The notes under the pieces are model-generated. The model was not told the DNA's origin. It saw only the letters and a list, made by a program, of their open reading frames with translations, and made no database searches. From Paucihalobacter ruber (lineage in GTDB: Bacteria > Bacteroidota > Bacteroidia > Flavobacteriales > Flavobacteriaceae): a stretch of DNA of 64,000 nucleotides. Shown here piece by piece: positions 1-64,000 of this stretch (position 1 is the first letter of the stretch; every line of letters begins with the position of its first letter). A program made the translations under genes and the position numbers. The stretch covers positions 684,736-748,735 of the forward strand of contig NZ_VHIQ01000001.1 of the NCBI RefSeq assembly GCF_006494535.1, written 5' to 3'.

Positions 1-174
1 TTGTACGTTAGCAGGTTGATTTGCCAAATAATTATAGGTGAAGGCAAAATAGAATTGATCTTCCCGATAAAGTTCGTCAGGCTCATAAAAATCATCATCT
101 AATTGCGCAACAATACTTTGAAAACTAAGTAAAGAAAATAATATGATGTAAGTTGTGTTAAGAATATTTTTCAT
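1..174 (-). CDS. PorT-like outer-membrane barrel protein, N-terminal part only
   Basis: Only the first 58 codons lie in the window, and the gene runs off its left edge. The ATG (complement of 172-174) is followed by a signal peptide ending near V-A-Q, then an acidic stretch (L-D-D-D-F-Y-E-P-D-E-L) and the phrase E-D-Q-F-Y-F-A-F-T-Y-N. From memory, acidic linkers followed by a DQFY...TYN strand open the PorT/outer-membrane beta-barrel family of flavobacteria, which is linked to type IX secretion. The family call rests on this short N-terminus alone and is an inference. A terminator at 238-268 separates it from the exbB/exbD operon upstream. Confidence 0.55.
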   Translation of the reverse strand, partial: MKNILNTTYIILFSLLSFQSIVAQLDDDFYEPDELYREDQFYFAFTYNYLANQPANVQ

Positions 175-237
175 GAATTGGGTGTAACAAACAGATGACT
201 TAAATAGAGGTCAATCAAACTGAAAACAAGATACAAA

Positions 238-268
238 AAAAGCGTCATGACAATTTCATAACGCTTTT
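238..268 (-). terminator. Intrinsic terminator after the exbD operon
   Basis: A hairpin with 8-bp outer and 4-bp inner stems (238-250 with 256-268, one mismatch) is followed on the minus strand by a run of seven T. It sits 30 bp after the stop of the last exbD gene and before the PorT-like start. Confidence 0.7.
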
Positions 269-297
269 AATAATTAAGATATTTTTAGAACTATTTT

Positions 298-768
298 TTA
301 CTCGTTAGGATTTCTAACCGTTGTAACGTACATTAGTTTTAAAGCGTTGATTTTTCTCAATTCCTGTTTAATATCAGACACCAACCCGGCATTAGTTTCT
401 TTATCTACCTTAAGTGCTACTACAAACTTGTCTTGCAGCTCTTCACGCAATGCGTTTCGGGCCTCAGTTACAGCCAACTGTACAGATTCGATACCCACAA
501 AAGCGTCGTTTATTTGTATTCTTGGCAATTCACCATACTTACTTTTAAAGCCTTCACTTGGTTTACCTGCATAGATAAAGGTGGTTCTGTCTTTACTTAG
601 CTTTTCTACCTGATCGGCATTTGGCAATTCATTTTTAACCATTAAGGTATTATCTCTCATTACCGTTGCCACCATAAAGAAAAATAGTAACATAAACACA
701 ATATCTGGTAACGATGCCGTTGAAATAGCCGGTAAATCGCCTTTCTTTTTGTTTTTAAATTTTGACAT
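298..768 (-). CDS. ExbD/TolR-type biopolymer transport protein (second copy)
   Basis: A 156-residue inner-membrane protein of the ExbD/TolR family, which works with ExbB/TolQ to convert the proton gradient into force on the cell envelope. A basic N-terminus (K-F-K-N-K-K-K) leads into one membrane segment at about 20-38. That segment starts S-L-P-D-I-V-F and carries the conserved proton-path aspartate (D22). The rest is a periplasmic domain. It is the last of four genes in a minus-strand cluster (ExbB-like, four-helix protein, ExbD, ExbD) and lies 21 bp after the first ExbD. Two different ExbD copies per operon are common in Bacteroidota. The envelope partner (TonB, or another motor) cannot be told from sequence. 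Confidence 0.9.
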   Translation of the reverse strand: MSKFKNKKKGDLPAISTASLPDIVFMLLFFFMVATVMRDNTLMVKNELPNADQVEKLSKDRTTFIYAGKPSEGFKSKYGELPRIQINDAFVGIESVQLAVTEARNALREELQDKFVVALKVDKETNAGLVSDIKQELRKINALKLMYVTTVRNPNE

Positions 769-789
769 AATTGTTATTTTTCAAAATTA

Positions 790-1419
790 TTATTTAGGCT
801 CAGCTTCAGAGAGTTTCATAGGATACATCGTTTTAATTTTTGCAATGCGCTCTTCTAATTGTTCGTCTCTTTTAAACTGGTTCTTTTCTTTCTCTGCGAG
901 CATGGCAAAATACACATCGTCTACTTCTGGATACGACGAACCATATAAACGTTTGGCCTCTCTGTTTCTTAAAAAATTATAGGCTGCAACCAATTCGTTT
1001 TGAACTTCAATGTATTTTCCATAAGTAGTTTCGCGGTCATGCTGCAAAGATATAATGGCTTTGTCCGGATGATCTGAAGAACTTGGATCTCTTTTTCCCT
1101 GACAGTAGTCACAGGGATTTCCTTCGCCATCAACATCGCCACCATTATCTAAAAACTCGATAGTAGCTTTTCTCAAATCTTTTAATTGCATGAGCTCATC
1201 TTCAACTAAAAGTTGATCGTTTCTGTTAAGCAGCACAACAAATAAATTTTTTTGCTTAATTACTACATTTTCCTCATCTGGCGGCTCAATAGGCGGCAAA
1301 CTCCTTAATATACCTTTATCTTTTTCGATGGTGGTTGTTACCAAGAAAAAAATCAAAAGTAGAAAGGCGATATCTGCCATAGAGCCGGCATTAACTTCCG
1401 GTGCTGATCTCTTTGCCAT
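790..1419 (-). CDS. ExbD/TolR-type biopolymer transport protein (first copy)
   Basis: A 209-residue ExbD/TolR protein. The short cytoplasmic N-terminus is followed by G-S-M-A-D-I-A-F-L-L-L-I-F-F-L-V, a single membrane helix (about 14-31) with the conserved aspartate D16. The periplasmic part is longer than in the neighbouring copy and has an insertion (about 93-115) with a C-x-x-C-like C-D-Y-C pair and an acidic stretch. ExbD proteins usually have about 130-160 residues, so this copy is long. Its start is 2 bp from the stop of the upstream four-helix gene, which indicates translational coupling. Confidence 0.9.
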   Translation of the reverse strand: MAKRSAPEVNAGSMADIAFLLLIFFLVTTTIEKDKGILRSLPPIEPPDEENVVIKQKNLFVVLLNRNDQLLVEDELMQLKDLRKATIEFLDNGGDVDGEGNPCDYCQGKRDPSSSDHPDKAIISLQHDRETTYGKYIEVQNELVAAYNFLRNREAKRLYGSSYPEVDDVYFAMLAEKEKNQFKRDEQLEERIAKIKTMYPMKLSEAEPK

Positions 1420-1421
1420 AA

Positions 1422-1871
1422 TTAATTATTAAATAGTTTTTTAACGCCGGTATATATCATTGCCAAAATAGCAATAGCTGTTAATATATAGAAGGTGATT
1501 AAACCCATACCAACGTATTTAGATGTGCTCTCGGTAACGTCAAGTCCTTTACTTACAAAAGGTTTTAAATCTAAATCTGTACCACTAGACATAACATAAC
1601 CAATAACTACTACTACAGCAAACAAACCTACATTAATAAGTGTTTGCTTAAGTACCGCAGGCTTTTTAACCAAGTTGATAACTGTAAATAACAATACAGC
1701 TGCAATAGTTAAAATGAGTGCAACATAAGCCATGTACATGAGCGGTTGAACTACGCTGTCTTGACCGGCTTTAATTTCGTCATCGCCTACGCCTATAATT
1801 CGAACAAGAAATATAGCAGCAAGAACGCCAACGACGGCTACTATAATTCTCATAATCTTTACGATATTCAT
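1422..1871 (-). CDS. Four-helix membrane protein of the exbB/exbD operon
   Basis: A 149-residue protein with four likely membrane helices (about 8-26, 44-66, 76-94 and 120-142) and few charged residues outside the loops. I do not recognise a named domain. It lies between the ExbB-like gene (22 bp upstream) and the first ExbD (2 bp downstream), so it is surely co-transcribed. An integral protein in this slot is usual for flavobacterial exbB-exbD-exbD clusters, which suggests an accessory part of the proton-channel complex. That role is inferred from position only. Confidence 0.75.
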   Translation of the reverse strand: MNIVKIMRIIVAVVGVLAAIFLVRIIGVGDDEIKAGQDSVVQPLMYMAYVALILTIAAVLLFTVINLVKKPAVLKQTLINVGLFAVVVVIGYVMSSGTDLDLKPFVSKGLDVTESTSKYVGMGLITFYILTAIAILAMIYTGVKKLFNN

Positions 1872-1893
1872 AATATTATTTTTAACGAGGTTA

Positions 1894-2661
1894 TTACTTC
1901 TTATATCTTACTAACAAATCCATCAAATTGATAGAAGCGTCTTCCATATCATTTACAATGCTATCTATTTTAGCAATGATATAGTTGTAAAATATTTGAA
2001 GAATGATAGCCACAATAAGACCAAATACAGTTGTTAAAAGAGCTACCTTAATACCACCGGCTACTAATGATGGCTGCATATCTCCCGCTGCTTCAATTTT
2101 ATCGAATGCCTGGATCATACCAATTACAGTACCCATGAACCCAAGCATCGGTGCCAAGGCAATAAACAATGAAATCCAAGAAACATTTTTTTCTAATTGT
2201 CCCATTTGAACTCCACCGTAAGCAACAACAGCTTTTTCAGCTGCGTCAATATCTTCATCGGCTCTATCTAAACCTTGATAAAAGATAGAAGCAACAGGAC
2301 CTTTTGTGTTTCTACAAACTTCTTTGGCAGCTTCAACACCACCTGAAGATAAAGCATCTTCTACGTTAGAAGTTAATTTTTTTGAGTTGGTTGTTGATAA
2401 ATTTAAAAAGATAATTCTCTCAATAGCGATGGCTAATCCAAGAATTAAACATAATAATACAATGCCCATAAATCCGGCACCACCTTCAATAAAACGTTTT
2501 TTAAGCTCCTGGTGGAAACTTAGATTTTCTTCATCGACCGATGAATCTTGAGTTACAGTTGTTACTGTAGTAGTGGTAGATAACGATGCACTTGTAGTGG
2601 CATTTACAGTTCCAAAAGCCATTGTACCAGCAATAGCAAGGATAGAAAATAATCTTTTCAT
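1894..2661 (-). CDS. MotA/TolQ/ExbB proton channel family protein
   Basis: A 255-residue ExbB/TolQ homologue, the pentameric channel half of the ExbB-ExbD motor. A cleavable-looking N-terminal hydrophobic segment (1-22) and a Thr/Ser-rich linker precede a first core helix (about 62-82). The large cytoplasmic loop is followed by the MotA/TolQ/ExbB signature region (about 160-240), including I-A-P-M-L-G-F-M-G-T-V-I-G-M and G-G-I-K-V-A-L-L-T-T-V-F-G-L. The Thr residues in the last helices match the known proton path. It is the first gene of the operon, about 85 bp downstream of tRNA-Ser on the same strand. Confidence 0.92.
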   Translation of the reverse strand: MKRLFSILAIAGTMAFGTVNATTSASLSTTTTVTTVTQDSSVDEENLSFHQELKKRFIEGGAGFMGIVLLCLILGLAIAIERIIFLNLSTTNSKKLTSNVEDALSSGGVEAAKEVCRNTKGPVASIFYQGLDRADEDIDAAEKAVVAYGGVQMGQLEKNVSWISLFIALAPMLGFMGTVIGMIQAFDKIEAAGDMQPSLVAGGIKVALLTTVFGLIVAIILQIFYNYIIAKIDSIVNDMEDASINLMDLLVRYKK

Positions 2662-2744
2662 TGTTCTAAATCTTAATTTATTAGTTAAAGTGTTAAAGAT
2701 AAAAAAATAAATGTAATTGTTTTAATTACTACAAAAATTTACAG

Positions 2745-2833
2745 CAGAGAGGAAGGGATTCGAACCCTCGATCCACCGATAGGCGGATACACACTTTCCA
2801 GGCGTGCGCCTTCGACCACTCGGCCACCTCTCT
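2745..2833 (-). tRNA. tRNA-Ser (anticodon GGA)
   Basis: An 89-nt class II tRNA. The 7-bp acceptor stem pairs 2746-2752 with 2827-2833, with discriminator G at 2745. The anticodon GGA is the complement of 2797-2799 in a C-T-G-G-A-A-A loop. It has the long variable arm typical of serine tRNAs and a T-arm with G-T-T-C-G-A-A-T-C. The CCA end is not encoded. Confidence 0.97.
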
Positions 2834-2909
2834 AAATAAACCTTGTAATTTATTACAGGGGATGAAATAACAAAAAAATATTTAAAGGCTCAAACTTTTA
2901 TCATTAATT

Positions 2910-3938
2910 TTAGGACATTTCTCCACGCAAAGAGCTTTCAAAATTGGTTTTAAACTCATTAGGCAAACAATTTTGACCTAACAAATACATCAACTTCGTC
3001 ACAGCTGCCTCGGTTGTTATATCAAAACCCGAAATAACACCTATTTTCTTTAGTACTTCACTGGTGGCATACTGCCCCATTGCAACGCTGCCACCTGAAC
3101 ATTGAGTGACGTTAATGATATAAATTCCCTTTTTAATACATTTTTCCAGTAGTTCAACAAACCATGATTGTGTGGTGGCGTTTCCTGCACCATAAGTTTC
3201 TAAAATAATACCTTTTATGTGCGGATTTACCATAAAACAATTTAACGTATGCTCTGATATTCCCGGAAAAAGTTTAACTATGGCCACATTGGTATTGAAA
3301 TTTTTATGAACTTTTAATTCTTTACCCAAAGGTCTAAACAAAACATCTTTGTTTACTTTTAAATGAACGCCAGATTCTGCCAATACCGGATAGTTTAAAG
3401 AGGCAAAGGCTTCAAAATGTTCAGCATTAATTTTTGTAGTTCTGTTTCCCCGGTATAATTTGTATTCAAAATATAATCCAACTTCTGTAATCACAGGCTG
3501 GTCGCCATCTCTCAAAGATGCCATTTGAATTGAGGTAATCAAATTTTCTTTAGCATCGGTGCGCAAATCACCAATTGGCAATTGAGATCCGGTAAAAATT
3601 ACGGGCTTTTGCAAATTTTCAAGCATAAAACTTAATGCCGAAGCCGAATAACTCATGGTATCACTGCCGTGCAATATTACAAAACCGTCAAATTCATGGT
3701 AATTCTGTTCAATAACCTCAGCCATTTCAACCCAATAAACAGGGTGCATATTAGATGAATCTATAGGATTATTAAATGAAATGGTTTGAATTTCGCAGTC
3801 TAATATTTTCAATTCTGGAATATTATTCAGAATTTGATCAAAATTAAAGGCCTCTAAACTTCCCGTTAACGGATTTTTAATCATCCCAATGGTACCACCG
3901 GTGTAAATGAGTAAGATATTTGGTTTTTTATATTCCAT
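2910..3938 (-). CDS. ansA: Type I (cytoplasmic) L-asparaginase
   Basis: A 342-residue asparaginase that hydrolyses L-asparagine to aspartate and ammonia. The first catalytic loop is Y-T-G-G-T-I-G-M (nucleophile Thr, residue 16), and the second is H-G-S-D-T-M-S-Y near residue 95, with the Thr-Asp pair. L-E-T-Y-G-A-G-N-A near 245 is the usual C-terminal signature. There is no signal peptide, so this is the cytoplasmic type I form. It lies 5 bp downstream of tatD on the same strand, and the two form an operon. Confidence 0.93.
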   Translation of the reverse strand: MEYKKPNILLIYTGGTIGMIKNPLTGSLEAFNFDQILNNIPELKILDCEIQTISFNNPIDSSNMHPVYWVEMAEVIEQNYHEFDGFVILHGSDTMSYSASALSFMLENLQKPVIFTGSQLPIGDLRTDAKENLITSIQMASLRDGDQPVITEVGLYFEYKLYRGNRTTKINAEHFEAFASLNYPVLAESGVHLKVNKDVLFRPLGKELKVHKNFNTNVAIVKLFPGISEHTLNCFMVNPHIKGIILETYGAGNATTQSWFVELLEKCIKKGIYIINVTQCSGGSVAMGQYATSEVLKKIGVISGFDITTEAAVTKLMYLLGQNCLPNEFKTNFESSLRGEMS

Positions 3939-3943
3939 AATAG

Positions 3944-4711
3944 TTAGATTCCAAAAACATCTTTTGAGTTTTGGGTAGTGATTTTCGCAATTTCTTGGGC
4001 AGGTAAATTATAAATTTCTGAAAGTTTATTCAGTACTTCAATAATATAGGCACTTTCATTGCGCTTTCCTCGATAAGGCACAGGGGCCAAGTAAGGCGCA
4101 TCGGTTTCTAAAACAATATGTTTTAAATCTATTTCGCTTAAAAACTGATCAATTTTACCGTTTTTAAAAGTAGCAACACCTCCAATGCCCAGCTTCATAT
4201 TAAAGGATATGGCTTTTTTTGCTTGTTCTAAATTTCCAGTGAAACAGTGGAAAATTCCGAATAATTGACTGTGATTTTCACTTTCGAGAACTTCAAAGAT
4301 TTCATCAAAAGCATCTCTACAATGAATAACAATTGGCAATTGATACTGTTTGGCCAATTGTATCTGGTATTTAAAAGCCTCCTGCTGAATGGCTAAAGTA
4401 GAGGTATCCCAAAACAAGTCAATCCCAGTTTCGCCTACTGCATAAAACCTTCGTTTTGAAAGCATAGAGCTTACGTGCGCTAATTCATCTTTATAATTTT
4501 CTTTCACCGAAGTTGGGTGCAAACCCATCATTAAGAATACATTTTCAGGATAAGCGCGTTCTAAATCCAGCATTGCCGTTGTGTAAGATGAATCTATAGC
4601 CGGAATAAAAAACCTCTTAATATTTAGTTTTAAAGCTCTTTTAATCATGGCATCACGGTCTTCGTCAAACAATTCGCTGTAAAGATGCGTATGGGTATCG
4701 GTGATCATCAT
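3944..4711 (-). CDS. TatD family metal-dependent hydrolase
   Basis: A 255-residue TIM-barrel hydrolase of the TatD/YcfH/YabD type; family members act as metal-dependent DNases. Metal ligands are visible: D-T-H-T-H (H7 and H9), the glutamate in A-V-G-E-T-G-I-D, the histidine in V-I-H-C-R-D, the histidine in I-F-H-C-F-T-G, and the aspartate in L-E-T-D-A-P-Y-L-A-P. Two consecutive ATG codons (4711 and 4708) could start it. A TAnnTTTG box at 4716-4723 (minus strand) would place the transcript start at the first ATG, so a leaderless message is likely. Confidence 0.93.
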   Translation of the reverse strand: MMITDTHTHLYSELFDEDRDAMIKRALKLNIKRFFIPAIDSSYTTAMLDLERAYPENVFLMMGLHPTSVKENYKDELAHVSSMLSKRRFYAVGETGIDLFWDTSTLAIQQEAFKYQIQLAKQYQLPIVIHCRDAFDEIFEVLESENHSQLFGIFHCFTGNLEQAKKAISFNMKLGIGGVATFKNGKIDQFLSEIDLKHIVLETDAPYLAPVPYRGKRNESAYIIEVLNKLSEIYNLPAQEIAKITTQNSKDVFGI

Positions 4712-4715
4712 GATG

Positions 4716-4746
4716 CAAATTTAATTGAATTATAGGATTATATTTG
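4716..4746. promoter_or_regulatory. Overlapping divergent promoters for tatD and the retropepsin gene
   Basis: The minus strand reads TAAATTTG at 4723-4716, a perfect Bacteroidota -7 box facing tatD. The plus strand reads TATATTTG at 4739-4746, a perfect -7 box facing the protease gene with ATG at 4762. Both promoters therefore share about 30 bp. I saw no convincing -33 TTG for the plus-strand copy. Confidence 0.65.
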
Positions 4747-4761
4747 CAAAAAAGACAAGCA

Positions 4762-5211
4762 ATGGAAACTGAAGATCTTCAGGAATTTTTGAAAAAGAAA
4801 GGCTATACCAAGTGTAAACTGAAACTTTTAAAAACAAACCACTTTCAAATAAAAGCTACCATTAATGGTATAACCGGCACTTTTATTTTAGATACCGGAG
4901 CATCGAGCTCACTCATTGGTACTCATAAAACTTCTGAATTTAATTTACTTCCTGAAGATTCTGAAATTAAAGCCACCGGTGCGGGTGCTTCAAATATGAG
5001 CACTCAAATTTCTACGATTGATACTTTTAAAATAGGTCGATGGAAAAAACAAAAGATGCCAATCATACTTTTTAATCTTACGCATGTAAATGACGGACTC
5101 ATAAGTCAGGATACCAAGCCTGTGGATGGTATTATTGGGGCCGATATATTAAAAAAAGGAAAAGCAATTATTGACTACCAGAAAAAATATTTGTATTTGA
5201 AATTGAGCTAA
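4762..5211 (+). CDS. Retropepsin-like aspartic protease (clan AA)
   Basis: A 149-residue protein with one retropepsin half-site: F-I-L-D-T-G-A-S-S-S-L (catalytic Asp at about residue 44) and later G-I-I-G-A-D-I-L-K-K-G. Together these mark the gag-asp/TIGR02281-like single-domain proteases, which act as dimers. There is no signal peptide. A TTG at 4744 in the same frame lies inside the TATATTTG promoter box, so ATG 4762 is the better start. It is transcribed divergently from tatD. The substrate is unknown. Confidence 0.85.
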   Translation: METEDLQEFLKKKGYTKCKLKLLKTNHFQIKATINGITGTFILDTGASSSLIGTHKTSEFNLLPEDSEIKATGAGASNMSTQISTIDTFKIGRWKKQKMPIILFNLTHVNDGLISQDTKPVDGIIGADILKKGKAIIDYQKKYLYLKLS

Positions 5212-5364
5212 CCGATAATTGGCTTCAACAAAAATTTTAACATTTTTTATTTTTCTGAATATCAATCATTTAATTGACATTAACCAAATTTTTTAAAAAA
5301 TATTAAACTTTTTATTTTTTATTATATTCTAATAATCAATTTGTTATCTTTTTTAAGATTGAAA

Positions 5365-5414
5365 AATACGTATAAATACGTATTGCGCTTTATTTATTTT
5401 TTACAGAATTTAGC
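5365..5414 (+). promoter_or_regulatory. Palindrome-promoter module, copy 1
   Basis: A perfect 8-4-8 inverted repeat, AATACGTA-TAAA-TACGTATT, lies at 5365-5384. Its right edge merges with a TTG (-33 box, 5383-5385). After exactly 20 bp comes GAATTTAG (5406-5413), 6 of 8 matches to the -7 consensus, followed by C-A. The predicted transcript start is about 5418. Copy 2 at 5570-5620 has the same order and spacing. Confidence 0.7.
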
Positions 5415-5417
5415 AAA

Positions 5418-5507
5418 AATCTTAGCTCTTTGGGTTAGTTACTCAAACTAGTTATTATTAGTTTTTAGGGTTAGCGAGTTCTGCATATTGCAGAACTCGT
5501 TTATTTT
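5418..5507 (+). ncRNA. Candidate small RNA with intrinsic terminator
   Basis: The stretch between promoter module 1 and a strong terminator would give a transcript of about 90 nt with no start codon. It contains ATCTTAG (5419-5425), a TAGTTA-rich middle and AGGGTTAG, directly followed by an 11-bp perfect stem (5475-5485 with 5489-5499, 3-nt loop) and TTTATTTT. The same order of elements occurs on the minus strand at 44022-44118. The role is unknown, and I cannot say whether it matches a catalogued RNA family. Confidence 0.5.
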
Positions 5508-5549
5508 ATACAACCCTCAAAGCATGAAGTAAATGATTCCCTTTAAAAT

Positions 5550-5565
5550 GTAAGTATTAACTTAC
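5550..5565. repeat. Short palindrome GTAAGT-ATTA-ACTTAC
   Basis: A perfect 6-4-6 inverted repeat ends 4 bp before the second TACGTA palindrome. It may be a second operator half of module 2. Module 1 has no counterpart. Confidence 0.4.
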
Positions 5566-5569
5566 ACAA

Positions 5570-5620
5570 AATACGTAAAACTACGTATTGTACAGTATCC
5601 AATTTTTTTCGAATTTAGCA
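5570..5620 (+). promoter_or_regulatory. Palindrome-promoter module, copy 2
   Basis: AATACGTA-AAAC-TACGTATT (5570-5589) is a perfect 8-4-8 inverted repeat merging with TTG (5588-5590). Exactly 20 bp later is GAATTTAG (5611-5618), followed by C-A. The predicted start near 5623 gives a leader of about 95 nt ahead of the 36-codon gene at 5718. Arms, spacing and -7 box equal those of copy 1, while the spacer sequences differ. Confidence 0.7.
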
Positions 5621-5644
5621 TTGCTATTAATCAATTGTGTCTGC

Positions 5645-5692
5645 GAAGTAAAAATGGAAGCTCAATTCGAAATGATTTTGAGCTTCTACTTC
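5645..5692 (+). promoter_or_regulatory. Stable leader hairpin upstream of the 36-codon gene
   Basis: GAAGTA (5645-5650) pairs with TACTTC (5687-5692), and GAAGCTCAA (5657-5665) pairs with TTGAGCTTC (5678-5686). The bulge AAAATG contains a start codon (5654) for a 27-codon frame ending at 5737, overlapping the start of the 36-codon gene. No T-run follows, so this is a leader structure rather than a terminator. Confidence 0.5.
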
Positions 5693-5717
5693 CAGATATG
5701 CTCCAAATTTTTAACCT

Positions 5718-5828
5718 ATGAATACCCAACAGAATAATCTTGGCTCTGGCACTAAAACGCTTGTTATAACAGTTATTATATGTGCTTTTTTAGTAATTGC
5801 CATTAATATAGTTGTCAATATTTTATAA
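5718..5828 (+). CDS. 36-residue single-pass membrane peptide
   Basis: A short reading frame encodes a polar N-terminus (M-N-T-Q-Q-N-N-L-G-S-G-T-K-T) and one hydrophobic helix at about residues 15-35. It has its own promoter (module 2) and a terminator 7 bp after the stop, so it looks like a complete one-gene unit. No family is recognised. Toxin-like membrane peptides, small regulators of membrane proteins and chance frames remain possible; the tight fit of promoter and terminator favours a real gene. Confidence 0.55.
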   Translation: MNTQQNNLGSGTKTLVITVIICAFLVIAINIVVNIL

Positions 5829-5835
5829 TCAAAAA

Positions 5836-5856
5836 ACTCGGCTGTAAGGGCCGAGT
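5836..5856. terminator. Bidirectional terminator between the 36-codon gene and sucB
   Basis: ACTCGGC (5836-5842) pairs with GCCGAGT (5850-5856) around a 7-nt loop, with an A-run on one side and a T-run on the other. It can stop the 36-codon gene (plus strand) and sucB (minus strand). Confidence 0.85.
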
Positions 5857-5878
5857 TTTTTATTATAAATTAGTTAAA

Positions 5879-7099
5879 TTATAGTTCTAAAGCTTTTCTA
5901 AGGTTATTATCCATTAATAACTCTTCCGGATTTTCGAGTGCTTCTTTAACTGCTACTAAAAATCCAACGCTTTCTTTACCATCTATAATTCTATGGTCGT
6001 AAGATAAGGCAACATACATGATTGGCCTGATTTCAACCTTACCATTGATAGCAACCGGACGTTCCACAATATTGTGCATACCAAGAATGCCACTTTGTGG
6101 CGGATTGATAATTGGTGTAGACAACATACTACCAAAAACACCTCCGTTAGAAATGGTAAACGTTCCACCGGTCATTTCATCTACGGTTATTTGTCCGTCA
6201 CGTGCACGTATCGCCAAGCGCTTTACCTCTGCTTCAACACCTCTAAAACTTAAGTTTTCGGCGTTTCTGATAACAGGAACCATCAAGCCTTTTGGTCCTG
6301 AAACGGCAATACTAATATCACAAAAATCGTAGCTTACCATTTCCTGACCGTCAATCATAGAATTAACAGCCGGATACATTTTAAGAGCTCTTACCACAGC
6401 CAATGTAAAGAAACTCATAAACCCTAGTCCAACACCATGTTTATTTTTAAAATCTTCTTTGTACTGGTCCCGTAAATTAAAAATGGGTTGCATATCTACT
6501 TCATTAAAAGTAGTAAGCATGGCTGTTTCATTTTTAGCCAAAACCAAACGCTCTGCCACTTTTCGTCTAAGCATAGAAAGTTTTGAGCGCGATTCGCCAC
6601 GACTACCACCAGTAGGTGTTCCCATAGAAGGTACTGCTTTAACTGCATCGTCTTTAGTGATTCTTCCATCTTTACCGGTGCCACTAACGGTTGAGGCAGT
6701 GATTCCTTTTTCGTCTAATATTTTTTTTGCTGCCGGACTTGCAGTCCCGGTGGCGTAGGTTTTATTTTCGACAGGTGCGGGCGTTGTTTCTTTTTTGACT
6801 TCCTCTTTTTTTGCTGCCTTCTCCTCTTTTGGAGCAGAATCACTTTCGCCCTCAGGTTTTGAGGCCGAAGTGTCAATCAAGCACACTACTTCTCCAACAG
6901 CTACGGCGTCGCCCTCTTCAGCTTTAAGTGTTATAATACCGCTGGCTTCAGCAGGTAATTCTAAAGTAGCTTTATCGCTGTCAACCTCAGCTATAGCTTG
7001 ATCTTTTTCAACATAATCTCCATCTTGAACAAGCCATTGTGCAATTTCTACCTCTGTGATAGATTCTCCCGGTGACGGCACTTTCATTTCTAAAATCAT
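5879..7099 (-). CDS. sucB: Dihydrolipoyllysine succinyltransferase, E2 of 2-oxoglutarate dehydrogenase
   Basis: A 406-residue E2 subunit that moves the succinyl group from E1 to CoA in the TCA cycle. The lipoyl domain is at 1-77 with the lipoylated lysine in E-V-D-S-D-K-A-T. An Ala/Lys/Glu linker follows, then the peripheral-subunit-binding domain (about 118-152, [12 protein letters not shown]). The catalytic domain runs from about 175 to the end, with active site S-Y-D-H-R-I-I-D-G (H369 and D373). It lies 25 bp downstream of sucA in the same operon. No E3 gene is nearby. Confidence 0.96.
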
Positions 7100-7124
7100 T
7101 GTATGATTATTTTAAAGTATATAA

Positions 7125-9881
7125 TTAATATTGATTGCTTTTTGTTTTATCGAATACGTAATCGATGGCCTCTTGATGACGTCTTTTTGAGCGGGTTGCA
7201 CTACCGGCAGCCGGCGCACCATAAGGTCTTCTTCCTGCGTAGCGGCAATTTTTAAACTCGTCCATGTGCATCATTAAATGCGAATAGGCTCCCATATTTC
7301 TGGGTTCTTCTTGCGCCCAAACAAGTTCGTCGGCATTTTTATATTTTTTAATAATGGCTCTTATGTCTTCTTCAGGAAGTGGGAACAATTGTTCTAGCCT
7401 TACCAAAGCCACGTCATCTCTTTTTTGCACTTCTTTGACTTCTAATAAATCGTAATAAAATTTACCGGTCACAAAAACCAGTGACTTGATTTTATCAGGA
7501 TTTGCAGTCTCGTCATCTATTAACATTTGAAAACTTCCGTTGGCAAATTCTTCAACAGTTGAAACTACTCTTGGATGTCTCAATAAACTTTTGGGCGTAA
7601 AGACTATCAACGGTTTACGGAAATTAGCTTTCATTTGTCTTCTTAACAAGTGAAACATGTTGGCCGGCGTCGAGCAATCGGCTATAAACATATTATCTTT
7701 TGCGCATAATTGAAGATAGCGTTCCATTCTCCCGGAAGAATGTTCTGCACCTTGGCCTTCATAACCGTGTGGCAAAAGCATTACCAGTCCGTTTGAAGTT
7801 TTCCATTTGGCTTCACCCGATGAAATATATTGGTCAATCATGATTTGAGCACCATTACTAAAATCCCCAAACTGGGCTTCCCATATGGTGAGGGTATTTG
7901 GACTAGCCATGGCATACCCGTAGTCAAAACCAACCACACCGTATTCAGAAAGCAATGAATTATAGATATAGAATGATCCTTGTTTTTCGCTTATATGATT
8001 ATGAAGAATAATTTCTTCTTCACTGTCTTCAACCTTAACAACTGCATGACGGTGGGAGAACGTACCGCGTTCAACATCCTGTCCTGAAATTCGCACATCA
8101 AATCCTTCTTCAAGTAATGAGCCATAAGCCAGATGCTCAGCCATAGACCAGTCGAGTTTGTCTTCTTCAAACATGGTAATTCTCGATTCAATAAGGCGTT
8201 GTATTTTTCTTATAAAGTCTTTATCTTCCGGTAGTTTTGATAAAACTTCAGTGATTCTTTGAAGTTTCTCCTTTGGGTAGGTAGTATCTATATGCTGTAA
8301 CATTTCAGGTGCCTTAGCACGAATAAAACCTTCCCATTTTTGTTGCATAAATGGTGTTACAACTGTTTTATCAATTTTTCTGGAACTTTCAAGTTTTTGG
8401 TCCAGTTTGGCTTTGTAGGCTTCTTCTAGTTCGGCTACATAACTGTCGTTAATAATACCCTGCGCTATTAATTTCTCTGCATAGATATCTCTTGGATTTC
8501 TGTGCTTGGCGATCATTTTGTACAACTTTGGCTGGGTAAAACGCGGTTCGTCACCTTCGTTATGGCCATATTTTCTGTAACCTAATAAATCTAAAAATAC
8601 ATCTCGTTTAAACTGCATTCTAAACGCCAATGCAAAAGAAGCTGCATGAACTACGGCTTCAACATCATCGGCATTAACGTGTAAAATTGGCGATAAGGTA
8701 ACTTTCCCCACATCGGTACAATAGATACTTGAGCGCGCATCAAGATAATTGGTGGTAAATCCAATTTGATTGTTAACTACAATATGAATGGTCCCATTGG
8801 TTTTATAGCCATCTAACTTGGCCATTTGAACTATTTCATAAATAATTCCCTGACCGGCAATGGCGGCATCGCCATGAACAGCAATTGGTAATACCTGTGA
8901 AGCATCGGTGATATCGTCTCTATCTTGTTTTGCGCGAGCAATACCTTCTATAACAGCACCAACGGTTTCGAGATGCGATGGGTTTGGCGCAATATTTAAG
9001 TTAATATGCTTCCCCGTGATGGTTTGTCTGTCGCTGGTCCAACCCATATGGTATTTAACATCACCATCAAAAACGGCTTCTTCGTAATCTTTCCCGTCAA
9101 ATTCACTAAAAATATCTTCGGCAGATTTACCAAATATATTAGTTAAGGTATTTAATCTGCCACGATGTGCCATGCCCAGTACAAATTCTTTAACCCCAAA
9201 ATCGGCTGCTTCTTCTATTAAAGTATCGAGAGCCGGAATTAGAGATTCATTTCCTTCTAACGAAAAACGCTTTTGACCCACATATTTTGTGTGAAGGAAA
9301 TTTTCAAACGAAACAGCTTCGTTTAGTTTTCCTAAAATATATTTTTTCCTTTCAGGTGAAAAATTAGGGTGGTTATCATTGATATTTAGACGTTGCTGAA
9401 TCCATTTTACCTCCTCGGGCTGCCTAATATACATGTATTCTATACCAATAGCATCACAATAAATAGCCTCCAGATGTTGTATAATATTTTTTAATGTTGC
9501 AGGCCCAATACTTAAAATCTCACCTGCATTAAATACGGTATCTAAATCGGATTGATTTAACCCGAAATTCTCGATAGCCAATGTTGGTGAATATTGACGA
9601 CGTTCTCTAACCGGGTTTGTTTTGGTAAACAAATGGCCCCGTGTTCTATAAGCTTCAATAAGTTGAACTACCTGAAATTCCTTTTGAACATGCTCAGGGA
9701 TTTGAGTGGTAACGCCTTCTACAATTTCGCCTTTTAATCCATAATTCTCACTGCCAAAATCAAAGCCTTGAAAAAAGGCTCGCCAACTGGGCTCTACGCT
9801 GTCTGGATTTTGTAAATATTGTTCGTATAAGTCGGCAAAATAAGCCGTATGTGCTGCGTTTAAAAAGGAATACCTGTCCAT
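7125..9881 (-). CDS. sucA: 2-oxoglutarate dehydrogenase E1 component
   Basis: A 918-residue thiamine-diphosphate enzyme that decarboxylates 2-oxoglutarate and passes succinyl to SucB. It starts M-D-R-Y-S-F-L-N-A-A-H-T-A-Y-F, as in other E1o proteins. Cofactor and active-site blocks include G-M-A-H-R-G-R-L-N-T-L, G-D-A-A-I-A-G-Q-G-I-I-Y-E, V-V-N-N-Q-I-G-F-T-T and H-G-Y-E-G-Q-G-A-E-H-S-S-G-R. The frame extends upstream to 9929, but a perfect -7 box (9919-9926) lies between, so ATG 9881 is the start. It is the first gene of the sucAB operon. Confidence 0.96.
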   Translation of the reverse strand: MDRYSFLNAAHTAYFADLYEQYLQNPDSVEPSWRAFFQGFDFGSENYGLKGEIVEGVTTQIPEHVQKEFQVVQLIEAYRTRGHLFTKTNPVRERRQYSPTLAIENFGLNQSDLDTVFNAGEILSIGPATLKNIIQHLEAIYCDAIGIEYMYIRQPEEVKWIQQRLNINDNHPNFSPERKKYILGKLNEAVSFENFLHTKYVGQKRFSLEGNESLIPALDTLIEEAADFGVKEFVLGMAHRGRLNTLTNIFGKSAEDIFSEFDGKDYEEAVFDGDVKYHMGWTSDRQTITGKHINLNIAPNPSHLETVGAVIEGIARAKQDRDDITDASQVLPIAVHGDAAIAGQGIIYEIVQMAKLDGYKTNGTIHIVVNNQIGFTTNYLDARSSIYCTDVGKVTLSPILHVNADDVEAVVHAASFALAFRMQFKRDVFLDLLGYRKYGHNEGDEPRFTQPKLYKMIAKHRNPRDIYAEKLIAQGIINDSYVAELEEAYKAKLDQKLESSRKIDKTVVTPFMQQKWEGFIRAKAPEMLQHIDTTYPKEKLQRITEVLSKLPEDKDFIRKIQRLIESRITMFEEDKLDWSMAEHLAYGSLLEEGFDVRISGQDVERGTFSHRHAVVKVEDSEEEIILHNHISEKQGSFYIYNSLLSEYGVVGFDYGYAMASPNTLTIWEAQFGDFSNGAQIMIDQYISSGEAKWKTSNGLVMLLPHGYEGQGAEHSSGRMERYLQLCAKDNMFIADCSTPANMFHLLRRQMKANFRKPLIVFTPKSLLRHPRVVSTVEEFANGSFQMLIDDETANPDKIKSLVFVTGKFYYDLLEVKEVQKRDDVALVRLEQLFPLPEEDIRAIIKKYKNADELVWAQEEPRNMGAYSHLMMHMDEFKNCRYAGRRPYGAPAAGSATRSKRRHQEAIDYVFDKTKSNQY

Positions 9882-9918
9882 GATATTGTGCGTCGCTGAA
9901 AATTCAACAAAATTTAAG

Positions 9919-9965
9919 CAAAAATACAACTTTTACAGATATTCTATGCCTAATTAGTATATTTG
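9919..9965. promoter_or_regulatory. Divergent promoters for sucA and the barrel protein gene
   Basis: The minus strand has TATTTTTG at 9926-9919 facing sucA, and the plus strand has TATATTTG at 9958-9965 facing the gene at 9993. Both match TAnnTTTG perfectly. Leaders would be about 30 nt and 20 nt. Confidence 0.65.
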
Positions 9966-9992
9966 TAACATTACCTTTTAAAATATTTTAAC

Positions 9993-10529
9993 ATGCGAGT
10001 TGTCAAATCATTATTCCTTAAATATTTCATTGTTCTAAGTGTTTTTTGTTTGTTTTCTTCTACTAACAATTTTGCTCAAAATAGTTACAACGACAACCCA
10101 TTTTGGTCTAAAGTTCGTTATGGCGGTGGTATTGGTTTAGGCTTTGCAAACGATTTTTTTAGCGCTACACTTGCCCCGCAGGCTATTTATGAATTTAATT
10201 CTCAGTTTGCATTAGGTGTTGGTTTGAATGGCACTTACAACAGCCAGAAGAATGTTTTTAACTCAACGGTTGTTGGTGCCAGTGTTATTGGATTGTTCAA
10301 TCCTATCCCCGACGCTCAAATCTCGGCAGAGTTTGAGCAACTCAACGTTAATCAAAGATTTAAAAACAACCTTGGTATTAACAGAAATTATTGGTATCCG
10401 GCGTTATTTTTGGGAGCAGGCTACGGCAACCGAAATTTTATGGCAGGCATTAGATATGATGTGCTTTACAACAGAGATAAAAGTATTTATGGCAATGCCT
10501 GGATGCCTTTTGTAAGAGTGTTCTTTTAG
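9993..10529 (+). CDS. Small outer-membrane beta-barrel protein
   Basis: A 178-residue exported protein. A signal peptide (1-29, ending N-N-F-A-Q) is followed by short alternating strands rich in G and aromatic residues, such as V-R-Y-G-G-G-I-G-L-G-F-A, and a terminal strand ending W-M-P-F-V-R-V-F-F; a C-terminal F is typical of outer-membrane barrels. Homologues beside sucA are, as I recall, often labelled alpha-ketoglutarate decarboxylase. Nothing in this sequence supports an enzyme, and the label looks copied from the neighbour. Its stop overlaps the convergent gene at 10526 by 4 bp. Confidence 0.75.
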   Translation: MRVVKSLFLKYFIVLSVFCLFSSTNNFAQNSYNDNPFWSKVRYGGGIGLGFANDFFSATLAPQAIYEFNSQFALGVGLNGTYNSQKNVFNSTVVGASVIGLFNPIPDAQISAEFEQLNVNQRFKNNLGINRNYWYPALFLGAGYGNRNFMAGIRYDVLYNRDKSIYGNAWMPFVRVFF

Positions 10530-10873
10530 TAATGTTTTTTGTACCAAACTTTTTGCCACTCGCGCTTTAATATTAAAAAACTTACGTTTTTTGCGAGTAC
10601 CTCCAAATCATTGCCATCTAACCGTTTGATTTGGCTCTCAGGAACATCAATAATATATAATAAATTAAGGTATTCCATAAATTTCTCACGCAGTAAATAA
10701 TACACAGTTTGTGTTAAATCACTAAATAAGATTTCGGGAGTTGTGTTTTCTGAAAATTCTAAATCAATCCCAGCCAAAAGCAAATCTTTATTTATTTGGA
10801 GAATTAAATTGGTATACAAATCTAAGGCCGTAACCTCGGCAATCAATTCTTCAATATTTGATGGCTTATGCAT
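10526..10873 (-). CDS. Conserved hypothetical protein of 115 residues
   Basis: A soluble protein with no signal peptide or membrane helix. It is Leu/Glu-rich and predicted mostly helical (for example I-E-E-L-I-A-E-V-T-A-L-D-L-Y and Y-Y-L-L-R-E-K-F-M-E-Y), ending W-Q-K-V-W-Y-K-K-H-Y. I recognise no family. Its ATG abuts the stop codon of the polyprenyl synthase gene (TAAATG), so the two are translated from one message. A role beside isoprenoid synthesis is possible but unproven. Confidence 0.7.
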   Translation of the reverse strand: MHKPSNIEELIAEVTALDLYTNLILQINKDLLLAGIDLEFSENTTPEILFSDLTQTVYYLLREKFMEYLNLLYIIDVPESQIKRLDGNDLEVLAKNVSFLILKREWQKVWYKKHY

Positions 10874-11848
10874 TTAAACTTTGCGTTGCATGAGTTGTTC
10901 GCCAAACTGTTTTAAGGCAAATTTATAAACATCGTCTAAACTCAAATCTTCTAAATATTCAAATGCCTTTGCGGTGTAATTAGAAATAGCCGTTTTCGTT
11001 TCTTTCACTGCTCCCGAGGTTTCAAATAGTTGTTTAACCCTTTCTACCTTTTCTTGTAAATCGATTTCAGACCCATTAAACAATTGAAAAAGTTCGTCTT
11101 TAACTTGCTGACTACCATGCTCAATTGTCTTAAGATACAGATATGTTTTTTTGTTTTCAATAATATCACCACCTACTTGCTTACCAAAGGTTTCAGGATC
11201 ACCAAAGGCATCGAGATAATCGTCCTGTATTTGGAAGGCTATTCCAAGGTTTTTTCCAAATTCATAAATTAAATGCTGGTCCTGACTCGATGCTTGGGCA
11301 ATAATGGCGCCCATTTTCATGGCTGCAGCTACCAGCACCGACGTTTTATAGGTTATCATCCTAATGTACTCATCAATAATAACATCATTTCTGGTTTCAA
11401 AATCAATATCGTATTGTTGACCTTCGCATACTTCTAAGGCTGTTTTGGTAAACAGGCTATTTAACTCTTTAAAAGTTGTTCCGTTATAATATTCTAATAA
11501 TTGATACGACAAAATTAACATGGCATCTCCCGATAAAATGCCCGTATTCAAATTCCATTTTTCATGCACGGTTGGTTTTCCGCGTCTTAGCGGTGCATCG
11601 TCCATAATATCGTCATGAATTAAAGAAAAATTATGAAACACTTCAACACACAAAGCAGCGTTTAATGCATTTTCCGCTTTGGCGCCAAACATTTCGGCAG
11701 TCATTAATGTTAAGGTTGGTCTTAACCGTTTGCCTCCTAAACTTAAAATATATTGTATGGGTTGATACAAAGTTTGAGGTTCTTCGTCTAACTGATAATT
11801 AGAAAGAAAATTATTAAAAATTGACTGGTAGTAAGTTACATTTTGCAT
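10874..11848 (-). CDS. Polyprenyl (probably geranylgeranyl) diphosphate synthase
   Basis: A 324-residue trans-isoprenyl diphosphate synthase that condenses isopentenyl diphosphate with allylic primers. The substrate motif G-G-K-R-L-R-P is near residue 34. The first Asp-rich motif is L-I-H-D-D-I-M-D-D-A-P-L-R-R-G-K-P-T, and the second is F-Q-I-Q-D-D-Y-L-D-A-F-G-D. The first motif is D-D-x-x-D without insertion, with Phe five residues before it, which hints at a C20 product. Chain length is inferred. dxs at 26162 supplies the precursor pathway. Confidence 0.92.
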   Translation of the reverse strand: MQNVTYYQSIFNNFLSNYQLDEEPQTLYQPIQYILSLGGKRLRPTLTLMTAEMFGAKAENALNAALCVEVFHNFSLIHDDIMDDAPLRRGKPTVHEKWNLNTGILSGDAMLILSYQLLEYYNGTTFKELNSLFTKTALEVCEGQQYDIDFETRNDVIIDEYIRMITYKTSVLVAAAMKMGAIIAQASSQDQHLIYEFGKNLGIAFQIQDDYLDAFGDPETFGKQVGGDIIENKKTYLYLKTIEHGSQQVKDELFQLFNGSEIDLQEKVERVKQLFETSGAVKETKTAISNYTAKAFEYLEDLSLDDVYKFALKQFGEQLMQRKV

Positions 11849-11918
11849 GCCATCATCATATTAGTGATTGCAATATCAAAATTTTAAAGTAAACCTTTTG
11901 TTAAATTTACATTAAACT

Positions 11919-11961
11919 AAGGAAACTTTTTTTGTTTTAAAAGTTTCCTTCATTACTTTTG
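11919..11961 (+). promoter_or_regulatory. Promoter inside a palindromic operator, TetR/efflux operon
   Basis: A perfect 12-8-12 inverted repeat (arms AAGGAAACTTTT at 11919-11930 and AAAAGTTTCCTT at 11939-11950) encloses a TTTG -33 box (11931-11934). After 19 bp comes the perfect -7 box TACTTTTG (11954-11961). The ATG is at 11970. Blocking this site would shut the promoter, as expected for self-repression by the encoded TetR protein. Confidence 0.75.
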
Positions 11962-11969
11962 TCGCCACT

Positions 11970-12584
11970 ATGGAGGAAAAAATATTAGAAACATCGGCTG
12001 ATTTGTTCTTGAATTACGGTTTTAAGAGCATTACCATGGATGATATTGCCAACAGAATTGGTATTTCAAAAAAAACTATTTATCAGCATTATAAAAACAA
12101 ACACGAGCTAATTGAAGCCTCGACTCTTCATTTATTTGAACAAATTTCGACAGGGATTAATTTAATATGCAACCTGCATAACAATCCGGTTGAAGAAATT
12201 TATCAAATTAAAAATTTCGTGATGACACATTTAAAAGGCGAAAAATCTTCGCCTCAGTACCAGCTTCAAAAGTATTATCCTAAAATTTACAAAAACTTAA
12301 AAAATAAACAGTTTGATTTAATGCAAGGTTGCGTTATCGAAAATTTAAACCACGGTATTCAACAAGGTTATTACAGAAGTGATATCGATGTTCAATTTAT
12401 ATCTCGATTATACTTTAGCAATATGGTTGCATTGAAAGATCACGACTTATATCCGGTTGAGCTATTTTCAATGCAAAACATTATGAATCAATATTTAGAG
12501 TATCACCTTCGTGGTATCTGCACTCCTAAAGGACTGCTTGTTTTAAATAAAGTACTCTCAAAAGAATCCCTTTCAAATGAATAA
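11970..12584 (+). CDS. TetR/AcrR family transcriptional repressor
   Basis: A 204-residue regulator with an N-terminal helix-turn-helix of TetR type: I-L-E-T-S-A-D-L-F at 5-13, then G-F-K-S-I-T-M-D-D-I-A-N-R-I-G-I-S-K-K-T (18-37) and I-Y-Q-H-Y-K-N-K. The C-terminal part should bind a ligand. It heads a four-gene operon with an RND pump, and its own operator-like palindrome overlaps the promoter. I infer that it represses the pump until an inducer appears. Its last 8 bp overlap the TolC gene. Confidence 0.93.
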   Translation: MEEKILETSADLFLNYGFKSITMDDIANRIGISKKTIYQHYKNKHELIEASTLHLFEQISTGINLICNLHNNPVEEIYQIKNFVMTHLKGEKSSPQYQLQKYYPKIYKNLKNKQFDLMQGCVIENLNHGIQQGYYRSDIDVQFISRLYFSNMVALKDHDLYPVELFSMQNIMNQYLEYHLRGICTPKGLLVLNKVLSKESLSNE

Positions 12585-13917
12585 AATATATTTAACACTC
12601 TGCCTACTCACTTTACTCGTTATAAAGGTTAATGCGCAAGAAACACTAACATACAGCTTACAAGAAGCCATTGACTTTGCTTTGGAAAATAACCGCGCAG
12701 CCAAAAATGCCGTTCGTGATATTGAAGCCGCCAAACAACAAAAATGGGAGACTACAGCAACCGGTTTGCCTCAAATTGATGCCAATATTGATTATCAAAA
12801 CTTTTTAAAGCAGCAAATTTCATTAATTCCTGCTGAGTTTGTTGGCGGTAATCCCGGTGAATTCGCTGAAGTTATTTTTGGAACCAAACAAAATGTGAAC
12901 GCCTCTGCCACTTTAAGACAGCTGTTATTTGATGGATCTTATTTGGTTGGTTTACAGTCGGCTAAAGTGTTTCTTGAGATTTCTGAAAACGCGAAAGAAA
13001 AAACTGATTTAGAAGTAAGAAAAGCAGTTATTAATGCCTACGGAAACGTTCTACTTGCTGAAGAAACCATTAAAATTCTTATCAATAACAAAGCGGTTCT
13101 TGAAAAAAATCTGTTTGAAACTCAAAAATTATTTGAAAATGGATTTGAAGAAGAAGAAAGTGTTGAACAACTTCAAATCACACTTTCAAGCATTGAAAGC
13201 GCACTAAACAATGCCGAAAGATTAGAAATTATTGCCAAGCAACTATTTAATTTAACCATCGGCATTGATATTGAAACCCCTATACGGTTAACCGATGTTC
13301 TCGACGATTTGGCTCAAAAAAATATTACAATAGATTTAATTGAAGCCGAAGAAAACATCGACAACAATATAGATTATAAAATAGCTTTTAACGACAAGGT
13401 TTCAAAAGATTTACTACTTAAACTAGAGCGCAGCAAGTCGTTACCAAGTTTAAGCAGTTTTGTAAATGCCGGATATTTAGGTTTTAGCAATAGTTTTACC
13501 TTTTTAGACCGCGAACAAGATTGGGCAGGCTTTGCTTTGGTAGGCGTTAATTTAACTGTGCCCATTTTTTCTTCCTTTGGTAGAAGTGCCGCTTCTCAAC
13601 GCGCAAAAATCAATGTTGAAAAAGCCAAAGAAGATTTAATTGAAATTGAACAACAACTTAAATTGGAGGCAGCCAGAGCAAAAAGTAATTACAAATTTTC
13701 CATAGAAGATTATCAAATTAAACAAAGAAATTTAGAACTGGCCGAACGCATAGAGCGAAAAAATGAAATCAAATTTTTTGAAGGTATTGCAAGCAGTTTT
13801 GAGCTAAGACAAGCCCAAACACAACTATATAGTGCTCAACAGGATTATTTACAAGCCATGCTGGATGTAATCACCAAAAAAGCCGATTTAGAAACCGTAC
13901 TCAACATTACCAATTAA
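12577..13917 (+). CDS. TolC-family outer-membrane efflux protein
   Basis: A 446-residue outer-membrane channel of an RND tripartite pump. The signal peptide is 1-20 (ending V-N-A-Q). Two OEP domains follow with long helices, containing the typical Y-S-L-Q-E-A-I-D-F-A-L-E-N-N-R start and the second-repeat tail A-R-A-K-S-N-Y. It overlaps the tetR stop by 8 bp and lies 27 bp before the adaptor gene. Confidence 0.93.
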   Translation: MNKIYLTLCLLTLLVIKVNAQETLTYSLQEAIDFALENNRAAKNAVRDIEAAKQQKWETTATGLPQIDANIDYQNFLKQQISLIPAEFVGGNPGEFAEVIFGTKQNVNASATLRQLLFDGSYLVGLQSAKVFLEISENAKEKTDLEVRKAVINAYGNVLLAEETIKILINNKAVLEKNLFETQKLFENGFEEEESVEQLQITLSSIESALNNAERLEIIAKQLFNLTIGIDIETPIRLTDVLDDLAQKNITIDLIEAEENIDNNIDYKIAFNDKVSKDLLLKLERSKSLPSLSSFVNAGYLGFSNSFTFLDREQDWAGFALVGVNLTVPIFSSFGRSAASQRAKINVEKAKEDLIEIEQQLKLEAARAKSNYKFSIEDYQIKQRNLELAERIERKNEIKFFEGIASSFELRQAQTQLYSAQQDYLQAMLDVITKKADLETVLNITN

Positions 13918-13944
13918 CAATCAAAAAATAAGAATCCACATATC

Positions 13945-15108
13945 ATGAAAACCAATACCATTATAACCATTTTTTTGCTAACATTAATAGTGTCTTGCGG
14001 TGGCAAAAAGGACAATTTTGAAGCCGTACTTGAATCCGGCGATTCCAAATTACTACACACCAAAAAGTCAGAACTTTTAGAATCTCAGCGAGCCCTACAG
14101 CTTCAAATTGATGACATCAACGCTAAATTAGATGAAATTTCAGGTACTGATAAACTACAATTGGTTTCTACATTTAATACTTCTGAAGAATTATTTAAAC
14201 ATTATGTCGAACTTCAAGGTAATGTTACCACCAAAAACCTGGTGGTTATAAATGCGGAATTTGGTGGATTGCTTAAAACTGTTTTAGTAAAAGAAGGACA
14301 GCAAGTTACAAAAGGCCAGATTTTGGCTAAAATAGACGATGGCGGATTGAGCCAGCAACTTTCTCAAATGCAAATTCAGGCCGATTTAGCTAAAACTACT
14401 TTTGAGCGTCAGGAGCGATTGTGGCAACAAAGTATTGGAAGCGAAATTCAGTATCTACAAGCCAAGTCTGCATACGAAAGTCAGTTAGAGGCCATTAATC
14501 AAATGAAACAACAATTGGCAAAAACTACCATCACATCCCCATTTTCGGGTACAATTGACGATATTCTCACAGACCAGGGAACTATTGTGGCTCCGGGAAC
14601 ATCCATTTTTAGATTGGTAAGTTTAAAGGATATGTATGTAGAGGTTGATGTACCTGAATCCTACTTAAAAGACATTACCACCGGAAAAGAAGTAATTGTA
14701 GAGTTCCCCGTTTTAAATATGAGCATCAACTCGGTTGTAAGACAAGCCGGCAGCTATATCAACGCCGCTAACCGAACCTTTAAGGTAGAAGTGGCCATCC
14801 CTAATGGTTACGACAACATTAAGCCCAATCTTACGGCCAAACTTAAAATTAACGATTATACCAGCGGCAAGGCCATCTTAATTCCACAAGATATTATTTC
14901 TGAAGATGCATCAGGCAGCGAATATATTTACGTACTCGATCAGGTTAACGAAAAGACAGGTACTGTAAAACGCACCAACATTGCAACAGGAAAAACCCAG
15001 GGCGACATCATTGAAGTTCTGGAAGGTTTAACACCAAACACACTCGTCATTCAAGAAGGTGCTCGCAGTGTTAAAGACGGTCAAAAGGTAGAAGTTAAAC
15101 AGATTTAA
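13945..15108 (+). CDS. RND efflux periplasmic adaptor lipoprotein
   Basis: A 387-residue membrane-fusion protein linking pump and TolC. A lipobox L-I-V-S-C (Cys18) is followed by a coiled-coil stretch (about 35-70). A split biotinyl-lipoyl domain follows (V-V-I-N-A-E-F-G-G-L-L-K-T-V and T-S-P-F-S-G-T-I-D-D-I), with a helical hairpin between its halves, then the beta-barrel (V-E-V-D-V-P-E-S-Y-L) and membrane-proximal domains. The extra N-terminal coiled coil is longer than in AcrA-type proteins. It lies 9 bp before the pump gene. Confidence 0.93.
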   Translation: MKTNTIITIFLLTLIVSCGGKKDNFEAVLESGDSKLLHTKKSELLESQRALQLQIDDINAKLDEISGTDKLQLVSTFNTSEELFKHYVELQGNVTTKNLVVINAEFGGLLKTVLVKEGQQVTKGQILAKIDDGGLSQQLSQMQIQADLAKTTFERQERLWQQSIGSEIQYLQAKSAYESQLEAINQMKQQLAKTTITSPFSGTIDDILTDQGTIVAPGTSIFRLVSLKDMYVEVDVPESYLKDITTGKEVIVEFPVLNMSINSVVRQAGSYINAANRTFKVEVAIPNGYDNIKPNLTAKLKINDYTSGKAILIPQDIISEDASGSEYIYVLDQVNEKTGTVKRTNIATGKTQGDIIEVLEGLTPNTLVIQEGARSVKDGQKVEVKQI

Positions 15109-15117
15109 TCGCACAAC

Positions 15118-18100
15118 ATGTCTGAAAATAAAAATCTCAATAAAGAATTTAAACTCTCGACCTGGGCTATCGCCAATAAAACCACTATGTATGTGGTAAT
15201 TATGGTTATTCTGGTGTTGGGTGCTTCGGCTTATTTTTCGATGCCGCGCGAAGATTTCCCCGAAATTAAAGAAACCAAAATTTACATCAGTACCGTATAT
15301 CCCGGTAACACTGCTGAAGATATTGAAAAACTCATCACCAATCCGCTGGAAGACAAATTAAAAACAGTTAGTAATGTTGTTGAGATAACTTCTACGTCTC
15401 AAGAAGATTACTCTATTGTTATAGTAGAATTTGATGATGATATACCGGTTGATATTGCCAAACAAAAAGTTAAAGACCAAATTGATACTGAGGTTGCCAG
15501 CGAAGATTGGCCAACCTTTAACGGTGCCAAAGTAGACCCTAATGTTTTTGATTTAAGTATTAGTGAAGAAATACCTATTCTAAACGTCAATCTGTCGGGC
15601 GATTACCCAACCGAAAAACTTAAAGATTTTGCAGAATACCTTCAGGATGAAATAGAAAACCTTATCGAAATTAAACAAGCCGATATCAGAGGTGTTCAGG
15701 ATAACGAAGTTGAAGTAGCCGTTGATATTTATAAAATGATGGCTTCTCAAGTTAGTTTCGACGATGTAATCAACGCCATTAATCAAGGAAACGTTACTAT
15801 TTCGGCAGGCAATTTAATAGCAAGCGGACAAAGACGAACGCTAAGAGTAGTTGGCGAGATTGAAAAACCTAACGACCTGGCCGATTTTGTGGTTAAGTCT
15901 GAAAATAATAGCGCTATTTACCTTAAAGATATCGCTGAAATAAATTTTAAAGAAAAAGACAAAACTACTTATGCCAGAAAAGATGGTGAACCGGTTGTGA
16001 TGCTCGATGTTAAAAAACGTGCCGGTAAAAACATGGTGGAGGCTACCGAAAAGGTGAAGGCTATTGTGAATAACGCCATCGAAAATGTGTTTCCTCCAAA
16101 CCTTGAAGTTACCATCACCAACGATTTGTCTGATAAAACTATTAGTCAGGTTGAGGATTTGGTCAACAACATTATTTTCGGGGTAATTTTGGTAGTAACA
16201 GTATTGATGTTCTTCTTAGGATTTAAAAACGCGCTTTTTGTTGGTTTTGCCATCCCCATGTCAATGTTTATGTCGCTTATGATTTTAAGTGCCCTTGGCT
16301 ACACACTCAATACCATGATTTTATTTGGATTGATTATGGGTCTAGGTATGTTGGTAGACAATGGTATCGTGGTTGTAGAAAACGTTTATCGTTTAATGGA
16401 CGAAGAAGGCATGTCGCGCGTTGAAGCTGCTAAAAAAGGTATTGGTGAAATCGCCTACCCCATTATTATATCAACAGTAACCACCGTGGCGGCATTTGTT
16501 CCGTTGGGTTTGTGGCCGGGTTTGTTTGGGCAGTTTATGATTTATTTTCCTATCACGCTATCGGTTGTGTTAGGTTCTTCGTTGGTAGTGGCTATATTTT
16601 TTAACTCGGTTTTGGTGTCTCAATTCATGAAGGTTGAAGACAAAGAAATGCCTTTAAAAAGAATTATCAGGCTATCGGCTATTATAGGTGGATTTGGTCT
16701 GCTTATTCTAATTGTAGGCGGACCCTACCGCGGGTTGGGAACACTAATGATTGTAAGTGCCATAATGGTTTGGGTATACAGACTATTTTTAAGAAAAGCA
16801 GCCAATTATTTTCAAAAACACACCTTGTCAAAGCTTGAGAACGCTTATGAACGCACCCTTAAATATGCACTAAGCTCTTGGAGACCTTATGCCATTGTTG
16901 TTTCTACTTTTGTACTACTATTTTTAGCTTTTGGCGGATTTGGAGCTTCGATAGCAAGCCAGCGTACCAAAATTGAATTTTTCCCCGATAATAAACCCAA
17001 TCAAATTATTGTTTACATAGAATACCCGGAAGGTACAGACATTGAAAAAACCAACGCCATTACCAAACAAATTGAGCAACAAGTCTTTAATATTTTAAAT
17101 GAGGATATCTACCTGGAAGGCGATTATAATTACATGGTTGAAAGCGCCGTTTCACAGGTAGGCGAAGGTTCCGGTAACCCACAAACCGATGGAGGCTCAG
17201 CCGCCGAAATGCCTCATAAAGGTAAGATTACCGCTACAATGCGTCAGTTTAAGTACCGTAAAGGCCAAGACAGCGAAGCCCTTCGTCAAAAAGTTCAACA
17301 AGCGCTTACCGGTATTTATCCGGGTGTTTTAATTTCTGTAGAAAAAGATGCCAACGGTCCGCCTGCAGGCGCGCCCATCAATATAGAACTTGAAGGTAAA
17401 GATTACGATCAGCTTATTGAAACGGCTGAAAATATGCGGCGGTTTATCAATGCGCAAAATGTTGCAGGCATAGACGAATTAAAAATTGATGTAAACAAGG
17501 CCAAACCAACCATGAAGGTGATTGTTGATAGAGAAAAAGCAGGCGAACTGGGCGTTAAAACAGGTCAGGTTGGTCAGCAACTGCGCAACTCAATTTTTGG
17601 TGCCAAAGCAGGTATTTATAAAAAAGATGGTGACGATTATGATATTTATGTGCGCTTTAATGAAGATTTGAGATACAACACCAGCGCTATTTTTAATCAG
17701 AATATCACATTTAGAGATATGGCATCTGGTCAGGTTAGAAATATTCCTGTATCTTCTGTAGCCAGCCATACCAATACCAGTGGTTTTAGTGCTATAAAAC
17801 ACAGGGACGCAAAACGTGTTGTAACAGTTTACTCGGCTTTAGCTCCGGGATTTGTGGATGCTGCTGCGGTGGTTGGTACCATCCAAGAAGAAATGAAAAA
17901 CTTCACACAATTACCCGATGATATTAAAATTGATTACACAGGCCAAATCGAAGAACAAAACAAACAGCAGGCCTTTTTAATGGGTGCCTTTTTTAAAGGT
18001 CTGGGACTTATTTTTTTCATTTTAATCTTTCAATTTAACTCGGTATCGAAACCGGCGATTATTATGCTAGCCATATTTTTAAGTTTAATTGGTGTTTTTG

Positions 18101-18618
18101 GCGGACTCATTATAACAGGTTGGTCTTTCGTTATTATGATGACCATGATGGGTATTATTGCATTGGCCGGAATTGTGGTAAACAATGGTGTGGTACTCCT
18201 AGATTACGCCCAATTGCTCATCGACAGAAAGAAACAAGAACTCAATATGAACCCATCGGCATATCTTCCGGCAAACATTTTGTTTCTAACTATTGTACGT
18301 GCCGGAAAAGCCAGATTGCGACCCGTTTTATTGACAGCCATTACCACTATTTTAGGTTTAATTCCGTTAGCCATAGGTTTGAATATTAACTTTTTTACAC
18401 TGTTTTCTGATTTTGACGCCAATATTTACATTGGTGGAGATAACGTAATATTCTGGGGGCCATTGGCATGGACTGTCATTTTTGGACTGTTCGTGGCTAC
18501 CTTTTTAACGCTTATTGTGGTGCCAATTATGTTCTATTTGTCAATGATTTTGAAAATGTGGTTTTTCAAAAAATTTAAAAAAGATTTACAAGTAATAGAA
18601 GACACCCCGCTTTTCTAA
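15118..18618 (+). CDS. RND family inner-membrane efflux transporter
   Basis: A 1,166-residue proton-driven pump with the RND layout: one helix near 20-40, a large periplasmic porter loop, six helices (about 345-560), a second helix near 595-615, a second porter loop and a final helix group (about 925-1150). The motif G-M-L-V-D-N-G-I-V-V-V-E-N-V-Y in TM4 carries the proton-relay Asp, and the second half has G-I-V-V-N-N-G-V-V-L-L-D-Y-A. It is slightly longer than AcrB (about 1,050). The substrate cannot be told from sequence. A strong terminator follows. Confidence 0.94.
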   Translation: MSENKNLNKEFKLSTWAIANKTTMYVVIMVILVLGASAYFSMPREDFPEIKETKIYISTVYPGNTAEDIEKLITNPLEDKLKTVSNVVEITSTSQEDYSIVIVEFDDDIPVDIAKQKVKDQIDTEVASEDWPTFNGAKVDPNVFDLSISEEIPILNVNLSGDYPTEKLKDFAEYLQDEIENLIEIKQADIRGVQDNEVEVAVDIYKMMASQVSFDDVINAINQGNVTISAGNLIASGQRRTLRVVGEIEKPNDLADFVVKSENNSAIYLKDIAEINFKEKDKTTYARKDGEPVVMLDVKKRAGKNMVEATEKVKAIVNNAIENVFPPNLEVTITNDLSDKTISQVEDLVNNIIFGVILVVTVLMFFLGFKNALFVGFAIPMSMFMSLMILSALGYTLNTMILFGLIMGLGMLVDNGIVVVENVYRLMDEEGMSRVEAAKKGIGEIAYPIIISTVTTVAAFVPLGLWPGLFGQFMIYFPITLSVVLGSSLVVAIFFNSVLVSQFMKVEDKEMPLKRIIRLSAIIGGFGLLILIVGGPYRGLGTLMIVSAIMVWVYRLFLRKAANYFQKHTLSKLENAYERTLKYALSSWRPYAIVVSTFVLLFLAFGGFGASIASQRTKIEFFPDNKPNQIIVYIEYPEGTDIEKTNAITKQIEQQVFNILNEDIYLEGDYNYMVESAVSQVGEGSGNPQTDGGSAAEMPHKGKITATMRQFKYRKGQDSEALRQKVQQALTGIYPGVLISVEKDANGPPAGAPINIELEGKDYDQLIETAENMRRFINAQNVAGIDELKIDVNKAKPTMKVIVDREKAGELGVKTGQVGQQLRNSIFGAKAGIYKKDGDDYDIYVRFNEDLRYNTSAIFNQNITFRDMASGQVRNIPVSSVASHTNTSGFSAIKHRDAKRVVTVYSALAPGFVDAAAVVGTIQEEMKNFTQLPDDIKIDYTGQIEEQNKQQAFLMGAFFKGLGLIFFILIFQFNSVSKPAIIMLAIFLSLIGVFGGLIITGWSFVIMMTMMGIIALAGIVVNNGVVLLDYAQLLIDRKKQELNMNPSAYLPANILFLTIVRAGKARLRPVLLTAITTILGLIPLAIGLNINFFTLFSDFDANIYIGGDNVIFWGPLAWTVIFGLFVATFLTLIVVPIMFYLSMILKMWFFKKFKKDLQVIEDTPLF

Positions 18619-18678
18619 TATTAAAAGGAAGGTATCTGATATAATCACTGAAGAGTCATTTTATTGATTAGTAGCTAC

Positions 18679-18700
18679 AGCCATTACAATTGTAATGGCT
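18679..18700 (+). terminator. Terminator of the efflux operon
   Basis: A perfect 22-bp palindrome, AGCCATTACAA-TTGTAATGGCT, followed by seven T, about 60 bp after the pump stop. Confidence 0.9.
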
Positions 18701-18728
18701 TTTTTTATTTAAACTGCACAAACTTCAT

Positions 18729-18736
18729 TAAATTTG
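18729..18736 (+). promoter_or_regulatory. aspS -7 promoter box
   Basis: TAAATTTG matches the Bacteroidota -7 consensus perfectly. It overlaps an in-frame TTG (18734), which rules that codon out as the aspS start. Confidence 0.6.
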
Positions 18737-18778
18737 CGCACCGTTATAACAAGGGTTTTCACTAGAAGAATATTTTTT

Positions 18779-20530
18779 ATGTATAGAAGTCATAATTGCG
18801 GACAATTAAGATCGTCACACATCAACACCGAAGTAACTTTAGCCGGTTGGGTACAAAAAATAAGAGATAAAGGTTTTATTACATGGGTAGATTTAAGAGA
18901 CAGATACGGTGTTACACAGCTGGTTTTTGATGAAGAACGCACTTCAGAAAGTATTTTTAAAACGGCTCAAAAGCTGGGAAGAGAATTTGTAATTCAGGTT
19001 AAAGGAACGGTAATAGAACGCGCTTCAAAAAACCCAAACATTCCTACCGGTGATATAGAAGTGCTGGTTAATGAACTTCAAATTTTAAATATTTCTAAAG
19101 TACCTCCTTTCACTATTGAAGACCAAACCGACGGTGGCGATGAGTTGCGCATGCAGTTTCGTTATCTCGACATAAGAAGAAATCCGGTTAAAAATAGCTT
19201 GATTTTTAGGCATAAGGTGGCACAAGCCGTTAGAAATTATTTGTCTTCAAAAGATTTTATAGAAGTTGAAACGCCCTACCTCATCAAATCTACACCCGAA
19301 GGAGCCCGAGACTTCGTAGTACCTTCGCGTATGAATCCCGGTGAATTTTACGCTTTACCACAGTCGCCACAAACCTTTAAGCAATTGCTTATGGTAGGTG
19401 GTATGGATAAATATTTTCAAATTGTAAAATGTTTTAGAGATGAAGATTTACGCGCCGACCGCCAGCCCGAATTCACTCAAATAGACTGCGAAATGGCCTT
19501 TGTAAATCAAGAAGACATTTTAAATACTTTTGAAGGCTTAACCAGACATTTACTTAAAGAAATTAATGGTGTTGAAGTAGATGCGTTTCCGCGTATGACC
19601 TATGATGACGCCATGCGCCTATACGGCAACGACAAACCAGATATTAGATTTGGTATGCAGTTTGGCGAGCTAAACAATGTTGCCAAACACAAAGATTTTA
19701 ACGTGTTTAACACAGCCGAATTGGTTGTTGGTATTGCAGTTCCGGGCGGTAATGCATTTACCAGAAAAGAAATAGACCAGCTTATAGACTGGGTTAAACG
19801 TCCACAAATAGGAGCCTTGGGAATGGTGTATGTACGCTGCAACGAAGACGGTACTTTCAAATCATCGGTTGATAAATTTTACAATGAAGAAGATTTAAAA
19901 GCCTGGGCAGATATAACCCAAGCCAAACCCGGCGATTTAATTTGTGTACTTTCAGGCGAAACCAATAAAGTTAGATCGCAATTAAGCACCTTAAGAATGG
20001 AACTTGCCAACCGCTTGGGGTTAAGAAAACCTAACGAGTTTGCGCCACTCTGGGTAGTAGATTTTCCTTTGTTGGAATGGGATGAAGACACCCAGCGTTA
20101 TCATGCCATGCACCATCCGTTTACGTCACCAAAACCGGGGCAGTTAGAATTATTAGATACCAACCCCGGAGCCGTAAAAGCGAATGCCTACGATTTGGTC
20201 TTAAACGGTAACGAAATTGGTGGCGGCTCCATTAGAATACACGACAAAAAAACACAAGCCGTCATGCTAAGACATTTAGGATTTAGCGATGAAGATGCAA
20301 AAGCCCAATTTGGATTTTTAATGGATGCCTTTGAATACGGCGCACCACCGCACGGCGGCATTGCTTTTGGTTTGGATAGACTTGTTGCTATTTTAGGCGG
20401 ACAAGAAACTATTAGAGACTTTATAGCCTTCCCAAAAAATAATTCGGGGAGAGATGTTATGATTGATGCGCCGGCCAAAATAGATGAGGCTCAACTGGAA
20501 GAGTTACATTTAAAAGTGCAGTCAAAATAA
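18779..20530 (+). CDS. aspS: Aspartyl-tRNA synthetase
   Basis: A 583-residue class II synthetase charging tRNA-Asp. The N-terminal OB-fold anticodon-binding domain contains [12 protein letters not shown]. Catalytic motifs follow: motif 2 with [18 protein letters not shown], the bacterial GAD insertion domain, and motif 3 [13 protein letters not shown]. It starts [10 protein letters not shown], the usual AspRS beginning, which selects ATG 18779. The insertion domain marks the bacterial type; whether it also charges tRNA-Asn was not assessed. Confidence 0.96.
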
Positions 20531-20568
20531 CAATCGCAACTTTAATACATTTTTGATAAATTTAATTC

Positions 20569-22350
20569 ATGAACCACCAAACTAAATTTATCAAACAGTT
20601 GCTAATTTGGAGATACAAATTTATCTCTGAAAGAAACTTTCTATTCTTTTTAAGCATTCTAATTGGATTGCTTTCCGGTTTGGTTTCGGTGGTGTTAAAA
20701 AACCTGACTTTTGCCATTCAGAACCTATTAAAAAAGGGGATTATTTTTTCTGAAAACCAGTTGTATTTTATACTACCCATAGTAGGTTTATGGCTGGTGT
20801 TTCAATTTGTAAAACGCATTAGTAAAGAACCGGTACAGCACAGTTTATCAAATGTGCTATTTGCCTTATCTAAAAAAGACGGACTTTTAAGTCGTAAAAA
20901 TATTTATTATCCCCTTATCACGGCACCTTTAACTGTTGGCTTTGGTGGTTCGGTTGGACTGCTGGGGCCTGCCATTGCATCGGCTTCGGCTTTAAGTTCT
21001 AATGTAAGCAGATGGTTTCACGTAGACCGAAAAACGCGTAGTTTACTTATTGGCTGTGCCGCAGCCGGCGCCATTGCCTCTATTTTTAAATCACCCATTG
21101 CTGCCATTATTTTTGCCATTGAAGTATTTAGTCTTGATTTAACATTTGCTTCATTATTACCTTTATTAATTGCCTCAATATCATCGGTGCTTACCTCTTA
21201 TTTTTTTTTAGGCGATGATGCTATTTTCAATTTTACGGTGATAGACAAATTTAGAATAAGAGACACGGCATTTTACCTTTTACTTGGTTTGGGAACCGGA
21301 GTTGCTTCTATTTATTTTTCTAAAATTCACTTTAAAATATCAGCCTTTTTTGGCAAGATTAAATCAGCTAAAGCCCGACTTATCATAGGCGGATTTGCCA
21401 TTGGGGTGATGCTGTATTTTATTCCACCTTTATACGGTGAAGGTTTTGGATATATCAATAATTTAATGGCCGGAAACCATATTGAAGCCTTAGGAAAAAC
21501 CCCGTTTAACAGCGAACTCAATAACATATGGGTGGTCATAGCTTTACTATTCGGAGTCACCATTTTTAAAGCGGTCGCCATGACCACCACGTTTGCCGCA
21601 GGTGGTACCGGTGGTATTATTATTCCAACACTGGTTATGGGCAGCACTTTAGGAAATGTGGTCGCTAAAATTATTAATAATTTGGGATTTGGTTTTGAGG
21701 TGTCAGAATCTAATTTCACCTTGGTGGGTATGGCCGGACTTATTGCGGGAGTGCTGCATGCGCCACTAACTGCCATATTTTTAATTGCTGAAATTACAGG
21801 TGGTTACCAATTATTTGTGCCGCTGATGATTACTGTTTCAATGTCGTTTATTATCAGTAAAAACAGTCTTAATTATACTATTTACAACAAAGAACTCGCT
21901 GAAAAAGGTGCCTTATTAACTCAGGATAAGGATAAAAACGTGCTAACAGTTATGAAGCTCGACAATGTTATTGAAACCGATTTTATCCAGTTAAGACCCG
22001 AGATGAGCTTAGAAGATATGCTTATGAAAGGCGTTTCAAAATCTAGCCGAAACCTATTTCCGGTTACCAATGTTCGAGAGGAATTTTTAGGTATAGTTTT
22101 GCTCGACGATATACGCTCTGTTATGTTTGATCAAAGTCTATATCATTCAACCTCAGTAGAAACTTTTATGCACAATCCACCGGCCGTTATTATCTATGAG
22201 CAAGACGATATGCAGGCAGTAATGAAGAAGTTTCAAACATCCGGTGCATGGAATTTACCGGTTTTAAAAGATGATAAATACTATGGTTTTGTGTCAAAAT
22301 CAAAACTGCTTACTGCATATAGAAATGAATTGATTAACTTTACATCCTGA
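20569..22350 (+). CDS. CLC-family chloride transport protein with CBS domains
   Basis: A 593-residue CLC protein. The membrane part spans about 20-430, followed by a C-terminal pair of CBS domains (about 455-593) that usually bind nucleotides. Selectivity-filter blocks are visible at G-F-G-G-S-V-G-L-L-G-P (about 124-134) and G-G-T-G-G-I-I-I-P-T. The gating glutamate of the classic G-x-E-G-P motif is replaced by leucine (L132, codon 20962-20964). In characterised CLC proteins, loss of this residue uncouples proton exchange, so this may be a passive anion pathway. It is followed by a small membrane protein gene 21 bp away. Confidence 0.92.
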   Translation: MNHQTKFIKQLLIWRYKFISERNFLFFLSILIGLLSGLVSVVLKNLTFAIQNLLKKGIIFSENQLYFILPIVGLWLVFQFVKRISKEPVQHSLSNVLFALSKKDGLLSRKNIYYPLITAPLTVGFGGSVGLLGPAIASASALSSNVSRWFHVDRKTRSLLIGCAAAGAIASIFKSPIAAIIFAIEVFSLDLTFASLLPLLIASISSVLTSYFFLGDDAIFNFTVIDKFRIRDTAFYLLLGLGTGVASIYFSKIHFKISAFFGKIKSAKARLIIGGFAIGVMLYFIPPLYGEGFGYINNLMAGNHIEALGKTPFNSELNNIWVVIALLFGVTIFKAVAMTTTFAAGGTGGIIIPTLVMGSTLGNVVAKIINNLGFGFEVSESNFTLVGMAGLIAGVLHAPLTAIFLIAEITGGYQLFVPLMITVSMSFIISKNSLNYTIYNKELAEKGALLTQDKDKNVLTVMKLDNVIETDFIQLRPEMSLEDMLMKGVSKSSRNLFPVTNVREEFLGIVLLDDIRSVMFDQSLYHSTSVETFMHNPPAVIIYEQDDMQAVMKKFQTSGAWNLPVLKDDKYYGFVSKSKLLTAYRNELINFTS

Positions 22351-22371
22351 AAAAGAGTAATACTTAAAGAG

Positions 22372-22608
22372 ATGAAAACCATTATCTGGATTTGTTTTTT
22401 AGCTTCGTTAGCCAGCATTATTTTTGGTTTAAGTACAGAGACTGAACAATCACAAAAAATGATTGGTTTTGGGGTTTCGGGTATGTTTTTTATTGTATTT
22501 CCGCTATTTTCATACCATCGTTGGAAAGACAAAAAGGTTGAAGACTACATGCTAACCAAGGAGAATTTAGATAAAATGCGTGAGAATCAGCGTAAAAATA
22601 AGTACTAG
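22372..22608 (+). CDS. Small two-helix membrane protein
   Basis: A 78-residue protein with two hydrophobic helices (about 4-21 and 30-46), the second ending F-P-L-F-S-Y-H-R-W-K, and a charged, likely cytoplasmic tail (K-D-K-K-V-E-D-Y-M-L-T). No named family is recognised. It lies 21 bp after the CLC gene on the same strand and is probably co-transcribed. Confidence 0.7.
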   Translation: MKTIIWICFLASLASIIFGLSTETEQSQKMIGFGVSGMFFIVFPLFSYHRWKDKKVEDYMLTKENLDKMRENQRKNKY

Positions 22609-22663
22609 GCTGCGCTTCAACTAAATTATTTTTGATATTAACAACTTTGAATTAATTAAATTC

Positions 22664-22671
22664 TACCTTTG
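22664..22671 (+). promoter_or_regulatory. Cold-shock gene -7 box
   Basis: TACCTTTG is a perfect TAnnTTTG match 24 bp before the ATG at 22696. An in-frame upstream start (22669) falls inside it and is rejected. Confidence 0.6.
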
Positions 22672-22695
22672 TACTTTAATTTTTATTTTATTACA

Positions 22696-22887
22696 ATGAC
22701 TGGAACAGTTAAATTTTTTAATGAATCTAAAGGATTCGGATTTATTACCAACAATGACACAGGCAAAGACATCTTTGTACACGTTTCAAATTTAGGTGGT
22801 TTAAGCCTAAACGAAGGTGACGAAGTATCTTATACCGAAGAAGAAGGCAGAAAAGGAAAGGTTGCTGCCAACGTGCAGGTAATCTAA
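22696..22887 (+). CDS. Cold-shock domain protein
   Basis: A 63-residue single CSD protein of the CspA type that binds single-stranded nucleic acid. RNP1 is K-G-F-G-F-I and RNP2 is D-I-F-V-H-V-S, both intact. It starts [12 protein letters not shown]. It has its own promoter and a strong terminator 26 bp after the stop, so it is a single-gene unit. Confidence 0.95.
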
Positions 22888-22912
22888 TAACCATAAAATT
22901 ATTAGAATGTAG

Positions 22913-22933
22913 ACGCCCTGAAATTCAGGGCGT
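22913..22933. terminator. Terminator between the cold-shock gene and tadA
   Basis: ACGCCCTGAA pairs with TTCAGGGCGT, then TTTTT. It lies 3 bp before the tadA stop, so it ends the plus-strand cold-shock message and probably the minus-strand one too. Confidence 0.8.
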
Positions 22934-22935
22934 TT

Positions 22936-23388
22936 TTAATTTAAATTTCTTTTTTCAATAAAAAATCGCTTTAGTAGCGCTTCTGCTTCAGTTTCTAAGA
23001 CTCCGCCTTGAACCACAGTTTTTGGATGTAGTTGTGTTCCCATCTTTATAAAACCTCTGTTCTCATCACGCGCTGCAAATACTACTTTGCTTATTTGAGA
23101 CCAATACAAAGCGCCGGCACACATTTGGCAAGGTTCTAAAGTAACGTAAAGCGTACAACCGGTTAAATACTTCCCACCTAAAAAATTAGCTGCCGCAGTT
23201 ATTGCTTGCATTTCGGCATGAGCCGTTACATCGTTTAATAACTCTGTTAGATTGTGGGCTCTTGCAATAATTTGATTATCAACTACAATTACAGCGCCAA
23301 CAGGAACCTCGTTTTTCTCGAATGCCATTTCTGCCTCTTGCAAGGCTTTTTTCATAAAATATTCATCATTAAAAATAAATGGTTCCAA
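22936..23388 (-). CDS. tadA: tRNA-specific adenosine deaminase
   Basis: A 150-residue zinc deaminase converting the wobble adenosine of tRNA-Arg(ACG) to inosine. The zinc site is H-A-E (H57, catalytic E59) and P-C-Q-M-C (C87, C90). The length and the start M-E-P-F-I-F-N-D-E-Y-F-M-K-K-A-L fit the bacterial family. It lies 7 bp downstream of the secreted M36 protease gene on the same strand, an unusual partnering. Confidence 0.93.
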   Translation of the reverse strand: MEPFIFNDEYFMKKALQEAEMAFEKNEVPVGAVIVVDNQIIARAHNLTELLNDVTAHAEMQAITAAANFLGGKYLTGCTLYVTLEPCQMCAGALYWSQISKVVFAARDENRGFIKMGTQLHPKTVVQGGVLETEAEALLKRFFIEKRNLN

Positions 23389-23395
23389 AGTAAAA

Positions 23396-26050
23396 TTACT
23401 GTTTTATTATTTTTTCAGAATAAGTAAAGTTATCATTTGCAATTGAAATAATGTACATGCCAGGTTGTAAATGGCTCAAATCAATAGTGATACTATTCTC
23501 AAAAATGTTTGATTGCTTTTTTATAATTCGACCGTTTAAATCGTACAAACTAATGGTAGCATTGCTCAGCACATTTACACCACTAATCGTTAAATCTCCT
23601 GAAGTTGGATTTGGATAAATTTCAATAGACCGTTTTAAGATATCAGAGGTACTTAATGAGTTACAACTCGCCAAGGATTCAAGACTTGAAGGCGGCAAAG
23701 AAAAATCCTGAACCTGATCATCTCTTTCGGTTGAAAGACCTTGTGTTGCGTTAAAACCTAGACCTCTTTGTGCAAAAACCTCCCATATCATACATTGATC
23801 TTCTCCTCCGGTTAAAGCCAAATCGGCTGCTAAAAGCGCATCGCGACCATCAATAAATCCTGGCTGGCAAGGCTGGAGTTTTAATCCGTCTAGAACCAAC
23901 TGCATTACTTTATTATTTCCACCGTTGCCATTATATAAATCAGAATCAAAACCATATTTATCGATATAAGCCCAAGTTAAATCCCATAACATTGTAGCCC
24001 AAACAAAACCAACACCATGAGGGATGCTTAATGATGGATTATTGGTGGCATTGTAAGTAAAGCCGTTTACACCAGTGTCGGTAGAATATCTGGCCGGTCT
24101 AATGCCACTGCCGTTGATGTCTTGGCCTATCGAGTAAGTAGCAATACCTCTACCAGTCTGAGGTATATCGCTTGCTTTCATGGTTACCATTAGTCCAAAC
24201 CAATCAGACCAGCCTTCGCCCATTTGTTCATCGTTAAACAGGCAATTAACGGTAGACGGACCGGCGGTAAGCCTGTTAGAAATACCATGACCATACTCAT
24301 GTGCAATGATACCGTTATCAAAATCACCATCTTTTTGAAACGGCGGAGCAGCTACCAAAGACACATTAATATTTTGGCCATCAATCAAGGCATTGATGAG
24401 TTGTTCTCCTAATTCTTGATTAATCATAACTGATGGAATGTTAACCAAATTACCTGCAGCCCCTGGTCCCATTGTAATTGGTGCGTCGGGTACATTATTA
24501 ACCATAATTACCGCAATAGCGCCTTCGTTTTGTGCAGCAAACACCTTAGCACCAAACTCACATGAGCCTCGTCTAATGACCGCTATTTTACCTTTGAGAT
24601 CAGTTCCATTTAGAATAGCATCACATGCATCAAAAAAGTCGGTCGAGGCACCCGCGTTACTATCTATTACCAATGCAAGATCTGATGTTAAAGGATCTAT
24701 AGATAAAGGATTTCCAAACGAAGCCGCTATTCCGGGATATTCTCCCACAAAACTACTGTTATTGATAATAAGCGGATTGCCTTGCGGCCCGGATGCTGAC
24801 CATAAAAACATGGTCATTACAGGATTTTGACCATCTGGGGGTGTACCAAATGTGGCATTATTTAATCCGCTGCCATCTTGAGCATCAGCATAAACAAAGT
24901 CATTTTCAATACCACCACGACCGTAGTTATTTTGTTGAAAATTTCCGCTTTCCTCATCAAAACCGTAGTGGTAAAAAATGTCGTGCATCATGTTGTTGGT
25001 GTAAAACAAATTGGTGATGGCAGCATCTTCGTAAAAAGCCGGTGGCTGGTCAAGATTAAGTTCAAAATCAAAGTTTAAACTCGCTGTACCATCCGGTGAA
25101 TAACCAATTTGATTGGTCCCGGCTCTGTCTTCCATAGCCCAGACATTATTACCACGTGTGATGGTGTGTTCTGTTCCGGGTATACCATCAGTATCATGCC
25201 AACCAAATGGTGATGCTAAACCACTGGCAGGCTCGATTACAATTTGTCTATTGCCGTGTATCGGACTTTCAATGGGTAATGCAAAAACGTTATATCGTGA
25301 ATTATCGTTTGGTGAAAATGCTGAAGTTTTGCGCTCTAGATTAACCTCTTGAGTAATATGACTGGGAACATGCAAGTGTTCAAGGTGGTTATTATCTCCA
25401 AAATTACAAGTTAGAATATAGTCCTGAATGTCTACAATTTCACCTGTTACAGCATCAATTCTAACGGTCCACCAATTTTTACCCGAGACATCAAAAATGC
25501 TCAAATCCCAAACCAACCTTAATTCTGACTTACCTTTTGCAAAAAACATTAACTCAACCGGAATGTCAACTTGTGAAATATTTCCTTTAGTAAAAATATA
25601 TTTATTATCACGAGTTTCTTTTGGCACTATATTTTCCAATAAGGATAATCCTAAGCTTTGAGAGACCTTTTCAATTGCTAGAAAAGGGGTTAATACAGGA
25701 TTAATAGCATTTACCTTATTAGCTATATCAGGAATAAACCTGTTGGCATAATAAAAAACCTCATTATTCTTGATGGCCAAACTAGAAATTGCATTATAAA
25801 TTTTAATACCGCGATAGCGCTGATTTAAATACAAATGGGTGATACCTGTACTTTTCGAAAAAACTTGATTTTGTATGACAAGATCTTCATAATCTAATTT
25901 TTGTACTTTGTATTTAATCAGGTTTTCATCAAAATAACTTGTAACCACAGATTCAAATGAAGATTGAGATAGTGACACCTGAGCATTGTTTAAATTAAAA
26001 ACAAGACTGAACAGCACCAACAAACTAAGCGTTGGATAATTTAATTTCAT
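23396..26050 (-). CDS. Secreted M36 (fungalysin-like) metalloprotease with T9SS tail
   Basis: An 884-residue exported zinc protease. The signal peptide is 1-24 (ending L-N-N-A-Q), followed by an FTP-type propeptide (about 30-210). The M36 catalytic region carries H-E-Y-G-H (584-588) and G-E-G-W-S-D-W (third ligand Glu). A PA domain (about 420-565, K-I-A-V-I-R-R-G-S-C-E-F) is inserted ahead of the HEYGH helix. The C-terminal 75 residues, with Y-P-N-P-T-S-G-D-L and G-M-Y-I-I-S, are a type A T9SS sorting domain. Upstream in-frame codons to 26092 would spoil the signal peptide, so ATG 26050 is chosen. Confidence 0.92.
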   Translation of the reverse strand: MKLNYPTLSLLVLFSLVFNLNNAQVSLSQSSFESVVTSYFDENLIKYKVQKLDYEDLVIQNQVFSKSTGITHLYLNQRYRGIKIYNAISSLAIKNNEVFYYANRFIPDIANKVNAINPVLTPFLAIEKVSQSLGLSLLENIVPKETRDNKYIFTKGNISQVDIPVELMFFAKGKSELRLVWDLSIFDVSGKNWWTVRIDAVTGEIVDIQDYILTCNFGDNNHLEHLHVPSHITQEVNLERKTSAFSPNDNSRYNVFALPIESPIHGNRQIVIEPASGLASPFGWHDTDGIPGTEHTITRGNNVWAMEDRAGTNQIGYSPDGTASLNFDFELNLDQPPAFYEDAAITNLFYTNNMMHDIFYHYGFDEESGNFQQNNYGRGGIENDFVYADAQDGSGLNNATFGTPPDGQNPVMTMFLWSASGPQGNPLIINNSSFVGEYPGIAASFGNPLSIDPLTSDLALVIDSNAGASTDFFDACDAILNGTDLKGKIAVIRRGSCEFGAKVFAAQNEGAIAVIMVNNVPDAPITMGPGAAGNLVNIPSVMINQELGEQLINALIDGQNINVSLVAAPPFQKDGDFDNGIIAHEYGHGISNRLTAGPSTVNCLFNDEQMGEGWSDWFGLMVTMKASDIPQTGRGIATYSIGQDINGSGIRPARYSTDTGVNGFTYNATNNPSLSIPHGVGFVWATMLWDLTWAYIDKYGFDSDLYNGNGGNNKVMQLVLDGLKLQPCQPGFIDGRDALLAADLALTGGEDQCMIWEVFAQRGLGFNATQGLSTERDDQVQDFSLPPSSLESLASCNSLSTSDILKRSIEIYPNPTSGDLTISGVNVLSNATISLYDLNGRIIKKQSNIFENSITIDLSHLQPGMYIISIANDNFTYSEKIIKQ

Positions 26051-26161
26051 AAGGTAATTTTTCGTTTTCACAATGCACCATTGGCACAACAATGAAGCAA
26101 TTTACAAATATTTATAAAAATTGTGGTTTGTTATTTCTAATTTTACCAATTAAATCAACAT

Positions 26162-27937
26162 ATGACCTACAAATTTTTAAATAATATTAATTATCCAAAA
26201 GATTTAAAATCCCTTTCCGTAGCCAATCTTAAAGTCTTGGCAAGTGAGTTGAGACATTTCATCATTAATATTATTGCCACAAAAGAAGGTCATTTAGGAG
26301 CCAGCTTGGGTGTTACCGAGCTAAGTATTGCCTTACATTACGTTTTCAACACACCCGAAGATTTGTTGGTTTGGGATGTAGGTCATCAAGCGTATTGCCA
26401 CAAAATACTAACAGGCCGAAAAGATATTTTTCCAACAAACCGACAGTTAAACGGGATTAGCGGATTTCCGAAACGGGATGAAAGCGAATTCGACACCTTT
26501 GGTGTTGGTCACTCATCAACAGCCATATCTGCCGCTTTAGGAATGGCTATTGCATCGCAATTAAAAGGCGAAGTTAAAAAGCAACATATTGCGGTTGTTG
26601 GCGATGCTTCTATTGCCAGTGGTATGGCATTTGAAGGTTTAAATCACGCCGGTGTAACCAATTCAAATTTACTGGTAATTTTAAATGATAATGCCATTGG
26701 AATAGATCCTAGCGTTGGCGCATTGAAACAATACCTCACCAATGTAAAACAAGGCATTAAAACCCAAGATAACATTTTTGAAGCGCTGAATTTTGATTAC
26801 AGTGGACCCATTGACGGTCATGATTTAGACTTGTTAATTTTTGAACTATCAAGACTTAAAAATGTAAATGGCCCGAAACTTTTGCATGTCATCACCACCA
26901 AAGGCAAAGGTTTAAAACAAGCTGAAGAAGATCAGGTAAAATACCATGCTCCGGGAAAATTTAATGCCGAAACAGGAAACATAGAAGGCAAAACCAATGA
27001 AAATTTGCCGCCAAAATTTCAAGATGTATTTGGTTATACATTGGTAGAATTAGCAGAAAAAAACGATAAAATTATTGGAATTACCCCTGCAATGCCAACC
27101 GGAAGTTCTGTAAAATTTATGATGGAGGCGTTTCCAGAACGTGCATTTGATGTTGGTATAGCAGAGCAACACGCCGTAACCTTGGCTGCCGGCATGGCCA
27201 CGCAAGGGTTGGTACCGTTTTGTAATATCTATTCAACTTTTTTGCAGCGGGCTTATGATCAGGTTATTCATGATGTAGCACTTCAAAAATTACCGGTCAT
27301 ATTTTGTTTAGACCGCGCCGGATTAGTTGGCGAAGATGGTGCTACACACCACGGCGTTTTTGATTTGGCTTACCTCAACTGTATCCCTAATATGATAATC
27401 ATGGCGCCAAGAAACGAAATAGAATTACGCAACATTATGTACACAGCACAGCTTGGTTTAGATAGGCCCATTGCCATAAGGTATCCAAGAGGTCGCGGTT
27501 TTGTAACAGATTGGAAATGCCATTTTTCAAAAATACCTATCGGTACCGGCATTCAATTAAAAGAAGGTAATAAATTGGCGATTTTATCTTTAGGAACTAC
27601 CGCTCACGACGTTGAAAAAGCCATAAACAAGTGTGGTTCTCCAGAAGACATCGCACATTTTGATATGCGCTTTATGAAGCCATTAGACCAACACCAACTT
27701 CACCATATTTGCAAAAAATATCAGGATATCATTACAATTGAAGACGGTTGTTTAACAGGGGGTTTTGGAAGTTTAATTAAAACCTTCGCCTTAGACAACA
27801 AGTATAATGTTAACATTATTAGCATGGGAATTCCGGATGAGTTTATTGAGCACGGTAAAGTCGAAGAACTTAAAGCAATCGTTGCGATAAATCCTGAATC
27901 AATTACTGAAATGATTAATAAATTACTTAATCATTAG
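26162..27937 (+). CDS. dxs: 1-deoxy-D-xylulose-5-phosphate synthase
   Basis: A 591-residue thiamine-diphosphate enzyme joining pyruvate and glyceraldehyde-3-phosphate, the first step of the MEP isoprenoid pathway. It has G-H-L-G-A-S-L-G-V-T-E-L near the N-terminus, the ThDP motif G-D-A-S-I-A-S-G-M-A-F-E-G-L-N ending L-N-D-N-A-I-G-I, and the transketolase domain with D-V-G-I-A-E-Q-H-A-V-T and D-R-A-G-L-V-G-E-D-G-A-T-H-H-G. It is a little shorter than the E. coli enzyme (620). Its 3' end overlaps the convergent 55-codon gene by 11 bp. Confidence 0.93.
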   Translation: MTYKFLNNINYPKDLKSLSVANLKVLASELRHFIINIIATKEGHLGASLGVTELSIALHYVFNTPEDLLVWDVGHQAYCHKILTGRKDIFPTNRQLNGISGFPKRDESEFDTFGVGHSSTAISAALGMAIASQLKGEVKKQHIAVVGDASIASGMAFEGLNHAGVTNSNLLVILNDNAIGIDPSVGALKQYLTNVKQGIKTQDNIFEALNFDYSGPIDGHDLDLLIFELSRLKNVNGPKLLHVITTKGKGLKQAEEDQVKYHAPGKFNAETGNIEGKTNENLPPKFQDVFGYTLVELAEKNDKIIGITPAMPTGSSVKFMMEAFPERAFDVGIAEQHAVTLAAGMATQGLVPFCNIYSTFLQRAYDQVIHDVALQKLPVIFCLDRAGLVGEDGATHHGVFDLAYLNCIPNMIIMAPRNEIELRNIMYTAQLGLDRPIAIRYPRGRGFVTDWKCHFSKIPIGTGIQLKEGNKLAILSLGTTAHDVEKAINKCGSPEDIAHFDMRFMKPLDQHQLHHICKKYQDIITIEDGCLTGGFGSLIKTFALDNKYNVNIISMGIPDEFIEHGKVEELKAIVAINPESITEMINKLLNH

Positions 27938-28094
27938 AATCTAAAGTTGCCATTTCAGATTGTTGACCGTGTTGAAAAACTTTAGCGTTCTGGGGATTTC
28001 GAGGTTGGCCATTACGTGTAATGTCATCAATCATTAAAAACAATGCTACTGTAATGAAAATAATAACAAAGGCGCCTAAAATGTTCTTTTTCAT
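27927..28094 (-). CDS. 55-residue small membrane protein
   Basis: A short frame encodes a lysine-tagged hydrophobic helix (M-K-K-N-I-L-G-A-F-V-I-I-F-I-T-V-A-L-F-L-M, residues 1-21) and a polar tail (D-D-I-T-R-N-G-Q-P-R-N-P). It has its own promoter (TATATTTG at 28127-28120 with TTG 20 bp upstream), placing the start about 20 nt before the ATG. The N-terminus could be a membrane anchor or a signal peptide. No family is recognised. It overlaps the dxs end by 11 bp. Confidence 0.6.
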   Translation of the reverse strand: MKKNILGAFVIIFITVALFLMIDDITRNGQPRNPQNAKVFQHGQQSEMATLDSND

Positions 28095-28119
28095 GTTGGC
28101 TAGATTTGAGGTTAATGGT

Positions 28120-28150
28120 CAAATATAAAATTTGATTCGCTAAAATACAA
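28120..28150 (-). promoter_or_regulatory. Promoter of the 55-codon gene
   Basis: On the minus strand, TTG (28150-28148), then 20 bp, then TATATTTG (28127-28120): both Bacteroidota promoter boxes at ideal spacing. Confidence 0.65.
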
Positions 28151-28199
28151 ATTTTATCGATGAAATGCATATTTAAGTGAATTTTCAGTCAAAATATAA

Positions 28200-29546
28200 T
28201 TAAAGTATAATATCTCCGCTAAGTCTTCTGTATGCTAAAATAGCGTTGGTATCAGACAATTTCGAGATGTAACTGCAAACACTCATTAAATTAAAATAAA
28301 AATCATCGTCTTTAAATTGAACATGTTCAGGCAGACTTTTAAAAACAAGGTTATCGTAACTAGTGGAATTGGCTTTCATTTTATTTTCAACAGATGCTGT
28401 ATAAATATCTAATAAACCATTTAAAACTTTATAACCAGCCAATTCCTTGTTGACAACCTCTTTAGATTGGTAAATATTAGATACACTAATATTAATAATA
28501 TCTGTTATTTGCGCCAGATATTTGCTGTAATCTAGAAGCGACTTTGGTAATTCACCTTCAAGAATGCTTGGCTCATGCTTCATAAATAATTCGGCACATT
28601 CGTTTATTAGGGTGTTGATGGCCAAAGCTCTTAAATAACTTACGCGGTCTTGAACCGTTTTTAGTACAGCATACTTTTGCTTGTTGATAGAATCCCGCAC
28701 CAAATTGATTAAATATTCAAGTGCGTACTCTTCCTGAATTAATCCCAGATTAATTCCATCTTCAAAATCTATAATGGTGTAACAAATATCATCGGCAGCT
28801 TCGACCAAATAGGCCAGCGGATGCCTGCAATAACTTAGATCGTTTGATGTGGTTCTGCTCACTAGCCCAAGTTCCTCAGTAAGTTCTTTAAAATTGTTTA
28901 TTTCAGACTGAAACACTCCAAATTTTTTATCGCAAATATGTTTGGTGGGTTTCATGGGGAGCGATTCTTTCGGGTATTTAATAAAGGCGCCCAAAGTGGC
29001 ATAACTCAGTCTTAAACCGCCGTCTCTACCTGCTCTGCTTTCGGTTAAAATTTTAAATCCGTTGGCATTGCCTTCAAAAGTGCATAAATCCTGAAATTGT
29101 TTTGCGGTGAGATTATTTTTAAATCGGTTACCATTGCCAGACTTAAAAAATTCGCCAATGGCTTTTTCACCCGAGTGACCAAATGGCGGGTTACCAATAT
29201 CGTGTGCCAAAGCAGCAGTTGCCACGATGGCCCCAAAATCATTTACCTCATAACCGTGTATTTCCTTTAAATAAGGATATTTATATAGGATTTGTTGACC
29301 CACTTTTCGACCTAAAGAACGCGCCACCACACTAACTTCTAAACTGTGGGTTAGCCTTGTGTGCACAAAATCTGTTTTAGACATAGGTATCACCTGAGTT
29401 TTATCCTGCAGGCTTCTAAATTCTTTTGAAAAAACAATTCTGTCGTAATCAACTTCAAAACCCAGACGCGTTTCGTCTTGCTCTTTTCTCAGGCGTTTGT
29501 GTGTGTCTCCAAATCGTTTTAACGAAAGTAACTGCTCCCAAATCAT
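28200..29546 (-). CDS. dgt: dGTP triphosphohydrolase (HD domain)
   Basis: A 448-residue enzyme of the dGTPase family, releasing triphosphate from dGTP or other dNTPs. The HD metal site is visible as T-R-L-T-H-S-L-E-V-S and A-L-A-H-D-I-G-N-P-P-F-G-H-S-G-E. A further conserved block is R-H-P-L-A-Y-L-V-E-A-A-D-D-I-C-Y. The start M-I-W-E-Q-L-L-S-L-K-R-F-G-D is typical. It is transcribed alone on the minus strand. Confidence 0.93.
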   Translation of the reverse strand: MIWEQLLSLKRFGDTHKRLRKEQDETRLGFEVDYDRIVFSKEFRSLQDKTQVIPMSKTDFVHTRLTHSLEVSVVARSLGRKVGQQILYKYPYLKEIHGYEVNDFGAIVATAALAHDIGNPPFGHSGEKAIGEFFKSGNGNRFKNNLTAKQFQDLCTFEGNANGFKILTESRAGRDGGLRLSYATLGAFIKYPKESLPMKPTKHICDKKFGVFQSEINNFKELTEELGLVSRTTSNDLSYCRHPLAYLVEAADDICYTIIDFEDGINLGLIQEEYALEYLINLVRDSINKQKYAVLKTVQDRVSYLRALAINTLINECAELFMKHEPSILEGELPKSLLDYSKYLAQITDIINISVSNIYQSKEVVNKELAGYKVLNGLLDIYTASVENKMKANSTSYDNLVFKSLPEHVQFKDDDFYFNLMSVCSYISKLSDTNAILAYRRLSGDIIL

Positions 29547-29626
29547 AGTGTAAGTCTTAGTTGCGGCAAGATACTATTTTCAATGTTAAATTAATGTTTA
29601 GTTCCAGAAGAAAAATAAGGGTTTAG

Positions 29627-29704
29627 TTAACCTTATAATAACCTTTTTCTTACCGAGGTTTAACCGCCAGTTAACGCTCACTTTACAGTTTAGGAGTTTC
29701 TTTG
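29627..29704 (+). promoter_or_regulatory. Six-fold 11-bp phased repeat array and promoter
   Basis: Six 7-bp units start exactly 11 bp apart at 29627, 29638, 29649, 29660, 29671 and 29682: TTAACCT, ATAACCT, CTTACCG, TTAACCG, TTAACGC and TTTACAG. The last ends 8 bp before TTTCTTTG (29697-29704), a 7/8 match to the -7 box. Direct 7-bp repeats at one helical turn are how PhoB/OmpR-type regulators bind; phosphate control is a possibility. Confidence 0.6.
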
Positions 29705-29737
29705 CCACATTAATTTAAATGAACAAAATCAAACAAA

Positions 29738-30985
29738 ATGAAAACAATTAAAAACTTTTTTTTCTTCTTAACGGTGTCATTATTTGCATTTAATTGCAGT
29801 AGTGATGATGATAATAACGACAATGGCGGCGGTGGCGGTGGTGGCACTGATCCACAGTTGGTTCAAAAATTTGGCGCTATCACTACTAATGAAAGATGGA
29901 CTGCAGACAATATTTATGTATTAAATGGAAAAGTAGTAGTGGACGAAGGTGTAACTCTTACTATCGATGCCGGTACAATTATTAAAGGTGCACAAGGTCA
30001 AGGGTCTTTAGCCTCTGCTTTAGTGGTTGACCAAGGTGGTAAAGTTGAAGCCAATGGAACAGCTCAAGCACCAATTATCATGACTTCTACTTTAGATCAA
30101 ATTCAACCTGGCCAAATTAACTCACCTAATTTAACCATCAACGATACAGGTTTATGGGGTGGTTTAATTATATTAGGTCGTGCTCCAATTTCTGTGAGTG
30201 GAGATGTTGAGCAAGCTCAAATTGAAGGGATTCCTGCAACAGATCCATTTGGTCAATATGGTGGTACTATTGCAAATGATAACTCAGGAATTTATAGATA
30301 TATTTCAGTAAGACATGGTGGTATCACCATCGGTAATGATAACGAAATTAATGGTATCACAATGGGCGGTGTTGGTTCACAAACCATCATGGAAAACTTG
30401 GAAGTTGTCGCTAATCAAGATGACGGTTTTGAGTGGTTTGGTGGTACTGTTAACGGTAGTAATTTAATTACATATGGTCACGGTGATGATGGTTTTGATG
30501 CTGATCAAGCTTGGTCAGGTACTGTAACTAATGGTTTAGTAATTCAAACTGCTGAATCTGGTAGTGCTTTAGAATTAGATGGTCCTGAAGGATCTGCCGC
30601 TACTGAAGCTGGTTATACATTTAACAACATTACTTTAATTGGTGCGCCTTCAACAAATGCTTTTATTGCTGATTGTAGAGATGGTTTAATAGTCAATTTA
30701 AATAATGTACTAGTATACAACTTTGGTGCAGGATCAAAAGTTAGAATTTCAGGAGCTGATTCTCAAACTGAATTGGCAAATGACAGAATAGCTTTCTCTA
30801 ACTGGCAAGTAGTATTACCAAACGGTGTTGCCATTGGTGACTTAATTACCGGTGCATTGCCTGGTGACGAAGTAAAATTCACAAATAATGCCTCAAGTAT
30901 CGCTAATTCGGGAGCTGCCACTGTAGGTGCAAATGTTTCTGTATTTAATGCTTGGACCTTTGCCGATGTAAACGGTGCCTTTTAA
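29738..30985 (+). CDS. Surface lipoprotein with beta-helix-like fold, partner of the TonB receptor
   Basis: A 415-residue lipoprotein. The lipobox A-F-N-C (Cys20) is followed by S-S-D-D-D-N, the acidic signal that sends Bacteroidota lipoproteins to the cell surface, then a Gly-rich linker (about 29-37). The body has short beta repeats (V-V-V-D-E-G-V-T-L-T-I-D-A-G-T-I-I-K-G, D-D-G-F-E-W-F-G-G-T-V, D-D-G-F-D-A-D-Q) like a right-handed beta-helix with acidic, possibly calcium-binding turns. It precedes the TonB receptor by 90 bp and is preceded by the 11-bp repeat array. The ligand is unknown. Confidence 0.8.
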   Translation: MKTIKNFFFFLTVSLFAFNCSSDDDNNDNGGGGGGGTDPQLVQKFGAITTNERWTADNIYVLNGKVVVDEGVTLTIDAGTIIKGAQGQGSLASALVVDQGGKVEANGTAQAPIIMTSTLDQIQPGQINSPNLTINDTGLWGGLIILGRAPISVSGDVEQAQIEGIPATDPFGQYGGTIANDNSGIYRYISVRHGGITIGNDNEINGITMGGVGSQTIMENLEVVANQDDGFEWFGGTVNGSNLITYGHGDDGFDADQAWSGTVTNGLVIQTAESGSALELDGPEGSAATEAGYTFNNITLIGAPSTNAFIADCRDGLIVNLNNVLVYNFGAGSKVRISGADSQTELANDRIAFSNWQVVLPNGVAIGDLITGALPGDEVKFTNNASSIANSGAATVGANVSVFNAWTFADVNGAF

Positions 30986-31007
30986 ATTCTTTTAAAAACA
31001 TTATAAT

Positions 31008-31039
31008 AAAATGTCCATTGCTTAGGCTTTGGACATTTT
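31008..31039 (+). terminator. Hairpin between lipoprotein and receptor genes
   Basis: AAAATGTCC (31008-31016) pairs with GGACATTTT (31031-31039), followed by ATTCTTTTT. It could lower expression of the receptor relative to the lipoprotein, or stabilise the lipoprotein message. Confidence 0.6.
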
Positions 31040-31075
31040 ATTCTTTTTAAAACCTAACACTAATTAACGCACACA

Positions 31076-33898
31076 ATGTTAAGATATTTAGTTTCAGTAG
31101 TTGTTTTTTGTACAACTTTTTTATTCGCTCAAGCGCAAACCGGAAAAGTAACCGGAAAGATTTTAGATGGAGAATTTAATGATGTACTGGCTTTTGCCAA
31201 CGTACTGGTAAAAGATACTAGTAAGGGTACAACCTCAGATTTTGACGGTATTTACTCTTTAAATTTAGAACCTGGAATTTATACCCTTATATTTTCATTT
31301 GTTGGTTATGAAACAAAAGCCATTACAGATGTTGAGATCAAAGCAAATGCTGTTGTAGAGATTAATGTAACTTTAAGACCTTCGTCCGCAACTTTAGATG
31401 AAGTGGTTATCACTACATCGGCAAGAAGAAATACTGAAGAAGCAGTGCTTAATCTACAGCGAAACTCTGCAGTACTTTTAGACGGTTTATCTATTGAAAG
31501 TATTAAAAAAGCAGGTGCTGGTGATATCGCTTCGGCTATTAGAACCGTTCCGGGGGTTTCAGTACAAGGCGGTAAATTTGTTTATGTAAGAGGTCTTGGA
31601 GACAGATACACTAAATCTATTTTAAATGGTATGGATATTCCGGGATTAGACCCTGATAAAAACACCGTGCAAATGGATATCTTTCCAACCAACATTTTAG
31701 AAAATATTATTGTTGTAAAATCTGCCTCTGCCGATTTACCGGCTGATTTTACCGGTGGTGTGGTTGATATCATCACTAAAGATTTCCCTTCACAAAAAAC
31801 CATGAGTGTTTCTTTTTCAGGTGGTTTTAACCCTGATATGAATTTTAATTCTAATTATGTTGGCTATCAAGGTGGCGGAACTGACTTCCTAGGTTTTGAC
31901 GATGGCAACAGAAAATTACCAATTTCACCTAATACAGTAATTCCAAATCCGGCTTCAGCCGACAATAGTTCACTTGAAGGTATTACTAGATCATTCAACA
32001 GAACCCTAGCCACAGAACGCCAAACCAGTATGCCAAATTTTAGTATGGGCTTTAATTATGGTAACCAATTTGAAGTAGCCGGGAATAAGCTAGGTTTAAT
32101 AGCTTCTGTTGATTATAAGAATGAGACATTGTATTATGAAGGTTTTGAAAACGGTATTTATCAAAAAAATGAAGATCGTGATATTTTTGATTTAAGATTT
32201 GACAGAAGACAATTTGGAGATTTAGGCCAAAACAATGTCTTATTAAGTGGTTTAGCCGGCTTGTCATACAAAACCAATAAGGCCAAATATAATTTTAACG
32301 TGCTACATATTCAAAACGGTGAAAGTCAGGCAGCATTATTTAACCAAAGAACTGAAATTTCGAATGACATTGATGTTAACCGAGATAACTTAGAATATTA
32401 TGAGCGTTCTATTACCAACATCTTGTTGGCAGGAAAGCATACCAGTGAGAAAAGTGACTTTACCACGGAATGGAAGGTTTCCCCAACTTTTACCAGCGTT
32501 AACGATAAAGATATTAGGTTAACTACTTTTATTTTAAATCCTGATGGAACTACCAATATAAGTTCTGATGCAGGTTTTCCTCAGCGACTTTGGAGAGAGT
32601 TACAAGAAGTAAATCTAGTAGGTAAGGTTGATTTTACCAAAAAGTACAATTTTTTAGATAATAAAGCCTCTTTGAAATTCGGAGCACTGGGCAGTTACAA
32701 ACAGCGTAATTATGATATCTTTAGTTATGAGGTTGCCTTTAGAAACGTGAACACCACATCGTTTAACGGTGATCCCGATGCCATTCTTGCTCCCGATAAT
32801 ATTTGGACGCCACAAACCAACTCAGGCGCATTTATCAGAGGAAACTTTGAACCGGCCAACTCTTTCGAATCGAATCAAAATACAGCGGCCTTATATGTTT
32901 CTAACGAATTTAAACTAGCAAACAAAATAAGAGCTATCATAGGTTTAAGAGCCGAGTATTTTACAACATTTTTCACAGGTCAGAATAATGCAGGAACTCA
33001 GGTTTTTGACAATGAGCAAACTATTGATGTGTTAGATTTATTCCCATCGGCAAACTTCATTTATGAAGTAAATGAAAAGTCTAACGTAAGAGCCTCCTAC
33101 TATCGTACCACGGCCAGACCAAGTTTTAAAGAATTATCTGTGGTTCAAATACCCGATTTATTAACAGGAATTATTTTCTTAGGTAATATTGAATTGCAAC
33201 CATCATATATTAATAACTTCGATTTAAGATACGAATTCTTTGGTGAAAAAGCGCAAATGTTTGCCGTAAGTGCTTTCTACAAACAATTCAACGATCCTAT
33301 TGAACTTGTGGCCTTTTCATTTGTGGCTCCAAACCAATTCACGCCGAGAAATTCTAACGAAGCCACAGTAATTGGTGTTGAGTTCGAAGGGAGAAAAAAC
33401 TTCAACTTTATAGCTGAAAGTTTAAAAGATCTAAGTTTAAATGTCAATGTGTCTTTAATTCAGTCTGAAATTGAAATGCCAAAAGGTCCAGGACAAGAAT
33501 TTGAATCCAGACAGCAATTTGCAAGAAACGGCGAAGTAATAGACGATACAAGACAACTTCAAGGGCAATCTCCATTTTTAGTGAATGTTGGTTTAAATTA
33601 TAACAACACAAATTTAGGATTGGAAACCGGTATGTTCTTTAACGTACAGGGAAAAACTTTAGAAGTTGTTGGTTTTGGTAGAAACCCTGATGTATTTACA
33701 GTACCGTTTAACAGTTTAAACTTTAACTTCTCTAAGACCTTTGGACAAGATCAAAGATCAAAAGTTAGCTTTAGAGCTGAAAACATTTTAGGTGCTGAAC
33801 GTATTAGTCGCTACGAGTCTTTTGGTGGTGCCAGAGAAAACTTCTCTTTTAGAGCGCCCGGTACTACTTTTACTCTTGGTTATTCATTGAATTTTTAA
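31076..33898 (+). CDS. TonB-dependent outer-membrane receptor
   Basis: A 940-residue receptor. The signal peptide (1-21, ending A-Q-A) is followed by a CarboxypepD_reg-like domain (about 23-108, G-K-V-T-G-K-I-L-D-G-E-F). A plug domain (about 120-235, V-R-G-L-G-D-R-Y-T-K-S-I-L-N-G) and a 22-strand barrel end in aromatic S-L-N-F. It lacks SusC-specific features and has no SusD partner; the beta-helix lipoprotein upstream takes that place. Substrate import relies on ExbB/ExbD-type energy. Confidence 0.93.
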   Translation: MLRYLVSVVVFCTTFLFAQAQTGKVTGKILDGEFNDVLAFANVLVKDTSKGTTSDFDGIYSLNLEPGIYTLIFSFVGYETKAITDVEIKANAVVEINVTLRPSSATLDEVVITTSARRNTEEAVLNLQRNSAVLLDGLSIESIKKAGAGDIASAIRTVPGVSVQGGKFVYVRGLGDRYTKSILNGMDIPGLDPDKNTVQMDIFPTNILENIIVVKSASADLPADFTGGVVDIITKDFPSQKTMSVSFSGGFNPDMNFNSNYVGYQGGGTDFLGFDDGNRKLPISPNTVIPNPASADNSSLEGITRSFNRTLATERQTSMPNFSMGFNYGNQFEVAGNKLGLIASVDYKNETLYYEGFENGIYQKNEDRDIFDLRFDRRQFGDLGQNNVLLSGLAGLSYKTNKAKYNFNVLHIQNGESQAALFNQRTEISNDIDVNRDNLEYYERSITNILLAGKHTSEKSDFTTEWKVSPTFTSVNDKDIRLTTFILNPDGTTNISSDAGFPQRLWRELQEVNLVGKVDFTKKYNFLDNKASLKFGALGSYKQRNYDIFSYEVAFRNVNTTSFNGDPDAILAPDNIWTPQTNSGAFIRGNFEPANSFESNQNTAALYVSNEFKLANKIRAIIGLRAEYFTTFFTGQNNAGTQVFDNEQTIDVLDLFPSANFIYEVNEKSNVRASYYRTTARPSFKELSVVQIPDLLTGIIFLGNIELQPSYINNFDLRYEFFGEKAQMFAVSAFYKQFNDPIELVAFSFVAPNQFTPRNSNEATVIGVEFEGRKNFNFIAESLKDLSLNVNVSLIQSEIEMPKGPGQEFESRQQFARNGEVIDDTRQLQGQSPFLVNVGLNYNNTNLGLETGMFFNVQGKTLEVVGFGRNPDVFTVPFNSLNFNFSKTFGQDQRSKVSFRAENILGAERISRYESFGGARENFSFRAPGTTFTLGYSLNF

Positions 33899-33916
33899 TT
33901 CTTAAGTTATATCAAC

Positions 33917-33954
33917 AAAAAAGCGCTATGACAGCAAAGTCATAGCGCTTTTTT
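33917..33954. terminator. Bidirectional terminator after the TonB receptor
   Basis: A 16-bp stem (33917-33932 with 33939-33954) with a 6-nt loop, A-run before and T-run after. It serves the receptor gene and the convergent minus-strand gene. Confidence 0.9.
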
Positions 33955-33972
33955 TATTTAATTAATAACAGA

Positions 33973-34332
33973 TTAATCTCTTGTTACCAAAGCTCTTTCG
34001 TTAGACCATTCTACAACACTTACAATCGCATTGGTGCTGTAATCTACTTCTTTTAGGGTTCCATCGGTCCAGAAAAACCATTTTCCGGTTTTGTTTCCGT
34101 TTTCGTATTTTGCCACGGCAGTTTTTTTGCCTTTAACATCATAACTATACCAATTACCCTGTAACTTCCCGTCTAAAGTGTAAAAACCTGTTTGACTAAT
34201 CTGTCCGTTATCATGAAACATGGTAACCTTTATTAAATTGTTCTCTACTTCGTATACATTTTTCTTCACTTCTTGCGAAAATAAGGCCGCTGAACAAATA
34301 AGCGCTACAATTAAAATGAGTAATTTTTTCAT
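33973..34332 (-). CDS. Exported YwqK/MORN-variant repeat protein
   Basis: A 119-residue protein with a signal peptide (1-19, ending A-A-L-F-S-Q). Three short repeats resemble MORN variants: D-N-G-Q-I-S-Q-T-G-F-Y, L-D-G-K-L-Q-G-N-W-Y-S-Y-D and Y-E-N-G-N-K-T-G-K-W-F-F-W. Homologues are often named toxin-antitoxin YwqK family antitoxin, but an exported form with no partner toxin is unlikely to be one. The in-frame start at 34374 would place extra residues before the signal peptide, so ATG 34332 is preferred. Confidence 0.8.
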   Translation of the reverse strand: MKKLLILIVALICSAALFSQEVKKNVYEVENNLIKVTMFHDNGQISQTGFYTLDGKLQGNWYSYDVKGKKTAVAKYENGNKTGKWFFWTDGTLKEVDYSTNAIVSVVEWSNERALVTRD

Positions 34333-34380
34333 AATACAACAGATTTGGTTAATAATTACTTTACAAACATACAAAATATT

Positions 34381-34420
34381 TTACATATAATATACATTTT
34401 GGTAACATTAATTTAACATT
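34381..34420 (+). promoter_or_regulatory. Possible second 11-bp repeat array
   Basis: Units TTACATA, ATACATT, TAACATT and TAACATT start at 34381, 34392, 34403 and 34414, again 11 bp apart. They resemble the array at 29627 in sharing a TAAC/TTAC core. The stretch is very AT-rich, and no -7 box follows at the matching distance, so chance is possible. Confidence 0.3.
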
Positions 34421-34598
34421 AAAACATTAATCAACTGTTTTAAAGTGCTTTATTATTATTTTAAACATTGAATTTAGTTCTAAAATTTAGCATAATTAGG
34501 CTTTAAATCTGTAAGGTATTATGTAATTTTACTTATTATCCCTTTGGAAGGATTTGTCAGGTTTTAAAAATATGATTTATTGCTTATCAGCTAATTAA

Positions 34599-36842
34599 AT
34601 GGATGGTTTTTACCTTATATTAATTACAATTATACTCCTTCTCGCAGTAATCGACCTTATTGTAGGGGTAAGTAATGATGCCGTTAACTTCTTAAACTCG
34701 GCAATTGGCTCTAAAGCTTTTCCGGTAAAAACTATTTTGATTGTGGCAAGTTGCGGACTGGCCTTAGGCGCTGTATTTTCGTCAGGACTCATGGAAGTTG
34801 CACGGGTCGGTATTTTTCAACCACAATTGTTTAGCTTTCAAGAAATTATTATATTATTTATATCTGTAATGATTACCGATATTTTACTTATTAATTTTTT
34901 TAATACGCTGGGAATACCAACCTCTACAACTGTTTCAATTATATTTTGCTTGTTAGGTGCCTCAGTTAGCACGGGGCTTTTACAACTGTATAATCAAGGA
35001 AATGATTTTAATTTAATTGGCAACTACATCAATATTTCTAAAGTATTATTAATTATTGAAGGCATCTTTTTAAGTATCATCATTGCTTTTACCGTTGGTG
35101 CCGTAGTTCAATTTATTTCGAGACTCGTTTTTACCTTTCAATACCATTCTATTTCAAATTTTACGACATCACTTTTTACGGGTTTTGCCCAAACTTGTAT
35201 TGGTATTTTTGTGATTCTAAAGGGCTTTGGCACCACTATTTTAAAAGACACCTATCTGTCTGTATGGATAACCGACCACCTCATAATAACATTTGCTGTC
35301 TTGTTGATTTTCTTTTGTGGTTTATCGTTTTTGCTAAGTTCATATTACAAGAAAAATATGCTTAAAGCCACGGTTTTATTAGGCCTTTTTGGATTGGCCT
35401 TATCGTTTGCCGGCAATGATTTGGTAAATTTTATAGGCGTTCCTATTGCGGCGCTTCAATCTTTTGAATTATGGCAGGGCAGTAATTTAAGTGCCGAATC
35501 GTTTAATATGGTTGGACTTGCTAATACCGTTCAAACACCCTACTATTTACTTGTTATTGCCGGTGCCATTATGGTAGGAACGCTATGGCTATCTAAACGC
35601 GTTTTCTTAGTAACCGAAACCGAAATCAATCTGGCGCGTCAAGATGCAGGTTTTGAAAGATTTAAACCACATGCGCTATCCAGAGCGATTGTAAAATTTG
35701 GCATAGCTATTGGCTATGCCGGTAATATGTTATTACCTGAAAAGGTAACAGCATCTATCAATAGTAAATTTCAAAAACCCGAAGTCCTCACCGCTAAATT
35801 TAATGCTCCTTCTTTTGATTTGGTAAGAGCTACTGTTAACCTAATGGTAGCAAGTATTCTAATTTCATTTGCAACATCCATAAAAATTCCATTATCAACT
35901 ACTTATGTTACCTTTATGGTTGCCATGGGAACAGCACTTGCAGACCGTGCCTGGAACAGCGAAAGCGCCGTTTACAGAGTTGCCGGTGTGTTGAACGTTT
36001 TAGCTAGCTGGATCATGACTTCGCTTATGGCATTTTTACTGTCAGGTCTATCGGTGGTACTCATATTTTATGGTGGAATTACGGCAGTTTTAGTATTCTT
36101 ACTGTTTTTAGGTTTTATTCTTTTTAAAAGTGCTATTAATCATCGTAAACGCGTAGCAAAATTGACGGCGAAAAAGAAGTTTAAACCCGAAGAACTTGAA
36201 AACATCCATATCATCACCACCAAATATTCAACAAACATTAGTGATGTTTTTAACAGGTTACAGTTACTGTATAGTGATTCTATCAAAAATCTGGGATTGC
36301 TTAATGCTATTCAATTAAGACAAAACAAAAAGGAGGTTAATGATATCCTGTCTGAAATTAACATGCTTAAAGAAATTATCTTTTACCAGGTAAACATCCA
36401 AGAGAAAAGTAGTGCAGCAGCCAATAAATTTTATATTTTAACACTTGACGATTTGGAAGCTGTTGCATTGGCAATGTCACAAATAATTAACAACAGCTAT
36501 GATCACGTTAAAAACAATCATAAAAAACTAACCTTTAACCAAATAAGAGGCTTAAAGTCTATCGATATTAAAACCAAAGAGGTCTTCCCGAAAATAAACC
36601 ACAGTTTTCAAAATTTAGATTTTTCAAATCTCAAAAGTGTTATTAAATCATTGGTAGTTATTCAAACCGAAATTGAACAATTATTAGACCAGCAAATTTC
36701 GCGCGTTAGCGTTAAGGACAATAGCTCAAAAAATATGCGTCTTTATTTTGAGTTATTAAAAAAATCAAGCGACATGGTTGATTCCCTGAAGATCATACTA
36801 ATTCGTTATAAAGAGTTTAACGACACCCCAATTGATGAATAG
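34599..36842 (+). CDS. PiT-family inorganic phosphate transporter
   Basis: A 747-residue membrane protein. The two inverted PiT halves are marked by G-V-S-N-D-A-V-N-F-L-N-S-A-I-G (about 22-37) and A-G-N-D-L-V-N-F-I-G-V-P (about 270), with T-S-T-T-V-S and L-S-T-T-Y-V-T-F as the paired S-T-T loops. The C-terminal part (about 530-747) is soluble and helical, PhoU-like, which is longer than E. coli PitA (499). It probably couples phosphate import to ion flow. A diverged homologue lies convergently 2 bp away. Confidence 0.9.
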   Translation: MDGFYLILITIILLLAVIDLIVGVSNDAVNFLNSAIGSKAFPVKTILIVASCGLALGAVFSSGLMEVARVGIFQPQLFSFQEIIILFISVMITDILLINFFNTLGIPTSTTVSIIFCLLGASVSTGLLQLYNQGNDFNLIGNYINISKVLLIIEGIFLSIIIAFTVGAVVQFISRLVFTFQYHSISNFTTSLFTGFAQTCIGIFVILKGFGTTILKDTYLSVWITDHLIITFAVLLIFFCGLSFLLSSYYKKNMLKATVLLGLFGLALSFAGNDLVNFIGVPIAALQSFELWQGSNLSAESFNMVGLANTVQTPYYLLVIAGAIMVGTLWLSKRVFLVTETEINLARQDAGFERFKPHALSRAIVKFGIAIGYAGNMLLPEKVTASINSKFQKPEVLTAKFNAPSFDLVRATVNLMVASILISFATSIKIPLSTTYVTFMVAMGTALADRAWNSESAVYRVAGVLNVLASWIMTSLMAFLLSGLSVVLIFYGGITAVLVFLLFLGFILFKSAINHRKRVAKLTAKKKFKPEELENIHIITTKYSTNISDVFNRLQLLYSDSIKNLGLLNAIQLRQNKKEVNDILSEINMLKEIIFYQVNIQEKSSAAANKFYILTLDDLEAVALAMSQIINNSYDHVKNNHKKLTFNQIRGLKSIDIKTKEVFPKINHSFQNLDFSNLKSVIKSLVVIQTEIEQLLDQQISRVSVKDNSSKNMRLYFELLKKSSDMVDSLKIILIRYKEFNDTPIDE

Positions 36843-36844
36843 CC

Positions 36845-37969
36845 TTAAAAGATATTGGTAATATAATTCCATATTTCAGATCTCACTCCTTTATTTGCTC
36901 CCGAAGCCAGTGCAATAGAAATAAATAACCCAATCATGGCATAACTAAAATCTTTAGCAACCATCTTCACCGCCTTTACTTTATGACGTGTACCTACTTT
37001 TTGTCTTATCAAACTTACGGCAATTTCTCTACCGCCTATAATTCCTAAAAACACCCAGGTGGTACTCATCGGTACAGTACTGATGAATAATTTATAAATT
37101 AATAAAATTACATAAGAAAAATCAACCAATGTGGCCGCACGCACGTCAGATATTCTAACCTTTTCACTAACAATTTCCTGAATTTTATCACCTCTAAGAA
37201 AAAATAACAAGCCCATTCCCGCAAAAATGGTAACCGCAAATATTAAAAATTGAAAGGGTGTTTGTTGTCTTGGTAAAAATACGGCTATGTTGGCGCCGTC
37301 CTGCATAATCCATACCGCCCACAAAGAACCACTAACTGCCCATTGCACAACCGTCCAGGCTATATGTGTTTTTCTACTCCTAAAATATTTTCTGATGATA
37401 TTATATGAAAAATACCAGATGGCAAATGACAAAACAAAAGCCATCACATAACCCGACCAGCTCTTTACAACAATTGAAGAAATACCGCTGGTATCTGCAC
37501 TAAAAACACTTAGTAACAAAAAAGTAGTGCTTACAGGCATTTTTAACCGTGTTAAAATAATCAACACGAGTGGCGCTATGATCTGGAAAAAACTAAAATT
37601 CTCTGGATGAGGGTACTTGGTAACGCCATCATCATCTAATAACCTTTGATAGGTTACATCACCATTAAAATAAAACCAGCTAAAGGTAACTACCGCTAAA
37701 AAGATACCTCCGGTAAACAACCACAAAATCCACCATTTGCGCTGTTTATTACTTTCAATAAATGTTCCTAAAGATTGAATACTGTCGTTGGAAACAGCTG
37801 CATAAGCCGCAAAAAAGAAACCAACCCACATGGCAGATTGGCCAAAATTTACCGAGACAATTGACAGGATAATCCCTAAAATAACTATTAACAGGAAAAC
37901 CTTTTCCTGGACCAAATAATCTAAAACGTTAAGATAAGGCCTGTTTCTGTTAGGAAGTTGTTGCTTCAT
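36845..37969 (-). CDS. Diverged PiT-like membrane protein
   Basis: A 374-residue protein with about ten hydrophobic helices. It keeps degenerate PiT landmarks: A-V-S-N-D-S-I-Q-S-L-G-T-F (compare S-N-D-A-V-N-F-L), P-V-S-T-T-F-L-L-L-S-V-F and P-M-S-T-T-W-V-F-L-G-I-I-G-G-R-E. It lacks the PhoU-like tail of the neighbour. The partner asparagines are partly lost (G-A-N-K-G-V-R at the C-terminus), so phosphate transport is uncertain. It is convergent with the full PiT gene, and the pairing suggests a shared role in anion uptake. Confidence 0.75.
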   Translation of the reverse strand: MKQQLPNRNRPYLNVLDYLVQEKVFLLIVILGIILSIVSVNFGQSAMWVGFFFAAYAAVSNDSIQSLGTFIESNKQRKWWILWLFTGGIFLAVVTFSWFYFNGDVTYQRLLDDDGVTKYPHPENFSFFQIIAPLVLIILTRLKMPVSTTFLLLSVFSADTSGISSIVVKSWSGYVMAFVLSFAIWYFSYNIIRKYFRSRKTHIAWTVVQWAVSGSLWAVWIMQDGANIAVFLPRQQTPFQFLIFAVTIFAGMGLLFFLRGDKIQEIVSEKVRISDVRAATLVDFSYVILLIYKLFISTVPMSTTWVFLGIIGGREIAVSLIRQKVGTRHKVKAVKMVAKDFSYAMIGLFISIALASGANKGVRSEIWNYITNIF

Positions 37970-38105
37970 TTAGTTGGTAAAAGTATTACAAACATAATAC
38001 AGGTTGCAATAATAAAGCTATTCTAAATTAAATTTTTACTTTTAATGTTGTGTTATTGTTAATTTTTTTAAGTTAACAGGCATTAATTAATCTAATATTT
38101 AAAAT

Positions 38106-38861
38106 ATGTCTCAATCAAAATGTATTCTCAAATGTAAGCTCGTCTTGTTATTTTCATTGTTGTTTTGGATAATCTCTCTAAACCCATCAAACGCACAAAA
38201 TATTAACGCAGAGCAACTCATTAAAGCAAGTATTAACTATCACGACCCTGAGTTAAACTGGAAAACTTTTAAAGATACACTTATTGTTGAAATGACCACC
38301 CCAAATCAAACTCCCAGAGTTAGCAAAGTTCATATCAACAACCTCAATAACGACTTTTATTTGAAAGTTGAAAAAGATGGCAATAATTTTAGTTACAACA
38401 TAGCATCGAATAAGTGTGACATGACACTTAATGGAAATTCTAATTTTAATGAAAGTGACGCTAAAAAGTTTAATCTTAACTGCGATCGCGGCAACATGCT
38501 CAAGAATTATTACACTTACTTATATGGTATGCCCATGAAGATTCTTGATCCGGGTGCTATTATATCGAATAAGGTTGAAAGGAAATCATTCCACGGTAAA
38601 GATTATCTGGTAATTATAGTGAGCTATTCTCCAGAAGTAGGCAGCGATATTTGGTTTTTTTACTTTAACCCGAAAAATTATGCGCTTGAAGCTTATCAGT
38701 TTTTTAAAAGTGATGACAACGGTAAGATAATTACTGATACCGGCGAATACATTTTATTTGAAGGCGAAACAATTATCAATGATATTAAATTACCAAAAAT
38801 TAGAAAATGGTACTACAATAAAAACAATCAATACCTTGGTACAGATACCCTGACGAATTAG
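38106..38861 (+). CDS. Exported protein of unknown function (DUF6503-like)
   Basis: A 251-residue protein with a long signal peptide (1-31, ending S-N-A-Q). The mature part has H-D-P-E-L-N-W-K-T-F, a tyrosine-rich strand Y-Y-T-Y-L-Y-G-M-P and W-F-F-Y-F-N-P-K-N-Y-A-L-E-A, and ends with W-Y-Y-N-K-N-N. This order resembles the DUF6503 family of flavobacteria, in memory only. LolA-like beta folds are another option. It stands alone, with hairpins downstream. Confidence 0.65.
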   Translation: MSQSKCILKCKLVLLFSLLFWIISLNPSNAQNINAEQLIKASINYHDPELNWKTFKDTLIVEMTTPNQTPRVSKVHINNLNNDFYLKVEKDGNNFSYNIASNKCDMTLNGNSNFNESDAKKFNLNCDRGNMLKNYYTYLYGMPMKILDPGAIISNKVERKSFHGKDYLVIIVSYSPEVGSDIWFFYFNPKNYALEAYQFFKSDDNGKIITDTGEYILFEGETIINDIKLPKIRKWYYNKNNQYLGTDTLTN

Positions 38862-38936
38862 TTCAATAAAATGCTATTCAACAACAGTTTATAAGTACTT
38901 CATAAATATAAATTAGGGTAACAATTTAAAGCCTTT

Positions 38937-38971
38937 AGCCGGCGTATGTACCGGCTCTTGCGTACACGCAA
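38937..38971 (+). terminator. Double hairpin after the DUF6503-like gene
   Basis: AGCCGG (38937-38942) pairs with CCGGCT (38951-38956) over an 8-nt loop. TTGCGT-AC-ACGCAA (38958-38971) follows at once, then ATTTTTAAG. Both stems are GC-rich in an AT-rich gap of about 200 bp. It probably ends the upstream message. Confidence 0.5.
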
Positions 38972-39065
38972 ATTTTTAAGTTTCCAATAATACTTAAATT
39001 ATTTAATTCTAAACGTCTAAACTAAAGCTTTAAGCGTACATACTATATTAACCAAAAATATATTT

Positions 39066-39917
39066 ATGAAAAATGTTTTAATTTTATTAGTAGCAACCAT
39101 TTTATTAAGCTCTTGTGTTTCCAAGAAAAAATATGTTGCTCTAGAACAAGAAAAGGGCCAAATTTTAAGCGAACTCACTAAAACTAAAGTGGAAAAAGAA
39201 GACTTAGAAAATAAATTTGCGATTATAGAAGCGCGTGTTAACGAATACAACTCAAAAATACAATCGCTTAATGATGATGTAGAAGGATTAACCATAGAAA
39301 ATAAAGCAAAATTTGAAGTGTCTAAAGATGGTACCGTTACCTCTGGTATTAGTCGCGAAAAAATGCGTGAGACACTTACAAATGTTGACCAAAACAAATT
39401 GGCTGCAGCAACAACCCTTAAGGACTCTATGAATTTAGCTGTTCAGTACAATCTTAACAAAGCCATTAACAATACAGATCTTAACGAGGATAACGATATT
39501 GTTGTAGATATTAATGACACTGTAGTTATGATTTCTATAGCAGACGATATGCTATTTAATACTGCCAGTTACAATGTTAGCAACAAAGCCGATAAAATTT
39601 TACAGAAATTAGCCGACGTCATTAACTCTGAACCGAGTTTAGATGTTATGGTTGAAGGACATACCGACTCCAGATCTATTAGCACCGATAAAATTGCAGA
39701 TAACTGGGATTTAAGTGTGTTACGCGCTACTTCTGTAGTTAGAAAACTACAAAATCAATTTAAAGTTGCGCCAGAACAATTGATTGCCTCCGGTCGTGGC
39801 AGCTTTCAACCGGTTGCAGAAAATGATTCAAACGTTAACCGTGCTAAAAATCGCAGAACACGAATTATTTTAATGCCTAATATTGATAAATTCTTTGCTT
39901 TGATGGAGGCAAAATAA
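39066..39917 (+). CDS. OmpA-family peptidoglycan-binding lipoprotein
   Basis: A 283-residue lipoprotein with lipobox L-S-S-C (Cys17). A coiled coil (about 25-80, rich in E, K and L) is followed by the OmpA C-terminal domain (about 150-280). That domain carries V-E-G-H-T-D-S-R-S-I and N-R-A-K-N-R-R-T-R-I-I-L, the peptidoglycan-binding residues (Asp and Arg). It would tether the outer membrane to the cell wall. It is a single gene with its own terminator. Confidence 0.92.
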   Translation: MKNVLILLVATILLSSCVSKKKYVALEQEKGQILSELTKTKVEKEDLENKFAIIEARVNEYNSKIQSLNDDVEGLTIENKAKFEVSKDGTVTSGISREKMRETLTNVDQNKLAAATTLKDSMNLAVQYNLNKAINNTDLNEDNDIVVDINDTVVMISIADDMLFNTASYNVSNKADKILQKLADVINSEPSLDVMVEGHTDSRSISTDKIADNWDLSVLRATSVVRKLQNQFKVAPEQLIASGRGSFQPVAENDSNVNRAKNRRTRIILMPNIDKFFALMEAK

Positions 39918-39939
39918 AAAAGTCCATTAATATTTTAAG

Positions 39940-39976
39940 AAAGCATCCTCCCATAAAGTTTGGCATTGGATGCTTT
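39940..39976 (+). terminator. Terminator after the OmpA gene
   Basis: AAAGCATCC pairs with GGATGCTTT (39968-39976), followed by TTTTA. The loop of 19 nt is long. Confidence 0.7.
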
Positions 39977-40025
39977 TTTATTTGTAAAAATCTTACTTAC
40001 GAACTCACACACTGAATGACAAAAA

Positions 40026-40052
40026 AAAGCATTCCAAAAAAAGGAATGCTTT
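40026..40052 (-). terminator. Terminator after nrdA
   Basis: AAAGCATTCC pairs with GGAATGCTTT. On the minus strand eight T follow. It lies 30 bp after the nrdA stop. Confidence 0.85.
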
Positions 40053-40082
40053 ATTAACACTTTAAAAAATTAATCTCTCAAC

Positions 40083-42554
40083 TTAAGAACCACACATTAG
40101 GCAATCGTCACCTTCAGCTTCTTTTGCCTGAGCGATTAAGGCTTTCATTTCTTCGGCTGTGAGTGGCTTTATCTCAGATGTTTCTTTTGCAAATTTTGAA
40201 GCCGTTTTTGCTGCTTGCTGTTGTTGTTGCATTACAACATCGGCATTAGATACCGCTACTTCTTTTGCGGCAGGCACAGTTTCAGATTTTTTATCCAAGG
40301 TAAATTTAATGGCGTCAACAGCGCTTTTAGTTCTCAGGTAATACATTCCTGTTTTGAGTCCGCTTTTCCAGGCATAAAAATGCATAGACGTAAGTTTGGC
40401 CATTGTTGCGCCTTCTAAAAACAGATTTAAAGACTGAGACTGATCTATAAAGTACCCTCTTTGACGACTCATATCAATAATGTCTTTCATACTCAATTCC
40501 CAAACTGTTTTATAAAGTTCTTTGATATCTTGAGGGATAATATCTATATGCTGAATTGAGCCATTAGCACGCATTATTTCCTGCTTTAAATCGTCATTCC
40601 AAAGGCCTTGTTCTACCAAATCCTGCAGCAAGTGCTGATTAACCACAATAAACTCGCCCGAAAGTACACGTCTGGTGTAAATGTTAGAAGTATAAGGTTC
40701 AAAACATTCGTTATTACCCAGAATTTGTGAGGTACTGGCCGTTGGCATTGGCGCCACCAAGAGTGAATTTCTTACACCGTGCTTTACTACTTGCTGGCGC
40801 AGTTTATCCCAATCCCATCTGCCGCTTAGTTCTTCGTCCTTAATGCCCCATAAATTATGCTGGAATTTACCTTTGCTAATTGGCGACCCCTTAAAAGTTT
40901 GATAAGGTCCGTCGGCTTTGGCTTCTTCCATAGAGGCGGTAACAGCTGCAAAATAAATGGTTTCAAAAATTTCTTGATTTAGCTTTTTTGCTTCATCACT
41001 GGTAAACGGTAAACGCAATTTAATAAAAGTATCAGCTAATCCTTGAACACCTAAACCTATAGGTCTGTGACGGAAATTAGAATTCTTGGCCTCTTCTACC
41101 GGATAATAATTTCTGTCTATAACTCTGTTTAAGTTCTTGGTGACACGTTTAGTAATTTTGAATAATTCTTTATGGTCAAACTCATCATTTTTTATAAACA
41201 TTGGTAGTGCAATAGACGCCAAATTACATACGGCAACTTCGTCTGGAGATGTGTATTCTAAAATTTCAGTGCATAAGTTTGATGAACGGATGGTTCCTAA
41301 ATTTTGCTGATTTGATTTACGGTTACAAGCATCTTTGTAGAGCATGTATGGCGTACCGGTTTCAATTTGAGATTCTAAAATTTTCTCCCAAAGCTCTCTG
41401 GCTTTTATGGTTTTTCTTCCTTTGCCTTCAGCTTCATATTTAGTGTAAAGTGTCTCAAAGGCTTCACTATGTACATCAGCTAAACCGGGACATTCGTTGG
41501 GGCACATCAGTGTCCAATGACCATCTTCCTGTACGCGCTTCATAAACAAATCTGATATCCACATGGCATAGAATAAGTCGCGCGCACGCATTTCTTCTTT
41601 ACCGTGGTTTTTCTTCAAATCGAGAAAATCAAAAATATCGGCATGCCAGGTTTCAATGTAAATAGCAAAACTTCCTTTGCGTTTTCCGCCGCCTTGATCT
41701 ACATAACGCGCCGTATCGTTAAAAACTTTCAACATTGGCACAATACCGTTTGACGTACCATTAGTGCCGGAAATATAACTTCCTGTTGCTCTAACATCAT
41801 GAATTGACAAACCAATTCCACCGGCAGATTGCGAAATTTTGGCTGTTTGCTTTAATGTATCGTAAATGCCATCAATGCTGTCGCTTTTCATAGAAAGTAA
41901 AAAGCAAGACGACATTTGTGGTTTTGGTGTACCGGAGTTGAAAAGTGTTGGTGTGGCGTGTGTAAAATACTTTTTAGACATCAACTCATACGTTTCAACC
42001 ACCGCTTCCATGTCATCTAAGTGAATACCAACCGCAACCCGCATAAGCATATGCTGTGGACGTTCGGCTATTTTGCCGTTTAATTTTAATAAATAGGAAC
42101 GCTCCAGTGTTTTAAATCCGAAGTAATCGTACCCAAAATCGCGGTTATAAATAATGGTAGAATCTAAAAGTTCTTTGTTAGCCTGAATGACTTCGAATAC
42201 TTCATCAGACAACAAAGGCGCCTTCTTTCCGGTGCGCGGGTTGATGTATTCGTATAAGTCAGTCATGACCTCGCTGAACGACTTTTTAGTATTTTTATGT
42301 AGATTAGATACCGAAATTCTCGCTGCCAACTTAGCATAATCAGGATGAGTTGTGGTCATGGTTGCTGCAATTTCAGCTGCCAGGTTATCTAACTCACTTG
42401 TGGTAACGTTATCGTATAAACCTTCTATAACGCGCATGGCAACTTTTACGGGATCAACTAATTCGTTTAATCCGTAACACAATTTTCTCACTCTTGCAGT
42501 GATTTTGTCGAACATCATAGGTTCTTTTCGGCCGTCTCTTTTTACTACATACAT
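40083..42554 (-). CDS. nrdA: Ribonucleoside-diphosphate reductase, alpha subunit (class Ia)
   Basis: An 823-residue catalytic subunit that reduces ribonucleotides for DNA synthesis. It has an N-terminal ATP-cone (about 1-90, [10 protein letters not shown]), M-S-S-C-F-L-L (active-site Cys), R-S-S-N-L-C-T-E-I (radical-site Asn/Cys/Glu) and [12 protein letters not shown]. The C-terminal redox pair is C-L-M-C (818-821). A glutamine run and a charged linker (about 765-800) separate the tail. It is encoded downstream of nrdB after a 183-bp structured gap. Confidence 0.96.
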
Positions 42555-42571
42555 ATTATTTTAAAGTTTTA

Positions 42572-42628
42572 GCTGTTCTGTAAACAGAACGTTGGTTAGC
42601 GGTAAACAGCCCAAAAGTTTGAGCTGTT
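42572..42628 (-). promoter_or_regulatory. Structured nrdA leader with competing stems
   Basis: Read on the minus strand, AACAGC (42628-42623) can pair with GCTGTT (42610-42605), or that GCTGTT can pair with AACAGC (42577-42572). The last segment also belongs to a perfect 7-2-7 palindrome, GTTCTGT-TT-ACAGAAC (42590-42575). The pairings exclude each other. Lies 18-74 bp before the nrdA ATG. Confidence 0.45.
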
Positions 42629-42737
42629 ATTATTATGGTTTTTTTTAATTATCAGGTTGTGCAGCCAACAGGCCACAACGCAATACACAAGACTGGTTAA
42701 ATGCAAATTTGGGGCTCCAATAAATTAGAATTGCATT

Positions 42738-43718
42738 TTAAAAATCGGCATCAAAAGTGAACTTATCTTTTTCTTCTTCTTTGTTCATTACACCGGCTTT
42801 TTGGTATTCAGACACGCGTTTTTCGAAGAAATTAGTTTTACCTTGAAGCGAAATCATATCCATAAAATCAAACGGGTTAGATGAATTGTATTCTTTTTCA
42901 CAACCTAACTCCACTAACAATCTATCGGCCACAAACTCGAGGTACTGGGTCATTAACTTAGCATTCATGCCAATAAGGCTTACTGGCAATGATTCTGTAA
43001 TGAATTCACGCTCAATGTTTAATGCATCTACTAATATTTCACGAATGCGTTCTTTTGGCACTTTATTCACCAAATGCTTATTGTGCAGGTGTACAGCAAA
43101 ATCGCAGTGAACGCCTTCATCTCTGGAAATTAATTCGTTAGAAAATGTTAATCCGGGCATTAATCCGCGCTTTTTCAACCAGAAAATTGAGCAAAACGCA
43201 CCAGAGAAGAAAATACCTTCAACGGCTGCAAAGGCTATAAGACGTTCGGCAAAACTTGGAGACTCTATCCATTTTAAGGCCCAGTCTGCCTTTTTCTTGA
43301 TAGCCGGAAAATTATCTATAGCGTTGAAAAGTATGTCTTTTTCTTTCTCGTCTTTAACATAGGTATCAATTAACAACGAATAGGTTTCACTATGAATATT
43401 TTCCATCATGATCTGGAAACCGTAGAAAAATTTGGCCTCACTGTATTGTACTTCATTCACGAAGTTTTCAGCCAGATTTTCATTCACAATACCGTCACTG
43501 GCGGCAAAAAATGCTAAAATATGCTTGATAAAATAACGCTCGTCGTCACTTAATTTGGTAGCCCAATCACTCAAATCCTGATGCAAATCTATTTCCTCTG
43601 CCGTCCAGAAACTGGCTTCCGATTTCTTATACCACTCCCAAAGGTCGTGATGTTGTATTGGAAAAATTACGAAGCGATCTTTGTTTTCTTGAAGAATGGG
43701 TTCTACGATTTGTGACAT
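42738..43718 (-). CDS. nrdB: Ribonucleoside-diphosphate reductase, beta subunit
   Basis: A 326-residue radical-generating subunit with a di-iron site: Asp and His in D-E-R-Y-F-I-K-H, Glu and His in M-E-N-I-H-S-E-T-Y, and the second set in E-G-I-F-F-S-G-A-F and R-D-E-G-V-H. A Tyr follows the E-x-x-H-S-E-T-Y site, as for the stable tyrosyl radical. The C-terminal tail F-T-F-D-A-D-F should dock to NrdA. It lies upstream of nrdA on the same strand. Confidence 0.95.
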
Positions 43719-44021
43719 TTCTTTGAGTTTTTTTATTAAAATTAGACGAAAATTTTAGTGTGACTTGGGACCAACAAAGATTCAAAAATGTGTTAGATTT
43801 TGAAAGGTTTTTTTAGAAACGTTGTCAACAAGTTTTTAACAACCGAATTTACTTACAAATTGAATACAATATTTAACAATTAGACTTTATTTATTGTTTT
43901 TCAGTTATTTATGAAATTATTGAACGTAAATAAAATGTAGGAATTTTAAAGTTAAAAAATGTCTGACTAGCGAATTTCATTACTGTCTTAAAATTAATTT
44001 CAGGCATTAGTAAAAAACAAA
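43719..44021. other. Gene-free stretch upstream of nrdB
   Basis: AT-rich sequence between nrdB and the candidate small RNA. It must hold the nrdB promoter, but I see no perfect -7 box, no clear NrdR box and no coding frame. Confidence 0.5.
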
Positions 44022-44118
44022 AAGAGGACGAAAATTCGTCCTCTTCTAACCCTAATAAATAACTAACTAAACTAAAACAATTCTAAGATATCCCTATTTT
44101 ACAAATTTTCACTCTTGA
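44022..44118 (-). ncRNA. Candidate small RNA with terminator, second family member
   Basis: On the minus strand GAACTTTG (44130-44123, 7/8 of the -7 box) predicts a start near 44118. The transcript would carry ATCTTAG (44089-44083), a TAGTTTAGTTAGTTA-like middle and TTAGGGTTAG. An 11-bp stem (44045-44035 with 44032-44022) follows at once, then TTTG and six T. Element order and length match the candidate at 5418-5507. No reading frame of note is present. Confidence 0.5.
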
Positions 44119-44340
44119 TATTCAAAGTTCCAATTTAAAGTTAACGATGTCTTGAAAAAATTATTTTTCAAAATCAAAAATCCGAAAAACCTATGCAATA
44201 AAAACCTCAGTTTGTATAAGTGGTTTTAATTTTTGTATAATTGGTTTTACCAAAAGTAACAGCTTTTGCTAAATCTATACGTTCTACACAAAATTTACCA
44301 CTAAATGCACAGTTAAAATTATTTGATTGACAAATATTAC

Positions 44341-44348
44341 TACTTTTG
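44341..44348 (+). promoter_or_regulatory. -7 box of the LytTR operon
   Basis: TACTTTTG is a perfect -7 match ending 5 bp before the ATG at 44353, so the message is probably leaderless. Confidence 0.55.
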
Positions 44349-44352
44349 ATTT

Positions 44353-45087
44353 ATGATTTCAGTTGTAATAGTAGATGATGAATTAAGCGCTGTAGAAAGT
44401 CTGGTTTGGGAATTAAAGCATTTCAATACAGACATATCGGTTGTTGCTCAATTTACAAATCCTGAAGAAGCTATTGATTACCTAACAACCAATAACCCCG
44501 ATTGCCTTTTTTTAGATATTCAAATGCCAACTATGGATGGCTTTCAATTTCTTAACAAATTTCCAAAACGCGATTTCGCAGTAGTCATTACAACAGCTTA
44601 TAACGAATATGCCATCAAAGCCTTAAAACATGAAGCTATTGATTATTTATTAAAACCCATAGACTCTGATGATTTGCAGGAAACCATCAAAAAAATAAAA
44701 AAACATAAATCAAAACAAAAATCTGAACTCAATTTTGAATTGGCGTTTGAGCAGTTTAATGAGCGTTTTAACAAAAAAAAGGTGACCATTAATACAGACG
44801 GAAAACTTATTTTTATTGATGCAGATGACATTTTACTTGTCTCGGGTGATGGCAATTACAGCACTATCGAACTTGCCAATAATCAAAAAATTGTTGTAAC
44901 CAAAAAACTAAAAGAGGTTAATTCACTGTTGCCTCAAGATCACTTTTTTAGAATACATAATTCGTATATTATCAACCTCAATCACCTAAAGGAGTTTATA
45001 AAAAGTGATGGCTACGTAGTGTTAACCAATAACAAAAAAATACCTGTTGCCAGACAAAGAAAGTCAGATTTTCTTGAGAAGTTATAA
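44353..45087 (+). CDS. LytTR-type response regulator
   Basis: A 244-residue regulator. The receiver domain is at 1-120 with the acidic pocket V-D-D-E (D8, D9), the phosphorylation site F-L-D-I-Q-M-P (D55), and the conserved Thr and Lys in I-T-T-A-Y and L-L-K-P-I. The LytTR DNA-binding domain is at about 140-244, with F-F-R-I-H-N-S-Y-I-I-N-L-N-H-L. It precedes the kinase gene by 16 bp, and the pair forms a two-component system. Target sites are not known. Confidence 0.94.
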   Translation: MISVVIVDDELSAVESLVWELKHFNTDISVVAQFTNPEEAIDYLTTNNPDCLFLDIQMPTMDGFQFLNKFPKRDFAVVITTAYNEYAIKALKHEAIDYLLKPIDSDDLQETIKKIKKHKSKQKSELNFELAFEQFNERFNKKKVTINTDGKLIFIDADDILLVSGDGNYSTIELANNQKIVVTKKLKEVNSLLPQDHFFRIHNSYIINLNHLKEFIKSDGYVVLTNNKKIPVARQRKSDFLEKL

Positions 45088-45103
45088 GAGTTAATAGAAG
45101 TAA

Positions 45104-47047
45104 ATGTTTAAACCAGTGCCTCTTCTTTTTTGTTTGTTTTTCGTGCTGTTATTTGCACTTAATATACATGCACATGACAATCATGATTCGATAATAAATA
45201 GCCGATTACAGCTTCTTAAAAATGAAAAATTCAATAAGTACAACGTACTCGATTCAATTTTTAAAAGTGAGAAACGAGACACCTTTTTCTTAAGGCAGTT
45301 AGCCATTAAATCAAAGGCTAATAAAAATTTTCTAGCCGAAGGGTTTGCGCTTAATTTTTTAGGAATAGGCTACCGAAATGCCTCTTTGTACGATAAAGCC
45401 ATTGAACTCCACAAAGAGTCTTATGATGCGGCGATTTTGGCCGGCGATATTGAACTACAAGTAGTGGCTCTTAACATGATTGGCGTTGCTTACCGCAGGA
45501 TGGATCTTGTAAAACCAGCACTTGATTACCATACACAAGCACTAGACTTGGCCAATAACGTCAACAATAAAACCAGTCAATTAGAAGCCAGTATTGCGGT
45601 TTCTCAAAATAGCATTGGTAATATATATTTGGCGCTTAAGCGCTACGATCTGGCTATTAATCAATTTATGAAGTCCTTAAAAATAGAGGAAAAACTCAAC
45701 CAAAAATTGGGCTTGGCCATAAATTACCACAACATTGGTTATGCACAGGAAGCGCTGGGTAATTATAAAAGTGCAATGGAAAATTACCAGCGTTCGCTAA
45801 TGTTTAATAACGATATAAATTCAGATGTTGGACGAGTTATATGCTATAACAGTATTGGTTCACTTGAAATAAAACTTGGGAGACTTAATGAAGCCAAAGA
45901 AATTATTGAACAAGCCTTGAGTAAAGGTATTAAAATTGGAGACCAGTTTTATATTGCTAATTCTTACCTCAACTTGGGTTGGGTAAATTTAGAACTTAAA
46001 GAATTTGATATATCAAAGAAATATCTGGAAAAAGCTCTTGAAACGTCAAAGAAGTATAACCTTACCTCATCAGCTGTTGAAGCCAATAAAAAACTATCTG
46101 AACTTTACGAAGAATTAGGAGAACATCAACTGGCGTTAAAATATTACAAAACGGGCATAGATTTAGAAAACACCATTACCAACGAGCGCAACTTTCAATA
46201 TGTCAATGATATAGTACTTGAATATGAAGACGAAGTAAAAAACAAGCAAATCAAACTACTAGCCGACAGAAATGAAGAACTGTTAAAAAATCAAAAACTG
46301 TATTTGTTAGTTATTTTTAGCGTTGTGCTTTTAGCGGTAATTATGATTGCCCTTAACCGAAATCGACAATTGCGTCAGGAAAAGCAAATTTTAACGCTTG
46401 AACAAGATATGTTGAGAAGTCAAATGAATCCGCATTTCATATTTAATTCTTTAAATTCAATAAAGCATTTCATCATCAATAATGATCAGCAAAACGCGGT
46501 TTATTACCTTAACAAATTTGCCAAACTCATCAGAAAAATTCTTGTTTCCAACACCGAAAAACACATATCATTAGAAGACGAACTTGAAACTATGAAGTTG
46601 TATCTAAGTGTTGAGAATATGCGATTTTCTAATCAAATAGATTTTTCAATTCACATAGATCCAACAATTAATACAGCGGCCATTAAAGTGCCGTCGTTAA
46701 TTTTACAGCCATTTCTTGAAAATGCACTTTGGCATGGTTTATCGTCGAAAGCAGACGATAAAAAAATTAATCTTAAGGTAACCAAAGGCAGCAAAAATCA
46801 TGTGGCCGTTACCATTACCGACAATGGAATTGGGCGAGTAGAATCAGAAAAAATTAACAAAGACAAAAGTCTTAATCGTAAATCGGTTGGTTTAAACATT
46901 ACCAAAGCCAGACTTTCAAATTTTTCTAAACGTTTTACAACCGACTACAATTTAAAAATAACCGATTTGTACGACGACCATCAAAAAGCAATAGGAACAA
47001 AGGTGGAGTTGCTCATTCCAACAAATCCTGCGTTGCTGAAAACTTAA
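45104..47047 (+). CDS. TPR-containing sensor histidine kinase (LytS/YehU type)
   Basis: A 647-residue kinase. The signal peptide (1-24, ending I-H-A-H) leads to periplasmic TPR repeats (about 60-370). A membrane helix (about 398-418), a short coiled coil, and the His_kinase domain with M-N-P-H-F-I-F-N-S-L-N-S-I-K (phospho-His H444) follow. The HATPase domain comes last, with L-E-N-A-L-W-H-G and D-N-G-I-G-R. It should phosphorylate the LytTR regulator next to it. The signal sensed by the TPRs is unknown. Confidence 0.93.
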   Translation: MFKPVPLLFCLFFVLLFALNIHAHDNHDSIINSRLQLLKNEKFNKYNVLDSIFKSEKRDTFFLRQLAIKSKANKNFLAEGFALNFLGIGYRNASLYDKAIELHKESYDAAILAGDIELQVVALNMIGVAYRRMDLVKPALDYHTQALDLANNVNNKTSQLEASIAVSQNSIGNIYLALKRYDLAINQFMKSLKIEEKLNQKLGLAINYHNIGYAQEALGNYKSAMENYQRSLMFNNDINSDVGRVICYNSIGSLEIKLGRLNEAKEIIEQALSKGIKIGDQFYIANSYLNLGWVNLELKEFDISKKYLEKALETSKKYNLTSSAVEANKKLSELYEELGEHQLALKYYKTGIDLENTITNERNFQYVNDIVLEYEDEVKNKQIKLLADRNEELLKNQKLYLLVIFSVVLLAVIMIALNRNRQLRQEKQILTLEQDMLRSQMNPHFIFNSLNSIKHFIINNDQQNAVYYLNKFAKLIRKILVSNTEKHISLEDELETMKLYLSVENMRFSNQIDFSIHIDPTINTAAIKVPSLILQPFLENALWHGLSSKADDKKINLKVTKGSKNHVAVTITDNGIGRVESEKINKDKSLNRKSVGLNITKARLSNFSKRFTTDYNLKITDLYDDHQKAIGTKVELLIPTNPALLKT

Positions 47048-47086
47048 CATCATCTGCTTTGTTCCTATTTTTAAAAGAACCCTCGT

Positions 47087-49924
47087 TTATTGCACTATAA
47101 GTTTTCTTTGAATACTTTGATTATTTAAATTATCATGAATTTTCACTAAATATAGTCCTTGAGGCATGTTGTCAACAGCAACCTGCAATTCCCTCGTAAC
47201 ATTCTTAAATTGTTTAATTAACTGACCTGAAATAGAGATCAACTCTATATCATATTGGCTGTTTGAATTAAGATTGATTTTAAACCAATCTTTTGCAGGG
47301 TTTGGGTATAAGGTAAAATTACCGGCCAGAAAATCCTGATTTGACAAGGATGCCTGTAAACTAAATTCAGAAGTATTGCCATTATCATCAGTTGCCGTAC
47401 CAACGATAAATTCATAATCATCTTGCCCAAAACCATCAGGAAATGTAACTAAAAAAGATTTTGGACCTGTCGTGGTATAGGTATCTGTTCCTAAATAAGT
47501 TTTGCCTTGACCGTTATCTGCTCCGAAGAATTCAACTGTTATTGGATAAGCAGAATTTGCAGGGTCACTTGGTACTTCATAAGAAATTTCAACTTGGTTA
47601 CCTCCAGAAAAATCAATACTGATTATTTCGGGATAGTTTTGAAGATTATTTGGTCCAGTGTCGGCATCACCCGGATCATTAGCATTGGCTCCTGCTAATC
47701 TGATTCCCTCACCAGAGTTTCCATAAATACTATTCTCAGAAATAGTAACTCCGGTTGCTGCACCTAAGGCCGGATCTAAAAATACGCCGTTGCCAGACCC
47801 TGATAATACATTTTTTGATATAAATGCACTTGTAATATTACCTGATAACACAATGCCTGATGAAACCCCTGTTCCATTTCCTACCACCGTTTCACCATCT
47901 ATGGCTAAACCAATTAAATTATTCAATATTTGATTACCATTAGAGCTAAAAATTAACAAAATGCCATCATTTCCGTTACCACTAATTACATTTCCTAAGT
48001 CTGCAGTTGCACCTCCAATAATATTGTTTGAACTATTTTGCAACACAATACCTGGAGCATTAATTCCACCCGGTAAATCAAATCCGTTAGATTGTAACCC
48101 GATAATATTTGAATACGCTTGAAGTTGGGTTGCCCCATTTAAAAGCAAATTTCTGGCACTACCGGCTGAAAGGCCATTTCCTGAAATAACGTTATGGTGA
48201 ATTTGAGTGCCTTCCAACAAACCAAAAGCTTGTACACCTATTTGATTTGGCAACGCCGAAGTACCGGCAGGATTTAACCCTACATAATTATAACTAATAT
48301 TGTGTCCTGTTCTTCTTACCGTTAAACCAACCTGATTCCCCGAAATAATATTTCTGCCTGACTCTTCTCCACCTATAGTTACCGCCTGGGCATTACTGGC
48401 TATATTAATACCCGAACTTTGATTTGGCACTGCCGAACTTCCGGAAGCATCTGTACCAATAAAATTGCCTTGTATAATTGTTCCAGTGCAATTCTCTTCT
48501 AAAGAAATACCTACATTATTACCCGAAATAATATTTCTGCTTCCCGCAATAGTTCCTCCAACTGTATTATTAACATCAAGTATAGCAACACCCGTTGGAT
48601 TTGCAACAGCTGTATTACCATTGCTATTAGTACCAATATAATTGCCAAAAATTTGATTGTTATTACCGGCCAAAATGGCCACACCTGTATTACTATTACC
48701 TGAAATTATATTTCTGGCTCCAGGAACCAAACCACCTATAAAATTATTGTTATTAACCCCCGAAAACAGTGCAACACCAATTTGATTAGACAAAGCCAAG
48801 TTTCCGGTAACGTCTACTCCAATTTTATTACCTTGAATAAAATTTTCGGTTACGGGTGAATCTTCATTCCCTTGAAAATAAACCCCATAAAACCCATTAC
48901 CCGAAATTAAATTTCCGTCTCCCGGGTTAATCCCACCAATTTCATTATTATTGGCGCCAAACAATAACAACACCCCGCCACGAAGATTAGGTATAGATTG
49001 AGTACCAGTTATATCCGTACCAATATAGTTGCCTAATATTCTATTGCCAGTTGCCGATGCACCTACAATGGAGAAACCGGTACCATCAAAAGTCTCATTT
49101 TGGTCATTTTTACCCCCTGAAATAATATTCCTCGCCTCCGGAACTGCACCGCCAATGGTATTATTAGAAGAATTTATGAGTTGGACGTTAAATCGGTTAC
49201 CTCTGTTTAACGTTGCTGTAATATCAGTGCCTATGAAGTTTCCTTGCACCAAATTATTTGTGCCGTTTTGAAAGGTTAACCCACCCGAAAAATTACCTGA
49301 AATAATATTGCCTTCATTTGGATTTATACCACCTACAAGACTATTACTACTATTGTTAAACAGAATGCCGCCGCCCGTATTGGTAAATAAGGTTGTACCA
49401 TCAGATCTTAAACCTATATAGTTCCCTTGAAACGTAATATTATCAACAAAATTGACCAAAACACCAAAACCAAAATTAAACGGACTCACATCTTGTTCCT
49501 GAAATCCACCTATAGACATTCCATACATCTCGCTACCATGGGCATTACCGGTAAACTGAATACCTTGGTAACCAGCACCCAACAAGGTGCCGTCTATTTC
49601 AATTAAAGGTGCATTTGTATAACCTGTTTGGGTTCTTCCATCAACTACTGCAGGCTGTTGAATTGGCGGTAAAACATCAGACACTACTTGAATTTGAAAT
49701 GGTGCTGTTCCGCTTATATCAAATGCAATGATATCTTTATTTGAAGTTTTATTAGCATTTTGAATAGCAGCTCTAAAAGAGCAGTTACCGTTACTGTCTG
49801 CGCAAATAGTGTCGCTTAAGTCTGCGTCTTCGGTATCGTCGGTGGTATTTACGGTGTAAGTTACTTGAGCGTGTGTGAACGCCATAAAAATAAATGTAAA
49901 GAATAGTGTAAAGTTTGTTCTCAT
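47087..49924 (-). CDS. Secreted right-handed beta-helix protein with T9SS tail
   Basis: A 945-residue secreted protein. After the signal peptide (1-19) comes a CSLREA-like start (N-T-T-D-D-T-E-D-A, G-N-C-S-F-R-A-A-I-Q-N-A-N). Then there are about twelve repeats built on N-x-I-G-G, R-N-I-I-S-G-N, G-V and G-N-x-I-G-T-D, which fold as a parallel beta-helix. The C-terminal 75 residues (F-T-L-Y-P-N-P-A-K-D-W, G-L-Y-L-V-K-I) are a T9SS type A sorting domain. It is the last gene of the operon driven from 53571. Adhesin or surface-layer roles fit the fold, but the ligand is unknown. Confidence 0.88.
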   Translation of the reverse strand: MRTNFTLFFTFIFMAFTHAQVTYTVNTTDDTEDADLSDTICADSNGNCSFRAAIQNANKTSNKDIIAFDISGTAPFQIQVVSDVLPPIQQPAVVDGRTQTGYTNAPLIEIDGTLLGAGYQGIQFTGNAHGSEMYGMSIGGFQEQDVSPFNFGFGVLVNFVDNITFQGNYIGLRSDGTTLFTNTGGGILFNNSSNSLVGGINPNEGNIISGNFSGGLTFQNGTNNLVQGNFIGTDITATLNRGNRFNVQLINSSNNTIGGAVPEARNIISGGKNDQNETFDGTGFSIVGASATGNRILGNYIGTDITGTQSIPNLRGGVLLLFGANNNEIGGINPGDGNLISGNGFYGVYFQGNEDSPVTENFIQGNKIGVDVTGNLALSNQIGVALFSGVNNNNFIGGLVPGARNIISGNSNTGVAILAGNNNQIFGNYIGTNSNGNTAVANPTGVAILDVNNTVGGTIAGSRNIISGNNVGISLEENCTGTIIQGNFIGTDASGSSAVPNQSSGINIASNAQAVTIGGEESGRNIISGNQVGLTVRRTGHNISYNYVGLNPAGTSALPNQIGVQAFGLLEGTQIHHNVISGNGLSAGSARNLLLNGATQLQAYSNIIGLQSNGFDLPGGINAPGIVLQNSSNNIIGGATADLGNVISGNGNDGILLIFSSNGNQILNNLIGLAIDGETVVGNGTGVSSGIVLSGNITSAFISKNVLSGSGNGVFLDPALGAATGVTISENSIYGNSGEGIRLAGANANDPGDADTGPNNLQNYPEIISIDFSGGNQVEISYEVPSDPANSAYPITVEFFGADNGQGKTYLGTDTYTTTGPKSFLVTFPDGFGQDDYEFIVGTATDDNGNTSEFSLQASLSNQDFLAGNFTLYPNPAKDWFKINLNSNSQYDIELISISGQLIKQFKNVTRELQVAVDNMPQGLYLVKIHDNLNNQSIQRKLIVQ

Positions 49925-49942
49925 AATTATAAAATTTAATGG

Positions 49943-50656
49943 TTAAAAATATTTTGCCGTCCAGATAATCCCGGAAAAATCGGTTGGTGATTTTATCTTG
50001 ATTTTATTGGGTTTATTGGTGATTTCGTTGGAATTGGTTTCGAATATGTCTAGGATTTCGTATTCGATTAGGTTATAGCCTTTTTTTAAGTTTAAATCAA
50101 CCTGATATTCCATATCAATTTTAAAGTCTGCAATTTCCCAGGTGTTTTCGCAAGTAGTTTTAATTTCGGCATCTTCGGTGACGTAGATGATTTCATAATA
50201 AGATCCAAGAACCGGCTGCATATAAGCATCGTCTTCTAACCACGGTATTAATTCTTTATTTGAAACAGCAAATACACTGCCGGCCCAGCCGCTTCTTTTA
50301 CCTTCTCTCCAAAGTGCAAAGTAACCACCTCTAAAACCTTTTAAGCTCTCACTCACTTTTAAATCGGATGAATTGCCACATCTAAACTTAACAATGTATT
50401 CAAAGTTTAAAAGGTCGTCATGAACCACATTTGAAGGTAATTGAATACTTGAAAATTCAGGGATATTTACCTCTAAAGTTCCATCATCTTTAAGCTTACC
50501 AATTGATACGCGATTGTCCATATCAAAAGGCATGATGATAAAATCCATTTCGGGAAGGTCTTTTTGAAAATTGTCTAGTTTTGAGCTAAAGTTTTGGGAT
50601 TGCAACAACCCGCACAATAGTATAAACAATATCACAAGTATTAGTTTTGTTTTCAT
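49943..50656 (-). CDS. Exported protein of unknown function, paralogue of 51318-52067
   Basis: A 237-residue protein with a signal peptide (1-20, ending L-L-Q-S-Q). The C-terminal half repeats the pattern of the gene at 51318: Y-Y-E-I-I-Y-V-T-E-D, T-T-C-E-N, then D-L-N-L-K-K-G-Y-N-L-I-E-Y-E-I-L-D-I-F. The two probably arose by tandem duplication. No known domain is recognised. It is the fifth gene of the six-gene operon. Confidence 0.75.
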   Translation of the reverse strand: MKTKLILVILFILLCGLLQSQNFSSKLDNFQKDLPEMDFIIMPFDMDNRVSIGKLKDDGTLEVNIPEFSSIQLPSNVVHDDLLNFEYIVKFRCGNSSDLKVSESLKGFRGGYFALWREGKRSGWAGSVFAVSNKELIPWLEDDAYMQPVLGSYYEIIYVTEDAEIKTTCENTWEIADFKIDMEYQVDLNLKKGYNLIEYEILDIFETNSNEITNKPNKIKIKSPTDFSGIIWTAKYF

Positions 50657-50668
50657 AATGCTAAAATT

Positions 50669-51268
50669 TTATTCCGGAAAGGAAAGCTGTATCACCTCAT
50701 CTAAGGCCTTGGTTAATTGGTTACCGGGTATATGCCTACCTGTAAGATTGATATGAAACCTTTGGTTTTTTATCATATCTATACTTGAGGTTACGGTAGA
50801 CTGAATACCTGTTTTTTCTGTTTTTGTTTGTTCTTTAACTAAAACACTTTGGCCGTTGTGCATAGTTGTTTTGGCCCATCCGTTTTCAAAAGAGGTGTTG
50901 GTACTTGTATTTAATTCTTTAAAAATTGCATTTACGTGCGGCATTCCAACAGTTCCCGCGCCATCAACTATTGTTACGCTAATGGTAGAGCTCATGTAGT
51001 TAGGATCTGGTACTTTGCTATATGTTCCAATCACCTTTTGTACTCCTATACTTTCAACACCTACAAGCGGCATATCTTGCAATTCTGCAGGAAATAATTT
51101 GGTTAATTCTTCGGCATTAAGCGCACTTTGTTCCGATAATTTTATAAGCCAGGCGTCGTTATCAGCGGAAGTTTCAAATTCGTCAACAATTTTATTCACC
51201 TTAGAATTATTACATCCAAAGACGAAAATCGATATAATTACAATGAAAAAGCACTTATTAAAATTCAT
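50669..51268 (-). CDS. Putative lipoprotein of unknown function
   Basis: A 199-residue protein with lipobox V-F-G-C (Cys19), followed by N-N-S-K. The mature protein is mixed alpha/beta, with S-T-I-S-V-T-I-V-D-G-A-G-T-V and a terminal I-P-G-N-Q-L-T-K-A-L-D-E-V-I-Q-L-S-F. No family is recognised. The residue after Cys is Asn, not acidic, so it may face the periplasm. It is the fourth gene of the operon, between the two paralogous exported proteins. Confidence 0.75.
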   Translation of the reverse strand: MNFNKCFFIVIISIFVFGCNNSKVNKIVDEFETSADNDAWLIKLSEQSALNAEELTKLFPAELQDMPLVGVESIGVQKVIGTYSKVPDPNYMSSTISVTIVDGAGTVGMPHVNAIFKELNTSTNTSFENGWAKTTMHNGQSVLVKEQTKTEKTGIQSTVTSSIDMIKNQRFHINLTGRHIPGNQLTKALDEVIQLSFPE

Positions 51269-51317
51269 TTTAACTTATTTGATGATGTTTTTTTCGATTG
51301 ATTTTTTAGCGTTCTGA

Positions 51318-52067
51318 TTAGTTATCTCCTAAAACCACCCACTTTAAGTCCTCGGGTACAAATTCTACCACGCTTACGGTTGTTTGTTTAGGAAACACCT
51401 TACCGGTTGACGAATTAAACACTTCGGTTATTTCATATTTAACGATATTCCAACCTTCAACAAGATTTAGATTATAGGTTTTAATATTATCATATAATTC
51501 TTCTCCATTGCCTGTATATGTTGACCTTTCGCAAGTACCGGAAACAGTTGCCGGTTTTTCAACATAAATCCACTCAAGGTAATATCCTGTTGTTGGATTG
51601 TCATCTCCATAACTATATAGCCATTTAGCGATGGGTGCATCGCTTACCATAAATAAATACCCGTATTCTGTGTTGCCATCTTTACTCATTACACTGAGTT
51701 GTGGTACACCTGTTACGATGGCGTCTTGATTGTTATATTCCAACGGATTGTCAAATCCACCGCAAACAAAGGTGTCTCCGATGGTTTTAAAACGCATAGT
51801 CCAACCTTTGGGCGCACCCTTTTGAGCCTCTGCAGCTTTTTTCTTAAAGGTTTCCAAGTAATCATATTCCAATTGCATGTTCAAAACACCATTAGCATCA
51901 ATGCTTCCCCAACTTTTAATATTATCGGTCATGATATCGGCATAGGCCAATATGGATTTGCCGTTGGTCCAATTATCGATTTTGCCTTCAATAGATAATT
52001 GGGCATTTAAATTACTGGCGTAGCAAATAAAAAATGCTACTATGCCAAGTTTGAGTGTTGTTTTCAT
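51318..52067 (-). CDS. Exported protein of unknown function, paralogue of 49943-50656
   Basis: A 249-residue protein with a signal peptide (1-22, ending S-N-L-N-A-Q). A conserved C-terminal segment reads Y-Y-L-E-W-I-Y-V-E-K-P-A-T-V-S-G-T-C-E and L-N-L-V-E-G-W-N-I-V-K-Y-E-I-T-E-V-F, matching its paralogue downstream. An acidic loop D-D-N-P-T-T-G-Y lies between. It is the third gene of the operon. No biochemical function can be assigned. Confidence 0.75.
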   Translation of the reverse strand: MKTTLKLGIVAFFICYASNLNAQLSIEGKIDNWTNGKSILAYADIMTDNIKSWGSIDANGVLNMQLEYDYLETFKKKAAEAQKGAPKGWTMRFKTIGDTFVCGGFDNPLEYNNQDAIVTGVPQLSVMSKDGNTEYGYLFMVSDAPIAKWLYSYGDDNPTTGYYLEWIYVEKPATVSGTCERSTYTGNGEELYDNIKTYNLNLVEGWNIVKYEITEVFNSSTGKVFPKQTTVSVVEFVPEDLKWVVLGDN

Positions 52068-52102
52068 AAAGAAGTAATAAAGGTTTTGTATAAGATTATA
52101 TA

Positions 52103-52651
52103 TTAATAATGAGCGCTTTTGATGTAAAATTCCCCTTCGGTGACTGAAACCTTTTGTCTGTTTACAGGGTTGATCACTACACCTGAAAATGTGCCTTTAA
52201 CATGGGTGTTAGTAAGCTGATTAATTTTCAAGAAAGATTCCGGGTTATCAACATCCGTCATATACATTGCAGATTGAGATACATCCATAAAAGCAAGTGT
52301 AACGCCTTTAAATCCGTATTCAAATTGCTTTCCTCCCGAGTAACTTCCAACACCAATTTTTCCGGTTTGTCTTATAATTATAGAAATGCTGTTTGTGACA
52401 GAATAATCGTTGTCATCTATATTTGAAGCGCTTAAAACGCCATCGTGAACATTGTCTATATAAAGACCAAAACTAGCACTAAGTTGTTCATTTTTATTAT
52501 ATTCAACCCACTTCCCGTTGACTTTAGCCTTCAAAAAATATGTCTCAATTGTGTTTTGAGCCGGCTTTTCGAATTGCACGTACTCACCTTTTGTGATACC
52601 TAAAAAAATAAGTACAAATGTTATAGCTACCAGAGAATTGATGAGTTTCAT
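52103..52651 (-). CDS. Exported protein of unknown function (182 residues)
   Basis: The ATG at 52651 gives a short hydrophobic leader (M-K-L-I-N-S-L-V-A-I-T-F-V-L-I-F-L-G) without a clear Ala-x-Ala or lipobox, so it may be anchored or cleaved at T-K-G. The body is beta-rich, with W-V-E-Y-N-K-N-E-Q-L and G-S-Y-S-G-G-K-Q-F-E-Y-G-F-K. No family is recognised. The frame extends upstream to 52723, but that would overlap the preceding gene and spoil the leader. It is the second gene of the operon. Confidence 0.7.
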   Translation of the reverse strand: MKLINSLVAITFVLIFLGITKGEYVQFEKPAQNTIETYFLKAKVNGKWVEYNKNEQLSASFGLYIDNVHDGVLSASNIDDNDYSVTNSISIIIRQTGKIGVGSYSGGKQFEYGFKGVTLAFMDVSQSAMYMTDVDNPESFLKINQLTNTHVKGTFSGVVINPVNRQKVSVTEGEFYIKSAHY

Positions 52652-52662
52652 TGCATAAATTT

Positions 52663-53481
52663 TTATAATAATTGATACCCTGCAGTATTTAACTCGTAAC
52701 TGATTGTTTCTAAAGCCGTACATTCCATGGTGCCTGAGGTGTTTTTCTTACCCTTATTTTTTTTGTCTTTCATATCCATATACATCATCAATGCATTTTG
52801 GTTGTCTTTAAAATGGCTTCTCAATGCAGGTGGTATTCTGTCCGGATCAGATTTAAACACGTCGTTAAAACTCACCGGGGCATCGTTAGTGAAGTACATA
52901 ATAAAAACATAGTCGTCGCTCTCCATTTGCATGCCTTGACAGTCAAAACCCAGAAAGGTTTTGTTGGGCAGATTTGTAATGGTGTAATCTTCCAGGTCGT
53001 TAAATTCCTCATCAAACTCATCAGAAACATCTAAAGAGGTGGCCGTGCAAATTTTAGAATCTTTAGATTCCATAAACATATAGGTGATATTCTCTGCGCC
53101 ATCCATCACCATCAACATTTTAGGGCCAACATTCATCGAAACACCCATATAACTTGCCCCCGGTTTAAGCATGTAATCCATACTCATTTGGTCCTTTCCA
53201 GAGGAGATTTGAAGTTGATATTTATATTCAAAGCTGAAGCTTTCGGGTAAATTTTGTGGGGTTACTTTTTTTCCTTGTTTGCCACCGCCGAAGTTAGGGT
53301 CAAAAACCTTATCCATAGATTTGCTTGCTTGTTCAGCAGCCTTATCAGCAGTTTTGTTGATAACCGTCTGCTCAACCTGATCTTCAACTTTCTTTTTTAA
53401 TTTTTTTAGAAATTGTGCTTCTGCACTGAAGGTAAATAGCATGTAAATTGAAAATGCCATTATGATTGGTTTTGTCTTCAT
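52663..53481 (-). CDS. DUF4412 domain exported protein
   Basis: A 272-residue protein with a signal peptide (1-22, ending A-E-A-Q), followed by a Lys/Ala helical stretch (24-60, F-L-K-K-L-K-K-K-V-E-D-Q-V-E). A beta-rich DUF4412-like domain follows (about 80-240): F-S-F-E-Y-K-Y-Q-L-Q-I-S and E-N-I-T-Y-M-F-M-E-S-K-D. It is the first gene of the six-gene operon, about 85 nt after the predicted transcript start. Members are exported proteins of unknown role. Confidence 0.8.
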   Translation of the reverse strand: MKTKPIIMAFSIYMLFTFSAEAQFLKKLKKKVEDQVEQTVINKTADKAAEQASKSMDKVFDPNFGGGKQGKKVTPQNLPESFSFEYKYQLQISSGKDQMSMDYMLKPGASYMGVSMNVGPKMLMVMDGAENITYMFMESKDSKICTATSLDVSDEFDEEFNDLEDYTITNLPNKTFLGFDCQGMQMESDDYVFIMYFTNDAPVSFNDVFKSDPDRIPPALRSHFKDNQNALMMYMDMKDKKNKGKKNTSGTMECTALETISYELNTAGYQLL

Positions 53482-53570
53482 TTGTTTGCGTTTTTTAATA
53501 TTTATTCTTGATTTTTTTTGAATTGTTTTTATTATGATTTTTTAAGTAAAAAACATCCAATTTGTTGACA

Positions 53571-53636
53571 CAAAGTTTTATTAAAACAGCCAATCAAGCT
53601 ATCACTTATGTAACAAATGCTATAACATATGTAACA
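53571..53636 (-). promoter_or_regulatory. AraC-like direct-repeat promoter of the six-gene operon
   Basis: Two 18-bp direct repeats (plus-strand reading GCTATCACTTATGTAACA at 53598-53615 and GCTATAACATATGTAACA at 53619-53636) start 21 bp apart. AAACTTTG (53578-53571, minus strand) is a 7/8 -7 box. The proximal repeat ends 19 bp before it and so overlaps the -33 region. The same layout recurs at 55260-55325. Confidence 0.75.
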
Positions 53637-53639
53637 TTT

Positions 53640-53937
53640 ACCGAGATTTTTGGGCTTTTTTTGTTGATAAGAGGTGATTACGGGAATATCTGCAAAAATT
53701 TATTTCAATTAAATCAAAACGCGTTTTAAAGAACAATAAAAACACCATCACAAGAAAACAATTGAATAATAAAAACGTGAAGTTATACTGTAAATGAACT
53801 ACCTGAAAATTGTATGAAATCGCCATTTGAAACGAAATGGGTAATATGGCCTCTATAAAATGATTTAAAAAAAAATTAGATTTTAATCTACCATGTAGAT
53901 AAATTAATCTTAATGAAACCGTAATACATTTTAAACA
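53640..53937. other. Gene-free stretch between operator and terminator
   Basis: AT-rich sequence. A 62-codon minus-strand frame (53638-53826) has a hydrophobic stretch but no promoter box or conserved pattern. The lower part (to about 53675) still resembles the sequence beside the second operator (T-rich, then GTTGATAAGA). Confidence 0.5.
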
Positions 53938-53969
53938 AAACCACTCTAGTTATTTTACTAAAGTGGTTT
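53938..53969 (-). terminator. Terminator of the T9SS repeat gene
   Basis: AAACCACT (53938-53945) pairs with AGTGGTTT (53962-53969), with an inner AGT/ACT pair. On the minus strand TGTTT follows. It lies 31 bp after the stop at 54001. Confidence 0.65.
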
Positions 53970-54000
53970 CTATATTTTTAATAAGATGAACGTCTAAATT

Positions 54001-55203
54001 CTAATGCTTAACAACCAACTGTTTTGCCACAGTATGTAATTGGTCACTTAATTTTAAAACATATAAACCATCTGTTATATTTTGGGTAGAAATGGTGAAA
54101 TCTGAGTTTAATTTGCCCTGTTTTACCAAACGACCGGACATATCATATATGGTATAATTTAGTGCAGATTGATCTTGCGAAAGATTTAAAATTTTAATAT
54201 GACCGTTTGAAGGATTAGGGTAAAAACTAAAATCGAAAGTTGTAAATTCCTCTGTTGATAAAGACTGACAAGCAGGGTAGATAAAAGTAACTCTCGCAGT
54301 GTTCTCCCAATCGACACCATTGTATTCTTGTAAAATTATTTGTGCTATTAAGCCATCGCCATTGTAGCTTAAAAGGCTTCTGTCTTCGGGTACATACTCA
54401 AAGCCATCCCAATAGGAGGTTATAACTTCAGAAATAGTAGATCCTGTGTAAAAATAGGTTCTCAATTCTGAACTGTCCCAAGCTGTGCCGGCTGCATTCC
54501 ATTCCTCATAGGCTTCTTGTACTAACAAATCAGAAGCATCGTAAGTATAAACTGTTCTGTTGGCATTTTCCCAAGCTGTATTCTCTGCATTACGCAGCTG
54601 AAATAAATCATCCAGCAACTGATTAGACACGGTGTAATTGTAAAGCGTTCTGCTAAACAACACCCAATTAGCGCCATCCCAATTAGATTCAATTTCTTCG
54701 GTTAAATTATCACCGGTATACGTGTATTGAAATCTAAAACTGTTCAACCAATTTGCGCCATCCCAATTAGACACGATTTCCTCTGTTAGATTACTGCCGG
54801 TATAGGTGCTTTGAGTTCTCAAACTATTCACCCAACTGGAGCCAGTCCAAATAGATTCTATTTCATCGGTTAGATTATCGCCAGTATAAGTATTTTGGGT
54901 TCTGGAACTATTAATCCAAGTACCCGCATTATTTATCTGATTAATGATTTCTATTACCTGTTTTTCTGAATTATAGCTATATATTGACCTGGTAGATTCC
55001 AAACCCGAAATTAAAGTCGTAATTGTTTCTACTAAACAATCCACATTAAACGTTGCTTCTTGGGTTGCAATCTCGTTCCAATCTGTTCCTGTCCATTCGT
55101 CTATGGTAAGTGTTTCAGGTTGCTGGCCAAATTCATTTTCAAAGAATTGCGCGTGCGCATTAACAAACAAAAGCAAAGTAATTAAAAGTGTAATTTTTTT
55201 CAT
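54001..55203 (-). CDS. T9SS-secreted YD-like repeat protein
   Basis: A 400-residue secreted protein. The signal peptide is 1-19 (ending A-H-A-Q). Eight repeats of about 28 residues (73-304) follow the pattern Y-T-G-x-N-L-x-E-E-I-x-S-x-W-D-G-A-N-W-x-N-S-x-R, recalling the YD/RHS beta-hairpin repeats. The C-terminal 75 residues, with F-Y-P-N-P-S-N-G and G-L-Y-V-L-K-L, form a T9SS type A sorting domain. It has its own promoter (55260-55325) with the same direct repeats as the six-gene operon. It lies 196 bp downstream of the hybrid sensor gene on the same strand. Confidence 0.88.
   Translation of the reverse strand: MKKITLLITLLLFVNAHAQFFENEFGQQPETLTIDEWTGTDWNEIATQEATFNVDCLVETITTLISGLESTRSIYSYNSEKQVIEIINQINNAGTWINSSRTQNTYTGDNLTDEIESIWTGSSWVNSLRTQSTYTGSNLTEEIVSNWDGANWLNSFRFQYTYTGDNLTEEIESNWDGANWVLFSRTLYNYTVSNQLLDDLFQLRNAENTAWENANRTVYTYDASDLLVQEAYEEWNAAGTAWDSSELRTYFYTGSTISEVITSYWDGFEYVPEDRSLLSYNGDGLIAQIILQEYNGVDWENTARVTFIYPACQSLSTEEFTTFDFSFYPNPSNGHIKILNLSQDQSALNYTIYDMSGRLVKQGKLNSDFTISTQNITDGLYVLKLSDQLHTVAKQLVVKH
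54292..54987 (-). repeat. Eight tandem repeats of about 84 bp within the T9SS gene
   Basis: The coding repeats (residues 73-304) are about 28 codons each. Repeats 2-4 (between 54640 and 54905) are close at the DNA level, suggesting recent duplication and possible copy-number variation. Confidence 0.75.
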
Positions 55204-55259
55204 GTGAATACAATTTGAAAGATTAATAGTCTATGATAGTTTCTAATAATTTGTTGATA

Positions 55260-55325
55260 CAAAGGTTTATGAAAACTGTCTATCGGGCTATCACATATGT
55301 AACAAATGCTATCACATATGTAACA
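55260..55325 (-). promoter_or_regulatory. AraC-like direct-repeat promoter of the T9SS repeat gene
   Basis: Two identical 18-bp direct repeats (plus-strand GCTATCACATATGTAACA at 55287-55304 and 55308-55325) start 21 bp apart. AACCTTTG (55267-55260, minus strand) is a 7/8 -7 box at the same 27-bp offset as in the copy at 53571. Further similarity upstream (GTTGATAAGA) suggests a duplicated control region. Confidence 0.75.
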
Positions 55326-55399
55326 TTTTGAAGGGTTTTTGTGTTGATAAGAAGAGGTTTAAAAGAACCAACCGGATTTGAATATTCTAGTCTAAAAAA

Positions 55400-58300
55400 T
55401 TAATCTCCATTAAAATACTCTAAAGGTGATTTTCCGTAAGTGTCCTTAAAACTTTTGGCAAAATAGGAAGGTGAGTTGAATCCGGATGAATAGGCTACTT
55501 CAGCTACGTTAGCATTTGAATTTTGCAGTAAGTTAACAGCGTATTTTAAACGCTGTGATTTAATAAATGCCGTAGTGCTCAATCCTGTTAATGCTACTAG
55601 TTTTCTGTGAAGTTGCATTCTACTCATCCCAATTTCTTTGCTAAAACTTTCAGCACTAAATTCTGGATTTACAAGATGTTCGTCTAAAATTTGTTGAAGT
55701 TTATTTAGAAATTTCTCATCGGTGGCGGTAATAGCTATATCTTTTGGCTCAAGTGAAATAGCCTGCTGATATCGCATTCTAAGATTGTTTCTTATTTCGA
55801 TGAGTTTTTGAACTCTAATTTGAATTTTTTCAGGGTTAAAAGGTTTTAGAATATAATCGTCTGCGCCGGTTTTTAAACCAATTAACTCGTTTTCTTCTCC
55901 ACTTTTCGCCGTGAGTAAAATAATGGGCACATGCGATGTTTTTTCATCCTCTTTTAAAGTATTGCAAAGTGTAATACCATCGGTTTTAGGCATCATGATG
56001 TCTGAAATAATTACATCAGGAATGTATTGAAATGCTTTATTGATACCATCAAGACCGTCTTGCGCTTGAATAACGTTGTATTTTGGCTCAAAAAGTCTGG
56101 TTAAAAATTGCAACATATCTGTATTATCCTCAACCACAAGAATAATTTCCTTTTCTGATAGTTGTTGAGATGACTCTTCTTCTTGCGTCAATATATGTTT
56201 TAATTCTTGCGCAGTTGGCTCTTGTAGATCTGATTGGTTAAATAGCGTTTTTTCAACCGGTATATTAATCAAAAATTGTATGGTTTTATCGTTTAAATAT
56301 TCAGCTTTTATAGTGCCTTTATTAAGCGCTACTAATTCTTTAATTAAGGAGAGGCCTATTCCAAATCCTTCGTTATTTGAATCGATTTGATAAAAACGAT
56401 CAAATATTTTTTCAAGCTCTTGCTCTTTAATTTCAGTAATCGTATTTTGAACTGATAGCATTAGATGTCCCTCCTGGATCAAAGCATTAAAAATAATCTC
56501 GCCTCCTTTTGGGGTATATTTTACAGCATTTGAAAGAAGGTTATTTATTATTTTCTCTAAAACATCTGTATCGTACCACGCAAACTGGGTAACCTCAATA
56601 TTGTTAGATAATTTTAGTGGTTTTTGAACTGCCAAGGGCACAAATGATGAAACAATAGCATGTAAAAACAATTCTATATTGCTGTAAGATACTTTAAGTT
56701 TGATGAAACCAGATTCCAGCTTAGACAATTCTAATAGTTGATTTACCAATCCTGATAATTTATTGGCGTTTCTGTCTACCAAGATTAAATCTTCGCGTGC
56801 TTCGCTAGATAAATCGTTGCTTTGCAATTGTTTTTTAACAGGAGCCGATATTAAGGTTAATGGCGTTCTAAACTCATGCGATAAATTGGCATAAAGCTTT
56901 GTTTTATAATCATTTAATTGCTTAAGCCTTTCTGCTTTATCATGCTCAACTTTTAATTCTAATTGCATTTGCCAGCGAACTTTAAAATAGGTATAGATTA
57001 AATACGATGCTAATAAAGTTAAAAGTGTATAAATTACTATTGCACCCGTACTTGAGTACCATGGTTTTAATATTTTGAATGAAAATTGAGCCGGCGACTG
57101 GCTCCAAACACCATCATAGTTGCTCGAAAGCACTTTAAAACTGTAATCGCCAGCAGGTAAATTGGTGTATCTGGCAAAATTAATGTTAGAGGCTTGACTC
57201 CAGTTTTCGTCGTACCCTTCAAGCTGATACCTAAAATAATTTTTGTGCGGTAAGGAAAACTGTAAACTAGAAAATGTAAGGGTTAAAGTGTTTTGAAATG
57301 ATTTTAACTTTAATTTTTCTGAAACATCCATTTCTGTATTGTTCACCTCGAGCTTTGAAATTACTGTTTTTGGCGGTTCTGAGTTATTTTTTATGTCTTT
57401 AGGATTTAACCAGTAAAACCCATCCAAAGCACCAAAATAAATATCGCCATTTTTTGAGGTGTGGTAAGCTCCGGTATTAAATTCAATAGACAATCCATCG
57501 TAGCTGGTGTAGTTTGTAATTCCTGGTTGTTCATCCCATGTTTTTGGAGGCAAGAACAGTGAAATTCCTTTGTTAGAGCTCAACCAAAACCGCCTCTTTT
57601 CGTCTGGCATAATCGCGTAGATAACATTATTTGCCAATCCATCTTCAATTGAATAATTATATAATTTTTGAGATATTAAATCGATGGCCATAATACCATT
57701 ACCGGCAGAACCAATCCACAATACCTGATCATTTTGATACAGTAATGTTTTGATGGCGTAATTGTATTGAATCTGCGATTGATTTTGAAATAAAATTCGA
57801 CTAAAATCTTCATAGCTGCCAGTTGCCGTGTTAAGTTTAAGGATATGTCTTTCTTCTGTTGCAACCCATAAAAAGCCGGGCTCGGCATTAATCACTACCC
57901 TAATATTGTTACTTGGGAAATTTTTTTGATCCTTGGAAAAAGAATTGACAACACCCTTATTTTTATCAAACTGAATTAACCCCTGTTGCCCGGTTGCCAG
58001 CCAGATATGATCATTATAATCTTCATGAATTCTCCAAATAGTATTAGCATCGACTCTGGCTGTGGGGTGGTTTTTATATTGAATAAATCTTTCATTCTTG
58101 TCTTTTAGATGTAACCCACCATCTTGAGTGCCTACCCAAAGGTTATTTTGTTTGTCAACATGCAAACTCATAATTCTGTCGCAGGCTAAACCAAAAGATT
58201 CGTTACTTTCTAAAAAGGTTTTCCAACTTTCGTCATTAGGATTAAATTTTGTTAATCCCTTACCACTTGTGCCAACCCAAATCACCCCATCGCTGTCAGT

Positions 58301-59386
58301 AACCACAGACCTTACAACGTCAATATTGATATCTTCCGGGGCTAAGAAGTTAGTATAATAATTAAATTTGTCTAAATATTCATCGTAATAACTTACACCA
58401 GCCCCATCGGTTCCAAACCACAAAACCCCTGAAAAATCTTCATAAATAGATAAGATATCATTGTAATGAATAGTTTTTGGATTGTTCTTTTTTACAGTAA
58501 ACTGCCTAATAAGTGATTCGTCAAAATTAACTTTAAACAAGCCACTGCCGTAAGTACCAACCCATAGATTGTTTTTAGAATCCATAAACAAAGACAAAAC
58601 ATAAATATTTTTTAACTTGTCTAAATCTTTAAACCGATCATCATTAAAATATTTAAATTGCTCATCATTTACACCTTTTACCCAAAGTCCGTCACCAAAA
58701 GTTCCTGCAAAAATGTCGTTGTTACTATTAATTACAATACTTCCAAAATGAATTTCTTCGATCAAATCTGGCTTATAATTTGTAATTTTTCGACTAATTA
58801 AATTGTAAGAAATCATTTTGCCTTTGCAACCAATCCAAAGTTTTCCGTTGTTATCTTCGGTTATTGCATAAATTTTAGAGGTAATTTCAGGAGCAAGTAT
58901 TTGTTCAATCTCACCCGAATCGTGGTTCAATTTAAACAAACCGTTTTGGTAAGTTCCAAACCAAAGATTGAGTTGTAAATCTTGGAATATACAGCTTACA
59001 TCCTTTAATTCCGGTATGGGCAAAAATGTATCTCTTTGAACGTTGTATTTGTGGGGTATGTTTGAACTGGGAATGATCCAGAGGTTATCCTCTTTATCTA
59101 GGTAAATTTTTCCTAAATCACTATAGTCAACGTTAGTGATATCGGTAAACAAAAACTCGTATTTCTTGAAGCTTTGGCCATCATATTTATTTAAACCATC
59201 CTGTGTTGCCAGCCATAAATAACCTGTAGAATCTTGTGCAATTGAAATAACACTGTTTTGCGAAAGTCCTTCCTTAACCGAAAGCTGTCTAAAGGTAATC
59301 TGAGATTGCGCACCAACTTTATAAACAAAAAGTTGTACAATCAATAAAAAGGCTAGCCTAAAATTGAAATTTAAACGCAAGAACAT
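55400..59386 (-). CDS. Hybrid two-component system with AraC output (HTCS)
   Basis: A 1,328-residue one-piece sensor, kinase, receiver and regulator. The signal peptide (1-26) leads to a periplasmic sensor of two beta-propellers (Reg_prop repeats such as G-Y-L-W-L-A-T-Q-D-G-L-N-K-Y-D and L-W-I-G-T, about 30-690). Then come a Y_Y_Y domain (about 715-775), a membrane helix (about 785-805), HisKA (L-S-H-E-F-R-T-P-L, H837), HATPase, a receiver (I-S-D-I-M-M-P, D1129) and an AraC helix-turn-helix (about 1225-1328). Such proteins usually control nearby polysaccharide genes; here the neighbours are secreted proteins with AraC-like operators. Confidence 0.95.
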   Translation of the reverse strand: MFLRLNFNFRLAFLLIVQLFVYKVGAQSQITFRQLSVKEGLSQNSVISIAQDSTGYLWLATQDGLNKYDGQSFKKYEFLFTDITNVDYSDLGKIYLDKEDNLWIIPSSNIPHKYNVQRDTFLPIPELKDVSCIFQDLQLNLWFGTYQNGLFKLNHDSGEIEQILAPEITSKIYAITEDNNGKLWIGCKGKMISYNLISRKITNYKPDLIEEIHFGSIVINSNNDIFAGTFGDGLWVKGVNDEQFKYFNDDRFKDLDKLKNIYVLSLFMDSKNNLWVGTYGSGLFKVNFDESLIRQFTVKKNNPKTIHYNDILSIYEDFSGVLWFGTDGAGVSYYDEYLDKFNYYTNFLAPEDINIDVVRSVVTDSDGVIWVGTSGKGLTKFNPNDESWKTFLESNESFGLACDRIMSLHVDKQNNLWVGTQDGGLHLKDKNERFIQYKNHPTARVDANTIWRIHEDYNDHIWLATGQQGLIQFDKNKGVVNSFSKDQKNFPSNNIRVVINAEPGFLWVATEERHILKLNTATGSYEDFSRILFQNQSQIQYNYAIKTLLYQNDQVLWIGSAGNGIMAIDLISQKLYNYSIEDGLANNVIYAIMPDEKRRFWLSSNKGISLFLPPKTWDEQPGITNYTSYDGLSIEFNTGAYHTSKNGDIYFGALDGFYWLNPKDIKNNSEPPKTVISKLEVNNTEMDVSEKLKLKSFQNTLTLTFSSLQFSLPHKNYFRYQLEGYDENWSQASNINFARYTNLPAGDYSFKVLSSNYDGVWSQSPAQFSFKILKPWYSSTGAIVIYTLLTLLASYLIYTYFKVRWQMQLELKVEHDKAERLKQLNDYKTKLYANLSHEFRTPLTLISAPVKKQLQSNDLSSEAREDLILVDRNANKLSGLVNQLLELSKLESGFIKLKVSYSNIELFLHAIVSSFVPLAVQKPLKLSNNIEVTQFAWYDTDVLEKIINNLLSNAVKYTPKGGEIIFNALIQEGHLMLSVQNTITEIKEQELEKIFDRFYQIDSNNEGFGIGLSLIKELVALNKGTIKAEYLNDKTIQFLINIPVEKTLFNQSDLQEPTAQELKHILTQEEESSQQLSEKEIILVVEDNTDMLQFLTRLFEPKYNVIQAQDGLDGINKAFQYIPDVIISDIMMPKTDGITLCNTLKEDEKTSHVPIILLTAKSGEENELIGLKTGADDYILKPFNPEKIQIRVQKLIEIRNNLRMRYQQAISLEPKDIAITATDEKFLNKLQQILDEHLVNPEFSAESFSKEIGMSRMQLHRKLVALTGLSTTAFIKSQRLKYAVNLLQNSNANVAEVAYSSGFNSPSYFAKSFKDTYGKSPLEYFNGD

Positions 59387-59439
59387 TTAGGTGGTTGGTT
59401 ATATACGTTCTAAATATACATTAAATTAAATTAAAAACG

Positions 59440-60006
59440 TTATTTAATGGCTTTGGCAACTTCCTCTAAAGCGTTATACCAGTCTTCGCCGAATTTTCTA
59501 ATAAGCGCCTCTTTTACAAATTTATAAACCGGGACCTGTAATTCTGCGCCTAAAGTACAGGCCGGATCGCAAATTTCCCAGCGGTTGTAATTAACGGCGG
59601 CAAACTCGGTGTATTCTTTTACCCTTAATGGATAGAGATGGCAAGACACGGGTTTTTTCCAATCTATAACACCTTTGTTTTGGGCTTCTTCAATACCACA
59701 AAGTGCTATACCTTGCTTGTTAAAGGTAACATAAGCACATTCGTTGCCGTCAACCAGAGGTGTTTCGTGCTCATCAAAGGCATTGGTAATGTGAGTGCCT
59801 TGTTCTTCAATAGCCTTAATACCTTCAGGTCTTAAAAATGGTTTTATTTTGGGATAAATTTCTTTTAAAATTTGGGTTTCTTGCGCCTCTAATGGAGCGC
59901 CGGCATCACCCTTAACGCAGCAAGCACCTTTACAGGCCGAGAGATTACAAACAAAATCGTTGCTTAAAATTTCTTCTGAAACTATGGTTTTTCCTAACTG
60001 AAACAT
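59440..60006 (-). CDS. DUF3109 family cysteine-rich protein
   Basis: A 188-residue cytoplasmic protein of the DUF3109 (YkgJ-like) type, probably binding an iron-sulfur or zinc centre. Conserved cysteines are in F-V-C-N-L-S-A-C-K-G-A-C-C, N-E-C-A-Y, A-L-C-G-I, S-C-H-L-Y-P-L-R and I-C-D-P-A-C. The length fits the family. It is a single minus-strand gene upstream of the HTCS gene. Its biochemical role is unknown. Confidence 0.85.
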   Translation of the reverse strand: MFQLGKTIVSEEILSNDFVCNLSACKGACCVKGDAGAPLEAQETQILKEIYPKIKPFLRPEGIKAIEEQGTHITNAFDEHETPLVDGNECAYVTFNKQGIALCGIEEAQNKGVIDWKKPVSCHLYPLRVKEYTEFAAVNYNRWEICDPACTLGAELQVPVYKFVKEALIRKFGEDWYNALEEVAKAIK

Positions 60007-60107
60007 ACCGCAAAGTTAAGATAAACCGCATTAAAATTTAACCTGCATTTAATGATAAAAGTCTGAATTAATTAACGACCTTTGCCGAAATTTTAGCAAG
60101 GTATTTT

Positions 60108-60686
60108 ATGCAACTTAACTTTAAAGAAATATTTACTGCATTTATGGTGTTATTTGCTGTAATTGATATTGTTGGGAACATTCCCATCATCATCGACTTG
60201 CGCAAAAAAGTAGGACACATTCAAAGCGAAAAAGCATCGATTATTGCCGGTCTTATCCTAATTTTATTTCTGTTTGTAGGAGATTCTATTTTAAAATTGA
60301 TTGGTATAGACGTCAACTCTTTTGCCGTTGCGGGTTCGTTTATTATCTTTTTTATTGCTTTAGAAATGATTTTGGGTATTACGCTTTATAAAGATGAAGG
60401 CAACAATGCTCTCACTGCTTCCATATTCCCACTGGCGTTTCCGCTGATAGCCGGACCCGGAAGTTTAACTACCTTATTGTCGCTTAAAGCCGAATTTGAA
60501 ACACAAAACATTATTGTAGCTTTAATTGTGAATGTTATAGTAATATATATTGTGTTAAAAACCTCTTCAAAAATTGAAAGAGTATTAGGTGCCAACGGCA
60601 TTAATATTGTAAGAAAAATATTTGGTGTAATTTTGTTAGCCATTGCGGTAAAATTATTTACCACCAACATTAAATTATTATTCTAA
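60108..60686 (+). CDS. MarC family integral membrane protein
   Basis: A 192-residue protein with six membrane helices and the MarC/UPF0056 pattern: F-A-V-I-D-I-V-G-N-I-P-I at helix 1 and P-L-A-F-P-L-I-A-G-P-G-S-L-T-T-L in the middle. Despite the name (multiple antibiotic resistance), family members have no proven role in resistance. It starts a three-gene chain with overlapping codons (TAATG to the next gene). Confidence 0.9.
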   Translation: MQLNFKEIFTAFMVLFAVIDIVGNIPIIIDLRKKVGHIQSEKASIIAGLILILFLFVGDSILKLIGIDVNSFAVAGSFIIFFIALEMILGITLYKDEGNNALTASIFPLAFPLIAGPGSLTTLLSLKAEFETQNIIVALIVNVIVIYIVLKTSSKIERVLGANGINIVRKIFGVILLAIAVKLFTTNIKLLF

Positions 60687-60889
60687 TGAAGTTATTTACT
60701 ATTATTTTTTCCATTATTACTATTGGTCTCGTTGCTTTTAATCTTTCTAAAATAAATTACAGTGCACCTTTTGAAGGCGATAGTATGACCGCTCTTATCG
60801 TGAGTTTTCTAAGTTTATGCGCTCTTTTACTTGTATGGATTTTATATACTTCTCAGCAAATAGCAAACAAAGCCAAGTTTAAAAAATGA
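60686..60889 (+). CDS. Small two-helix membrane protein
   Basis: A 67-residue protein with helices at about 2-18 and 34-55 and a basic C-terminus (A-N-K-A-K-F-K-K). The start codon overlaps the MarC stop by 1 bp, and the stop overlaps the next start by 4 bp, so it is translated as part of the chain. No named family is recognised. Confidence 0.7.
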   Translation: MKLFTIIFSIITIGLVAFNLSKINYSAPFEGDSMTALIVSFLSLCALLLVWILYTSQQIANKAKFKK

Positions 60890-61491
60890 CATTTGATGTT
60901 TTAATTATTGGTGGTGGTGCTGCGGGCATGTCCTGCGCTCTTGTCTTGGGTTCAGCTGTTAATAAATCTTATGCTACTGATAAGCAAATTGGCATTGTGC
61001 TGCATCAAAAAACGTCGCATTTGCAAACCGCCTTGTTCAATAATGTTTTAGGTTTAACTCCGGGCACTACCGGGGCAGACATTTTAAATTCAGGTGCTGC
61101 ACAATTAAAAGATTTGTACAGCCATGTTCAACAAATTGAAAACGAGAAGGTATTGGCCGTTGAACAAATTGCTTCGAATTATAAGGTTGTGACTAATAAA
61201 AACACTTATCATTCTAAGATAATAGTGATAGCCGTTGGTTATACCAATTTAATAAGTATCAAAGGACTAGAATCTTACATTGAACCACATCCACGTGCCG
61301 TTGCCGAAAAGCAACGCATTTGGCTTAAAAACACCAATCACCTCATCAACAAAGGTTTATATGTAGCAGGTACCTTAGCCGGATGGCGAAGCCAGTTTGC
61401 TATTGCCAGCGGTAGTGGTGCTCAGGTTGCAACCGATATTTTAACACTTTGGAATGATGGTAAAGATGCACAGGTGCATGATAAGATTTAG
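60886..61491 (+). CDS. Short FAD-dependent oxidoreductase, thioredoxin-reductase-like
   Basis: A 201-residue protein. It has the FAD-binding start F-D-V-L-I-I-G-G-G-A-A-G-M-S-C-A and the FAD-proximal end G-L-Y-V-A-G-T-L-A-G-W-R-S-Q-F-A-I-A-S-G-S-G. The separate NADPH domain and C-x-x-C pair of thioredoxin reductase (about 310 residues) are missing. It may need a partner reductase or use another reductant. It is the third gene of the chain, overlapping the previous stop by 4 bp (ATGA). Confidence 0.8.
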   Translation: MTFDVLIIGGGAAGMSCALVLGSAVNKSYATDKQIGIVLHQKTSHLQTALFNNVLGLTPGTTGADILNSGAAQLKDLYSHVQQIENEKVLAVEQIASNYKVVTNKNTYHSKIIVIAVGYTNLISIKGLESYIEPHPRAVAEKQRIWLKNTNHLINKGLYVAGTLAGWRSQFAIASGSGAQVATDILTLWNDGKDAQVHDKI

Positions 61492-61580
61492 CGAGTGTCT
61501 GTTCTCACAGATAGCACAGATCATCACTGATAATTATTACCTTATTTAAAATTAACGGCTAATTAATCTAAAACAACTTA

Positions 61581-63179
61581 CTAATTGCTATTCCCGCTAC
61601 TTAAGAAAATCACCTCGTTAATCATGTTATCGGTTTGACCGGTGATTTGGTAATAGGCATCATCACCATATAACTGACGTGCCATTTCGGCTTTGATCAT
61701 GTCTTTCATCTGACTGTGATACACGGCAAAATTAAACTGGGTGCGCTCTATTTGGTTGATGTAATTTTCAAAACTTTGCACCAAAGTGTCGCTTACTATA
61801 AAATGGTCTATAAAATCGCCTTCTAAAATATCATTATAGGTGAAACGGTCTTCGTCTAAGGCTTCAAAAACAAAATTGCTCACATAACCACGTCTTGAAA
61901 TATAGTTAAGCGTTTCGTTATTATAAGTATTTTGAAGCGGCACAAACACATCGGGAATAATGCCACCACCACCATACACCACCTTACCTTTGGGTGTGGT
62001 AAATTTTAGAGAATCGGGTAAATCTATAGTTTGTTGATTGCTCAATTCACCGGTGCTTAAGCGTTTATAATAGTCGTGATAATAGCTTTGGTTATCACCA
62101 TTAGTGTAAGGACGTTGAATAGATCTACCTGTTGGCGTGTAGTATCTAGATACTGTTAAACGCACTGCACTGCCATCGCCTAAGGCCATTTCGCGCTGCA
62201 CCAATCCTTTGCCGTAAGAACGCCTGCCTACAATAGTACCTTTATCGTTATCCTGCAAGGCTCCGGCAATAACCTCACTGGCCGAAGCAGAACTTTCGTT
62301 AATAATTACAAATACATCGCCTTTTTCAAAACTACCGCGTTTGGTAGCGTAAACATGATCGGTATTTCCGCTTTTATTTTTGGTGAATAAAATGAGTTTG
62401 CCTTCTTCTAAAAATTCATCAGCCATCTTTTCGGCCACACCCAAAAATCCGCCAAAATTGTCTCTTAAATCTAATGCCAACTGGGTAGCTCCCAATTTTT
62501 GAAGTCTGGACAAGGCTTCTTTAAATTCGATGTAAGTTGACTCTGCAAATCTGTTAACCTTAATATAGCCCAAGCTTGGCGTTAACATATAAGCGGCATC
62601 TATACTTTTAATGGGCACATCATCTCTTTTTAAATTGAAATCGAGAAATTCGTCGGTTTGCTTTCGGTAAACCTTTAAATTAACTCGGCTATTTTTATCA
62701 CCTTTTAATTTGGCGATAATGTCTTCGTTTTTCCATTCTCTTCCAAAAATGGTATCGTTATTTGCCATAATAATTCTGTCGCCGGGCAATATACCTGCGC
62801 GTTCGCTTGGCCCGCCTTCAATGGTTCTTATTACGGCAACCGTATCTTTGTACGTGTAAAAACTAATACCAATACCCACAAATTTTCCGCTCATATTCTC
62901 TGAGACTTGCTGTAACTGGTCTTTTGAGATGTAAGTAGAATGCGGGTCTAGATTGTCAAGAATACCATTAACCGTAACATCTACAATACTATCGGTATTA
63001 ACATCATCAACGTACTCTAAATCAATATAATCGATTAGGCGGTTGAGTTTATCTTTTTTACTGTTAGTGGTAAACAATCTGTCGGAAGTGTCGGTAAAAT
63101 TAAGTTTTCCACCAATAAACACACCGGCGGCTATGGCTAAGCCGAGTAATAAAGGAATATATTTTTTAGAGGTGTTCAT
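61581..63179 (-). CDS. S41 carboxy-terminal processing protease
   Basis: A 532-residue periplasmic protease of the CtpA/Prc type. The N-terminal membrane or signal segment (about 8-24) is followed by a PDZ domain (about 85-170, G-P-S-E-R-A-G-I-L-P-G-D-R-I). The S41 core has the catalytic Ser in I-N-E-S-S-A-S-A-S-E-V and the Lys in R-R-S-Y-G-K-G-L-V-Q. The C-terminal extension is about 150 residues. It overlaps the upstream dCMP deaminase gene by 4 bp (ATGA), so both are translated together. Confidence 0.93.
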   Translation of the reverse strand: MNTSKKYIPLLLGLAIAAGVFIGGKLNFTDTSDRLFTTNSKKDKLNRLIDYIDLEYVDDVNTDSIVDVTVNGILDNLDPHSTYISKDQLQQVSENMSGKFVGIGISFYTYKDTVAVIRTIEGGPSERAGILPGDRIIMANNDTIFGREWKNEDIIAKLKGDKNSRVNLKVYRKQTDEFLDFNLKRDDVPIKSIDAAYMLTPSLGYIKVNRFAESTYIEFKEALSRLQKLGATQLALDLRDNFGGFLGVAEKMADEFLEEGKLILFTKNKSGNTDHVYATKRGSFEKGDVFVIINESSASASEVIAGALQDNDKGTIVGRRSYGKGLVQREMALGDGSAVRLTVSRYYTPTGRSIQRPYTNGDNQSYYHDYYKRLSTGELSNQQTIDLPDSLKFTTPKGKVVYGGGGIIPDVFVPLQNTYNNETLNYISRRGYVSNFVFEALDEDRFTYNDILEGDFIDHFIVSDTLVQSFENYINQIERTQFNFAVYHSQMKDMIKAEMARQLYGDDAYYQITGQTDNMINEVIFLSSGNSN

Positions 63180-63610
63180 TCAGCTTTTAAATCTTCAATT
63201 AAAACAACTTCAACGCCGGCTTTTTCCAGAAAGTTAATACCACTGTCGTCTTTATAAGCTTCGCCATAAACCACTCTAACAATACCGGCCTGATGAATGA
63301 GCTTACTACATTCTTTACACGGCGATAGCGTGATGTAAAGCGTTGCACCTTTACAAGACTGAGTTGATGAGGCTACTTTTAGTATAGCATTAGCTTCGGC
63401 GTGTAACACATACCATTTGGTATAACCTTCGTCGTCTTCGCAATAATTTTCAAAACCGGTTGGTGTGCCATTGTAACCATCTGAAATAATCATTCGGTCT
63501 TTAACAATTAATGCACCAACCTGCTTGCGCTTGCAATGCGATAGCTTACCCCATTCCTTAGCGATTCGCAAATAAGCTTTATCGTAACGTAATTGTTTTT
63601 TTTTAGACAT
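63176..63610 (-). CDS. Deoxycytidylate (dCMP) deaminase
   Basis: A 144-residue zinc deaminase giving dUMP for thymidylate synthesis. The zinc site is H-A-E (H70, E72) and P-C-K-E-C (C98, C101). An additional Cys-rich N-terminal stretch (S-H-C-K-R-K-Q-V-G-A-L-I) fits the dCMP deaminase subgroup rather than a tRNA or cytidine deaminase. The pairing with an S41 protease gene is the usual flavobacterial order. Confidence 0.88.
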   Translation of the reverse strand: MSKKKQLRYDKAYLRIAKEWGKLSHCKRKQVGALIVKDRMIISDGYNGTPTGFENYCEDDEGYTKWYVLHAEANAILKVASSTQSCKGATLYITLSPCKECSKLIHQAGIVRVVYGEAYKDDSGINFLEKAGVEVVLIEDLKAE

Positions 63611-63720
63611 AAATTGATTGCGACACTTTCAAAATAAAGAACGAAGATAATTGTATGCTATTGTAATTACAATGCTTGGGCGTTAAACTTTTACCAAAAG
63701 TACAGTGATTTAATAATTCT

Positions 63721-64000
63721 TTATGAAAGTAAGTCGCTTTCCAGAATCATTGGTATCACCAAACCAACCACAACAGCCGATAAGACCATGATCCAATCAC
63801 GTCTTGAAAATCTAAAGATAGTTTGACAAATCCAGCCTAAAATAAGTACAACCACAACAATTATGATTTGTGCTATTTCAATACCTAAAGCAAATTCAAG
63901 TAATAATATTAACTTGTTTTCTGTATTTCCGGCAAACATTAAAAATTCTCTTGCAAAGCCCAGTCCGTGCACCAATCCAAAAAACAAGGTTGAAAAAAAT
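63721..64000 (-). CDS. HupE/UreJ family membrane protein, C-terminal part
   Basis: The frame is open to the right edge, so the N-terminus lies outside the window. The visible part has F-F-G-L-V-H-G-L-G-F-A-R, the HupE/UreJ signature (histidine in a helix), and two to three further helices, ending L-E-S-D-L-L-S. Members are thought to be metal (nickel or cobalt) permeases. Substrate and full length cannot be judged here. Confidence 0.75.
   Translation of the reverse strand, partial: FFSTLFFGLVHGLGFAREFLMFAGNTENKLILLLEFALGIEIAQIIIVVVVLILGWICQTIFRFSRRDWIMVLSAVVVGLVIPMILESDLLS

Follow-up and report, generated by a model that had tools for sequence, protein, structure and literature searches.

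In Escherichia coli, AraC binds araI1-I2 as two head-to-tail half-sites 21 bp apart, near the core promoter. Head-to-tail half-sites at the same spacing, close to a core promoter, are found in the DNA described here, but the E. coli protein differs from the regulator encoded beside them in being a one-component sugar sensor, without phosphorylation or a membrane sensor. That regulator is a protein of the same kind as the hybrid two-component systems (HTCSs) of Bacteroides PULs, which likewise have 21-bp direct repeats. According to excerpts of Ravcheev 2013 (PMC3878776), every motif predicted for Bacteroides HTCSs is a direct repeat, the mean distance being 21 bp. Their regulons were sought beside susC/susD, and the same excerpts mention 11 HTCSs that are unlinked to susC/susD. 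The locus described here differs in having surface proteins as targets and a fixed distance between operator and promoter box. The mechanism outlined for BT4124 in the available part of PMC11253607, together with PDB entry 12aw, involves a receiver with an AraC domain and an S/CHIP contact, which reads SHVP in the present regulator. The targets named there for this type are susCD promoters, unlike those described below. Two known surface systems resemble the targets by family names only, namely the SprB-type gliding adhesins (a SprB repeat in the target on contig C14) and the mosaic adhesive trimer fibres of Bdellovibrio (Peptidase_S74, YadA head and mosaic-adhesive-trimer matches in the targets of relatives). 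The remFG-sprCDBF operon of F. psychrophilum is reported, in an excerpt of PMC9723704, to stand under other promoter motifs. HTCSs with 21-bp direct repeats are thus known already. Among the matches listed from the open-licence literature, no description was found of an HTCS subclass with such an operator, a fixed box distance and a surface regulon.

It is very probable that the HTCS encoded in the window (the whole stretch of 64,000 nucleotides that was analysed) activates a regulon of surface proteins via a 21-bp direct-repeat operator, as one instance of an HTCS subclass that is widespread in its family (Flavobacteriaceae, judging by the named relatives).

Operators and regulator in the window

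Table 1 Features of the locus (positions in the window)
Feature	Position	Strand	Remarks
HTCS, 1328 aa	55400-59386	minus	Pfam: Reg_prop propeller and Y_Y_Y sensor, HisKA, HATPase_c, receiver, C-terminal AraC HTH
Operator 2	55287-55325	minus	TGTTACATATGTGATAGC, att, TGTTACATATGTGATAGC; 18/18 identical, starts 21 bp apart
-7 box of operator 2	55260-55267	minus	AACCTTTG, starts 19 bp past operator
Target 1, exported repeat protein, 400 aa	54001-55203	minus	Type IX C-terminal sorting domain, PF18962 1.6e-13
Operator 1	53598-53636	minus	18-bp direct repeats, 16/18 alike, starts 21 bp apart
-7 box of operator 1	53571-53578	minus	AAACTTTG, starts 19 bp past operator
Target 2, exported DUF4412 protein, opens gene run	52663-53481	minus	Basic N-terminal helix; predicted fold possibly LolA/RseB-like
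Small exported protein, target run	52103-52723	minus	DUF6252 match under Pfam cut-off
Exported protein, target run	51318-52067	minus	Paralogue of 49943-50656 (E 5.6e-11); Pfam family none
Probable lipoprotein (from sequence), target run	50669-51268	minus	Pfam family none; weak homologues in other site loci
Exported protein, target run	49943-50656	minus	Paralogue of 51318-52067; Pfam family none
Repetitive surface protein, 945 aa, ends run	47087-49924	minus	PF18962 7.3e-13; TIGR04183; CSLREA under cut-off
TPR histidine kinase	45104-47047		
LytTR response regulator	44353-45087		

The two operators of the window are nearly the same, operator 1 being the sequence of operator 2 with two changes, and in 60 shuffles of each operator stretch no repeat exceeded 13 and 15 matching positions of 18, respectively. 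Operator 2 lies ~75 bp past the HTCS stop codon and ~85 bp ahead of 54001-55203; operator 1 lies ~120 bp ahead of 52663-53481. Both -7 boxes fit TAnnTTTG with one mismatch, and transcription is expected to start near 55255 and near 53566, respectively. A genome-wide scan at up to 3 mismatches gave three copies of the 39-bp site and 0 matches to the reversed control; the third copy, on contig C14 (360608-360646), is identical to operator 2. A sequence-only reading of this DNA had described 18-bp direct repeats 21 bp apart at both promoters, at an equal 27-bp offset from a -7 box. The spacing is indeed 21 in each, and at both promoters 27 bp separate the end of the site from the end of the box. 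Many unrelated genome copies, which according to that reading would count against it, were not found, as the scan for repeat pairs gave only the three.

The regulator had been read as a hybrid two-component protein ending in an AraC domain, an architecture that Pfam confirms. Phosphoacceptor motifs are present at residues 836 (SHEFRTP) and 1128 (SDIMMP), and Met1257, within SRMQLHRK, is a residue of the recognition helix. The nearest solved chains are 4a2l and 3v9f for the sensor and 12aw for the receiver with the DNA-binding part. The contact motif of the receiver is SHVP; SHIP, CHIP or SHVP is kept in 48 of 54 members of the clade defined below. Upstream of the HTCS gene, at ~54 bp and on the same strand, lies a DUF3109 gene (59440-60006) that is possibly co-transcribed with it.

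Operator and regulator in related genomes

At up to 3 mismatches, the site in the spelling of the window was not found in the 298 other family genomes. Orthologous HTCSs of several further genera are nevertheless followed by a similar pair, at exactly 21 bp. The motif was generalised to TGTTACATNNNTNNTANNNNNTGTTACATNNNTNNTA, i.e. TGTTACAT-N13-TGTTACAT, and with up to 2 mismatches allowed it was found in 72 of 299 family genomes, representing 66 of 236 genera; the reversed motif gave single matches in 6 genomes. Outside the window genome there are 112 sites, among which 54 lie directly behind a same-strand HTCS gene and a further 12 are accompanied by an HTCS at another place in the stretch; overall, an HTCS is found within 600 bp of 59/115 sites. 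For the other 46 of the 112, an HTCS is absent from the fetched stretch. Some of these sites are probably distal targets, like the site on C14, and a few are probably chance matches. Nine motif genomes have no HTCS of the clade; 7 of their 10 sites lack the box, and these box-less sites are probably chance matches, at about the number predicted by the control.

The clade was delimited with a DNA-binding profile built from the 54 site-adjacent domains, at a cut-off of E 1e-44 picked after a gap in the scores had been seen, and profile search placed clade HTCSs in 88 of 299 family genomes. This cut-off is somewhat strict, because G208, just past it, has mismatch-free sites and exact boxes. To avoid circularity, 47 genomes that had contributed rows to the profile were removed; a clade HTCS was then found in 16/25 motif genomes compared with 25/227 others (Fisher p = 1e-8). 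These last 25 clade genomes have no site at up to 2 mismatches. For 20 clade HTCSs from them, the 500 bp past the stop codon were searched with a half-site matrix at spacings of 10 to 40. The top pair stood at exactly 21 bp in 18/20 and was equalled in no more than 3 of 100 shuffles; the remaining two had no pair. A 21-bp pair was seen in 1/20 non-clade HTCSs, this comparison set being the rows just under the clade cut and therefore non-random. Binding of the HTCS to the repeats of the window is well supported by this comparative evidence.

Furthermore, a set of 80 named loci was picked by peptide patterns of the DNA-binding domain only, 8 of them repeating earlier loci. A 21-bp pair was found in 51/80, including loci of Maribacter halichondriae, Arenibacter, Algibacter lectus, Aquimarina macrocephali, Winogradskyella marina and Flavobacterium filum; no convincing 21-bp pair was found in 29/80, among which 4/5 Algoriphagus loci. 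The box is missing in 8 of the 51 positives (3/34 at an identity of at least 50%, 5/17 under 50%). Because of the 29 negative loci and the 8 positives without box, the border of the clade is blurred. The sensors of the clade vary: of 54 site-adjacent HTCSs, 26 exceed 1200 aa, as does the propeller type of the window, and 27 have 850-1100 aa, one HTCS carries TPRs (L141) and another has no Pfam sensor domain (L097). At least two sensor architectures thus appear to share one operator.

The DNA-binding domains also covary with their operators. In 106 domain-operator pairs (all used for base counts; 12 fall in neither base class and were omitted from the information measure), the domain column most informative on half-site bases 3-4 is the x of the recognition helix SRxQLHRK, i.e. 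Met1257 of the window HTCS. Where this position holds Met, base 4 is T in 173/174 half-sites; where it holds Thr or Ser, base 4 is A in 33/38. The covariation is supportive and not independent proof, because the tree shows no more than 2 or 3 changes of the recognition residue. As to the distribution of the variants, TGAAACAT-type half-sites replace TGTTACAT, and Thr or Ser replaces Met, in one sub-lineage (L181, L189, L190, L196, L246, L270).

Target genes

Operator 2 precedes a single exported repeat protein, and operator 1 precedes a run of six closely spaced minus-strand genes (53481-47087). The claim that two of the targets are type IX-secreted was upheld by Pfam, which finds PF18962 above the curated cut-off in 54001-55203 and 47087-49924, a type A sorting domain such as marks type IX cargo. 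The model of 52663-53481 (pLDDT 78) matches RseB with Z 10.2 and an rmsd of 3.9 over 143 residues, LolA proteins reaching a Z of at most 8.6; Foldseek gives E 7e-7 for RseB but a TM of only ~0.4. The site on C14 lies ~140 bp before a gene of >2400 codons that runs into an N stretch and in which Pfam recognises CARDB (five stretches), fn3-type, InlB-like and SprB repeats. From its domains it appears to be a giant adhesin-like gene.

The genes that come first behind a site, 100 of them, contained, by Pfam, Peptidase_S74 (12), type IX sorting domains (12), OmpA (8), YadA head (7), DUF4412 (5) and FGE-sulfatase (3); by NCBIfam, 9 matched a family of mosaic adhesive trimer fibres (at E 0.001, not the curated cut-off). 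Farther behind the sites lie 156 more genes; in the 109 of these that were scanned, along with one window protein, the same classes recurred (OmpA 12, type IX 10, S74 9, DUF4412 9, YadA head 8). A good many of the targets belong to no known family. A signal peptide was predicted, by a crude home-made rule, in 82/99 first genes compared with 470/1102 others, and the stretches of 36/104 site loci contain a DUF4412-like protein. A basic helix past the signal peptide (like AQFLKKLKKKAEEAAERT...; 53302-53418 in the window) is common to exported DUF4412-type and OmpA-type proteins and is also seen in other loci (L137, L167, L135, L227:7692, L263:5544). Of 39 proteins with such a helix, 31 are among the 255 ORFs in gene runs behind the operator and 8 among 1292 other ORFs. 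The basic helix of these proteins may belong to a fibre-anchoring machinery.

Carbohydrate loci look different. Among 89 proteins behind 20 clade HTCSs picked independently of the motif, type IX (7), OmpA (5), S74 (4), collagen (4) and 3-keto-disaccharide hydrolase (2) were found, compared with sulfatase (14), TonB-receptor plug (8) and SusD-like (5) among 66 proteins behind 20 other HTCSs. No SusC/SusD, PF00884 sulfatase or glycosidase is among the best 25 families shown for the 100 first and 109 further genes, a list that goes down to families with a single member and in which further singletons may be hidden; nor, save for the 3-keto-disaccharide hydrolase, is any among the best 25 shown for the 89 clade-neighbour proteins. 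A regular expression for SusC proved almost powerless (1/20 in the positive control), so that Pfam scans were relied on. In the window itself none of these families was listed by Pfam for the 10 proteins scanned (the HTCS, the seven targets and the LytTR pair), as the sequence-only reading had stated. The window HTCS thus has no SusC/SusD or carbohydrate-active targets of the kind that define a PUL HTCS and that the 20 other HTCSs, as positive control, do show. As a rule, the clade does not appear to sit in the usual sugar-utilisation loci.

That this same regulator is nevertheless an HTCS of the ordinary glycan-utilisation type, its surface proteins binding or scavenging in an unusual polysaccharide locus, is considered unlikely. 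Its sensor is related to the solved HTCS sensors 4a2l and 3v9f, surface repeat proteins can bind glycans, and an FGE-sulfatase domain (3/100 first genes) or a 3-keto-disaccharide hydrolase (2/89 proteins behind clade HTCSs) does occur. A link to a sugar is possible for the window HTCS, because binding of oligosaccharides is ascribed to HTCSs with a sensor like its own (PMC3878776, in excerpt). However, the SusC/SusD, PF00884 and glycosidase families, which are frequent behind the 20 other HTCSs, are missing from the best 25 families shown behind sites. The pairing of HTCS and operator, the AraC-type 21-bp geometry and the non-glycan surface targets, as put forward from the sequence, are supported by the comparative tests. 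The proposed local module for surface proteins held good as to the surface targets; it is not purely local, given the third site on C14 and the many related loci.

Promoter geometry

The distance between site and box found in the window recurs in relatives. For 100 of the 111 sites counted, TAnnTTTG, with one mismatch allowed, begins exactly 19 bp downstream; four of the 115 sites, inside a long ORF or near a contig end, were excluded from this count, and over all 115 the box is present in 101. Exact boxes turned up 44 times within the 80 bp scanned, and 43 of them are at the 19-bp position. Since the -7 box spans -12 to -5 relative to the transcription start (PMC9723704, in excerpt), the operator would occupy ~-70 to -32, where activators that contact the polymerase typically bind.

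The HTCS might instead repress these promoters, and an excerpt of PMC11253607 does mention a Bacteroides HTCS repressor, BT2391. This reading is regarded as improbable: the downstream edge of the site, at ~-32, stays short of the -7 box by a rigid distance, and the S/CHIP motif, which the same excerpt connects with phosphorylation-gated DNA binding, persists in the 48/54 clade members mentioned above.

Loss in a related genome and the LytTR neighbour

Only one other genome of the genus was searched (G069, 89% complete). Its HTCS, 82% identical, stops at ~residue 1171 beside transposase genes (L038 11316-16258), which by a reading of their domains are of IS3 type. The counterpart of ~47.0-55.9 kb, with the targets, is missing from the fetched stretch. 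The output domain of the clade, the N-terminal part of the C14 adhesin and the operator site were not found in this genome. The LytTR pair is kept as far as the fetched stretch reaches. These losses fit one functional unit lost together, and may also represent one deletion next to an insertion element plus chance.

The LytTR pair of the window (44353-47047) may be an old neighbour of the HTCS; LytTR relatives of 63-65% identity lie near an HTCS in six other loci. LytTR proteins also bind direct repeats, ~21-22 bp apart, and the pair adjoins the target cluster. It is nevertheless very unlikely that the LytTR regulator, with its TPR histidine kinase, is what binds the repeats. In a LytTR regulon the regulator would be conserved with the site, and a relative is found in 10/106 site loci, including the window and the six at 63-65% identity. 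It is absent from the fetched stretch in 96/106, compared with an HTCS at up to 600 bp from 59/115 sites, and G069 retains the LytTR gene, as far as the fetched stretch covers it, yet has no site.

The reading of the repeats as mobile or chance sequence with no regulatory role can practically be dismissed: operator 2 and the C14 copy do share 48 consecutive identical bases, but the motif recurs in 66/236 genera at a fixed box distance, and the window genome holds only 3 copies.

Proposed mechanism and significance

In the favoured reading, activation by the HTCS, the propeller/Y_Y_Y domain would sense an extracellular ligand, upon which the HTCS would autophosphorylate and pass the phosphate to its own receiver, freeing the AraC domain. 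Two AraC domains would then sit as a head-to-tail dimer on the pair of TGTTACATnnnTnnTA half-sites, which are separated by two helical turns and cover ~-70 to -32, and would bring polymerase to the -7 box fixed 19 bp downstream. Three units would be switched on, i.e. 54001-55203, the six-gene run 53481-47087 and the giant adhesin-like gene on C14; a role of their products in adhesion may be supposed.

It seems somewhat more probable than its opposite that the clade as a whole, present in 88/299 family genomes, is an unnamed HTCS subclass with at least two sensor architectures and one output domain and operator (TGTTACATnnnTnnTA twice at 21 bp, 19 bp from a -7 box), controlling the deployment of fibres and adhesins. 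HTCSs have mostly been studied as switches for eating polysaccharides. The operator pattern is a ready tool for finding members of the regulon in other genomes, and operator and fixed promoter distance together form a candidate inducible promoter for flavobacteria, which can be tested with reporters. Through a large subclass that switches surface and adhesin-like proteins instead, environmental Bacteroidota would couple what they sense in their surroundings to their cell surface.
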